43,087 bases of DNA from Bacteroidota bacterium (GTDB lineage: Bacteria; Bacteroidota; Ignavibacteria; Ignavibacteriales; Ignavibacteriaceae), in contig JADFPP010000023.1 in the NCBI GenBank assembly GCA_022562275.1, forward strand, positions 1 to 43,087, in the 5' to 3' direction. Both the position numbers and the translations under genes were made by a program. Shown one piece after another: positions 1-43,087 of this stretch (the stretch's first letter is position 1; the number at the start of each line of letters is the position of its first letter). The notes under the pieces are model-generated. The model ran no database searches, had not been told where the DNA came from, and saw nothing but the letters and a program-made list of their open reading frames with translations.

Positions 1-1163
1 TCATACATAAATATAGCTGATTGATCTGTTCCGTTATGTCCACCAAAAAAATATATTTTGCCATTTACTTCTATTGATGACATACCCCAAATTTTGCTAT
101 ATGGAAATGCGTTTGTTTCTGTACCAACCCCGCTAATTAGGTCAACATCTATTATCTTATTATTAACTCCCCATCCATTACTTGTTCCTGTAGCAAAACC
201 AGGTCCCATATAGAAATGACCATCATAATAAGCTGCATTAACATTAAAACCAACTTCATAAGGGAGTGTGGTTGTTAATTCTTCCCATGTATTGTCTGCT
301 ATATTGTATTTCCAAATCCAGTCATTCCCTTGAACTACATAATCTCCAGGATCTCTACCACCAAATAGATAAAGATTATTATTTACTGTATTATATGCAG
401 TATAGAAAAAATGCATATCTACCGGGAGACTATCCAGTTCTTCAACTACTATTGTATTGGATGGAGGTGGTTGGAATTCTCTTGCTACATTAGATATTCT
501 TACTTCATCAATTAAAACATTTGCATTTACTTGAACGATACTTCCTTTAAAAGAAGCTATCCTTATAATATCAACTTGATTATAAGGGTTAATAAATACG
601 GTGTATTCTTGCTCGATTCCATTTATATACATTTTTGTATTATTACCATCATAGGTAGCCATTACATGTACCCACTCATTTAGTTGTATTAGACTATTAG
701 TCTGACAAATATTCCAGTCATTTCCATCACGTCTAAAAAATTGAAGATGTCCCTTACTTCCAAAAGATCCAAGGAACAATGCATACTCATCCAATCCTAT
801 GATCTTCGTACCGCCTTGAAAATAAATGTCGGTTTTAATCCAGGTTTCCATTGTTATCGGCTCACCACCAACAATATTTAGAGATGAAGTATATGGTAAA
901 GTAATTCCCAAATCAGTATTGTTGTTTGGATAAGTCCTTCCTCCAAAAAATTTTCCTTCTGATAGTTGGTTCCCGTATATTATCCCGTGGTTTTTATACT
1001 GGCTTTCATCGTTTGCTATAATACCAGAAGTTTCGTTCAGGTGGAGTAGGAGAACTGTATTTTCATCTGAAGTATATTCTTCAGTTTGCACTTGTCCGAA
1101 TGTTACACAGCAAGCTAACGTAACAATAAATTGTAGCTTAATGATTGTAGATAAAAATTTCAT
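1..1163 (-). CDS. Exported LamG-domain / Kelch-repeat protein, 3' end missing
   Basis: An open minus-strand frame runs without a stop from an ATG at 1163 to the window edge (about 387 codons), so the C-terminus lies outside. The start is supported by an AGGAGG box 6-7 bases upstream. The N-terminus is a signal peptide (MKFLSTIIKLQFIVTLACCV, then TFGQ). Residues about 35-200 read as a concanavalin/LamG-like fold: 'LLLHLNETSG', 'ITMETWIKT', 'EWVHVMATYDG', 'MYINGIEQ', 'VLIDEVRISNVAR' are the usual strand motifs. After about residue 225 there are Kelch-type blades ('NNLYLFGGRDPG', 'NTWEELTTTLPY', 'GKIYFFGGHNG'). Such proteins are usually surface or secreted carbohydrate/adhesion proteins, and in this lineage often end in a T9SS tail, which cannot be seen here. 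Family assignment is from motifs; the ligand is unknown. Confidence 0.85.
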   Translation of the reverse strand, partial: MKFLSTIIKLQFIVTLACCVTFGQVQTEEYTSDENTVLLLHLNETSGIIANDESQYKNHGIIYGNQLSEGKFFGGRTYPNNNTDLGITLPYTSSLNIVGGEPITMETWIKTDIYFQGGTKIIGLDEYALFLGSFGSKGHLQFFRRDGNDWNICQTNSLIQLNEWVHVMATYDGNNTKMYINGIEQEYTVFINPYNQVDIIRIASFKGSIVQVNANVLIDEVRISNVAREFQPPPSNTIVVEELDSLPVDMHFFYTAYNTVNNNLYLFGGRDPGDYVVQGNDWIWKYNIADNTWEELTTTLPYEVGFNVNAAYYDGHFYMGPGFATGTSNGWGVNNKIIDVDLISGVGTETNAFPYSKIWGMSSIEVNGKIYFFGGHNGTDQSAIFMY

Positions 1164-1622
1164 AATAGCCCTCCTACTGATGAAATTCAATAAAACATAC
1201 TACTTAAGTAGATTAAATGTTGTTAATTATAAAATTGATATAAATAATTTTGTTTTAATAATATATTATATATTGAAAAAAGTAGTGAATTCGGAAAACT
1301 TTGTATAAAAATATATCTTTTTTTCTACACAGAAAATTTTTATTTAGTTATTTCTTTATGATTGCCCTCCAAATCTTTATAATACAACCTTATTGCCAAT
1401 ACCAGGGAAGTCCTCTGGTTAAACCCTAGTGTTGTAATATAGTAAATATTAATATTGAAACAATGGGTCTGACTAATAAATATTAGGATTTTTAAGAATT
1501 ATCTCAATATAGAGCATATTTTCTTCTAATAACCTTCTTTAAGCCTAATACACTGCGTTCATTCGAGTACTTGGTATACGGGACTCCTAATTTAAAACTT
1601 TACGAGGTACCGGGGGTAAATA

Positions 1623-1649
1623 AAAAGGCGATCAAATGACCACCTTTTA
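1623..1649 (-). terminator. Hairpin with flanking T-run, possible terminator
   Basis: On the minus strand the bases read AAAGGTGG - 8-base loop - TCGCCTTT followed by T's; the stem is complete if two G-T pairs are allowed. It lies downstream of whatever minus-strand gene once occupied the IS target site. Moderate-to-weak call from structure only. Confidence 0.4.
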
Positions 1650-1723
1650 TTAACTAATATAAACAGGAATAGATGCTTATTTCACTAATAATTATCCGCC
1701 GTAGTGCTTAACGAAGGAGAACC

Positions 1724-1733
1724 ATCTTCTTAC
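1724..1733. repeat. Left target-site duplication of the IS (10 bp)
   Basis: ATCTTCTTAC occurs here and again at 3193-3202, directly outside the two inverted ends of the element. A direct repeat of 10 bp is within the 10-13 bp range known for IS4-family insertions. Confidence 0.8.
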
Positions 1734-3192
1734 CTGAACATCCCCCAAAAATAACAATCCAAAACAGACAAGTAATTATAAAACAATAAGATAAAAGAAA
1801 ACAGAAGTGGAAAAGTAAGTTTTGAAAAAAAATGGGGTATGTACTTGCAAGCAATATCATAAGCGCCCGATCTTTGTAAGTGTAATAAAAATAAAGAGGA
1901 CGCTTATGAATTACAGTAAAACAGCCAGAAAGCTGTTGAGTAAAATTAACGAATTTTCGGGGTATGTTTCAACTAAATTAGATAAAACAGCAAAGCGGTT
2001 TATATGTGAAGGAATATACGGGATATTAAGCTCGCAGTCTGTTTTATTAACAGAAATGGGAAGATCGCTTGATAGTAATGTATCGCTAAAGAAGATAGAA
2101 GAGCGTTATTGCAGGCAACTAAACAAGGAAAAGATTTGGCAGGAGATACATATAAACGTATTAAGGTCAGCATCATCAAGGATAAAAGAGAATAGTTTGC
2201 TAATACTGGATTTAGGAGATATAGAGAAGAAATATGCTGATAAGATGCAATACCTGGCAAAAGTAAGAGACGGGAGCCAGCAAGGAGCAATAGTAAAGGG
2301 ATATTGGACAAATCAGGTAATAGCAACAGAGCTTAACAGCAGAGAAGTAATCCCATTATATTCAGATTTATACTCACAAAACTCACCTGATTTTAAGAGC
2401 GATAATGAAGAGATAATCAGAGCAATAGATATGGTAAGCAGTCATACATCAAACAGAGGGATATGGGTAATAGATCGAGGCGGAGACCGGGAAGTGCTAT
2501 ATAAATATTTGTTAAGTAAAAACGATCAGAAAAGATTTATAATACGAATGGTAGGCAATAGAGATTTAATATATAATAACAAAAGGCAAAACGCATTAAA
2601 ATTAGCAGAACAAATCAAGTGTCCGTATAAACAGACAATAGCGAAAGAAGACAGAGGAAAAGAAAAAGTATATCATATAAGTTATGGATACCTGAGAGTA
2701 AAATTACCTGGTCATCTTGATAGACAGTTATATATGCTGGTTGTAAAGGGGTTTGGGAATAAGCCAATGATGATACTAACCACAGAGCCCTTAAGGCGGA
2801 ACAGAAAAGTACTTCAACGAATATTGGAATCATACCTAACCAGATGGAAAATAGAAGAGACTATACGGTTTATAAAACAGGGCTATGATTTAGAAAACAT
2901 AAGAATATTAACATATAGAAGATTAAGAAATATGATGGCGTTGCTTTTAGCAGTATTTTATTTTATAGCAGTAATATTAAACGGATCATACAAGCTAAAA
3001 ATATTAGTAGGTAATTTATTATATGAAGCGAAACGGGTATTTGGAATACCAAACTTTCTATATTATGCAATTGGAGACGGATTGAGTGCAATTTTTAGCA
3101 AAAGCCCTAATAAAATAAGAGTTAAAAAAAATGATTGGTCAGATCAACTAAAACTAAATTTTGGAGCAACGTAAATTTCGGGGTAACTTCAG
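1734..3192 (+). mobile_element. Complete IS4-family insertion sequence, 1459 bp
   Basis: The boundaries were set from the sequence. The left end begins CTGAACATCCCCCAAAAATA and the reverse complement of the right end begins CTGAAGTTACCCCGAAATTT; 14 of 20 positions match, including the outer five and a CCCC block. Immediately outside lie two copies of ATCTTCTTAC (1724-1733, 3193-3202). The element holds one transposase gene with an intact reading frame. Intact frame, recognisable ends and a perfect duplication together point to a fairly recent insertion. It landed between the LamG/Kelch gene and the kinase locus; joining the flanks gives only a short open minus-strand stretch, so no real gene is clearly interrupted. 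Confidence 0.85.
1906..3174 (+). CDS. IS4-family DDE transposase
   Basis: 422 aa from the ATG at 1906, preceded by AGAGGA at 1895-1900. The frame is open back to a TTG at 1822, but that extra stretch (28 residues) has no ribosome-binding site and is not typical of the family, so I prefer 1906. The DDE triad is visible: first Asp in 'LLILDLGDIEKK', second in 'GIWVIDRGGDRE', and the Glu inside 'YLTRWKIEETIRFIK', which fits the Y-(2)-R-(3)-E-(6)-K signature of IS4 enzymes exactly. The C-terminus is a basic helix region ending 'SDQLKLNFGAT'. The protein cuts and rejoins the IS ends listed above. No frameshift or missing catalytic residue is seen, so it is probably active. Confidence 0.93.
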   Translation: MNYSKTARKLLSKINEFSGYVSTKLDKTAKRFICEGIYGILSSQSVLLTEMGRSLDSNVSLKKIEERYCRQLNKEKIWQEIHINVLRSASSRIKENSLLILDLGDIEKKYADKMQYLAKVRDGSQQGAIVKGYWTNQVIATELNSREVIPLYSDLYSQNSPDFKSDNEEIIRAIDMVSSHTSNRGIWVIDRGGDREVLYKYLLSKNDQKRFIIRMVGNRDLIYNNKRQNALKLAEQIKCPYKQTIAKEDRGKEKVYHISYGYLRVKLPGHLDRQLYMLVVKGFGNKPMMILTTEPLRRNRKVLQRILESYLTRWKIEETIRFIKQGYDLENIRILTYRRLRNMMALLLAVFYFIAVILNGSYKLKILVGNLLYEAKRVFGIPNFLYYAIGDGLSAIFSKSPNKIRVKKNDWSDQLKLNFGAT

Positions 3193-3202
3193 ATCTTCTT
3201 AC
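3193..3202. repeat. Right target-site duplication of the IS (10 bp)
   Basis: Second copy of ATCTTCTTAC, abutting the right inverted end of the IS4-family element; see the copy at 1724-1733. Confidence 0.8.
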
Positions 3203-3503
3203 AGCTTGATCTTTCTCAAACGCTTCATACTAATTATCAAACATTTTTCTCAATTAATTTGAAACATTTGATGAATTAATATTTGAACCGATTAAAAATT
3301 AGGTTGCCTACATTTATCTTTCCAATCTACAGTGATGTTGTAGATTTCTGAACATTAACTTCCACAAGAAGTGACCTTTCAGAGTGCTTTACCGTAAGAA
3401 TATAATAAGAGATTCTGATAAATCTATATAATATAATTCGTTTTAAGGAGAGTCAAGGAATTGAACCCAGAAAGATCTTTAATCAGTTTGCAAAAATACC
3501 AGA
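3203..3503. other. Intergenic region, no gene seen
   Basis: About 300 bases between the IS and the terminator of the kinase locus. Frames on both strands are broken by frequent stops. A short stretch at 3447-3470 resembles the 3' part of a tRNA on the minus strand (TTCAATT loop and a 3' arm ACTCTCC) but no 5' half is present. Confidence 0.5.
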
Positions 3504-3530
3504 AAATAAAAAGTCTCCCGCTTGAGGAGA
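3504..3530 (-). terminator. Rho-independent terminator of the kinase locus
   Basis: On the minus strand TCTCC - 7-base loop - GGAGA is followed by CTTTTTATTTTC. It lies about 170 bases beyond the stop of the 1244-aa kinase and just past the T9SS-tail remnant, so it is placed to end the minus-strand transcript. Confidence 0.65.
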
Positions 3531-3556
3531 TTTATATAAAAAGTATAGTAATATTT

Positions 3557-3610
3557 TTACTTCATCAACACAATTTTCATAGTTTCATCAAACTCATTTA
3601 GCTTCTTAAA
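3557..3610 (-). pseudogene. Remnant of a T9SS C-terminal sorting tail
   Basis: Seventeen codons and a stop read FKKLNEFDETMKIVLMK. The 'ETMKIVLMK' ending is the usual last strand of a type A T9SS sorting domain. A stop codon precedes it in frame, so only the tail of a former secreted-protein gene survives. It sits between the kinase debris at 3627 and the terminator at 3504. The call rests on the motif alone. Confidence 0.55.
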
Positions 3611-3626
3611 TTAACATTTAGGTGCA

Positions 3627-3698
3627 TCAATATACCACACTTATTCCTCCCCCGCCGAGTTTCTCTAATATTTTATAATGTGATATAGTTTTTCCAAT
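3627..3698 (-). pseudogene. Remnant of the first exon-like start of a Ser/Thr kinase gene
   Basis: Directly after the stop of the 1244-aa kinase the minus strand reads IGKTISHYKILEKLG, then GGGISVVY and a stop. This is the first ~23 residues of the same kinase family (compare MIGKTISHYKILEKLG at the start of the intact gene), with Glu and Met of the GEGGMG glycine loop lost and no start codon. At DNA level it closely matches the start of the neighbouring gene, so it is debris of a tandem copy. Confidence 0.8.
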
Positions 3699-3700
3699 AA

Positions 3701-6700
3701 TTATTGAAGTTCCATTTTCCGAAGCAGTGCCTGAAACCTTGGATGATCACTCAGGCTGCTGAACAAAGGGTTAAGGTTCAGGAAAGGCATCCATGGACTG
3801 CGTTCTTGGAATGCCCGCTCAAGGTGTTCCAACGCCTGATCTTTCTTTCCCAGACCTAAGGAAACAACAGCAAGATCGTGGGACGGAACGTATTCTTTTT
3901 CGGCTCTATCAAGAAGAGCCTTCTCAATACTCCGTGCTTCTTCCTTGTTCCCTGCGAAACCTTCTGCGAACCCAAGTCCTGACAGTATTCTTGTATCTCT
4001 TCGAGCCAGAGAATTGGCTTTGCGAAGGCTATATAATGCACGGTCAAATTGCTTCAAGGCCACATACACGATGCTCAAATCATAGTGTGCGTATGCAAAG
4101 GTCGAATCGAATTCGATAGTCTTCAGCAACTGATAGATTGCTTTTTGAAACTCTCCTCCGCGCCGGTAGTGCAGACCAAGCTGGGTATTGATAATAAGCG
4201 CATAGGGATCGAGTTCAAGTGCACGATGAGATTCTTGATATGCGCTTTCGAATTCTCCGCGCAGCACAAACACTTCTGAGTACCAATGGTAACCGTTAGC
4301 ATACCGGGGATTCAGTTCGATCGCTCTTTTTAAATTGGATTCAGCCTTATCAAGATCCCAGTCGTAGTGTATGTTAATGTCACCCAGAGAGGCATAAGTT
4401 TCAGCGAGTGTATTGTCTAACTGTAATGCTCGCTCAATAAAGACTTTTGCGAGTGAAAAACTCTCGATTGGTTGTTTCCTTCCGTATACTCCAAGCATCA
4501 AGTATGAATCACCGAGCCCGGCATACGCCAGTGCGTATGTTGAGTCTTTATCAATTGCCTGTTGAAAATACTCGATACTTTTATTTACACCTTCTTCGGA
4601 CCTTTTGTTCCAATAGTAACGACCCTTTAAGTAAAGGTTATAAGCTTCAATGTTAGTGGCTCTCTTGTTACTGAAAGAATATATTTGATCACCGGAAAGT
4701 CTGACTTGTAGTGCTTCGACAATTGACTCTGTAAGGTCGTCTTGAATTACAAATATGTCAGTTAACTCCCGCTCATAAATATTTGACCAGAGGTGAAATC
4801 CGTCGGCGACATTTATTAGCTTTGCAGTAACACGTAATTTATTGCCTGATTTTCGGACACTTCCTTCAAGCACTGTCCCAACCCCCAACTTTTCTCCGAT
4901 TGTTTGAATGTCCGTTTCTTGTCCTCTAAATGAAAAAGATGAAGTCCGCGACGAAACTTTCAGGTCAGGAAACTGCGCTAACGCGTTGATAATTTCTTCA
5001 GACATACCATCGGCAAAGTAATCTTGTTCCGGATCGGCGCTTAGGTTAGTGAAAGGCAGCACCGCGATTGATTTTTCTATTATAACTGAATCAGAATTTG
5101 AGGAATCGAAAATGAGTACTGCAAGAATAGTAATTACAGCAATGATTACAATACCAGTAATCCCTGAAATCCATTTCTTGCTCCTTTTAGTTTTTAAAGC
5201 TGACTTTTTAGTCGTGAATGAATTCTTAGCATTATCAGATTGTAAATCTTTTAATAACTCGTGAGTATTTTGATACCTCTCATCCCGATTCGCTGACAAT
5301 GATTTGCTCACTATCTTTTCCCAAATTATAGGAATGTCCTGCCTCAGAGTAGATATTGGTTCCGGCTCCTCATTCAGAATTGAATAAATCACAGCTTGCT
5401 CATAGTCACCTTTAAAAGGCAGTTGACCAGTAAGCATCTCATACAATATCACACCGAATGACCAAATATCAGTTCTTTGATCGACCCCCTCACCCCTTGC
5501 CTGTTCAGGCGACATATATGCAACGGTTCCAACTGTTGATCCAATTTTGGTAAGTTCTGTTCCACCTTTAATCTTTGCCAAACCAAAATCCATTATTTTT
5601 ACTTTACCATCTTTGGTAATCATTATGTTGCTGGATTTAATATCCCTATGTATAATTTCTTTTTTGTGTGCTGCTATTAATCCCTCTGCAATTTGTGTAG
5701 CAATGTTAATTGCTTCTTTGGATTGAATCGGACCAGCTTTTATTTCCTCCTTAAGTTCCTTTCCATCGATGAATTCCATAACAATGAACATTTCATTATC
5801 AAATTCTTCGATGGCGTAAATGGTAGCAATATTTGGATGGTTAAGTGCAGCAGCAGCTTTGGCTTCAATCTTAAATCTTTCACGCTCTTCAGAATTTGCA
5901 GAAATGTTGTGAGGTAAGAACTTAATAGCTACAGTTCTTTCGAGCTTAGTATCTTCTGCTTTATAAACTTTTCCCATTCCCCCTTCGCCTAACTTCGCTA
6001 ATATTTTATAATGTGATATGGTTCTACCAAGTGCGGGTTTTGTTATTTTTATTTGTTTGCTTTCCCAGGGAAATTCTATGCAATAAATTTCAACAGGGGA
6101 TTCTATATTTTTAAGTTTTTGAATGCCCAGATTTCGCACAGGTAGTTCAATTTTATTCTTAATTTGCCTTACTACATCCTCTGATAAACAAATACCGCCG
6201 GGAGCCGAGAGAGGCTCTAATCTTGCAGCGATATTCACCCCGTCGCCGTGAACATGCTTACCAATATGAATAACATCACCAATGTGTAAACCAATGCGAA
6301 GAATTATTTGTTTTTCCTGATCAGCCTTTGAGTTTCTCCGGTGTAGCATCTTCTGAATTTTAATAGCGCACCTTACTGCCTCAAGAGCACTCTTAAATTC
6401 AACAAAGAATGCATCTCCAATTGTTTCCACCTCATTTCCTCCGTGTTTTTGAAATAAAGGACGAAGTAGTCGTCGGTGAACTTCGAGCAGCTCTATTGCC
6501 AGCGATTCATTTTTCTGAGTTAATGCACTGTAACCAACCATGTCTGTAAACATTATAGCCGATAGCTTGCGATGTCTTTCAGAACTTTCCAGTTTTCTAT
6601 CAGTGCTGTCAATGTTTCTTTGAGATTCCAGACAAATGATTAACTCTTTTAATAATTCGTTTACACTTTGGAATCGTTCACCAACATTTTTTGAAATTGC

Positions 6701-7435
6701 TTTTAGAACAACATCTTGCAATTTCTTAGGAACATCACTTCGAAAATTTAATAGTGGAAATGGTTCTTCATTAAGAATTGAATAAATGATTGCCTGATCA
6801 TATTCACCGTTGAAGGGAAGTTTTCTAGTGATCATTTCATAGATAACAACCCCAAGAGACCAAATATCAGTCCGATGATCAATCCTCTCACTCCTAATCT
6901 GTTCTGGGGAAATATGCGCAATTGTCCCAATTTGTAAATTATCCTGAGTTGACCTACTTTCACCTATTAGTTTCGCAATCCCAAAATCAAGAATCTTTAC
7001 AAGTCCATCTTCAGTAACTACAATATTTGCAGGTTTTATATCGCTATGAATTATTCCTCGTTGGTGCGCTTTTATTAATCCACTAGCAATTTGAATAGCA
7101 ATGTCGATAACTTCATTAATGGGAATGGTACTTTTTTCGATCTTCTTTGTAAGAATCATTCCACCGTAATATGCCATCGAAATAAACATCTGTCCTTCAT
7201 CTGTTTCATTAATCTCATGGATAGTACAGATATTTGGATGATCGAGAGCAGATGCAGCACGTGCCTCTCGAATAAATCTATCCTTAGCTTCTTTATCAGA
7301 AGTTAGTGAAGATGGAAGAAATTTAAGGGCAACGGTTCTATCAAGTTTAGTATCCTGAGCTTTATAGACTATGCCCATTCCGCCTTCGCCGAGTTTCTCT
7401 AATATTTTGTAGTGTGAAATCGTTTTACCTATCAT
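3701..7435 (-). CDS. Kinase - nucleotide cyclase - kinase - TolB-like - TPR signalling fusion
   Basis: 1244 aa. Domain order: Ser/Thr kinase 1 (about 8-270), class III nucleotide cyclase (about 288-455), Ser/Thr kinase 2 (about 474-732), one membrane helix (about 757-776), a TolB/FlgO-like region ('KSIAVLPFTNLSADPEQDYF', 788-915) and TPR repeats (about 925-1235). Kinase 2 is complete: glycine loop 483-488, Lys505, HRD 596-598, DFG 616-618. Kinase 1 keeps Lys38, Asp132 and DFG 150-152, but HRD is HSD (Ser131). The cyclase keeps both metal Asp residues (298 in 'FTDMVGYS', 341 in 'ETIGDAFF') and Asn401/Arg405; Glu337 stands where adenylyl cyclases usually have Lys, so the nucleotide is uncertain. 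The N-terminal enzymes should be cytoplasmic and the TPR part across the membrane. The ATG overlaps the stop of the upstream 55-codon ORF (ATGA). Likely arose by fusion of two tandem kinase genes. Confidence 0.92.
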   Translation of the reverse strand: MIGKTISHYKILEKLGEGGMGIVYKAQDTKLDRTVALKFLPSSLTSDKEAKDRFIREARAASALDHPNICTIHEINETDEGQMFISMAYYGGMILTKKIEKSTIPINEVIDIAIQIASGLIKAHQRGIIHSDIKPANIVVTEDGLVKILDFGIAKLIGESRSTQDNLQIGTIAHISPEQIRSERIDHRTDIWSLGVVIYEMITRKLPFNGEYDQAIIYSILNEEPFPLLNFRSDVPKKLQDVVLKAISKNVGERFQSVNELLKELIICLESQRNIDSTDRKLESSERHRKLSAIMFTDMVGYSALTQKNESLAIELLEVHRRLLRPLFQKHGGNEVETIGDAFFVEFKSALEAVRCAIKIQKMLHRRNSKADQEKQIILRIGLHIGDVIHIGKHVHGDGVNIAARLEPLSAPGGICLSEDVVRQIKNKIELPVRNLGIQKLKNIESPVEIYCIEFPWESKQIKITKPALGRTISHYKILAKLGEGGMGKVYKAEDTKLERTVAIKFLPHNISANSEERERFKIEAKAAAALNHPNIATIYAIEEFDNEMFIVMEFIDGKELKEEIKAGPIQSKEAINIATQIAEGLIAAHKKEIIHRDIKSSNIMITKDGKVKIMDFGLAKIKGGTELTKIGSTVGTVAYMSPEQARGEGVDQRTDIWSFGVILYEMLTGQLPFKGDYEQAVIYSILNEEPEPISTLRQDIPIIWEKIVSKSLSANRDERYQNTHELLKDLQSDNAKNSFTTKKSALKTKRSKKWISGITGIVIIAVITILAVLIFDSSNSDSVIIEKSIAVLPFTNLSADPEQDYFADGMSEEIINALAQFPDLKVSSRTSSFSFRGQETDIQTIGEKLGVGTVLEGSVRKSGNKLRVTAKLINVADGFHLWSNIYERELTDIFVIQDDLTESIVEALQVRLSGDQIYSFSNKRATNIEAYNLYLKGRYYWNKRSEEGVNKSIEYFQQAIDKDSTYALAYAGLGDSYLMLGVYGRKQPIESFSLAKVFIERALQLDNTLAETYASLGDINIHYDWDLDKAESNLKRAIELNPRYANGYHWYSEVFVLRGEFESAYQESHRALELDPYALIINTQLGLHYRRGGEFQKAIYQLLKTIEFDSTFAYAHYDLSIVYVALKQFDRALYSLRKANSLARRDTRILSGLGFAEGFAGNKEEARSIEKALLDRAEKEYVPSHDLAVVSLGLGKKDQALEHLERAFQERSPWMPFLNLNPLFSSLSDHPRFQALLRKMELQ

Positions 7436-7599
7436 AGTATTTCAACCATTATAGCAATGTTACGGTGGACAAGTCCGCCCTGCCTTGGCTGCCGATAATT
7501 TAGCAAATACATTTTACCAGTAATCTGCAGACAGGCTTCGCCTAATTTTTCGAGAATCTTATAATGCGATCCGCGGCGGCGGATTGTATTACCAATCAT
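7432..7599 (-). pseudogene. 55-codon ORF with a decayed kinase N-terminus
   Basis: The ORF begins MIGNTIRRRGSHYKILEKLG, matching the start of the adjacent kinase with a small insertion (RRRG), and then loses similarity after 'GEA' inside a stretch rich in CCTGCC/GGCAGG-type repeat bases. It ends 'IAIMVEIL'. Its ATG overlaps the stop of the phosphatase gene (ATGA) and its stop overlaps the ATG of the big kinase (ATGA), so it may still act as a translational bridge between them. It cannot form a kinase. Whether the peptide itself does anything is unknown. Confidence 0.65.
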
Positions 7600-8900
7600 T
7601 GTTCTTCTCTCTTAATGATCAGTAACGTCATATCATCCCATTGCGGTGCCTTACCGACAAACATCCTGACATCGGAAAGGATGTTTTCAATTATTTTATC
7701 CGGGGACTCATCTAAATGATTCGATATAAATTCTTTTAGTCTTTCTTCCCCATACTCTTCTTCATTTTCATTCATCGCTTCACTTATTCCATCGGAAAAG
7801 ATTACAATAATATCATTTCTGTTTATTGAAACCTTTTCCTCTTCATACTCTGAACCTGGCAAACAACCAAGTATAAGCCCCCCGGTTTTTAATTCTTTAA
7901 CATTCCCATCGGCTGAAAAAAGAAAAGGATTGTTATGCCCGGCATTACAGAAAACTATTTCATTTGATTCCGGATTTAATATTCCATAAAAAAGAGTTGC
8001 AAACTTTGATGGTTCGGTGCTGTTGTAAAGCAGGTCGTTTGAATTTGCAATAATATCTTTACATAAATTTCCTGTTTTTGTAAAGCTTCTCAGTGTTGCC
8101 TGAAGGTTGGACATGAGCATAGCAGCAGGCATACCTTTCCCCGATACATCTCCCAGGCAAAAAGCAAAGTGTTTGTCATCAATTTGAATAAGATCATAAG
8201 AATCACCACCGACTTCCTTCGCAGGAATAGTTCGGGCGGCAATTTGGTATCCGTTGATTACTGGAAATTCTTTTGGTAGAAGATTTATCTGTGTTTGCTT
8301 TGCCACACGCATTTCTTCCTGCAACACCTGTAGGTTTCTTTCTTCTTCAAGCAGCCGGGCATTTTCAATAATTTGGGACGATTGCGATGCAATAATCGAT
8401 AATAGTTTTTGATCATTTGAAGAAAATTTTTCATTCGAACGCTTATTAAAAACTGTAAGTATACCCTGCATTTTGTTTTTTACTCTCAGAGGAACGCTGA
8501 GAAAAGATTCAAAAGGAGTTGTTTTATCAACCAGGTCTTTAAATCGTTCATCCTCTTTTAAATTGTTTACAAGCAGCGGTTCCTGATTTTTCAGCATCCA
8601 GCCTGTTAACTGTGTATCAAATCTATAAGGCAGCAAATCTAAACTGCTCTGCTGCTCGCGTATCATTGTATGAAGGGGCTTTTCCTTATCACTCTCGTCC
8701 AGCAGCATTATAGCACCCTGCTCTACGTTTAGATGCTTTACACATTTTTTTACAATTATATCCACAATTTGCTCAACAGGCTGCGTTGAATTTATTGTTG
8801 TTGCAATATCGTTTATAATAGATAGCTCAGCAATTGCATTACGCAAACGCTTGTTTTCTTCTTCTAACGCGCTACTCTTATTTATATTCTCTTGTTTCAT
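7596..8900 (-). CDS. GAF-domain PP2C-type serine phosphatase (RsbU/SpoIIE family)
   Basis: 434 aa. A short N-terminal coiled coil (about 8-30) leads into a GAF sensor domain (about 35-180), a linker helix with the 'QTQINLLPKEFP' motif common in RsbU-like enzymes, and a SpoIIE/PP2C catalytic domain (about 215-432). Metal-binding motifs are present: GGD 231-233, 'GDVSGKGMPAAM' 250-261, 'GHNNPF', 'FSDGISEA' and the terminal 'QWDDMTLL'. In the family these enzymes dephosphorylate anti-anti-sigma factors or other Ser/Thr phosphoproteins in response to a GAF signal. Here the neighbour is a Ser/Thr kinase joined by overlapping start/stop codons through a short ORF, so phosphatase and kinase are likely cotranscribed and may oppose each other; that link is inference. 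Confidence 0.92.
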   Translation of the reverse strand: MKQENINKSSALEEENKRLRNAIAELSIINDIATTINSTQPVEQIVDIIVKKCVKHLNVEQGAIMLLDESDKEKPLHTMIREQQSSLDLLPYRFDTQLTGWMLKNQEPLLVNNLKEDERFKDLVDKTTPFESFLSVPLRVKNKMQGILTVFNKRSNEKFSSNDQKLLSIIASQSSQIIENARLLEEERNLQVLQEEMRVAKQTQINLLPKEFPVINGYQIAARTIPAKEVGGDSYDLIQIDDKHFAFCLGDVSGKGMPAAMLMSNLQATLRSFTKTGNLCKDIIANSNDLLYNSTEPSKFATLFYGILNPESNEIVFCNAGHNNPFLFSADGNVKELKTGGLILGCLPGSEYEEEKVSINRNDIIVIFSDGISEAMNENEEEYGEERLKEFISNHLDESPDKIIENILSDVRMFVGKAPQWDDMTLLIIKREEQ

Positions 8901-9060
8901 TGTTATAACACATAATTATTGAATATAATTCTTTGATAATTAGTTAATAATATGAACTTGTAGTAATGTTCAGATAAGTATACCTTAAAAATTAAATATA
9001 CTCAAAATATCCTATTAAATTTTCAACTAATTATATCAAGATTTCTGAAAGATTCATCAT

Positions 9061-9152
9061 TGTTATATTGAATGAAGTGAAATATCTCGATACTTATTAT
9101 AAAACAGACTCTTCACTCACAAGTTCCAGTAGACAGGTCGTTCAGAGTTACA
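9061..9152 (-). repeat. Dispersed repeat, copy of the element at 16602
   Basis: Read on the minus strand this begins TGTAACTCTGAACG, continues with GAGTGAAGAGTCT and GAGATATTTCACT and ends CAATATAACA. The same blocks occur in order and spacing at 16602-16700. It fills most of the otherwise empty gap between the phosphatase and the transporter gene. Confidence 0.65.
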
Positions 9153-9176
9153 GTAAGAGAATAATTCAGATGTCCT

Positions 9177-10685
9177 CTATATCCTCAATCCTTTAGGCAC
9201 GATCACTTTTTCGGAAAGATCAAATATCCATTGAACTATCAAAGCAAGTATGGCAGCTGGAACTGCACCTTCAAGAATCAGAGAAACACTGTCCAATCTT
9301 ATTCCCGTTAGGATAGGCTGACCGTAACCTCCAGCACCTATCAATGCGCCAAGTGTAGCTGTGCCCACATTTATAACTGCAGAGGTTTTTATACCGGCAA
9401 GAATTGATCTGGATGCAAGTGGAAGTTCAATCTTTTTAAGGATCACAAAAGAGGATAAACCAAGTACAATTGCAGATTCCTTTATGCTCGTCGGGATATC
9501 TTGCAAACCTGTAAATGTGTTACGAACAATTGGAAGCAAGCTATAGAGAAACAACGCTACTATGGCAGGAGAGGACCCAATACCTAAAAGCGGTATCATA
9601 AATACTAACAACGCAAGCGAAGGGATCGTTTGGATGATTCCAGTTACACTTAAAATTATTTTTCCGAGCTTTTTGTTTTTGTAAGAGGATATTCCAAGAG
9701 GGATAGAAACAAAAATTGCTGCCGATAAAGAAATTAACACAAGATACAAATGCTCTTTTGTATTATGCCATAAACGGCTTAAGAAAGTGCTTTCTACATA
9801 ATTTGATTCGATCGAAAACTTGTTTTTAATAAAGTGTGCAGCAACCAACTCTTCGCTTTTACCGTTTAACTTTACGTCCGAATTCATTTCGATCATTTGC
9901 GATTCGGAAATTGCATTTATTAATTTTTGTAATGTTTCAACAACTTGGGGATAATATTTTGCCAAATCTTTCCTGTAAAGTAAAACTGCCTGGTAATCTG
10001 TAAAATAGTTCAGATCATCTTCTAACACTTTAAGATTGTAGTAATTAATTTCGGCATCTGTTGAGTAGAGATCAATCACATCAATTGAGCTGCTAGCAAG
10101 ACCGCGATAAGCAAGGTCGTGATCTAATCCGTTTACATTTGTTTGAGGAAGATTGTAAAGTCTTTGTAATCCCCGCCAGCCGTCTTTTCTATCCATAAAC
10201 TCGTTTGTAAAACCGAATTTTAAATTGGGATGCTTACGCAAACCGGATATTTTTTCTATTCCTAATTTTTCCGCTTCCTCTTTTTTCATTCCAATCGCAT
10301 AAGTGTTATTAAAACCGAGAGGATAAACAATACCAATTCCGTGTTGTGACAGTTTATCTTTTAAGTTATCGTTTGTAACATTTTCATCAGCAAGTATCTC
10401 TTCGATAATTGTTCCTGTATAATCGGGATAAACATCTACATCTCCTTTCAGCAGTGCACTCCATAAAATTCTTGTTCCGCCCAATTCTCTTATGTGAATT
10501 GCATTTACATTTTGCGTGCGTATCAGCTGCGTTGCAATTTCACCAAGTAATACATTCTCTGTAAATTTTTTGGAACCGACAGTTATTGTTTTACCGGATT
10601 GGGTGAAAGCTGTTGGTGATAAATTAATAAAAACAATCAAAAGCAGAATTGAAAACCACAACATATTTTGTTTAATTAATTTCAA
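9177..10685 (-). CDS. Osmoprotectant (glycine betaine type) ABC transporter, fused binding protein and permease
   Basis: 502 aa. The N-terminus is a signal/anchor segment (about 8-29). Residues about 33-290 form an OpuAC/ProX-like substrate-binding domain ('ITVGSKKFTENVLLGEIATQ', 'GDVDVYPDYTGT'). Residues about 305-490 are a BPD-type permease with several membrane helices, including 'PALLVF'-like and 'GIGSSPAIVALFLYSLLPIV' stretches with the coupling-loop region. In the OpuC/OsmF/EgtU family the binding and permease domains can be fused; here the binding domain precedes the permease. The start overlaps the ATPase gene by 14 bases, so the two form one operon and one importer. Likely substrate is a quaternary amine osmolyte, but ligand specificity cannot be read from the sequence. 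Confidence 0.9.
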   Translation of the reverse strand: MKLIKQNMLWFSILLLIVFINLSPTAFTQSGKTITVGSKKFTENVLLGEIATQLIRTQNVNAIHIRELGGTRILWSALLKGDVDVYPDYTGTIIEEILADENVTNDNLKDKLSQHGIGIVYPLGFNNTYAIGMKKEEAEKLGIEKISGLRKHPNLKFGFTNEFMDRKDGWRGLQRLYNLPQTNVNGLDHDLAYRGLASSSIDVIDLYSTDAEINYYNLKVLEDDLNYFTDYQAVLLYRKDLAKYYPQVVETLQKLINAISESQMIEMNSDVKLNGKSEELVAAHFIKNKFSIESNYVESTFLSRLWHNTKEHLYLVLISLSAAIFVSIPLGISSYKNKKLGKIILSVTGIIQTIPSLALLVFMIPLLGIGSSPAIVALFLYSLLPIVRNTFTGLQDIPTSIKESAIVLGLSSFVILKKIELPLASRSILAGIKTSAVINVGTATLGALIGAGGYGQPILTGIRLDSVSLILEGAVPAAILALIVQWIFDLSEKVIVPKGLRI

Positions 10686-11412
10686 TTGTACTTCTCTGAG
10701 ATTTTATAAATTTAGTTACAAATGGTTCCGACGGATTGTTAATGAAATCAGTAATCGTTCCTTGCTGAATTAAACTACCTTCTTTCATCAGCAAAATTTT
10801 ATCTCCAAAAAAAACAGCCTCATTTAAATCGTGAGTAACAAGAATAACAGTTTTATTGAGGGATTTAAAAATTTCCTTTAAATCATTTTGAAGATCAAAC
10901 CTGATTAAAGGATCAAGTGCGCCTAATGGTTCATCTAACAAAAGAAATTCGGGATTGAGCATTAATGCACGCATTAAGCTTACACGCTGTTTCTGTCCGC
11001 CGGAAAGCTCAGCGGGAAAACGATTTAATCCATCAGTTGGAAATTTTGTAAGCCGGGTAAGTTGGTTAATCTTGTCGGTAATTTCTTTATCACCCAAGCC
11101 GATATATTTTGCCATCAGTGAAACATTTTCCTTTGCAGCAAGATGTGGGAACAATCCGCCATCCTGAATAACATAACCCATTCTTCGTCTAATTGATGAC
11201 AAGTTTATACTTGTTAAAGGTTTCTCATCAATTTCTATTTCGCCACTATCGGGAATAGTCAATCCAACTATTAGACGTAACAAAGTTGATTTGCCGCAAC
11301 CGCTTGGACCGATAAGTACGATGGTTTTTCCTTTCTGAAAAGAATAAGAAAAGTTGTTTACTGCTATAATTGAATTGAATGATTTGAAAATATTTCTTAC
11401 TGTGATTGACAT
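10672..11412 (-). CDS. ATP-binding subunit of the osmoprotectant ABC importer
   Basis: 246 aa, normal length for a stand-alone ABC ATPase of this class. Walker A is 'GPSGCGKS' (35-42), the signature is 'LSGGQKQR' (136-143), Walker B 'LLLDEP' (157-162) and the switch His lies in 'VILVTHDLNEA'. It lacks the C-terminal CBS pair found in many OpuCA/ProV proteins, so it should not be regulated by ionic strength in that way. The last codons overlap the downstream fused binding protein/permease by 14 bases, which argues for translational coupling and one complex at the inner membrane. Confidence 0.92.
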   Translation of the reverse strand: MSITVRNIFKSFNSIIAVNNFSYSFQKGKTIVLIGPSGCGKSTLLRLIVGLTIPDSGEIEIDEKPLTSINLSSIRRRMGYVIQDGGLFPHLAAKENVSLMAKYIGLGDKEITDKINQLTRLTKFPTDGLNRFPAELSGGQKQRVSLMRALMLNPEFLLLDEPLGALDPLIRFDLQNDLKEIFKSLNKTVILVTHDLNEAVFFGDKILLMKEGSLIQQGTITDFINNPSEPFVTKFIKSQRSTIEIN

Positions 11413-11443
11413 TAAATTTTTTTAAGTAATAATTATCTAAAAA

Positions 11444-11540
11444 TTCTTAGTGATACTTGGTGAGCTTAGTGTCTTAGTGGTGAAATATTACTAAAGAGTT
11501 TAATTGCCACGAAGTCTCGAAGACACAAAGGAACACAAAG
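11444..11540. repeat. Dispersed imperfect palindrome ('CTTAGTG...CACAAAG' type)
   Basis: The left part reads CTTAGTGTCTTAGTGGTGAA, the right part TTGCCACGAAGTCTCGAAGA then CACAAAGGAACACAAAG; the two arms are roughly complementary. A second copy is at 23601-23722. It lies between the ABC ATPase gene start and the amylase stop. Confidence 0.6.
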
Positions 11541-11555
11541 TTTCATTGATGCATT

Positions 11556-12899
11556 TTACTTCACGTAAACTCTATATTCCCAGGGATGAAGTTTGAAAGA
11601 TTCTTTATCGGAAAATGTTTCAATCTTTCCGGTAAAATAATTTTTGTAAATTCCGCTGATCGTTTCACCTTCAAGTTCAAACTCAACTTCTTTATCTGAG
11701 AAGTTGAAGAACGCAAATATTTTATCTTTGTTTTTTGCTCTCGTAAATGCAAGAATGTTTTTCGTATCTGTGCTGTTTACCCATGTAATTTTACCACCTC
11801 TTTCGCCATTGAGCAGTACATCATTATTCTTTTTTAGGCTTATTAGCTTTGTATATATCGTTTGAAATTTATTCTCCTTCCATTCCACCACGTCTTTATC
11901 AAAAAATGCAAGTCGTTTGTCCAAACCTGCTTCTTGCCCGGTATAAATAAGAGGCATATCAGGGATCAGGAATGAAAAAACCGCAAATGCTTCTGCGCCA
12001 TCACCAAGCCTTTCGAATACGGTTCCGTTCCATGTGTTTTCATCATGGTTTGAGGTGAACTGCATTCTGAAAGCATTAGGGGGATAATTATCTTTATCAT
12101 CGTTCAAATTGTTAAGCATATCTACTGCAGTTTTTTCTCCTTTTGCTATTGCATTCATTAATTTGTTTGTACTCCAATCGTAAGTCATATCAAATACTTT
12201 ATGCATTTCTGGCGTATCCCACTCGGCAAGCATAAACACAGGTTTGATCTTATCAAGTTCTTTCCGTACTTCAACCCAGAATTCAATCGGTACCATTCCT
12301 GCAACATCACACCTGTAACCGTCTATATTATATTCTTCCACCCAAAACTTTAATGCATCTGTCATTGCGGCCCAAAGCTCTTTGTTATCGTAATTAAGAT
12401 CAGCAACATCTGTCCAATCAGGTACAGGAGGAGTAAAATTACCAAGTGAATCTTTGGTGTAAAATTCAGGATGTTCGTCCATCCAAATATTATCCCAAGC
12501 AGTATGATTCGCCACCCAATCAATAATAACATACATTCCCATTTTATGAACTTTATCAACGAGAGCTTTAAACTCTTTCAATGTTCCGAATTCAGGGTTA
12601 ACAGCTTTATAATCTTTAACTGAATAATAACTGCCAAGGTTTCCCTTCCGGTTCTTTTCCCCGATAGGGTGGATGGGCATCAACCACAGAATGCCAACTC
12701 CCATTTCTTTTAAGCGTGGTAAGTGTTTTTCAAATGCTTTAAATGTTCCTTCTTTGGAATATTGTCTGATATTAACTTCGTAGATAGTTTTGTTGTAACT
12801 CCAACCCGGGTGAGATACAGGTGAAGTTTGATTTTGCGAACATAAAAATGCTGTTTGAAGAAACGTTAAGATTAAGATTGATTTTGCAAAAGATCGCAT
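11556..12899 (-). CDS. Exported alpha-amylase family (GH13) glycosidase
   Basis: 447 aa with a signal peptide (MRSFAKSILILTFLQTAFLC). The GH13 barrel motifs are all present: region I 'VIIDWVANHT' (125-133), region II 'GYRCDVAG' with nucleophile Asp198, region III 'MLAEWD' with acid/base Glu226 and region IV 'FTSNHDEN' with Asp286. A beta-sandwich C-domain follows ('ILAFTRAKNKDKIFAFFNFS'). It should hydrolyse alpha-1,4-glucan or maltodextrin outside the cytoplasm; exact substrate or possible transferase activity is not decided by the motifs. A Cys at position 20 is not in a good lipobox (Leu at -1), so lipidation is unlikely. Stand-alone gene, same strand as the transporter but separated by a repeat. 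Confidence 0.92.
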   Translation of the reverse strand: MRSFAKSILILTFLQTAFLCSQNQTSPVSHPGWSYNKTIYEVNIRQYSKEGTFKAFEKHLPRLKEMGVGILWLMPIHPIGEKNRKGNLGSYYSVKDYKAVNPEFGTLKEFKALVDKVHKMGMYVIIDWVANHTAWDNIWMDEHPEFYTKDSLGNFTPPVPDWTDVADLNYDNKELWAAMTDALKFWVEEYNIDGYRCDVAGMVPIEFWVEVRKELDKIKPVFMLAEWDTPEMHKVFDMTYDWSTNKLMNAIAKGEKTAVDMLNNLNDDKDNYPPNAFRMQFTSNHDENTWNGTVFERLGDGAEAFAVFSFLIPDMPLIYTGQEAGLDKRLAFFDKDVVEWKENKFQTIYTKLISLKKNNDVLLNGERGGKITWVNSTDTKNILAFTRAKNKDKIFAFFNFSDKEVEFELEGETISGIYKNYFTGKIETFSDKESFKLHPWEYRVYVK

Positions 12900-13039
12900 T
12901 GAATTCTTCCTAAATTTGAAAAGTAAAAATGAATATTGCAGTAATATAGAATTTTAAACGGAAAATATCAGAAAAATTAAGGGGGAATACTCGGATAAAT
13001 AATAATAGCCTTATGAGAATAACTATTAATAATACTCAG

Positions 13040-15169
13040 TTAAACTTTTAGGAATCGATCTCCAGGTTTAACAGCTTTATTGGTTTTTGCATCATTAACC
13101 AATGCATTTTCTTCACTTTCGGGCGAGGACATTTTTTGCATCATTGCACGTTCAAATTTTATTTTCTCACTTATCTTCTGATACTTCTGTAATACGGATT
13201 GGTGCTTTGATATATCGTGCTCTATTTTCTTTTTCATTGTAACCAGTTTTATAATTTCACCCCGATGTTCTTCATGTTCCACTTTTATATTGCTGATAGA
13301 AGTTTGAAGCTCAACTAGTTCACTAACAGATTCTTTAATACTTTTATTCAACCCGGTTAGACGATTTTCATATTCTTTTATTTCACTATTAAGTTTTACT
13401 GTGTTATCACTGCTCTTCCTTAACCTGTTATTCATTGAGTAAAGTATATCCTGTAAATTATTTTCAATTGTAAGTTTCTTTTTCTGCTGCATTTCAATTT
13501 CTAACTGAAGATCACCAATCAGATTTCTTTGATCGGTTGTTTTATCATCAAGTTTTAAAAGATCATTCTTTACAAGTTCCTTCTGCTCATTTATGGTCTT
13601 TATTAATACCTCAAAAGAATCAATCTCTTCATGCCTCATATTCAGGATTCTCTCACCTTCTTCCAACGCAGTTACTTTTTCAATTAGGAACTGATCTTTT
13701 TCTTCAAGATCTTTTTCTTTCTTTAATATGATTTGCTCAAGTACACTTCGTTTCTTGTTCATCTCGTTCATGCTTTTGTTCAGCTTTTGCAGCATATCAG
13801 AAAATCTTAATTCCAACGATTCATTACTTTGCTTAATCTCAATCTTTCTTTGCTCAAGAAGAGGAATAATTTCTTTTAGTTTTTTGTTTTCTTCTTTTAA
13901 ATTACTGTACTCTGCAATTTCTTTAAGTAATTTTTTATGTGCCTCATCTTTTCTAATTTCAAAATTATGTGCTTCAGCCTGCAATCGTGCTGCCTTGTCT
14001 TCTATCTCTGAGTAATCAACAGATATTTTATTTAATAGGTTAGTTTTTAACTCAAGATTGTATTCCCTTTTCTCCAATTCATTTTCTTTTGTTTTAAACT
14101 GCTCAGAAAGCTCACTTAATTTTTGGGTGAAATCATTCAATTGGTTAGATTTATTATCGAGTTCTTCATCAAGAGAAGTAAGTTTAATTTCTTTTTCTGA
14201 GAGGGTTTCGTTTATTTCTACAATCCACTCGGTCTTAAGCGTTTCTGTTGATTTTAATTGTTCAAGATTAGCTTTAATGGTTTTAGTCTTTTCTTCCAGT
14301 TCTGAAATTGTATCATTTAGACTATTAGTGTCAATTTTCTTTTGTTTTATGTTTTCGGAAATTTTCTGATCTTCAATAATTAGAGCTAATAGTTTATCTT
14401 CTATGGATTTTAACTCAGCAGACTTTTTGATAACTTTTTTATCTTCAGCTTCTTTTAACTCACGCATTTTTATATCAATTTCATACTGCAGTGATGCCTC
14501 CTCTTCTTTAAGATCACTAATCCCGTTTTCCATTTCCGATTTGAGTCTTGATTCGGTCTCGCGCAAAGTTTTAATTTTTTCCCCAAGAATTTTAAATTCG
14601 CCCTTCAGGTTAGCAGACTCAAATGAATTCAACTGCTGAAGTTCAGCCTGCTTTAAATTTATTTTATTCGTTATTTCTTTTTCTTGCTCAGTAAGCAGAT
14701 GCAGGCGGTTATTAAGTTTCGAGTTTCGCTCTTCCAGATTACTGTTAGCGGCAGAAAGATTTTTACGTATTTTTTCAGCAGTAGTAATATCCTTTGAAAG
14801 TTTATCGCTGTTTAGCTTAGAGATGGTATTTTGTTCTTGAATTTTATTGTCAAATTTGCTTTGCTGTTCCTTAAGTCTCCACAGATTGTTTTGCTCCTCA
14901 ATTTTATTACGCTTTAATTTTTCAATCTCGTTAAGGATTTCTTTTTTCGTTTTGTTGTGGGCAGCCACTTCAATTTTCATATCATCTATAATTGATGATA
15001 TCTTTGACTTATCCTTTTTTGCCCCAAGAATTTCGGAACGCATATCTCTTAAAACATCTTCCAAACGCTTTACGGTTTCCTCTTTCTCATAATGCCTGCG
15101 GAGCTGCGATTTAAGCTCTTCATTTTCTGATCGCAAGTCTTTGATTTTTTTTGACACCAGGAATGACAT
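13040..15169 (-). CDS. Long coiled-coil protein of unknown function
   Basis: 709 aa, almost entirely heptad-like sequence rich in Lys, Glu, Leu, Ser and Asn from about residue 8 to 680. No signal peptide, membrane helix, Walker A or ABC signature is present, so it is not an SMC or RecN ATPase. The N-terminus ('MSFLVSKKIKDLRSENEELK') starts the coil almost at once, and the last 30 residues ('AVKPGDRFLKV') are non-helical. A very long cytoplasmic rod is expected; filament, scaffold or polarity roles are all possible and none is shown. It is divergent from the glycosyltransferase gene across a 412-base gap. Many plus-strand open frames inside it are shadows of the low-complexity coding. Confidence 0.8.
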   Translation of the reverse strand: MSFLVSKKIKDLRSENEELKSQLRRHYEKEETVKRLEDVLRDMRSEILGAKKDKSKISSIIDDMKIEVAAHNKTKKEILNEIEKLKRNKIEEQNNLWRLKEQQSKFDNKIQEQNTISKLNSDKLSKDITTAEKIRKNLSAANSNLEERNSKLNNRLHLLTEQEKEITNKINLKQAELQQLNSFESANLKGEFKILGEKIKTLRETESRLKSEMENGISDLKEEEASLQYEIDIKMRELKEAEDKKVIKKSAELKSIEDKLLALIIEDQKISENIKQKKIDTNSLNDTISELEEKTKTIKANLEQLKSTETLKTEWIVEINETLSEKEIKLTSLDEELDNKSNQLNDFTQKLSELSEQFKTKENELEKREYNLELKTNLLNKISVDYSEIEDKAARLQAEAHNFEIRKDEAHKKLLKEIAEYSNLKEENKKLKEIIPLLEQRKIEIKQSNESLELRFSDMLQKLNKSMNEMNKKRSVLEQIILKKEKDLEEKDQFLIEKVTALEEGERILNMRHEEIDSFEVLIKTINEQKELVKNDLLKLDDKTTDQRNLIGDLQLEIEMQQKKKLTIENNLQDILYSMNNRLRKSSDNTVKLNSEIKEYENRLTGLNKSIKESVSELVELQTSISNIKVEHEEHRGEIIKLVTMKKKIEHDISKHQSVLQKYQKISEKIKFERAMMQKMSSPESEENALVNDAKTNKAVKPGDRFLKV

Positions 15170-15581
15170 ATATATTCTCCTAAGTAAAACTGCGTTTGTT
15201 TAATTTTAATCTCATAACCGGCAAATGTATATTAAGATAATAAGTTTTTATAGTATTTTGAAATTAAATATTAGTTTAACAACTTTCAACATTCAGCATA
15301 GATTTAGATGATTTATTTTTAGATAAACAGATATGTTAATATATAATTTAAACACCTAATATATATAAAATTGATTATTTGTTTCAGAAACTTTGATACT
15401 AGTAATGTACCATCCGAAATTTTGATTTTTTTTATAGATTTTAAAACATTAAAATAGGATTAGGTGGAACAATATATTTTGCACCTTACCTTTATTTAAT
15501 TTCAAATATATGATTTAATAACAAATTAGTAAAGGATTTTCCGGCTTTTCAATAACTAATTCTTTACAAGAATATTTTAGA
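15170..15581. other. Divergent intergenic region, promoters expected
   Basis: 412 bases of AT-rich sequence between the coiled-coil gene (minus) and the GT9 gene (plus). Both genes start outward from it, so it should hold two promoters. I see no gene, no strong hairpin and no repeat that I can name. Confidence 0.5.
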
Positions 15582-16631
15582 ATGAATCGAATCAGACTAT
15601 TAATTATAAGAATTGACCGAATTGGAGATGTGGTTCTATCAACTCCTATTCCGCGGGAAGTTAAAAGAGAGTATCCGAACAGTTTTGTAGCAGTGCTTGT
15701 GCGGGATTATACAAAAGATATTTACAAAAACAATCCTTACGTTGATGAAATAATAGTTTACGATAAAGATGAAAATGATTTCAACTTTTGGCAAATGATG
15801 AAAAGACTCCATAAATACAAATTTAACCATGCTTTTATGCTTCTTCCGGATGAAAGACTAAATTGGTTATTATTCTTCAGCAGTATTAAAATCAGGATAG
15901 GTGTAGGACACAAACTTTATCAGTTCTTATCATTCACAAAATATGTTAATAGAAGAAAATATATTCCTCTAAGACACGAAGCAGATTACTGCCTTGATAT
16001 GATTAGAAAAATTGGTATTGAACCACAATCTATCAACCCTGAAATATATTTAAGCAAGGATGAAAAAAGGAAAGTAAGTGAAATAAAAAAAATATTGAGC
16101 AACAGCAAAAAAACTATAGTAGGAATTAATTCGACAAGCGGAAATTCAGCACCAAATTTACAGCCGGAAGAATATAAAAAAATCATCAATAAACTACTGG
16201 ATATTGATAATATAAAAGTTGTTGTTACCGATTACAATCCACCTGCCGAATTACTGAATATAAACGGCGTTGATTATTTAAACAAAGGAAAACGATTAAG
16301 AGAATCAATCTTAAATTATGCCGCGGTTGATATTTTAATTTCATCCAGCACAGGACCAATGCACATTGCTGCTGCGTTGAATGTAAAAACAATATCTCTT
16401 TTCTGTCCGCTCACTGCATGCTCACCGAAACTGTGGGGTCCTTTAGGAAATATTTCAGAAATAATTTTACCGCAAGAGAGCTACTGCTCAACTGTTTGCC
16501 CCGGTGATCCTAAAAAATGTGACTTTGCCGGAGACGGAGGGATAAATGCAGAGCTTGTGGTAAATAAAGCACTTAAATTAATAACTCACCTTACACAAAA
16601 TTGTAATTCTGAACGGAACGGAGTCGAGTGA
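15582..16631 (+). CDS. Glycosyltransferase family 9 (ADP-heptose:LPS heptosyltransferase-like)
   Basis: 349 aa. The N-terminal 'LLIIRIDRIGDVVLSTPI' and the C-terminal 'SSSTGPMHIAAALNVKTISL' are the two hallmark regions of GT9 enzymes (donor-side Asp of 'RIGD' and the nucleotide-binding GPMH loop). A cysteine cluster 'YCSTVCPGDPKKCDF' near residue 300 is common in this family. The enzyme should transfer a heptose or similar sugar in LPS core or other envelope glycan assembly in the cytoplasm. Its last ten residues (CNSERNGVE and stop) are encoded by a dispersed repeat that starts at 16602, so the native end was probably near 'ITHLTQN'. It is the only plus-strand gene in this stretch and converges on the 16744 gene. 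Confidence 0.88.
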   Translation: MNRIRLLIIRIDRIGDVVLSTPIPREVKREYPNSFVAVLVRDYTKDIYKNNPYVDEIIVYDKDENDFNFWQMMKRLHKYKFNHAFMLLPDERLNWLLFFSSIKIRIGVGHKLYQFLSFTKYVNRRKYIPLRHEADYCLDMIRKIGIEPQSINPEIYLSKDEKRKVSEIKKILSNSKKTIVGINSTSGNSAPNLQPEEYKKIINKLLDIDNIKVVVTDYNPPAELLNINGVDYLNKGKRLRESILNYAAVDILISSSTGPMHIAAALNVKTISLFCPLTACSPKLWGPLGNISEIILPQESYCSTVCPGDPKKCDFAGDGGINAELVVNKALKLITHLTQNCNSERNGVE

Positions 16632-16700
16632 AGAATCTCAAGGTATACGATTTGCACTATTTGGAGATATTTCTCCCGATGAATCGGGATCAATATGACA
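16602..16700 (+). repeat. Dispersed repeat overlapping the GT9 gene end
   Basis: Starts TGTAATTCTGAACGGAACGG, then GAGTGAAGAATCT, GAGATATTTCTCC and ends CAATATGACA; an inverted-orientation copy with the same ordered blocks is at 9061-9152. The stop codon of the GT9 gene (16629-16631) lies inside it. Confidence 0.65.
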
Positions 16701-16743
16701 AAAATCATTCCTTGGTGTAACATAAATTAATAAATTCTTTTAT

Positions 16744-17076
16744 TTATAATTTGCCGTTTTTGTACTTTTGTCTGAATTCGGCTTTTTGAATCGACCTTTC
16801 AATTATCAGATCAGCAAGAGCAGCAGAGATGTTTTCCCTGTTGGTTCCAGAAAAAAGTTTGCTCAACTTCTCTTCGCCAACATCAATTCTATACAAAATA
16901 TTAATAAGTGAATCATATTTATTATCCATTAAGTAGGATAATTTTTGTGACAGATAAAGTCTTAATTCATCCAAATTTATAAAATCAGCAACAGGTATTA
17001 AAGAATTAGAATTTCCAATCATAAAATATTTTGATATGAATTCTGAAATCTCAGTTACTTTTGTATTCTCTGCCAT
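16744..17076 (-). CDS. Small conserved-looking helical protein, function unknown
   Basis: 110 aa, no signal peptide or membrane segment. It is predicted largely helical, with an 'YDSLINILYRIDVGEEKLSK' block (about 53-72) and a basic C-terminus ('EFRQKYKNGKL'). I do not recognise a domain. It is the last gene of the minus-strand run that starts at 23419, 27 bases after the PAP2-like gene, so it is probably cotranscribed with the lipid-type enzymes; that is the only hint to a role. Confidence 0.72.
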   Translation of the reverse strand: MAENTKVTEISEFISKYFMIGNSNSLIPVADFINLDELRLYLSQKLSYLMDNKYDSLINILYRIDVGEEKLSKLFSGTNRENISAALADLIIERSIQKAEFRQKYKNGKL

Positions 17077-17103
17077 ATTATAGATTTATTAATTATTAAT
17101 GAG

Positions 17104-17736
17104 TTAATTCTCTGAAGACGCTGTTATTCTGGTAAAGCTGTTTTCCCTTAATAATTTAATTATCCTGTATGATACATAAGCGAAAATAGGTGCAGCGACA
17201 ACATCTACAGTATAGTGTACATGCTGCAGAAGAACTGCTAATGCGACAATAGATGTAAAAATTAAAAAAATCACTTTTAGATATTTCTTATCCGCAATTA
17301 GAAAAAAAAGAAATAATGTTGCCGTATGACCCGAAAAGAAGAGGTCTTTTGTAAGAATATTGCCGGTGCCAAAAAATTGAACAAGAGGATCGTTAAGAGA
17401 AAGCATATTATCAGGTGCTTCAAGCGGGGTTACGTACATTACTATCATTCTGAAAATAAGAAGTAAAGAATAACTTTGCAGTGCAATAAAAAGAAGATCC
17501 GGTTTTGTGGCAAATTTTATTATTGCAATACCCAGCGATAAATAAATCAATCCAAAAATTAACCAGGTGAGATCAATTGGATCATAAATTTTTAGAATGG
17601 GGTCAGGAAGAACAACTCCGTGCCGCTGTTCAATAAATGAAAGAAAGTTTGAAAAGATTATTAAAATCGTAACGATTAAAAGCACAGTAATTACAATTTC
17701 AATCTTTCTATCAGTTAAAAAAACTTTCCATTTCAT
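17104..17736 (-). CDS. PAP2 / sphingomyelin-synthase-like membrane phosphotransferase
   Basis: 210 aa with about six membrane helices. The catalytic motifs are 'FFSGHTATLF' and 'HVHYTVDVVAAP'. The His-Tyr-Thr-x-Asp-Val arrangement is the D4 motif of the sphingomyelin synthase branch (PAP2_C) of the lipid phosphate phosphatase superfamily, where the two His and the Asp form the active site. Members of that branch move a phospho-headgroup between lipids or remove a lipid phosphate at the membrane surface. The gene lies 25 bases after the esterase and 27 bases before the 110-aa protein. Actual donor and acceptor lipids are unknown. Confidence 0.78.
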   Translation of the reverse strand: MKWKVFLTDRKIEIVITVLLIVTILIIFSNFLSFIEQRHGVVLPDPILKIYDPIDLTWLIFGLIYLSLGIAIIKFATKPDLLFIALQSYSLLLIFRMIVMYVTPLEAPDNMLSLNDPLVQFFGTGNILTKDLFFSGHTATLFLFFLIADKKYLKVIFLIFTSIVALAVLLQHVHYTVDVVAAPIFAYVSYRIIKLLRENSFTRITASSEN

Positions 17737-17761
17737 ACGGGAAATACGGATCCCATTGATA

Positions 17762-18493
17762 TTAGAAATTAATACTGCCTAAAAAGTAGGGAAGCATATC
17801 CCTCCAGGTTGGCCAGTCATGAGGCACATCATGACCCCATAGGTCCAGCCAGTGCTGTATACCTTTTGCATTGAGAATATCCGATAGTTTTCGTGATGCA
17901 TCAGGATCTTCATACGAGCCCTGCCCGCTTGCAATAATTATACTTTTATGTCTTAACATGTTCAGGATATTTTCATCGTTCCAGCGTGGAAGATAATCAA
18001 CAGGAGAATTAAAGTAGCAATTATCGTCGTAATATCCATTTGTATAAGTCTTCAGATCGTAATTACCGCTCATAGCAACAGTTCCTGCAAAAATATACGG
18101 ATTGCGCAGGAATAAATTTGCTGCATGTAAAGCTCCTAATGACGCTCCGGTAGTAATGATAGGGATGGAGGAAGAACCGAGCTGTCTGATAAATGGTGTT
18201 ACTTCCTCAGTTATATACTGGTTATATTGTTGATGCCGGATTGCCTTATGTGATGGGTGCATATTACTATTCAGCCAGCTTTCACTATTTATGCTGTTTA
18301 CAGAAAATGCTTTAAGCTTTCCATCGTTAATAAATGGAGCAATTGAGTCTATCAACTGAAATCTTTCATATTCAAGATAATCGGCAGCAGCAGTAGGAAA
18401 CATTAATAAAGCATATCCATAATGTCCGTAAACAACTATTTCCATTTCCTTATTTAAGTTTGGACTCCACCATTTGTGGATTTCTCTACGCAT
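17762..18493 (-). CDS. Alpha/beta-hydrolase, putative esterase
   Basis: 243 aa, cytoplasmic. The nucleophile elbow is 'TTGASLGALHAAN' (G-A-S-L-G), with a likely acid in 'YEDPDASRK' and a catalytic His in 'WGHDVPHDWPTW' near the C-terminus. Length and the N-terminal 'KWWSPNLNKEMEIVVYGHYG' fit the small putative-esterase group (esterase D-like, COG4947 type). It sits between the giant ligase/GNAT gene (87 bases upstream) and the PAP2-like gene (25 bases downstream), all on one strand, so an acyl-ester substrate linked to that pathway is a reasonable guess only. Confidence 0.8.
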   Translation of the reverse strand: MRREIHKWWSPNLNKEMEIVVYGHYGYALLMFPTAAADYLEYERFQLIDSIAPFINDGKLKAFSVNSINSESWLNSNMHPSHKAIRHQQYNQYITEEVTPFIRQLGSSSIPIITTGASLGALHAANLFLRNPYIFAGTVAMSGNYDLKTYTNGYYDDNCYFNSPVDYLPRWNDENILNMLRHKSIIIASGQGSYEDPDASRKLSDILNAKGIQHWLDLWGHDVPHDWPTWRDMLPYFLGSINF

Positions 18494-18580
18494 AGAACCT
18501 CCTGAAAATTTTTCTAATATTCATCTCACTGTTAAGTATTAATATTCATCGTTCGCCTGCTAACTACAATAGAAGTACAA

Positions 18581-21500
18581 TTAATTATTTTCTTTACTTT
18601 TTGCAAGATTTTTTACAAGACCTGAATATTTCCGTTCGATTGTAAATCCAAACTTATAAAAATATTCCGGTCTAAAAAATCCGGTGGTAACAAATTTATA
18701 GTGACTACTTTTTAACCTGTTGAACAATTCATTCATCAACGCCTCACTGATCCCTTTACGGCGGTATCTGTCGGAAACCACAATTTTTTCCATACGAGCA
18801 GTTTGATCATCTATACGTAGATAATATAAACCACCAATAATAAAACCTCTTTCAGAAAGTGCCGCAAGGAATTGATGCTCAGGACGGAAATGTACTAAGA
18901 GGTTTGATTCAAAAAATAATTGATGCAGTCGTGATATTTCTTTTGGTGAAATTGGATTTCTTATAAGGAATGGGTTTTGATCATCATCCAAAAGTTGAAC
19001 AACCAGATTGGATGGTATTTCTTCTTCACTGCCTACTCTCAATAATGTAGCTGAATCTGTAGGTTTCAAATATGGATAACTTAACCTGGCAAGAAAGAAC
19101 TTCTCCTTTTCACTCAGTTCAAATTGCATTTGAAGTCTGGAGATTAGATTTAAAGTTTCCTCTTTTGCCACTGACCTGTTACGTTGTTTCGTTGCAATTT
19201 CCCCCAGCGATTTTTTAAACGATGTATCCGAATTAATAAAAGCTGTTTCGAGAAAGAATATTGTTCTTGTGGAAGGATGTGTTTCTTCAAGTTGGAAGAG
19301 TTGATATGTCTCATACAATTCGTAAAGCATCTCTGCCTGTGCAGTAAAAGCCGCATTCACATTTAATTCCAACCATCTGTGAAATCTTTTAATTGCGAAA
19401 AATACCGGTTTCGGGATAAACAATTCCTTCTCGAGTTTATCGATAAATAGATTTAATCTTCTCCCGGTCTCTTCTTTTTCGGGGAAGTCCTGTAAAGATT
19501 TCAATTCCGCACCAAATTTTTTAAGCAGTATAAGCCCTTCGGTTTCACCCTCAACCTCAATCAGTCCCGAAAAAATATAATTCCAAATCGATTTCTTTTT
19601 CAGAAAATCATATTTATCAACAGTCTGTTTAACAAAAAGCAAATAAAAATTCTTGAAGAAATCTGATATTGAATCTGATTTGATTCTTTTTGAAACTGAA
19701 TAAAGTATAGTACCCGTCTGGTAATCATGAGTCGGGATTGAAATATTTTCGGGCAAAGGATTGGCTAATTCAATTTGATAGTTTGTTAATTTCCAAAATT
19801 GCATATAGGCAGCAGCGGCATTCCAAACAAAGTAAGTCCACAAATACTTTAGTCTCTGTATTTTTGCTTCTTCATTCTTCTTCACAGTTTTTAAAATAAA
19901 TCTCTTAACACTTTCTCTTGGTACAAACTCTTCAGTCCACAGATCATAATCTTCCCAATACCCGCCGAACATTGGAAGCAAACTTTCACCTGATATAGTT
20001 GTTGCCGGTAGTATCAGCCATTTAATTTCTTCTTTTATATGTGATGGAGGTAAGTTTTGTGCCAGATGAAGTGTAATATCATACCCACCTTGAAATCTTG
20101 TTTGCAGAATTACTCTGTAAATAGATTTATAAGATTTTGTTTCCAGGTGACTGATCCAAACTCCCCCTGGTAATATATTATCTAATCGCAGAATAAAACC
20201 TTTCGAAAAAAGAAAAATAGCCTCGCGAAGCACAGAGGTTTTTATTAATGCGTTTCTCATTCTTAACCTGTCTTCAGGATCGATACCCGAATCAAATGTT
20301 AGAACATCGTCCCATCCGTATTCTTTGCCGGTTTCCATATCTACCGAAACGGTTTGATTTTTTCCTAACACCAAGCGTAATCCTTGCTGTAAATTAGTAA
20401 GAATTGTATCTGCTTTTTGTTTTATTTTTTCAGACGAACTGAAAACCGCATACCGCATTACAAATCTTCTTATCTGCTTAAAGCTGGTTGGGTGTTTTAA
20501 ACTATGTTTCTCAAGAAGATCAAACAGAGATGATACGGGAGAAACCTCGTACGATTTTCCATTTTCAAGTTTTTCTATTTCCAGTTGTAATATCTCCTCT
20601 GCAATTTCAGGCAGCTCTTTACCACGTCCCAGGTTCACAATGAAATCGATAGTTTCTTTATTTAACAAATTGTGATCGAGACCGATGTATTGTAATAATA
20701 TTTTCTCAAAACTATTCTTACTCAGCTTAACAATTACAGCTTTAAACATTCGCCGCCGTGTTTCAATTGATTCGGTTAAATTCGGTCTGGACGTAATTTC
20801 TAAAGCAAACTGATAATTATAATTGGTTTCGTCCGCAAGAATTTTTTGTAAATAGTTAACTGCTTTGGTTTGGTTCTCAGAGTCGTTTGATTGCAGCATT
20901 AAATCAGCCGAATGAATACCTTCCAGCGAAAATTCTTTTTTTAAACTTATTATATTAAAAGTTTTCTGTAGTTCGGGGTCGATGATAACATTTCGATTCG
21001 AAGAGTGATACCTTATACTTTCATGTACCGATTGCAGCCTGTACCATTGGTATATTGATTTACCGGTGAAGTTTAAAAGCTCATTGTTGCCAATCCAGTA
21101 ATAGGGATTTGTAAGGAGCATTTGCATGTCAATATATTCAGAATTTATTGTATAATTATAGCTCCCAATCCTGAATACATTTGAGTCGGCGGGAAGTTTT
21201 TCAATTGTCAGCAATGCATTTATTTTGGGGATTTCTATGCCAGATTTTCCGCCAATAATATCTCTGCTCAGGCATCCTTTTTCTCTAAGGAACCAATTAG
21301 GAACTCGAACCTCAATATTATTAACATCAATACTGATATAATTTTTTGTGTACATCGTTTCTATAACTTCATCAAAATTTTGCTCAATCACTCTTCTCTT
21401 ATAAGTTCCTTTCGGAGTCAATTCACCATGTTCTGCGGAGAAAAGGCGTTCAATTATGCGGAAGTCTAATATCCTCTCAAATGGGGCAAGAAATTTATTT

Positions 21501-23419
21501 ACAGTAACAATAAGTGAAGAGAAATATTCCAGTTTTTGTTTCTCGTTTAATTTTTTTAATGATGATTTATTAATTTCATAATCCGGGTAAATGAGCACAG
21601 TGTTGAATGGTTTGTGATCGCCAACCAGGAAAACCTGCTTTACATTCTTGAATTCTCTAAAGAAATTTTCTATTTTTTGCGGAGCTATAGTTTCCCCTTT
21701 TATATTTTTATATATCTCCTTTTTTCTGTCTATTATTTCAATAAAGCCATCTTCATCCATTTTCATAATATCTCCGGTGGGGAGCCAGCCGCCGTCAATA
21801 AAAGTATCCTTTACCGGGGTTTTATAGTAACCCATCATAACGTAATGTCCTTTGATTAGCACTTCACTATCTTCGCCAAGCTTTATTTCAATTCCGGGCA
21901 AAGTTGAACCAAGAGAATTTTCTTTATATTTAGATGGCGGAGTCATAGTTACTCCTCCTGTAGCCTCGGTCATGCCAAAACCACTCATCAATTCAATTTC
22001 GTAACTCTGAAAAAATTTAAATACATCTGAGGGTAAATATCCCGCAGCCGAAAGTCCCCACTTTAATTTTCCACCTGTTAGTCCTTTAACTGTGCTCTTT
22101 ATATCATCGTAACTATCCAGTTCTATATCAACCTTATAGCTTACCTGTTCATAAAGCTGCATCCATTTTTTAGGAATACTTATAAAGATAGTTGGATGTA
22201 CAAGCTGCATATTTGCAATCATTGTTTCTACAGCGGGATTTTCCATAAAACAATACTCTGCACCCCAAAAGATGCTTCCCATCATCTCAAGCCATCTGCC
22301 AAAAGTATGAAACAACGGGAGGAAAGATAGGTATCGGTCTTTATCACCGATTTCAGGCAGTGCCATAGCACGACAGAATCTTTTGTAAACTATATTCATC
22401 TGTGAGAACATTATTCCTTTAGGCTCACCTGTCGTACCCGAGGTGTACATTATTGTTGCCAGCGAATTCATTGTAATATTGTTTTTCAGCATATTGATAT
22501 CATTGTCTGTAATATTTTTGCCTGATTCAATAAACTCATTGAACGAGATAACCCAATCCTCAGCACTTGTTCCGTATAGAAGTATTACCTGTTTTAAATA
22601 AATTAATTCGATTTTTATTGATTTAACCTTTGCTAATTGCTTCTCATCATGTACAATAAGAAGTGGAGACTGCGTTTGATTAAGCATAAATTTTATATGG
22701 TCAGTTACAGAGTTGGCGGGTATCATTACATTCACTATACCCGTTGTTAAACATGCAAGATCAAGCAGTGGCATATAAGGGCTGTTTTCTAATAGAAATG
22801 TAATTTTTACAGAATTTGAATCTTCGTCTTTTATTAAGCTGTAAAAGGAATGCGAATATTTCGAAACATTTTTATTTACTTCATTCCAGCTTATTTTATC
22901 AACTGTATTACCCTTGATTAGTTTAAATAGAGGCTTATCCCCATATTCTCTAACCCTTTGATTAAACAGAACACTAACATTGTAGTTGCTTGAGGAAATT
23001 AAATTAAAAACCAGAGCCTCCCATTTTTTCTCTTTGTATATTTTTTTTAGAAGAGAAGATGTGCGGAATATATTTAAGTATTCGTGTATTAGAAGAACTA
23101 AATTTTCATTAGCTGGATTAACGTTAATTTCTTCATGTATAAAAAGACCAAATTTATAAAAGATTTCTTTATCTAAAGAAAACATCAGTGAATCAGCAAA
23201 ATTACCTGCGGATACAACCTCAAAAACTTCGCACCATAATTTTACCAGTTCATTGTCCGTACTAATTAATTTATCCCTTATTGTTTCATTAAGTTCATCT
23301 TCAAGCTGTTTGAATAGATAATTAAGATCCGACTCCTCAAGTGCGGCTTTGCCTGAAAATAGTTTTTCCTTTATTAGGGTAAGATTCTCACTTTTTATTT
23401 TAGCTTGATGCTGGTTCAT
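18581..23419 (-). CDS. Giant acyl-adenylate ligase fused to a GNAT acetyltransferase
   Basis: 1612 aa. Residues about 1-140 are helical with no known motif. About 150-690 is a full adenylation (AMP-binding, long-chain acyl-CoA ligase type) domain: 'YTSGTTGEPKG' 325-335, 'GFGMTEATG' 480-488, 'TGD' 548-550, 'IIDRKKEIYK' 562-571 and the catalytic-lysine loop 'TPKGTYKR' 668-675. About 700-1440 is a long region I do not recognise; it begins with helical-repeat-like sequence and then has a motif-rich block ('FGGYWEDYDLWTEEFVP', 'WTYFVWNAAAAYMQFW'). The C-terminus (about 1450-1600) is a GNAT acyltransferase with 'VVSDRYRRKGISEAL' as the CoA-binding motif A. The enzyme can plausibly activate a fatty acid and later acylate something. 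It heads the run with the esterase and PAP2-like genes. Confidence 0.88.
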   Translation of the reverse strand: MNQHQAKIKSENLTLIKEKLFSGKAALEESDLNYLFKQLEDELNETIRDKLISTDNELVKLWCEVFEVVSAGNFADSLMFSLDKEIFYKFGLFIHEEINVNPANENLVLLIHEYLNIFRTSSLLKKIYKEKKWEALVFNLISSSNYNVSVLFNQRVREYGDKPLFKLIKGNTVDKISWNEVNKNVSKYSHSFYSLIKDEDSNSVKITFLLENSPYMPLLDLACLTTGIVNVMIPANSVTDHIKFMLNQTQSPLLIVHDEKQLAKVKSIKIELIYLKQVILLYGTSAEDWVISFNEFIESGKNITDNDINMLKNNITMNSLATIMYTSGTTGEPKGIMFSQMNIVYKRFCRAMALPEIGDKDRYLSFLPLFHTFGRWLEMMGSIFWGAEYCFMENPAVETMIANMQLVHPTIFISIPKKWMQLYEQVSYKVDIELDSYDDIKSTVKGLTGGKLKWGLSAAGYLPSDVFKFFQSYEIELMSGFGMTEATGGVTMTPPSKYKENSLGSTLPGIEIKLGEDSEVLIKGHYVMMGYYKTPVKDTFIDGGWLPTGDIMKMDEDGFIEIIDRKKEIYKNIKGETIAPQKIENFFREFKNVKQVFLVGDHKPFNTVLIYPDYEINKSSLKKLNEKQKLEYFSSLIVTVNKFLAPFERILDFRIIERLFSAEHGELTPKGTYKRRVIEQNFDEVIETMYTKNYISIDVNNIEVRVPNWFLREKGCLSRDIIGGKSGIEIPKINALLTIEKLPADSNVFRIGSYNYTINSEYIDMQMLLTNPYYWIGNNELLNFTGKSIYQWYRLQSVHESIRYHSSNRNVIIDPELQKTFNIISLKKEFSLEGIHSADLMLQSNDSENQTKAVNYLQKILADETNYNYQFALEITSRPNLTESIETRRRMFKAVIVKLSKNSFEKILLQYIGLDHNLLNKETIDFIVNLGRGKELPEIAEEILQLEIEKLENGKSYEVSPVSSLFDLLEKHSLKHPTSFKQIRRFVMRYAVFSSSEKIKQKADTILTNLQQGLRLVLGKNQTVSVDMETGKEYGWDDVLTFDSGIDPEDRLRMRNALIKTSVLREAIFLFSKGFILRLDNILPGGVWISHLETKSYKSIYRVILQTRFQGGYDITLHLAQNLPPSHIKEEIKWLILPATTISGESLLPMFGGYWEDYDLWTEEFVPRESVKRFILKTVKKNEEAKIQRLKYLWTYFVWNAAAAYMQFWKLTNYQIELANPLPENISIPTHDYQTGTILYSVSKRIKSDSISDFFKNFYLLFVKQTVDKYDFLKKKSIWNYIFSGLIEVEGETEGLILLKKFGAELKSLQDFPEKEETGRRLNLFIDKLEKELFIPKPVFFAIKRFHRWLELNVNAAFTAQAEMLYELYETYQLFQLEETHPSTRTIFFLETAFINSDTSFKKSLGEIATKQRNRSVAKEETLNLISRLQMQFELSEKEKFFLARLSYPYLKPTDSATLLRVGSEEEIPSNLVVQLLDDDQNPFLIRNPISPKEISRLHQLFFESNLLVHFRPEHQFLAALSERGFIIGGLYYLRIDDQTARMEKIVVSDRYRRKGISEALMNELFNRLKSSHYKFVTTGFFRPEYFYKFGFTIERKYSGLVKNLAKSKENN

Positions 23420-23600
23420 CCTTTTTCCGAAAAGTTTTTCAATTTAATATTAAAAAATAAGGATTTGTTGTGAGTTTTAGGCATCCGTCTTAAAATAACG
23501 TAACGAAAATCCTGCCCGCAAGCAAGTATAAGAAATGAAATGCTAAGTAGAAATAGAATAACATTTGTTTGAGACTGAATCAAAAGTAAGTTGATTTAGA
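23420..23600. other. Upstream region of the giant ligase gene
   Basis: Short AT-rich gap that should hold the promoter of the 23419-16744 run. No gene seen. Confidence 0.4.
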
Positions 23601-23722
23601 GTTTCTTCGTGTCTCGGTGACTTAGTGGCAAGTAAATTCTTTAGTAATTAGACAATGTTAAAGTTTTTGCTACCAAGACTCTAACAAACCGACGGCAGGC
23701 GGGGACACAAAGGGTTACAGAG
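23601..23722. repeat. Second copy of the 'CTTAGTG/CACAAAG' dispersed palindrome
   Basis: Begins GTTTCTTCGTGTCTCGGTGA, then CTTAGTGGCAA, and ends GGGGACACAAAGGGTTACAG, with an inserted CGACGGCAGGCGGG stretch. It resembles 11444-11540 in both arms and lies between the ligase and citrate synthase genes. Confidence 0.55.
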
Positions 23723-23755
23723 AACTTTTGAGACAACCTTCAATAGCTAATGAAA

Positions 23756-25063
23756 TTATTTTTTTATACCTGCAACTTCTTCAAGCATAGCTGTGGTTAT
23801 TGATTTCGGTCTTTCAATCGGATAACCAAGTGCACGATCCCAGATAATATTTGCAAGTACACCAAATGCCCTGCCGACACCAAACAGTACAGTATAGTAA
23901 TCATATTCAGTTAAACCATAATGCCATTGGATTACTCCGGATTGAGCATCAACATTTGGCCAGGGATTTTTTGCTTTACCCTGTTCCTGTAAAATAGGCG
24001 GCGTTACTTTGTATAGCACATCCACAAATTTGAATATCGGATCATCGGGTAAATGCTTAAGACAGAAGTCTCTTTGTGCCTGGTAACGCGGATCGGTTTT
24101 TCTTAATACGGCATGACCAAATCCCGGTATTACCTGACCGGAGTTCAAAGTATCCCAGACGAATTTCTTCATCTCTTCTTCAGTAGGAATTTTTCCGCCC
24201 ATCTTTTCCATAACACCCTGTATCCAGCGTAGTACCTCCTCGTTAGCTAAACCATGCAACGGTCCTGCAAGTCCGCCTATCATTGCAGAGATTGAATAAT
24301 AAACATCCGACAGTGCACTGGCAACGAGATGTCCTGTATGGGCACTAACATTACCGCTTTCGTGATCACTATGAAGTATGAAATATAACCTCGCAACCTC
24401 ATCGTAGGGTTTATCGATGCCCATCATATGTGCAAAGTTACCGCCGAGATCCAAACTTGTATCCGGTTTAATAATTTCATCATCTTTGTATTTATATCTG
24501 TAAATAAATGCAGCTATTTGCGGAAGTTTAGCCAGAAGATTCATCGCATCTTCGTAGGTCGGTTTCCATAAATCCATTTTACTAAGACCGGCACTGTATT
24601 CCTTTACGAATTCAGATTCTCTTTCCAATGAAAGTATAGCAGTAGAAAACATTACCATTGGATGAGAATCCTTTGGCAAAGTACGAATCACATCAAATAC
24701 ATATTTTGGAACGTGCTGCCGTTTATTGAATTCTTCGGCAACATCTTTTACGTCCTCGTTGCCCGGGATTTCGCCGGTTAGCAGAAGATAAAAGAATCCC
24801 TCCACGTACGGCATTTCACTGCCCGGAACTTTCGGCAGCTTTTCCAGGGTTTCTGGTATAGTATAACCGCGGAACCTGATTCCTTCAAAAGGATCTAAAT
24901 AAGAGATATCGGTAGTTAAACATTTAACTCCGCGGGCTCCGCCTATTACCTGGGAGATTGATACTTCACCAACCTTAACATCTCCATATTCCTTAAGCAG
25001 TTTCCTGGTTCTTGGACGCCAGCTTTCAATTTTTTCGGACAAATGTTTTTTTAATAGTGACAT
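23756..25063 (-). CDS. gltA: Citrate synthase, eukaryote-type
   Basis: 435 aa. Catalytic residues are visible: His in 'GPLHGLANEEVL', His in 'PGFGHAVLRKTDPRY' and Asp in 'NVDAQSGVIQWHYG'. The oxaloacetate-side motif 'SDHESGNVSAHTGHLV' is also present. Length and the 'GFGHAVLRKTDPRY' form place it with the mitochondrial-like (type I) enzymes found in several Bacteroidota/Chlorobi relatives rather than the NADH-inhibited GltA of E. coli. It condenses acetyl-CoA and oxaloacetate in the TCA cycle. The start has a strong AGGGAGG box six bases upstream. Stand-alone gene. Confidence 0.95.
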   Translation of the reverse strand: MSLLKKHLSEKIESWRPRTRKLLKEYGDVKVGEVSISQVIGGARGVKCLTTDISYLDPFEGIRFRGYTIPETLEKLPKVPGSEMPYVEGFFYLLLTGEIPGNEDVKDVAEEFNKRQHVPKYVFDVIRTLPKDSHPMVMFSTAILSLERESEFVKEYSAGLSKMDLWKPTYEDAMNLLAKLPQIAAFIYRYKYKDDEIIKPDTSLDLGGNFAHMMGIDKPYDEVARLYFILHSDHESGNVSAHTGHLVASALSDVYYSISAMIGGLAGPLHGLANEEVLRWIQGVMEKMGGKIPTEEEMKKFVWDTLNSGQVIPGFGHAVLRKTDPRYQAQRDFCLKHLPDDPIFKFVDVLYKVTPPILQEQGKAKNPWPNVDAQSGVIQWHYGLTEYDYYTVLFGVGRAFGVLANIIWDRALGYPIERPKSITTAMLEEVAGIKK

Positions 25064-25239
25064 AATTTCCTCCCTTTTTAAATTATAAAATAGATTAGCA
25101 ATTTGAATTGTATTTCTTTTGTGTTTATTTGGGGTATTCTATATCGATAATATAAAATATAAAGCTTATAAAACATTCAATATCTCCTCTCAAAAAAAAA
25201 ACAAATTTACGTTATTAAAAATATCAATTATTTATACTA

Positions 25240-26604
25240 TTAAGCAAATAATAATTCTTTACCTATGCCTGCCGTATAAACTTTAATTGCATTATTCATT
25301 TTGATAATTGATGCACCCATCCAATCAATCGCTTCCGGATTGCCGTGAACCAACACTACGTTATCAGGATTTAATCTTTTCACTATCTCCAGAAGTTCTT
25401 CTCTTTTTGAATGTGCAGAGAAATTAAAATTGTTAATATCGCATTGGACTTTTACTTCCTTTTCAGTATCAGTTAATATTATGCTATCGCCTTTTCTTGC
25501 TTTGGCAACTTTATAACCAGGGGTGTTTTCATCCATATAACCAACCGTAAAGATGGCTGAGCCGTGTTGTGTTAACCATCTTTTTGAAAGTTTAAAAGAA
25601 ACAGTGGATTCTATCATCATACCGCTTGAGGCAATAATTATTGAAGGATATATGAATAAATCCTCCGTACTGTTTATTTCAAAAATACTTTTTTGCGGCA
25701 CATCGTGAAGAATAAGTTCAATTTCTTTCCTGTTAACCACGTACCTGTTATAATCATAAATCCGGTTTATTTTCTTCCCGATTCCGCCGGTATAGATATC
25801 TGCCCTGGTAAGTTTACCCATTTCCATCCGGGTATAGATAGTGGTTAATATTTCCTGCATTTTGCCTAAAGAGAATACGGGAATTAAAACTGATCCACCC
25901 CTGTTGATAACATTATTTAATGATGAAACAAAAATGTTTATTTCATCTTCCCATTGTCTCAGCTCCGATGAATCAGTTGCACCATAAGTACATTCAAGAA
26001 CAATCGTTTTAACTTTTAATTTGGGAAGAGATGCTCCGTTCAAGATAGATTGACAAGATAGATTTATATCTCCCGAATAAAAGAAATTTATATCATCATA
26101 TTTAATTAATATTCCAGCTGAGCCAAGAACGTGACCGGCATCGTAAAATTCCGCTGTTACTACAGAACCGCGGGCGGCTTTTAACCCGGTAATATCGAAT
26201 TGATCATTATATGATTTGTAATCTATAGATTTAATTAGAAGATCAACTTCATCATGCGAATAAATGTTGAATGATTTATCTTCGATCTGCTGCCCTAAAA
26301 TAGATATTGCATTATGCAAAGTTAACTCCGCTATGGCGCGTGTTTGGGGAGTTGTAACAATTTTAAGATGAGGAAATTTTTTTATTAGAAATGGAAGTGC
26401 ATTAATATGATCTTGATGAGCGTGAGATATTAAAACATAATCAAGCGTTTTATTTTCTAATAGTTCAAACTTTGGTAATGCGTTTAATCCTGTTTTCTTT
26501 GGGTGCATACCGCAATCGAGTATAATTCCCGATCCGTTGATGTTTAGATAATAGCAATTGGCTCCTATTTCATCTGCTCCGCCTAAAGGAAGAAATGTTA
26601 TCAT
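25240..26604 (-). CDS. Metallo-beta-lactamase fold / beta-CASP exonuclease-like protein
   Basis: 454 aa. Metal motifs are present in order: 'GANCYYLNINGSGIILDCG' (motif 1 Asp), 'ISHAHQDHINALP' (HxHxDH), 'YDAGHVLGSAGI', 'FFYSGDINLS' and a C-terminal 'FNFSAHSKREELLEIV' plus 'VVLVHGNPEA', which are beta-CASP and RMMBL features. Family members are RNA or DNA endo/exonucleases (CPSF73, RNase J relatives) that use two zincs. It is shorter than RNase J and lacks its C-terminal domain. No operon partner is close, so the substrate is unknown. Confidence 0.85.
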   Translation of the reverse strand: MITFLPLGGADEIGANCYYLNINGSGIILDCGMHPKKTGLNALPKFELLENKTLDYVLISHAHQDHINALPFLIKKFPHLKIVTTPQTRAIAELTLHNAISILGQQIEDKSFNIYSHDEVDLLIKSIDYKSYNDQFDITGLKAARGSVVTAEFYDAGHVLGSAGILIKYDDINFFYSGDINLSCQSILNGASLPKLKVKTIVLECTYGATDSSELRQWEDEINIFVSSLNNVINRGGSVLIPVFSLGKMQEILTTIYTRMEMGKLTRADIYTGGIGKKINRIYDYNRYVVNRKEIELILHDVPQKSIFEINSTEDLFIYPSIIIASSGMMIESTVSFKLSKRWLTQHGSAIFTVGYMDENTPGYKVAKARKGDSIILTDTEKEVKVQCDINNFNFSAHSKREELLEIVKRLNPDNVVLVHGNPEAIDWMGASIIKMNNAIKVYTAGIGKELLFA

Positions 26605-26664
26605 TTAATCAACATTTATATTTATCTGTTTATAATTCTGGTTTTCGCCATATGGTTAAGTAGG

Positions 26665-26697
26665 ACTGCATGGTTGTATGGCTGCATGGCTGTATGC
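26665..26697. repeat. Short imperfect tandem repeat
   Basis: Four back-to-back units of about 8 bases of the type CTGCATGG / TTGTATGG / CTGCATGG / CTGTATG, between the beta-CASP gene and the 242-aa exported protein. No coding or known regulatory role seen. Confidence 0.45.
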
Positions 26698-26726
26698 TGG
26701 ACAGGCGTGGTTGTTTGTAAACACTT

Positions 26727-27455
26727 TTAATTGCCAATCTCAACTTCCTGATTTCTCAAGTCTTCGAGGTCAACTTCTATTATTAAAATATTTTTTGGGG
26801 GATTAAAAACACTATCGGGTACAGAAACATTCTCCATAATGTTTTTAGCAGTAACAGTTATATGCACACCGCCGGAAAGGGATTCGGATTTAAGAGTTAT
26901 CCAATTCCATATCCAGCTTTTGCTTTTTTTATTTTTGAAATGATAAATTGTACAATTCTTACCGGCAACATCTTCATTTCCGGTTTTTACTCCGCCTTCT
27001 ATTAAAACAAGCTGCTCGCCAAAATCATTATAATTTATTTGATTACTCAGCTCATACATTTTTCTCAGAACCGGGTTTTCTCTCTTCGTTCCTGTTTTTT
27101 TCTCAAGGTTTATAATATACTGCCAATCTCCATTGGTTATCTTAAGAAGGTTTGAATGTTTGGAAAACTTACCGACCTTAATTGTTGAGTTAGAAAATTC
27201 TGCCTGTTTCCTTCCCCAATCATCAAAATATAATTTTTTATTTCCCGTTTGCGAACCTGTTATCTCATATTCAATTATACCTGATTGGATTCCAAAGATT
27301 TTCTGATCTGTAATTGAAATTTTTACCTCTTCTGTTTTAACGGAGGGAATGTTTTCGGGAGCATCTACTTTTTCATTGTTTGAGCAAAATGTTAATAATA
27401 ACGCAATTAGAAAATAAGATGACAAGGTTAATATTTTCAGGATTTGAAATGTCAT
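26727..27455 (-). CDS. Exported or lipid-anchored protein, paralogue of the 221-aa protein at 28680
   Basis: 242 aa. The N-terminal hydrophobic segment ends in 'LLTFCSNNEK', a weak lipobox (Phe at -1), so a lipoprotein is possible but not certain. The body shares an arrangement with the 28680 protein: an early 'GIEYEITG..KKLYFDDWGRKQA', then 'ITNGDWQYIINLEKKTGTK', then 'EDVAGKNCTIYHF'. This pattern resembles the DUF4412-like outer-membrane/periplasmic group. Likely position: inner face of the outer membrane or periplasm. It is the last gene of the envelope cluster; a REP hairpin (27499-27548) separates it from the T9SS gene upstream. No enzyme motif is visible. Confidence 0.7.
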   Translation of the reverse strand: MTFQILKILTLSSYFLIALLLTFCSNNEKVDAPENIPSVKTEEVKISITDQKIFGIQSGIIEYEITGSQTGNKKLYFDDWGRKQAEFSNSTIKVGKFSKHSNLLKITNGDWQYIINLEKKTGTKRENPVLRKMYELSNQINYNDFGEQLVLIEGGVKTGNEDVAGKNCTIYHFKNKKSKSWIWNWITLKSESLSGGVHITVTAKNIMENVSVPDSVFNPPKNILIIEVDLEDLRNQEVEIGN

Positions 27456-27498
27456 ATAATAAAGATAGGATATTGCTAATTAATGTGCCAGTTTGTTC

Positions 27499-27548
27499 CA
27501 TGTGCCAGTCACCTCTGGTCAGCAATTGCTATAGGTGACTGGCACATG
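27499..27548. repeat. REP-like hairpin, subtype A
   Basis: Perfect 16-bp inverted repeat: CATGTGCCAGTCACCT (27499-27514) and AGGTGACTGGCACATG (27533-27548) with an 18-base loop. A partial extra unit (TGTGCCAGTTTG) precedes it at 27484. Same stem as 32901-32951 and close to those at 33615 and 34261, which flank a RAYT gene. It lies between two minus-strand genes and may act as an mRNA-stabilising hairpin. Confidence 0.85.
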
Positions 27549-27568
27549 ACGACATCACATGCCTTAAA

Positions 27569-28636
27569 CTACTTCAACAAAATCATCTTTACAACCCGGG
27601 TAAAACTATTTGCAGTTATCCTTGCAAAGTACATTCCGCTTGAAAGGTTGTCTGCGGTAAAGTCAGCCCTGTAAACACCGGCTTGCTGCTGCTCATTTAC
27701 TAAAGTAGCAACTTCGTTACCGAGAACATCATACACCTTTAACTCAACAAATGATTCTGAAGGAATTGTGTACTCAATATTTGTTGATGGGTTAAATGGA
27801 TTCGGATAATTCTGTCTTAAGGAGTAATTATTTGGTATTGTTTCTTCTAACCTAACGCTGGTAACAAGAGCGTCATTCCACGATACTGATGCAGTGTTAC
27901 TAATAAACCCTGTTTCGGGCTTGGTGGTGTCTGAAGGTACATTTACCTGTGAACCATCTTTAGCTAAAAATGTGTATGATATAGTCCTCGAGTAAAACGG
28001 GAAAGGATCTTGAATTATATTTATTTCATCTTCCTTAATTCGTAAAGCATCAACTACTCTTCCACCGGGCAGAGTCATTGGTCCGTATGCATCGACTACA
28101 CTACTGCTTATTACTGTTGTTATTGTTGTAAATGAAGGAAGGCCGGTAATCTCCATTACAGTTGTTCGCTCTCCGTTATAATCAATTATAGAACCAAATG
28201 TAAATGGGGATATACCCAGCGGTTCAATAGGATTAGACGTAGTTGTTACTAATATAGTATCAACTTCACCAACAGAACCGTGAGAATTGAAGCTGCCATT
28301 TACTGAGAGATATGAGTATATATCAAAAGTTGAACCCATAATATCGATCTGGCTTTTAGTTGCAATGTTTGAGCCGGGAAAGTTACCAATATATGGTGTA
28401 GAATTAGGGTCAACAACTGTTGTAACAAAATCATATGCGGGATTTGGTGTTAAGAAACTAAAATCCCACGATGTTGATCCTAATTGTCCGATATCCACTT
28501 GATTAACAATAGTATCGGTTTTAATAGTGAATGAATTCCCTACTGTATACTGAGCATTTATATCTGCACTGGTAATAGTTATTTGTGCAAAGGTAGTGAA
28601 AGAAAATAGTAGAAATATAGTAACTAAATATTTCAT
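27569..28636 (-). CDS. Secreted protein with T9SS type A sorting domain
   Basis: 355 aa with signal peptide (MKYLVTIFLLFSFTTFAQ). Residues about 275-355 are a complete T9SS C-terminal domain: 'NYSLRQNYPNPFNPSTNIEY', 'VELKVYDVLGNEVATLVNEQ', 'GVYRADFTADNLSSGMYFAR' and terminal 'FTRVVKMILLK'. The N-terminal ~250 residues have no recognisable domain; they are Thr/Ser-rich with beta character. The protein should be carried across the outer membrane and either anchored or released. It is 43 bases after the 221-aa gene on the same strand, so likely in one operon with 28680 and 29370. This is the best single lineage marker in the window. Confidence 0.9.
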   Translation of the reverse strand: MKYLVTIFLLFSFTTFAQITITSADINAQYTVGNSFTIKTDTIVNQVDIGQLGSTSWDFSFLTPNPAYDFVTTVVDPNSTPYIGNFPGSNIATKSQIDIMGSTFDIYSYLSVNGSFNSHGSVGEVDTILVTTTSNPIEPLGISPFTFGSIIDYNGERTTVMEITGLPSFTTITTVISSSVVDAYGPMTLPGGRVVDALRIKEDEINIIQDPFPFYSRTISYTFLAKDGSQVNVPSDTTKPETGFISNTASVSWNDALVTSVRLEETIPNNYSLRQNYPNPFNPSTNIEYTIPSESFVELKVYDVLGNEVATLVNEQQQAGVYRADFTADNLSSGMYFARITANSFTRVVKMILLK

Positions 28637-28679
28637 AACAAGACTCCTAATATTAGTGAATAGTTAATTAATTATCGTT

Positions 28680-29345
28680 TTAAAAACGTGATTTTATTTC
28701 TTTTATATTAACATCTTTATGTGCTTCAAAGACCGTCGGATTAATATCTATGCCTTCCTCAAATTTAGTAACTAACTCATTTACGTTTGTGCCCATTCCC
28801 TCACTAACTATTTCCATAACAAAATTCTTATAGAGAGCGGTTGTTGTTGTTGTTTTCATTCCCATCATATCAGTTACTGCCTTAGTAACGTTACAGGTCT
28901 TACCTGCTATCTCTTTCGTTCCGACATCAGTAATATCGGTTTTTAGTGCCTCGGCCATCTGCTTCCCGAATTTTTCCATATCCTCTTCAGACATTTTCCC
29001 GATAGTATCTAAGAATGGGATTTTCATTCTTGTCCCTTCGTTCGTATCGGGATCGTAAGCAGTTACCCACTCGCCGTCGGTAATGCTAACACTTCTGGAG
29101 GAATCGACGGTGTTTAACATTAGGATATTTCTTATCTCGGTATCGTAGCTTGCCATTTTATTCCCATACTCGGTTATGTAGATTTTTTTTGTTGTTTTTA
29201 TTTCAATGCCTGCGGTCTTTGTTTCAATTGTTTTTTCAACATAAGCCGATTCGAATTCAAATCTTTTAATTTCCTGTGCATTGGTAATATTAAACAGAGT
29301 TAAAGTAATTATAGCCGAAAAGAAAATTTTTAAACATTTCATCAC
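28680..29345 (-). CDS. Exported DUF4412-like protein
   Basis: 221 aa with a signal peptide (MMKCLKIFFSAIITLTLFNI then TNAQ). The body contains 'IYITEYGNKMASYD', 'SITDGEWVTAYDPDTNEGTR', 'EIAGKTCNVTKAV' and 'TALYKNFVMEIVS', the same order of motifs as in the 242-aa protein at 26727. This resembles the DUF4412 group of periplasmic/outer-membrane proteins with beta-rich fold. No catalytic residues stand out. It lies 24 bases after the OmpA gene and 43 bases before the T9SS gene. Role in envelope maintenance is a guess from context. Confidence 0.75.
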   Translation of the reverse strand: MMKCLKIFFSAIITLTLFNITNAQEIKRFEFESAYVEKTIETKTAGIEIKTTKKIYITEYGNKMASYDTEIRNILMLNTVDSSRSVSITDGEWVTAYDPDTNEGTRMKIPFLDTIGKMSEEDMEKFGKQMAEALKTDITDVGTKEIAGKTCNVTKAVTDMMGMKTTTTTALYKNFVMEIVSEGMGTNVNELVTKFEEGIDINPTVFEAHKDVNIKEIKSRF

Positions 29346-29369
29346 TTACCTCCTAGATGATTTCCTTTT

Positions 29370-30638
29370 TTAAATTTTAACAAACTCAACTCTTCTGTTA
29401 TTTGCTTTTCCTTCAGGGGTTGAGTTATCGCTTACAGGTTTGCTTTCACCCCATCCTTTTGATTCTAAACGTGAGCCATCTATACCCAGCTTAACAAGCA
29501 TAACTTTTACAGCTGCTGCACGATCTTCCGATAATTTTTGGTTAAATGATTCATCGCCATCGCTGTCCGTATGCCCTTCAATTCTAAAATTTAAATCGGG
29601 ATGTTCAATCATAAGCTTAACAATTTCATTTATTGTTCCCATTGATTCACCGCTAATGGTTGCTTTGTTAATATCGAATAAAATTCCGCGTGTAATAAAT
29701 TTGCCTTCTTCAATTATTCTATCGTATAATTTTTTGCCGCCCTCGTTTACTCTAATATTTTTTATAGAACTCATTTTGATGTACCGATCATCAAAATGTC
29801 CGCCGATTGAGAACATCTTCGGTTTAAAACCTAAATTTGGAATGTTTAGTATACGCTCTTCATCCAAATACAGTTTTAGAGACCGTTTATTAAATGCAAC
29901 AGCAATGTGTTTCCATTTTGGCTGCCAGTTCTTTTTTTCTTCTGTGAAAGATGCTGTCTTACCGCCAAATTGTCCCATTTTTACTTCATTCCAGCTAATA
30001 TCTATCGGCACAATTTTTTTGCCGTCAATCTTAGCAGAATTTTTTGTTCCCTCAAAAAACCTGATTTTATAAATATCTGTTCTGAAGGAACCATCTTTTT
30101 CAAAAAACACATCGAATTCTAATGTAAATACATCTGGAAGGAAATCTTGTTTATCCATTAAAGGCAGGATGATAGAATTATTGTGTGCGAAGTGAATAAC
30201 ATTTTCTTCACCCAAAGAGGCAACTTCAGCACTGCCGCTTAGCAAATCCCACCGGGAAGGAAACTCACCACTTTCTTCGCCAGAAAGATTGTCTTCAAAT
30301 ATCACTTTTTCTCCAGCTACGAAATCATATTTAGACCAGATTTTTAATTCGGTTACATTTTTATCGTCGCTAATATTTTGAACTGTTCCGGTTTGTAAGT
30401 CAGGATCCTTTTTGTCTTCCTGATCCTTATCCCCCTTATCTTTTTCTTCGGGTTCTCCCTCTGCACCTTTTTTCACTGCATCTATACCCTCATCAATAGC
30501 ATCATCCGCAGCTTTGTTAATCTCTTTATTAACTTTTTTTTCTATCTTCTTTCCAATATCTAAATCAAACTGTGCAAAAGCGCTGGCTGAAAAAAGTACA
30601 ATGCACAATAACGAAAGTATTATAGTTAAAGTTTTCAT
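29370..30638 (-). CDS. OmpA-family outer-membrane/peptidoglycan-binding protein
   Basis: 422 aa. Signal peptide (about 1-22, ending 'SASAFAQ'), an acidic/Lys-rich low-complexity linker (about 30-85), a middle beta-sandwich region (about 100-300) with a LamG-like look ('FTLEFDVFFEKDG', 'WKHIAVAFNKRSLKLYLDEE') and a C-terminal OmpA domain (about 310-422). The OmpA part shows 'ILFDINKATISGES', 'FRIEGHTDSDGDESFNQKLS' and 'ANNRRVEFVKI', including the Asp and Arg that bind diaminopimelate of peptidoglycan. No beta-barrel is evident, so it is probably a periplasmic/outer-membrane linker protein. First gene of the 30638-26727 cluster. Confidence 0.85.
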   Translation of the reverse strand: MKTLTIILSLLCIVLFSASAFAQFDLDIGKKIEKKVNKEINKAADDAIDEGIDAVKKGAEGEPEEKDKGDKDQEDKKDPDLQTGTVQNISDDKNVTELKIWSKYDFVAGEKVIFEDNLSGEESGEFPSRWDLLSGSAEVASLGEENVIHFAHNNSIILPLMDKQDFLPDVFTLEFDVFFEKDGSFRTDIYKIRFFEGTKNSAKIDGKKIVPIDISWNEVKMGQFGGKTASFTEEKKNWQPKWKHIAVAFNKRSLKLYLDEERILNIPNLGFKPKMFSIGGHFDDRYIKMSSIKNIRVNEGGKKLYDRIIEEGKFITRGILFDINKATISGESMGTINEIVKLMIEHPDLNFRIEGHTDSDGDESFNQKLSEDRAAAVKVMLVKLGIDGSRLESKGWGESKPVSDNSTPEGKANNRRVEFVKI

Positions 30639-31194
30639 AGCTTCCCTTTGTTATTTATTGAACAATTTGAGTGACCCACTCAATTAATTAATGCCAAATA
30701 ACTACATCTAAAAAAGTAAATTGTATCGCTATAACTTTTCGTTTAATCACAGATAACATGAAGGTTTGTATAATCAGAAAAAATAATCTTTAAGTAAAGT
30801 AATACCTTCATATTGGATATGAATATAATCATTCATTTTCCGCCCGTCAAGTATTAATTCTTTACTAGTTACTGAAGTTACGCAAAATCGTAAAACTGCA
30901 TATCATGCTCGCGAAAGCGGGCATCCACTATGCAAAAATAAACGAAAAAATGGATTCCCACTTTCGTGAGAATGACAAATCGGGATCTTTTTTCTGTTAT
31001 AGGTGTTTTTGCGTAACTTCAGTAAATAATAAAACTTTACAGTCATTTTACTCCAGTGTTGCTCATAAGGATACTGTAAAACATACAATCAGCTGTATTA
31101 TTAAGTTGTATTAAAAGGTATTTGCAGTGTGGTATAGAGTGCAGAAAACAGAAATATTATCAAAAGAGACCGGTAGTTATTGTAATACTTTTAT
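30639..31194. other. Intergenic region carrying a MITE-like element
   Basis: 556 bases between the OmpA gene (starts leftwards) and the malate synthase stop. Its centre is the palindromic element at 30869-31025. The remainder holds no open frame of note; short frames inside the element are products of its palindrome. Confidence 0.55.
30869..31025. repeat. MITE-like element with perfect 19-bp terminal inverted repeats
   Basis: Left end TTACTGAAGTTACGCAAAA (30869-30887) and right end TTTTGCGTAACTTCAGTAA (31007-31025) are exact reverse complements, spanning 157 bp without a gene. Inside is a second, 25-bp imperfect palindrome (TCATGCTCGCGAAAGCGGGC... against ...CCCACTTTCGTGAGAATGA; 21 of 25 pairs match). 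The structure is that of a non-autonomous transposon end-to-end or of a nested pair of dispersed repeats. No clear target duplication is seen. Confidence 0.75.
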
Positions 31195-32793
31195 TTAAAT
31201 CATTTTATAAGCAGGTAAAGTTAAAAACTCAACAAAATCTTTTGTGGTTGTAATTTCATCAAACAGTTTTGCGGCTTTTTCATAAGTGCCGGAATTGTAT
31301 GCCTCATCACCCACAATCTTACGAATTTTCAGCAGTTCTTCGGCAAGTATTTTACGAAACAGCTCAATGTCCACTACTCTTCCATCCTCTAAAATACCTT
31401 TTGGACTGTTAATCCACTGCCAGATCTGTGAGCGGGAAATTTCTGCGGTTGCAGCATCTTCCATAAGATTAAAGATCGGCACACAACCGGAGCCAGCAAG
31501 CCATGAACCCAGGTACTGAATTCCGATATTAATGTTTGCCCGCAATCCGTTTTCCGTTATTGGTTTTTCCGGGTCAAACTTAAGCAAGTCTTCTGAAGTT
31601 ATCTCAACATCTTCACGCTTGCGGTTAATCTGGTTTGGTTGCGGCATAACAGCGTTAAAAGCATCAAGAGCAATTTGAACCAATCCGGGATGAGCAACCC
31701 ATGTACCGTCGTGTCCATCGTTGGCTTCGCGCTTTTTATCGGTGCGTACTTTTTCAAGAGCTATTTTATTCGCTTCCGCATCCGCTTTAATTGGTATCTG
31801 TGCAGCCATTCCGCCCATTGCGTGTGCGTTTCGTTTGTGACAGGTTTTAATGCACAATAATGAATAGGAATGCATAAAATGTGTAGTCATGGTAATTAAA
31901 GCTCTGTCCGCAAGACAGAAATCGCGGTTGTTCCGAAACTTTTTTATGCAGCTAAAAATGTAATCCCACCTGCCGCAGTTAAGTCCTGCAGAATGTTCAC
32001 GCAGTTCATAAAGTATTTCGTCCATTTCAAATGCAGCAGTAATTGTTTCGATAAGAACAGTTGCTTTTATAGTTGATTGCGGAACGCCCAATTCATTCTG
32101 TGCCATTATAAAAATGTCATTCCACAATCGTGCTTCTATGTGGCTTTCTAATTTGGGAAGATAAAAATAAGGACCGCTGCCATTTTCGATAAGTGTTTTT
32201 ACGTTATGGAAAAAATATAAACCGAAATCGAAAATACTGCCTGATATTGGTTCACCATCAACTAAAACATTTTTTTCAATTAAATGCCAGCCGCGCGGGC
32301 GAACCATTAACACAGCAACCTTTTCATTCAAAGAGTAGTGCTTCCCATTAGGATTTGTAAAACTGATTGTACGATTAACAGAATCATGTAAATTTATCTG
32401 TCCCTGTACAATGTTATTCCAGGTTGGAGTGTTGGAATCTTCAAAGTCAGCCATAAAAACTTTAGCATCTGAATTAAGCGCATTAATAATCATTTTACGT
32501 TCAACCGGTCCGGTTATCTCAACGCGGCGGTCTTGTAATTCTTCCGGAATTGATGAAATTGTCCAATCCCCTCTGCGGATATTTTCTGTTTCAGGTAAAA
32601 AATCAAGCTTTTTTCCTTCATCAATTTCAAGCTGCTGTTCTTTTCTTTTTTGAAGAATTTCATTTCTCCTTGTACCAAATGCACGTTGCAGATTGGCAAT
32701 AAAACCAAGTGTTTGAGGTGTTAAAATTTCTGCAAACTCCGGGGATATTTCCCGTAATATTTCAACCCCTTTTGGCAGATGATTGTCTTTCAT
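31195..32793 (-). CDS. aceB: Malate synthase A
   Basis: 532 aa, normal for the A-type enzyme. The family signature 'REHSAGLNCGRWDYIFS' is present, as are 'MADFEDSNTPTW', 'VMVRPRGWHLIEKN' and 'NDGHDGTWVAHPGLVQIA'. It condenses glyoxylate with acetyl-CoA to malate in the glyoxylate shunt. No isocitrate lyase gene is in the window, so the partner must lie elsewhere or glyoxylate comes from another source. It lies downstream of the nuclease-like gene with a REP hairpin cluster between, and probably has its own promoter. Confidence 0.95.
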   Translation of the reverse strand: MKDNHLPKGVEILREISPEFAEILTPQTLGFIANLQRAFGTRRNEILQKRKEQQLEIDEGKKLDFLPETENIRRGDWTISSIPEELQDRRVEITGPVERKMIINALNSDAKVFMADFEDSNTPTWNNIVQGQINLHDSVNRTISFTNPNGKHYSLNEKVAVLMVRPRGWHLIEKNVLVDGEPISGSIFDFGLYFFHNVKTLIENGSGPYFYLPKLESHIEARLWNDIFIMAQNELGVPQSTIKATVLIETITAAFEMDEILYELREHSAGLNCGRWDYIFSCIKKFRNNRDFCLADRALITMTTHFMHSYSLLCIKTCHKRNAHAMGGMAAQIPIKADAEANKIALEKVRTDKKREANDGHDGTWVAHPGLVQIALDAFNAVMPQPNQINRKREDVEITSEDLLKFDPEKPITENGLRANINIGIQYLGSWLAGSGCVPIFNLMEDAATAEISRSQIWQWINSPKGILEDGRVVDIELFRKILAEELLKIRKIVGDEAYNSGTYEKAAKLFDEITTTKDFVEFLTLPAYKMI

Positions 32794-32877
32794 AAAAAAT
32801 TAACCGTTTTAATGATGATAATTTAATTGTTAGCGCTCGTGAAGAAAAAGATGCCAAGAATAATGCCGGGAAATTAT

Positions 32878-32964
32878 CACGTGCCAGTTACCTTTGCATT
32901 CATGTGCCAGTCACCACTGACTAAGAAATCCATAGAGGTGACTGGCACATGTGACTGGCACATT
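32878..32964. repeat. Nested REP-like hairpins, subtype A
   Basis: Inner perfect arms CATGTGCCAGTCACC (32901-32915) and GGTGACTGGCACATG (32937-32951). Outer, less perfect arms CACGTGCCAGTTACC (32878-32892) and GTGACTGGCACATT (32951-32964). The right outer arm runs to the stop codon (32963-32965) of the nuclease-like gene. Loop sequence resembles that of the 27499 copy more than the 33615/34261 copies. Confidence 0.85.
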
Positions 32965-33604
32965 AACCTTTTACAGCCCAAATAACATCTGTAATAGTTG
33001 TGCTACCTTGTTCAAAGTTAAATTTCATCAGATAGTTCGAATTAAATCCAACCATATATTTTTCAATCCTTTCCTTCAACCAGGAAATTTCTGCTTTCAG
33101 TTTCCAGTGCTCGCCATCAGGAGAATAAAGCACCACAAATAACCTGTTCTTTAAATGCTTCCTTTGCTGCTGAGATTGGTGTTTGTATAGCCATTTAATT
33201 AATTCATCAGTTTTTTTAACAGCTTCATTTATGGGATAAGGAAAGTTTTTGGGGAAGACAGAGGTTTTGTGATCGAATGTTACACCGTCAATTGTAAAAT
33301 CAACAAGTCTGTCTTTACTATCTAAAGCAGGTTTAACGTTTGGGAGTGAGGAGAATATTTTTTCTACTGCCTGTGCAGACCAGAAGTTGTACCATCGGTT
33401 TAAAGCATAGTTGGAAATGTTTTGATGTTCTTTATCTTTTTTGAACCTCGTGTTTATCTCTCTTAAAACATTCTCAAACAGAAAAGTACGGTAGATGAAA
33501 TTAGTTAATTTGTCAAACTGGTCGTTCTGTTTCCTTCCCCATTTATATGGATAGGTTAAACGCTTTTTTAACTGGATTTCTATATCGTTTAAATTAATAG
33601 TCAT
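32963..33604 (-). CDS. Putative type II restriction endonuclease-like protein (PD-(D/E)XK-like)
   Basis: 213 aa from the ATG at 33604. Residues 102-113 read 'DFTIDGVTFDHK', an Asp followed by D-x-K like the core of PD-(D/E)XK nucleases; hydrophobic strands 'RLFVVLYSPD' (154-163) follow as expected. 'SNYALNRWYNFWSAQAVEKI' (64-83) is a second distinctive block. The assignment as the restriction partner rests on this motif plus position downstream of a DNA methyltransferase on the same strand. The frame stays open upstream through the REP at 33615 to ATG 33679 or TTG 33685, which would add REP-encoded residues ('HVPVTSKYYLSTLKVTGT'); neither start has a good ribosome-binding site, and I favour 33604 because the core fold starts there. 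Confidence 0.6.
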   Translation of the reverse strand: MTINLNDIEIQLKKRLTYPYKWGRKQNDQFDKLTNFIYRTFLFENVLREINTRFKKDKEHQNISNYALNRWYNFWSAQAVEKIFSSLPNVKPALDSKDRLVDFTIDGVTFDHKTSVFPKNFPYPINEAVKKTDELIKWLYKHQSQQQRKHLKNRLFVVLYSPDGEHWKLKAEISWLKERIEKYMVGFNSNYLMKFNFEQGSTTITDVIWAVKG

Positions 33605-33614
33605 CTTTTTTAAA

Positions 33615-33670
33615 CATGTGCCAGTCACTTTTAAGGTGCTTAAATAGTACTTTGAAGTGACTGGCACATG
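33615..33670. repeat. REP-like hairpin, subtype B (downstream of RAYT)
   Basis: Arms CATGTGCCAGTCACTT (33615-33630) and AAGTGACTGGCACATG (33655-33670), perfect 16-bp inverted repeat; 24-base loop matches the loop at 34280-34303 in 21 positions. Same orientation as the copy at 34261. Lies between the RAYT stop and the nuclease-like gene. Confidence 0.9.
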
Positions 33671-33690
33671 AAGGCACATGAGCAATGATA

Positions 33691-34266
33691 TTATAGGTAC
33701 TTTTTCAACTTCTTAAGCTTCTGTTTTGTTGAATAATAATCCAAAACATACTTTTTATAATCAGACGGATTTGGAAAATTATTTTCTATAAACTCCTTGT
33801 CGCATAAATCACCGTTTCGTAAACCAATACATTCAGGATAATTGGAATATTTCCAATCTTCTAAATTTTTCACCAACCCAGCTTCTAATGGGTTACGATG
33901 GACATATCTGCAAACCTCAAGAACTGTTGTATCTTCATATATTTCGTTCGCTTTAAACTTTCCCTCAAAAAGAGTTCCGCTCCGGCTATACCGTTTATTA
34001 ATTGCTTTCGTATAACTGTTAAAAATATTCTGCACACATTTATTTAATCCCACTTCACTTTTTTGTCTTAAGACAAAGTGATAATGATTCGGCATCAGAC
34101 AATATGCGATTACGCAGATATCAAATTCCTTAGAGTATTTTTTCATTTTCTTTAACAGAAACAAATAGTTGTCCTCCTCAAAAAATATTTTACCCTTGTT
34201 ACAACCACGGTTGTAAACATGAAACACACTGCCTTTTTGAAATACTTCTGTTCTTCTTCCCATCAT
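33691..34266 (-). CDS. REP-associated tyrosine transposase (RAYT, Y1/HUH family)
   Basis: 191 aa. The HUH metal site is 'MPNHYHFV' (His61 and His63), the probable catalytic Tyr is Tyr85 in 'NSYTKAINKRY', and the 'YVHRNPLEAGLV' block is the usual RAYT/IS200-like C-terminal signature. RAYTs are single-copy chromosomal relatives of IS200/IS605 transposases that bind and cut REP hairpins. Two near-identical REP hairpins (33615 and 34261) flank it in the same orientation, and two related hairpins are elsewhere in the window. The ATG (34266) overlaps the methyltransferase stop (ATGA), so translation is probably coupled. It has no visible terminal repeats of its own beyond the REPs. Confidence 0.92.
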   Translation of the reverse strand: MMGRRTEVFQKGSVFHVYNRGCNKGKIFFEEDNYLFLLKKMKKYSKEFDICVIAYCLMPNHYHFVLRQKSEVGLNKCVQNIFNSYTKAINKRYSRSGTLFEGKFKANEIYEDTTVLEVCRYVHRNPLEAGLVKNLEDWKYSNYPECIGLRNGDLCDKEFIENNFPNPSDYKKYVLDYYSTKQKLKKLKKYL

Positions 34267-34322
34267 GTGCCAGGCACTTTTAGGGTGCTTAAACGGTACT
34301 TTGAAGTGCCTGGCACATGATG
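34261..34322. repeat. REP-like hairpin, subtype B (upstream of RAYT)
   Basis: Arms CATCATGTGCCAGGCACTT (34261-34279) and AAGTGCCTGGCACATGATG (34304-34322), a perfect 19-bp inverted repeat with a 24-base loop. Compared with 33615-33670 one stem base pair is changed on both arms (G-C here, T-A there), so pairing is kept. It encodes the last residues of the methyltransferase and includes the RAYT start codon. Confidence 0.92.
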
Positions 34323-35375
34323 AACATGTTGTACCTTTTGAAACAAGAAAATATACTCGTGCTTAAAAATATAAAATCCTCCCGCCAGCGCTCTATACCT
34401 CCACAATTTTTTTTGATTCATTTTTCCACGGGTTGCATCAAAATTCTTTATGATTGTAGACTTTAATATTAATCCCCGCTTCATAACTTCCTGCATTGTG
34501 TAAAAACCAAGCGGTATCCATTCACCATCAGAATATTTATCTCCTATTACAACTGCGAGATATCTTTTCTTATCTAGTACATCAACAATATTATCAATTA
34601 CTTTTCCAAATTTCTCTAAAAAATCCTCAACGGAATCAGCATTAGAAAGATCACTTTTCTTTTCGCTGAATTTAATTATATCCCAATAGGGCGGATGCAT
34701 TAAAACAAACTGAACAGAATTAATCCCAAGATTATTTAACTCGGTTTTTATATCAATCCTGGTGCTGTCTCCGCGTACAACTTTTGTTTTTATTTTGTAT
34801 GGGTTCCTTTCTTTTGCCAGATTCTTTTTTGCAAGACTTGCCACATTGGCATTTAGCTCAATTCCAATACAATTCCTACCGAGCTTTTTAGATTCAATTA
34901 ATGTAGTTCCGCTGCCTGCAAACGGGTCTAATACCCACTCACCCTTTTTTGTGTATCTTTTCAAAAACTGATTCGGTATTTGCGGAATGAAGTTACCCCA
35001 ATATCCTGCAGTATGAGCACCGGATTGATCACGTTTATCCAATATCCATAAGCTGTCGGTAATTATATCATCATATTCTTTCCACCTGTTCAAATTTATA
35101 TCGTTGATTTTAGAAGTTTTAACCTCGGTTATACTTTTCAATAATCTTTTTAAATAATATCGACTTCTCTCAATAGTTCTTGTATTAAGTATTTGCTCTA
35201 TTTCATTCAGAAAATAAGATGAACTAACTACAAGATGTTCTTTGCCAGAATTAATTTGCAGCTCGGTACTGTTAGTGTTAATTCTATTTGCAATACTTCT
35301 CAACTTTTCTTTTAAAACTTTTACATCATCCACATCGAGTATTGATATTAAAAGATTCAGGTTCAAATGATTCAC
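34263..35375 (-). CDS. DNA methyltransferase (N4-cytosine/N6-adenine type)
   Basis: 370 aa. Motif I is 'VLDPFAGSGTTLIE' (148-161) with the SAM-binding FAGSGTT, preceded by the target-motif region; motif IV is 'LMHPPYWD' (225-232), with His in place of the usual Asp/Asn/Ser before PPY. Other typical blocks: 'GRNCIGIELN' (167-175) and 'HEYIFLFQK' near the native end (339-347). Residues about 352-370 ('HHVPGTSKYRLSTLKVPGT') come from the REP hairpin, so the gene has gained a 19-residue tail. Together with the downstream PD-(D/E)XK-like gene it resembles a type II restriction-modification pair interrupted by the RAYT/REP unit. Specificity of the target base is not decided. Confidence 0.85.
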   Translation of the reverse strand: MNHLNLNLLISILDVDDVKVLKEKLRSIANRINTNSTELQINSGKEHLVVSSSYFLNEIEQILNTRTIERSRYYLKRLLKSITEVKTSKINDINLNRWKEYDDIITDSLWILDKRDQSGAHTAGYWGNFIPQIPNQFLKRYTKKGEWVLDPFAGSGTTLIESKKLGRNCIGIELNANVASLAKKNLAKERNPYKIKTKVVRGDSTRIDIKTELNNLGINSVQFVLMHPPYWDIIKFSEKKSDLSNADSVEDFLEKFGKVIDNIVDVLDKKRYLAVVIGDKYSDGEWIPLGFYTMQEVMKRGLILKSTIIKNFDATRGKMNQKKLWRYRALAGGFYIFKHEYIFLFQKVQHVHHVPGTSKYRLSTLKVPGT

Positions 35376-35489
35376 TTTGATTAATACTCAAAAACATTTT
35401 TGATTAAACTGAATATCAAATTAATAATTTTTAAGCAATGAAAACGAGAGAGTAAAAAAAAGAGGTTATCTCAAAAGTTCCGGTTTTAG

Positions 35490-35587
35490 TGTCATTCACG
35501 TGTTCCGAAGGAATCCCACGAGAAAAACGGGGATCTAAAATCTCTAAAATATAATGGATTCCTACTTTTCCCGATAAATTGGGACAG
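35490..35587. repeat. Dispersed repeat related to the core of the 30869 element
   Basis: Reads TGTCATTCACGTGTTCCGAA then GGAATCCCACGAG, and at the other end TGGATTCCTACTTTTCCCGA. These blocks resemble the GGATTCCC...GAATGACA palindrome inside the MITE-like element at 30869-31025. Between the SOD and methyltransferase genes; no gene inside. Confidence 0.45.
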
Positions 35588-35627
35588 CTTTTAATAAAGG
35601 GAAAGATGAAAAAAAATCATCGGGACA

Positions 35628-36179
35628 TCATTTAGCAATACCAATAACACCACAAGCAAGACGCGAACCAGCTGCTCCAGTGGGCTGCGAAGTAAGATCA
35701 TCTTCACCGGCATGCACTATAATGGCTCTGCCAATAATTGAATGTGAACCGCTTAAAGAAATAAGAGCGTCTGTTCTTTCATATTGAGCTTTGCCGTCGC
35801 CGTCTACCATTAAGTTTCCAAGATCCCCAACATGTCTTTCGCTTGCATCAGGAGCCCCGTGATTTTTACCATCAGGATTGAAATGTCCTCCGGCAGATTT
35901 GCCGTCCAACCTGCTGCAATCTCCAAATTCATGTATATGAAATCCGTGCTTTCCTTCCGTTAGTCCTTCAACATCGGCAACAATTTTAATTCCGTACTCA
36001 GTTTTTGTGAATGTAATAATCCCGCTAACGGCATTTCCGGCAGTTGGGTGCAGTACACAAACAGCTTTTGTTATATTATCAGATTCAACCTTTGTCTCCT
36101 CTTTATTTTTAGCACAAGAAAATAACAAAAGCGAAACGGCAAGTAATAAAATACCCTTGAAGAATTTATTGATTAACAT
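35628..36179 (-). CDS. sodC: Copper/zinc superoxide dismutase, probable lipoprotein
   Basis: 183 aa. Lipoprotein-type signal with 'LLLFSC' (Cys22). All metal ligands are present: Cu His81, His83 ('FHIHEFGD'), bridging His99 ('GGHFNP'), Zn His108 and His116 with Asp119 ('RHVGDLGN'), Cu His156 ('IVHAGEDD'); the disulfide pair is Cys88 and Cys176. It removes superoxide in the periplasm or at the inner face of the outer membrane. The next gene upstream is a cupredoxin (91 bases away), and a Met/His-rich protein follows, so the three may form a copper-linked group. Confidence 0.95.
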
Positions 36180-36269
36180 CCAATCCTCCGGTTGCAGTTT
36201 AAAATATGAACAAATTTAACAATAGAAACCTAATAAATAAACCAGCAATTATCGATTAAATAATTAAAA

Positions 36270-36680
36270 TTACTTAACAATAATTACAGCGGTCATCATA
36301 TCTTCATGTGTACCGCAATAATATTTGTATATCCCTTTCTCTTTAAAAGTAAAGGAGAATTCGCCGCCTTCACCCATAGTTTTACTTTCAAATAAACCGG
36401 ATTTCTTTTCAGGCGTACCTGTGATTACGGTGTGCATTGCAGTTTCCTTATTAATCCAGGTTATTTTTGTACCAGGTTTGATGATCTTCATTTTAGGGAT
36501 AAAAGTCAATTTGTCCATCCATATTTCATTTTCTTCTGGTTTATCTTTTTCTTGTACCAGGATATTGCTAGAGTCACCGACAATGTTGTTAAAATTAAAC
36601 CCAAAAAATAAACCTGCAAACACAAATACAGTAAAAACAATAAATAGGGTTAACCTTTTATTTTTCTTTTGTGATTTCAT
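36270..36680 (-). CDS. Cupredoxin (plastocyanin/pseudoazurin-like blue copper protein)
   Basis: 136 aa with an N-terminal membrane anchor or uncleaved signal (about 10-30). The copper ligands fit a type 1 site: His83 ('AMHTV') and C-x2-H-x2-M at 122-128 ('CGTHEDM'). The spacing is that of amicyanin/pseudoazurin. It should carry electrons or hold copper in the periplasm. Encoded directly upstream (on the minus strand) of the Cu,Zn-SOD. Donor and acceptor are unknown. The start has no unusual feature. Confidence 0.9.
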   Translation of the reverse strand: MKSQKKNKRLTLFIVFTVFVFAGLFFGFNFNNIVGDSSNILVQEKDKPEENEIWMDKLTFIPKMKIIKPGTKITWINKETAMHTVITGTPEKKSGLFESKTMGEGGEFSFTFKEKGIYKYYCGTHEDMMTAVIIVK

Positions 36681-36731
36681 TACTGATCTTCCATCTGTAT
36701 TAAATATAACAGTTCTGTTTATTTAAACGAA

Positions 36732-36779
36732 AGCAGAAAAAAAGCTTAGGTATGTATTAATCCTAAACCCTTTTCTGCT
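36732..36779. terminator. Palindromic hairpin, possible terminator
   Basis: AGCAGAAAA with inner TTAGG pairs with CCTAA and TTTTCTGCT, and T-rich bases lie on both sides. It lies between the 335-aa gene and the cupredoxin, both minus strand, so it could end the former's transcript. Confidence 0.45.
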
Positions 36780-36829
36780 CTCTATAAAAATAGTACTATT
36801 GCAAGAGAATATGAAAGTCTATTCGTCTA

Positions 36830-37837
36830 CTATTCTCTTTCTGAATTAATAGTTAATGATTCAAACATCACGTGCCAGAAAGGTAATTCCATTCCATTAG
36901 GAAGTTTCAATCCGGTTTTAACCGGTGACTTCTCAAATGTACCCTGACCCATAACCGGCTTGAAAGGTGCAACCATTAAATGAAAGTGCTGCGAAGTTGG
37001 TGTAACCTGATCATCAAACGCAAGTTTATATCCTTCTGTACGAACATATTCTGTTAACATTCCATGAATCAGGCGTGGTTTATCAAGAACCTCACCATTT
37101 TTCAATACAGCTCCCATACCCCAAAATGCAAAGTAAGTAAATTCGCTAGGCATTAATGGAGTACCTATACCTGTGAATCCGTGGAGGATATGATTTGTGA
37201 CAACCCCACCAAATGTTGGGAACTCCATGCCATGAGCTGCAAGCATTTCGCAGCAGCGAACTTCATATTTATTTCCGTCCTTATCTTCCCACGAAGCTAC
37301 CATTTTAACTTTATCTTTTGTCATTGCAGCATCGGTAGCTGTAGCATCAAGCGCATCAATCTGAAGATTACCATTCATCATCACCATTTTCTTATCACCA
37401 AAAGGTGTCATCACATTCATTACGGTGTACATATCACCTTCGGTATCTCTTGCCATTAATGGAACACCTGTAATTCCCGGAGTACCCGCAAACTTCATAG
37501 GCATTTTTGGTGTGCCGAAAACCTGTGGGTCTAGTCTCCTTTTATCTGGCAATGCAACAAAAACTCCGCCTCCGTCCTGCTCAATATTAATAGTAATTGA
37601 ACCGCCTAAAAGACCTAACGGCTTCTGAACATCTTTATGTGCTTTAATATAGCCCTTTGCGGGCGCCATATCTTTCAGCATTTTCATCATCTTCATCATT
37701 TTTTCCTTGTCCATCTTCATTTCCTGGGCGGAAGTATTTCCTGCTAAAATTACTATTGTGAAGATTAAAAGAACGGGGAGAAAAACCTTGCGAGTAAAAG
37801 AAAAAAACAATGTGCTGTTTCTTTGAATTCTGTCCAT
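36830..37837 (-). CDS. Exported Met/His-rich protein, possible metal-binding, unknown family
   Basis: 335 aa with a long signal peptide or anchor (about 17-38, 'LIFTIVILAGNTSAQ'). Right after it is an unusual Met/Lys run 'EMKMDKEKMMKMMKMLKDM' (39-57). The body is Met-rich and has candidate metal side chains: the pair Cys195-Cys196 ('VRCCEMLAAHG', with His202), His216 and His219, His258, and His284/His286 ('SQHFHLM'). I do not recognise the fold. Neighbours are a cupredoxin and Cu,Zn-SOD, so a role in copper handling or oxidative-stress defence is plausible, but only from context. Confidence 0.65.
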   Translation of the reverse strand: MDRIQRNSTLFFSFTRKVFLPVLLIFTIVILAGNTSAQEMKMDKEKMMKMMKMLKDMAPAKGYIKAHKDVQKPLGLLGGSITINIEQDGGGVFVALPDKRRLDPQVFGTPKMPMKFAGTPGITGVPLMARDTEGDMYTVMNVMTPFGDKKMVMMNGNLQIDALDATATDAAMTKDKVKMVASWEDKDGNKYEVRCCEMLAAHGMEFPTFGGVVTNHILHGFTGIGTPLMPSEFTYFAFWGMGAVLKNGEVLDKPRLIHGMLTEYVRTEGYKLAFDDQVTPTSQHFHLMVAPFKPVMGQGTFEKSPVKTGLKLPNGMELPFWHVMFESLTINSERE

Positions 37838-38073
37838 ACTCTATTCCTTTCTATTAGTTAATAAATTAAATATTTAGCCCTATTGTTAAGGGACGTAATT
37901 ATTTATCTTTTAACGACAAACTATTTGGTACGCGGACAGAATATTGTCGTACAGATGACAATTCACAGAGTTGATTTGGAAGATAGAAGACAGAAAGGTT
38001 GAATAAACATTTGTTGTTTTTTAATAAAAAGAAATCATTCCGGTTAAAAATTATATGATAAGAATTTTCATGC

Positions 38074-39285
38074 TTAATCTTTATAATTTCTCTTCGCCAT
38101 TAGTGCTATCTTATTACCAATACTTATTGAAGCTGTAGCTGCAGGAGAGGGTGCATTAAGTACATGAATCATTCTTGCAGCTTCAATTATTCTAAAATCA
38201 TCAATTAAATTTCCCGATGGATCAAGTGCTTGTGCGCGAACACCTGCACCGCCTATAACTAAATCAGTATGTTCAATTTCAGGGATTAGTTTTTTAAGCG
38301 CTTTTACAAAAGCCTGCTTACTTAATGAGCGATGAAATTCACCTAAACCGATCTTGTAATATTTCATAACCATTTTTAAAAAGCCAGTGTATAAAAACAT
38401 TTTTGCCACATCAGTTATGGAAAAATCTTTGTGTGAGTAGCCTTCTCGTTTAAAAGCTAGTACAGCGTTGGGTCCGGCTTCAACTCCGCCGTTTATCATC
38501 CTTGAAAAATGGACACCTAAAAACGGAAACATTGGATCGGGTACCGGATAGACTAAGTTATTTACCAGGTGTTCTTTTTCTTTTATGAGTTTATAGTATT
38601 CACCCCTGAATGGAATTATCTGCAATCCCGGCTCAACGCCGCATAATTTTGCAATACGATCGGAATAAAGTCCGCTGCAATTGATTAAGAACTTGGTTCT
38701 TATCTCACCTTTTGTAGAATTGATTAACAGTTCATCTAATGAATCAGATAATGAAAGAAATTTACAATTGGTTTCAATCTCTCCACCAGCCAATTTAATT
38801 ATCTGTGCATAAGTATTTGTTACACAGGCAAAATCAACGATACCAGTTTGAGGAATAAACAAACCTTTTAGACCAACAACGTGAGGTTCATATTCATTTA
38901 TCTCTTCTTTTTTTAATTTTTTAATCCCCTCTAATCCGTTCGCAATTCCTCTTTCATACAAATATTGTAGTGGTTTTAACTCATCATCAGTTGTTGCAAC
39001 TACTACTTTTCCGCATCTTTCACAATTAATATTATGCTTTTCACAAAAGTTGAAAAGCAATTCCCGCCCCTCAATACAGTTTTTTGCTTTGATAGATCCG
39101 GGTTTGTAAAAAAGACCGGAATGTATAACACCGCTGTTGTTGCCCGTTTGATGTGCGGCGAGTTTACCCTCTGTTTCGATTATTAAGATTTTGTAATCAG
39201 ACTCTTTTTGAAGAGCCATTGCCGTGGCTGTACCAATAATACCTCCTCCGATTATTACGAAATCATATACATTTGAGTTTAACAT
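38074..39285 (-). CDS. lhgO: L-2-hydroxyglutarate oxidase
   Basis: 403 aa FAD enzyme. The N-terminal Rossmann motif is 'DFVIIGGGIIGTATAMAL', and the family's 'AHQTGNNSGVIHSGLFYKPG' is intact, as are 'FIPQTGIVDF' and the C-terminal 'GGAGVRAQALDPSGNLIDDF'. It oxidises L-2-hydroxyglutarate to 2-oxoglutarate, passing electrons to quinone, and is cytoplasmic or membrane-associated. Gene starts divergently from the 87-aa gene at 39484 with 198 bases between, which should hold both promoters. Confidence 0.92.
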   Translation of the reverse strand: MLNSNVYDFVIIGGGIIGTATAMALQKESDYKILIIETEGKLAAHQTGNNSGVIHSGLFYKPGSIKAKNCIEGRELLFNFCEKHNINCERCGKVVVATTDDELKPLQYLYERGIANGLEGIKKLKKEEINEYEPHVVGLKGLFIPQTGIVDFACVTNTYAQIIKLAGGEIETNCKFLSLSDSLDELLINSTKGEIRTKFLINCSGLYSDRIAKLCGVEPGLQIIPFRGEYYKLIKEKEHLVNNLVYPVPDPMFPFLGVHFSRMINGGVEAGPNAVLAFKREGYSHKDFSITDVAKMFLYTGFLKMVMKYYKIGLGEFHRSLSKQAFVKALKKLIPEIEHTDLVIGGAGVRAQALDPSGNLIDDFRIIEAARMIHVLNAPSPAATASISIGNKIALMAKRNYKD

Positions 39286-39483
39286 TTTTTATTCCCCCCC
39301 AAAAATTGATTATTAAGTTTCTTGAATATCAGAAATATTTGTTGTAACATATATTACAAAATATAGATATTTCCTTTCCGTTTCTGCTTAGTAAGAATAT
39401 ATTGGTATTTACATAAAATAATAAAGCGATTACTTGAAATTTAAATTAAAAAACCAGTTTTAATTAAATATTCAGTTAAAGTT

Positions 39484-39747
39484 ATGAACAAGAAACAAAA
39501 AATAACATTGGTAGTTGGATTTATTTTAGTAATCTCGGCACTATTACTTTGGCTTGCTCATGGCGGAGATATATTTACAAAAACAGAGGTACTAATTGAA
39601 AAGAAAGATGAACTTTTTGACACAACTTATAAAGAGTGGGAAGATAAAATAGTTGTCGGGCTTGATTATGCCGGAAGTTTCTCAGCTTTAGTTGTAGTTG
39701 TTACGGGAGTATTCTTTTTTCTGTTCAGAACAAAAATATTGAAATAA
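39484..39747 (+). CDS. Small membrane protein, unknown
   Basis: 87 aa with two membrane helices (about 8-24 and 61-83) and a charged loop between ('LIEKKDELFDTTYKEWEDKI'). No domain recognised. It is followed by YceI at 39901 on the same strand, about 150 bases away, and faces LhgO. It could be a small inner-membrane subunit or stress protein; nothing decides this. Confidence 0.65.
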   Translation: MNKKQKITLVVGFILVISALLLWLAHGGDIFTKTEVLIEKKDELFDTTYKEWEDKIVVGLDYAGSFSALVVVVTGVFFFLFRTKILK

Positions 39748-39900
39748 TATACATTTGATTATCAAATTACTTTATAGTTATTACGATGGTTCTGTAATAA
39801 CCTATAATACAAACCGGTATTGTTTTTAGTTTAGCAAAGAATAAAACTACTAGACAATAACATAATAACACAATAATATATATAAAAAGGAGGTTCTTAG

Positions 39901-40533
39901 ATGAACATACTCAAATTTATAATGGTTACTTTGTTTTCTGTTACAATGGCGTTTGCACAGGGTTTTAAAGTGAAAGCTGCGGGAGAACAAACTTTTTCTT
40001 TTGAAGATGAGGTAGGAAGAAATCAGGCAATGTTTTTCAGCTCAACACCACTTGAAGACGTTACCGGATTATCAAACGATGTAAAGGGAACGATTACTTT
40101 TGATGTAAACGATGTTTTCACTTTGAAAGGATCAATTTCAATTTCAACTGCATCACTCAAAACAGGAATTGAATTAAGAGATGGGCATTTACAAAGTGCG
40201 GACTGGCTGGATGCTGAAAGTTACCCGGAGATCACTTATGTAATAAAGAATGTAAGCAATGTCAAAACTATAGAGGATAACAAACTGGAAGTAAAAGTGA
40301 CAGGCGATTTTACCGCACATGGGGTGACCAAAGAAGTTATTGCAGATGTAACGATGACTTACCTTGATGAAAGTGAGCAAACAAAAAAGAAAGCACCCGG
40401 TGATCTTTTAGGTGTGGTAGCTAAGTTCAGCATTGTACTATCTGATTACGAGGTAGAGCATATGGTGGTGGGTCAGAAAGTTGCAGATAGTATTGAAATC
40501 ACTGTTACTATGGTTGGTTCTAACGCAAAGTAA
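39901..40533 (+). CDS. YceI-family periplasmic lipid-binding protein
   Basis: 210 aa with signal peptide (to about residue 20, 'VTMAFAQ'). The YceI beta-barrel motifs are visible: 'FKVKAAGEQTFSFEDEVGR', 'GTITFDVNDVF', 'RDGHLQSADWLDAESYPE' and 'FTAHGVTKEVIADVT', with the last strand 'DSIEITVTMVG'. Family members bind isoprenoids or other hydrophobic molecules in the periplasm. The start has a strong AAGGAGG (39887-39893) at good distance. A terminator follows at 40553. Ligand unknown. Confidence 0.9.
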   Translation: MNILKFIMVTLFSVTMAFAQGFKVKAAGEQTFSFEDEVGRNQAMFFSSTPLEDVTGLSNDVKGTITFDVNDVFTLKGSISISTASLKTGIELRDGHLQSADWLDAESYPEITYVIKNVSNVKTIEDNKLEVKVTGDFTAHGVTKEVIADVTMTYLDESEQTKKKAPGDLLGVVAKFSIVLSDYEVEHMVVGQKVADSIEITVTMVGSNAK

Positions 40534-40552
40534 TAGAATTGTCTTTTAATGA

Positions 40553-40597
40553 AGCAGACAATTTATTTTTAATTAGTTGTCTGCTTTTTTTATTTTA
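40553..40597 (+). terminator. Rho-independent terminator after yceI
   Basis: AGCAGACAA (40553-40561) and TTGTCTGCT (40577-40585) pair perfectly over 9 bp, followed by TTTTTTATTTT. It lies 20 bases after the YceI stop. Confidence 0.85.
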
Positions 40598-40672
40598 AAT
40601 TATTGAAAAATGCTCTAACTCCATTAAAAAGAAATAGTTAACCAAAAATACGTAACAATATAGGAACAAAAT

Positions 40673-40756
40673 TTATTTCAACAACACCATCTTCTTAGTC
40701 TCTACAAAATCTCTTACTCTCTTAATTCCCATTCCCGGCTCATAATTAAGCCATTC
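40673..40756 (-). pseudogene. Remnant of a T9SS C-terminal tail
   Basis: On the minus strand 27 codons end 'RVRDFVETKKMVLLK' and a stop; 'FVETKKMVLLK' is a typical type A T9SS terminus. An in-frame stop precedes the stretch and no start or upstream domain remains, so only the last strand of a former secreted protein is left. It sits in the gap between the yceI terminator and the 75-aa gene. Confidence 0.6.
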
Positions 40757-40829
40757 TTAAATAATTAACAATAAGAGAATCAGAACTATTAAAAGGAGTA
40801 GCCACTTACGTTTTATGTTGACAATTCAT

Positions 40830-41057
40830 TTATTCTTTTTGTTTGTTTTTATTATTCTTCCAACTTCTCCTAACAAAGCCGAACACTATCATAATTATAC
40901 CTATAAAGAAATAAATATCACTCCAAACTTTGAAATGCCTTATGTACAAACCGCTACTATAAGGGATCATTCTTTGCATAAACATATAACCATAAAGTGT
41001 AAGCGCTGAACCACCTACTAATAGAACAACATCATATATTTTATCTTTGTTTTCCAT
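40830..41057 (-). CDS. Small two-helix membrane protein
   Basis: 75 aa, start ATG at 41057. Two membrane helices (about 9-26 and 45-63) and a basic C-terminus ('SWKNNKNKQKE'). The plus-strand frame at 40815 in the same place is compositionally unlikely and is treated as a shadow. It is 24 bases after the 168-aa gene, so probably the last gene of the minus-strand operon from 42761. No function assigned. Confidence 0.6.
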   Translation of the reverse strand: MENKDKIYDVVLLVGGSALTLYGYMFMQRMIPYSSGLYIRHFKVWSDIYFFIGIIMIVFGFVRRSWKNNKNKQKE

Positions 41058-41081
41058 GTTAATGCCTATTTGTTTTGTTGA

Positions 41082-41588
41082 TTATCTATTTCTATTAAGT
41101 TTAAACCTAATCAATTCTCGTACTCCGTTGGTGAGTAACATTATGCCAGGTATAAGAAACATCATCAATAAAATACCCCCAATACCTACTGTTCTCCATA
41201 GCCATTCTGTTATATCTTCATTTCCTGTTCCTTTAATTCTGCTGATTTCGGGTTGGTCGGGGAGATATTCTACTTCTATTGAATATGGTTGTACTAAATC
41301 CACAAATTCTTCTGGTAATCTTCCGCTAAAAGTTTCGGAGGTTTGATTTAATTTTCTACCATCCGGTAACTGATATTCATAGTAGAAACTATGATACCAA
41401 ATAGTTTTTCCGTAATCTGTTTCGTCAACATCTTCCCAAGTCTTAATTATAAATCCATCAATAACTTCAGATCTTAGTATTAAGTCAAGTTCATTAAAAG
41501 GATTTCCAGCAATTTCCAGCCAAAGTAAGAGCCCAACAGTTATTATTGCTAAACCCCATAACATTTTTTGCAAGGATTCTTTATACAT
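41082..41588 (-). CDS. DUF3592-like membrane protein
   Basis: 168 aa. A membrane helix at about 8-26, an extracytoplasmic beta-rich middle part ('YHSFYYEYQLPDGRKLNQTS', 'SIEVEYLPDQPEISRIKGTG') and a second helix near 130-150. This order, helix - beta domain with 'VEYLPDQPEISRI' - helix, is that of DUF3592 proteins. Function of the family is not known. Same strand as, and 63 bases after, the SEC-C gene. Confidence 0.72.
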   Translation of the reverse strand: MYKESLQKMLWGLAIITVGLLLWLEIAGNPFNELDLILRSEVIDGFIIKTWEDVDETDYGKTIWYHSFYYEYQLPDGRKLNQTSETFSGRLPEEFVDLVQPYSIEVEYLPDQPEISRIKGTGNEDITEWLWRTVGIGGILLMMFLIPGIMLLTNGVRELIRFKLNRNR

Positions 41589-41651
41589 AATTAATTAACC
41601 CTGGCTAATTCACATAGAATATTAGCTAACAAGTGGAAAAGCTTGTCATAC

Positions 41652-42761
41652 CTAAAAATTCTTATGCCTATTTAGAATCTTCCAACTTACGTAATTATTC
41701 CCATCATCTTTTAATGCATTATTTGAACGTTTTGTAAAAACGATAGAATCATTCATTCGTTCAATTATAGCCTCTTTATTTTTAGCAGATAATCCCTCCC
41801 ACCAATTAGGAGACATAAAAGCATTTTCAAAATATTCAAAGGAAAATCTCACTATCGAATTTGGTAAATCGGCATCATTAATTGTGTCAATAGACTTTAG
41901 AAATTCAATACTTTTTTTCTCATTTTTCAAGCAGGAGAAGATTATTAGACCATTTGAATTTCTCATTAACATTGAAAAGGATATTTCATCTAATGTTTTT
42001 GAATAATCAAGTCTTTCTTCAGATGTTTGTAATTCATTACCATTAAAATCCATTTCAACGTGAATTCGTCCACTAACCACAATATCAGAGATTTCTCCTG
42101 TTTCAATTACATAATAAATAACATCGCCATAATTTTTAGATAACAAATATGAATCGTAAATTTTCTTGCTTTCTAGTAAATCATTAAGACCAGCTTCAAC
42201 ACCTGATTTATAATTTTCTATAAAACTTTGAAAAGCAATTTGATCTTCAACCCTAATTCCTTTATCTCCTTGTTTAGTTAAGGGTATCATATTCGATTGA
42301 TACTTTTTGGCAAATAGTTCCTTACATAGGGAACGATATGCTGTTAAAAAGATGTGCTCATTATTTATATCAATACTGCTGGCCTCAATCGGTTTAAAAA
42401 CTTCAGTGTCGTGATAATTGCAAAATCCAGTAAATGTTGAAGCCTTATTTATTCCTATTAACTTTGGTTCAATACGTCCAGTTTTTATCATAGCTCCAAT
42501 TTTAGCACCAAAACTATAAACGTGTTGATTACGTGATATTTTTTGAAGAATAGCAGCTCTCTGAATACTATGTGCTCTTATTATTTCATTACAAACATTT
42601 TCGTTAGCTTCTGGATGCAGACATACTCTTTCCGTTGCTTTTTTAGTTTCATCAATGACATCTTGTACAGTAATTCTTTTTTGCTTATCTCTGTCTTCAT
42701 GACATTTCTTATATTTTTTACCTGACTTACACCAGCAAGGCTCATTTCTTCCTATTTTCAT
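41652..42761 (-). CDS. SEC-C motif protein
   Basis: 369 aa. The N-terminus 'KIGRNEPCWCKSGKKYKKCH' is a SEC-C zinc motif (Cys9, Cys11, Cys20, His21), as at the end of SecA and in many stand-alone proteins. The remaining ~340 residues show no named domain; they include 'AHSIQRAAILQKI' and 'TGFCNYHDTEVF', a combination seen in proteins of unknown function with an N-terminal SEC-C motif. It is cytoplasmic. It starts the operon with the two small membrane proteins downstream. Confidence 0.8.
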   Translation of the reverse strand: MKIGRNEPCWCKSGKKYKKCHEDRDKQKRITVQDVIDETKKATERVCLHPEANENVCNEIIRAHSIQRAAILQKISRNQHVYSFGAKIGAMIKTGRIEPKLIGINKASTFTGFCNYHDTEVFKPIEASSIDINNEHIFLTAYRSLCKELFAKKYQSNMIPLTKQGDKGIRVEDQIAFQSFIENYKSGVEAGLNDLLESKKIYDSYLLSKNYGDVIYYVIETGEISDIVVSGRIHVEMDFNGNELQTSEERLDYSKTLDEISFSMLMRNSNGLIIFSCLKNEKKSIEFLKSIDTINDADLPNSIVRFSFEYFENAFMSPNWWEGLSAKNKEAIIERMNDSIVFTKRSNNALKDDGNNYVSWKILNRHKNF

Positions 42762-42966
42762 TTCTTCCTTAAAAACATAGCGGTATTATGACAGAACCAA
42801 TTCTGTGGAAAGATCTGTGAAGTGAGAAAAAAAAATAATTGTAAATAAGAAGTATTTTCTCATATCAACCCTTTATTAATTCAATCAAATGTAAGAAATT
42901 TGAGGATTGAATACAATTATTATATTTTAAATAAACAAATAAATTAATGCTAATTGCGAGGTTTCA

Positions 42967-43087
42967 TTGAAAATTGGTTGTAAATCTTTACTAATAATAA
43001 TTTGCTTTACCGGTTCATTTGTTAACGCACAGGATTCTCACTATTGGTCAAATCAGTACGGTACAGAGGCAAGCCTGCTTGGTGGAT
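42967..43087 (+). CDS. Exported protein, 5' part only
   Basis: A plus-strand frame opens at TTG 42967, with GAGG six bases upstream and a stop codon 27 bases before it; no ATG is available in frame. The first 23 residues form a signal peptide (MKIGCKSLLIIICFTGSFVN then AQ), then 'DSHYWSNQYGTEASLLGG' runs off the window. This opening is seen in Bacteroidota outer-membrane or surface proteins of unknown role. Only about 40 codons are present. Confidence 0.65.
   Translation, partial: MKIGCKSLLIIICFTGSFVNAQDSHYWSNQYGTEASLLGG

Follow-up and report, generated by a model that had tools for sequence, protein, structure and literature searches.

RAYTs (TnpAREP) and their cognate REPs or REPINs constitute the systems termed REPtrons (PMC2817692, PMC3686654 and PMC8049555, here in their available parts). 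RAYTs are considered as vertically inherited, domesticated transposases, the exact function of which is described as unknown in the available part of PMC8049555, and the accessible text of PMC3686654 records different REP classes adjoining orthologous RAYTs. For E. coli, the replacement of a REPtron locus by a toxin/antitoxin operon is reported (PMC6006769 in its available part, citing Messing et al. 2012). In some restriction-modification (R-M) systems the genes are regulated by methylation of their cognate sites, according to the portion of PMC3874152 at hand. A search of the open-access literature revealed no paper in which RAYT, REPIN and restriction-modification are treated together. What is new in the locus presented here is that a RAYT-REP unit resides within a probable R-M operon and that insertions recur in the gap between its two genes.

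The window, i.e. the whole stretch of 43,087 nt analysed (contig JADFPP010000023.1, positions 1-43,087, forward strand, assembly GCA_022562275.1, Ignavibacteriaceae), contains the features compiled in Table 1. All three genes of the locus are open frames, and their minus-strand order (DNA methyltransferase (MTase), REP, RAYT, REP, 213-aa protein) is that given in a preliminary description based on the sequence. The latter correctly listed the two REPs flanking the RAYT gene and overlooked a third and a fourth one (REP 3 and REP 4). A scan of the window against Rfam yielded zero matches at gathering scores. We favour as probable that, in a common ancestor of three or more Ignavibacteria-like species, a REPtron was inserted into a two-gene Type II R-M operon, between its MTase and nuclease genes (M-R gap), where it has remained.

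Table 1. Features of the window and contents of the M-R gaps of related genomes.
Feature	Location	Strand	Basis
DNA methyltransferase (MTase), N6_N4_Mtase class	34263-35375	-	PF01555, PADLOC MTase_II, C-termini of relatives
REP/REPIN 1, with MTase stop and RAYT start codons inside	34261-34322	-	repeat search, folding
RAYT-type HUH Y1 transposase, 191 aa	33691-34266	-	PF01797, NCBIfam, 4er8 alignment
REP/REPIN 2, ~20 nt past RAYT stop, 10 nt ahead of nuclease start	33615-33670	-	repeat comparison, folding
213-aa PD-(D/E)XK-like protein, probable restriction endonuclease	32963-33604	-	invariant residues, fold model, MTase linkage
REP/REPIN 3 and additional half-site, immediately 3' of nuclease stop	32901-32962	-	repeat search, folding
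Degenerate REP half-site, 2 mismatches	32880-32893	+	repeat search
REP/REPIN 4, also of the CATG-tipped class, 5 kb off	27499-27548	.	repeat search, folding
Type-B REPs in M-R gap	G042:C1:873459-874585; G043:C1:3131949-3133269		exact pattern search
Gap content: RAYT-A	G000, G002, G006
Gap content: IS200-like class-1 Y1 and META-gene remnant	G003
Gap content: type-B Y1 with own REPs	G042, G043
Gap content: type-B-like Y1	G049; remnant in G047
Gap content: META-like gene	5 of 25 gaps		Pfam tested in one
Gap content: HEPN/MNT and ATPase gene	G041
Gap content: no inserted gene	11 of 25 gaps, some with hairpins

The methyltransferase matches Pfam PF01555 (E 1.7e-24) and the PADLOC model MTase_II PDLC03351 (E 3.9e-143), and both matches identify it as a DNA methyltransferase, as expected for a Type II R-M system. 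For the 213-aa protein no match was obtained in Pfam, PADLOC or PHROG, none above an NCBIfam cut-off and nothing below E 1 among the PDB sequences. Its modelled structure is confident (pLDDT 92). The fold matches in the PDB, many of them to restriction or related nucleases, are weak, with a best Z of 4.0 and a Foldseek E of 0.048; an assignment to a known nuclease subfamily was abandoned, as no listed fold match was strong enough. A search of genome contigs provided 55 relatives, and in 38 aligned sequences (37 relative loci and the window) the residues E81, D102, D111 and K113, corresponding to the PD-(D/E)XK pattern, are invariant. Among 80 genomes of the window's family the nuclease is matched in 32, strongly in 29, and in 25 of the latter it adjoins an N6_N4 MTase. 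These 25 form the set of M-R gaps compared below, which leaves out the weak matches G008, G032 and G073 as well as G062 and G065, where the nuclease lies at a contig end with its 5' side missing, and G046 and G055, where the stretch examined holds no such MTase. In 32 of 39 further loci (L021-L059) the nuclease occurs linked with an unrelated MTase of the D12 class (identity of the MTase checked by Pfam in 8 of them), the gap being at most 6 nt in 22 of the 32. Homologues of the 213-aa protein that are never next to methyltransferases, as considered in the preliminary description, are thus not what was found. The pairing of one nuclease family with two unrelated DNA MTase classes argues for a restriction endonuclease, and we regard this function as probable for the 213-aa protein; the avoidance of CATG would be an indirect sign of activity on the target of the MTase. 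The two neighbouring genes, the DNA-specific MTase family and the D...DxK motif are shared with established Type II systems containing a PD-(D/E)XK nuclease, from which the window differs by the lack of a library family match for its nuclease and by the two unrelated MTase classes with which this family pairs. Nuclease fragments with stops are present elsewhere (G000:C38:23433-23558 and G005:C44:207425-207526) and are probably remnants of other copies.

The observed/expected ratio of CATG averages 0.45 in 11 nuclease-positive stretches (10 of 20 kb and the window) vs 0.75 in 10 nuclease-negative genomes (p 0.002), the two sets being unmatched in kinship and in G+C (0.42-0.45 in some nuclease-negative genomes). 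This is the strongest difference among the 16 four-base palindromes (p times 16 is ~0.03); TCGA also differs between the sets (p 0.008). A first comparison of loci of mixed origin gave a weaker contrast (0.45 vs 0.57) and is superseded by that of the 20-kb stretches. In the window CATG is depleted with a ratio of 0.60, which ranks among the weakest depletions of the nuclease-positive stretches. The genome G053 (L244) has a ratio of 0.10 without the nuclease, which suggests another CATG-specific system and speaks against a simple reading of the CATG values unless G053 indeed holds such a system. CATG is the lowest palindrome in 18 of 32 further loci, mostly flavobacterial and compared without a flavobacterial control set (L030, L036, L045, L050, L057 and L058 were left out), and its pooled ratio over a slightly different set of further loci is 0.36. 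Within the window CATG occurs 0 times in 1,046 nt of the MTase gene, 0 times in 638 nt of the nuclease gene and once in 567 nt of the RAYT gene, and 10 of its 64 copies reside in the REPs (277 nt). Considering the unmatched sets, the genome G053 and the weak value of the window, we infer from the avoidance that CATG is the likely target of nuclease and MTase. The 213-aa proteins probably form a family of restriction endonucleases that is not covered by a model in any of the libraries searched, with CATG as predicted target.

The transposase matches PF01797 (Y1_Tnp; E 9.7e-12), scores 75.1 bits against the NCBIfam model REP_Tyr_transpos NF047646, below the cut-off of 80, and can be aligned with TnpAREP 4er8 at both the HUH and the Tyr motif, with a weak E of 0.065. 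Its HUH motif reads NHYH and its catalytic Tyr motif YVHRNP (Y---NP type), similar to the motifs of subclass 2.1 of PMC6006769, for which the available part of that source reports no REPs; the similarity refers to motifs and not to profiles. The gene is single-copy, the next-best protein of its own genome being 42% identical. An identity as IS200/IS605 insertion sequence was dropped, since multiple near-identical copies are absent from the genome; the Y1_Tnp domain is common to the window RAYT and the IS200/IS605 transposases, from which the former deviates by its single copy, the class-2 Y---NP motif and the bordering REPINs. RAYT-A, i.e. the window type at an identity of at least 77%, occurs in 3 of the 80 family genomes and every time in the M-R gap. 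RAYT relatives of 54-56% identity at L142 and L143 have common neighbours at another locus in two genera.

REP 1 consists of two perfect 19-nt arms and REP 2 of 21-nt arms with a complementarity of 90%. Their folding energies are -35.6 kcal/mol (z -7.0 vs shuffles) and -28.1 kcal/mol (z -6.6 vs shuffles), respectively. Aligned as direct repeats, the two are 91% identical over 57 nt including the loop, in agreement with the common orientation, stem and loop ascribed to them earlier; as each REP is a REPIN-like inverted pair, its orientation has to be judged by the loop. The sequence TGTGCCWGKCACYT is matched with up to 2 mismatches 13 times in the window (expected 1.04), a number reached in 0 of 100 shuffles. 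The CATG-tipped half-site CATGTGCCAGTCAC was found in 3 of 80 genomes, exactly the RAYT-A carriers, and REPINs, as defined by one search pattern, number 11, 16 and 9 in the three carriers, 1 in G005 and 0 in the other 76. Across the 80 genomes cognate REPs are therefore abundant only where the RAYT gene is present, and solely the short hairpins, not the RAYT, are dispersed in the genome. The RAYT presumably copies REPINs via single-stranded DNA. The REPIN tips are CATG or near it at the locus and mostly AA/TT elsewhere (window REPs; L119-L128, L149-L166), with a few CATG-tipped REPINs off the locus at 27.5 kb of the window, in G002 (C99 and C104) and in G006 (C296). The loops differ among the three carrier genomes and are more similar inside each of them.

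By its motifs, its flanking REPs and the coupling between REPs and gene, the unit of the window is a RAYT-REP system. As far as the available parts of the REPtron papers go, it corresponds to the described REPtrons in the HUH and single-Tyr motifs, the REPs on both sides, the single-copy gene, the abundance of cognate REPs only together with the gene and the differing REP loops beside orthologous RAYTs. It deviates in its location inside an R-M operon, in low REPIN numbers (9-16), in CATG-tipped locus REPs unlike most of the dispersed copies, and in the lack of the GTAG/CGTC tag from locus and dispersed tips alike. The window REPs were consequently not assigned to the GTAG- or CGTC-tagged superfamilies as these appear in the accessible part of PMC3733652.

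A window-type RAYT is present in 3 of the 25 MTase-nuclease gaps (the window included) and absent from 22, so that retention by all relatives, contemplated in the preliminary description, does not apply. In G039 and G040 the MTase and nuclease genes overlap by 4 nt (ATGA), and G004 and G005, which belong to the genus of the window, have short gaps without a window-type REP. These empty sites imply that the unit was inserted. The comparison with loci lacking the block, called for in the preliminary description, thus supports its idea of an insertion into an R-M pair. The unit is not a recent or active block, as the RAYT is kept in place in two congeners with 77-80% identity, a value close to those of its neighbours, and has no counterpart above 42% identity in its own genome. 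In the MTase, the conserved core ends at FLFQK near 34335 according to a comparison of the C-termini of relatives. Most relatives terminate a few codons past this point; the window MTase does not and carries a 23-residue extension, of which ~19 residues are read from REP 1, and its TGA overlaps the ATG of the RAYT gene. The MTase end of G043 is likewise altered and longer, running into type-B repeats.

Among the three carriers the identities amount to 77-84% for the RAYT, 83-90% for the nuclease and 73-77% for the MTase. As the RAYTs diverged approximately as their neighbours and have a dN/dS of 0.05-0.18, the insertion probably predates the split of the three species. A single clade of the carriers is not rejected (AU p 0.18); in a larger tree G004, which has no RAYT, groups among the carriers (support 78), making one gain and one loss, or two gains, possible. 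Between G000 and G002 the synonymous difference pS is lower for the RAYT (0.41) than for the nuclease (0.63) and the MTase (0.74), which hints at a later exchange. A sharp recombinant block around the RAYT was discarded, the windowed identity having no clear edge. On the whole, the RAYT seems to have been inherited since its insertion.

The preliminary description alternatively suggested that the insertion uncoupled the nuclease from the MTase; the nuclease might then be decaying or have a new role. In line with this, neither overlap nor contact is left between the MTase and nuclease genes, the MTase of the window bears a foreign tail and the CATG ratio of the window is at the weak end of its set. 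We nevertheless hold a loss of coupling to be highly improbable: the frames are intact, the catalytic residues are invariant in all 38 sequences, the dN/dS of the nuclease (0.06-0.12 in computable pairs) is well below 1, CATG is still depleted in the window and its avoidance tracks the nuclease. A decay of the nuclease was dropped on account of the intact frames and conserved residues. According to the favoured scenario of an inserted and retained REPtron, the R-M pair would still be functional, probably recognizing CATG, and the gap would tolerate passengers, M and R presumably not needing a tight translational coupling. The passengers might be kept because a deletion removing M and sparing R would be lethal to the cell.

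The preliminary description also overlooked that unrelated elements have used the gap repeatedly. A Y1 gene or its remnant was detected in 8 of the 25 M-R gaps (Table 1); as toxin-antitoxin genes, the gap of G006 additionally holds a PIN gene with a partner gene and that of G041 the HEPN/MNT genes. The Y1 of the G003 gap has the motif YIRNQEEHH, resembling YIKNQKEHH of subclass 1.2, a low-copy subclass of class 1 in the available part of PMC6006769. Type B has its closer counterparts elsewhere, at 57-71% in six genomes, compared with 49% for the G049 gene, and the gaps of the near relatives G039 and G045 are clean; about four Y1 arrivals are therefore likely, or three if type B and the type-B-like gene share one. 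The 99 Y1_Tnp matches of the 25 genomes correspond to an expectation of ~0.03 arrivals per gap. The flanks of these 25 loci, 207 kb with ~186 gaps, yielded only 1 Y1 gene (G034, 3.3 kb downstream of the nuclease), and the chance that 3 of 4 further events, the window's own being uncounted, fall into the M-R gap is P 0.006. The null models for these estimates are crude, with uniform gaps and a hand-chosen gap, and the independent events are few. These numbers count against the explanation that the gap is not special, i.e. that R-M loci lie in variable regions, Y1 and toxin-antitoxin genes land in any intergenic space and their clustering is coincidental. This explanation is nonetheless in accord with the 11 of 25 gaps without an inserted gene, the 5 gaps with a META-like gene only and the observation that none of the 39 further loci (L021-L059) contains a Y1 gene, which confines the observed Y1 preference to one R-M arrangement. 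It also accords with other recurrences of Y1 genes: 5 of 119 neighbour proteins at control Y1 loci match Sigma54_activat (e.g. L170, L176, L184 and L218), a gene common to L173 and L201 (66% identical) adjoins two different Y1 genes (37%), and several more flanks (33-50% identity) recur at loci whose Y1 genes differ. Y1 genes consequently have other favoured neighbours. Altogether, we judge a gap without special properties to be unlikely, although worth serious consideration.

The control loci mentioned are 62 other Y1 loci, hand-picked among the matches listed, 60 of them from the 25 genomes, and leaving out L226 (a REPIN region) and the flanking Y1 of G034. In 0 of 62 cases did the fetched flank match the MTase of the window, a D12-class MTase or the nuclease (tblastn, E 1e-4), and the 25 Pfam families listed for the 119 neighbour proteins, from which single-member families are omitted, include no DNA methyltransferase. 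Six of the 119 match ResIII, which as a helicase domain is not confined to restriction enzymes. With PADLOC these neighbours gave many matches to broad ATPase-like models, and these were set aside. A general vicinity of Y1 genes to R-M systems of this kind was dropped on the basis of the 62 loci and the Pfam families.

Elements other than Y1 genes also reside between M and R. In the Flavobacteria loci L026 and L043, PIN-family toxin-antitoxin pairs are located between the nuclease and the D12 MTase, and at L025 (5687-8154) an HTH gene, a C5 MTase gene and a gene for a 312-aa protein, likely a second R-M system, are nested there. The M-R gap therefore looks like a recurrent docking site for Y1 and toxin-antitoxin genes. 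As in the E. coli case (PMC6006769 in its available part), RAYT and toxin-antitoxin genes are found at a common chromosomal site, depending on the strain or species; in the present case this site is the M-R gap of a probable Type II system, and several kinds of Y1 are involved. A more far-reaching proposal, in our estimation decidedly unlikely, is that the gap of the addictive R-M pair serves as a sheltered docking site for selfish elements, among which would be RAYT-REP units, other Y1 genes, toxin-antitoxin pairs and even a second R-M system, and that REP processing or operon expression might be controlled through methylation, by the MTase, of the docked REPs, which in the window lineage bear the likely target CATG at both tips. 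The CATG tips are noteworthy since some R-M systems are known to control their genes through methylated cognate sites (PMC3874152, available part). Should passengers indeed be sheltered in the gap, R-M systems would be safe harbours for selfish genes. In the G041 gap a truncated start of the nuclease gene (L020 ~3569) separates the HEPN/MNT pair from the ATPase gene.

Alternatively, the REPs themselves may be under selection as regulators of the MTase:nuclease ratio, lowering nuclease translation or ending transcripts early, with the RAYT as passenger; such a role would offer a concrete host-visible use for REPs. In all three carriers a REP is located inside or at most ~20 nt from the stop codons of the MTase, RAYT and nuclease genes alike, and a REP end lies 8-19 nt upstream of the nuclease start. 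The four hairpins of the window are stable, with -28 to -36 kcal/mol (folding done for the window hairpins alone), and hairpins are kept without a Y1 gene in the gaps of G030, G061, G026 and G029. Moreover, the exact type-B REP GCTCAACCTNAAGGTTGAGGCTACC occurs in 6 copies each in G042 and G043, solely in the M-R gap, and in 0 copies in the rest of the 80 genomes. Against a selected function stand the intact pairs of relatives without REPs and the scan of the window for promoters and terminators, which revealed no excess vs shuffles. REPs usually sit after stop codons, a habit that also counts against selection as a regulator of the M:R ratio. We thus consider such a selection as possible, if rather doubtful. 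The preferred course of events, an inserted REPtron that stayed, includes a related effect: the hairpins at the stop codons and before the nuclease start would probably reduce nuclease translation relative to the MTase.

Two observations concern the repeats of other gaps. Between the type-B Y1 and the nuclease lie tandem units of 180 bp (L131 4200-4586, G042) or 164 bp (L014 4469-4849, G043) in which REPs are joined to the terminal ~60 bp of the MTase gene, which indicates that the 3' end of the MTase gene was copied together with the repeats in both genomes. The PIN-domain gene in the gap of G006 (L006 4001-4318) terminates within a REP, as does the MTase gene of the window.
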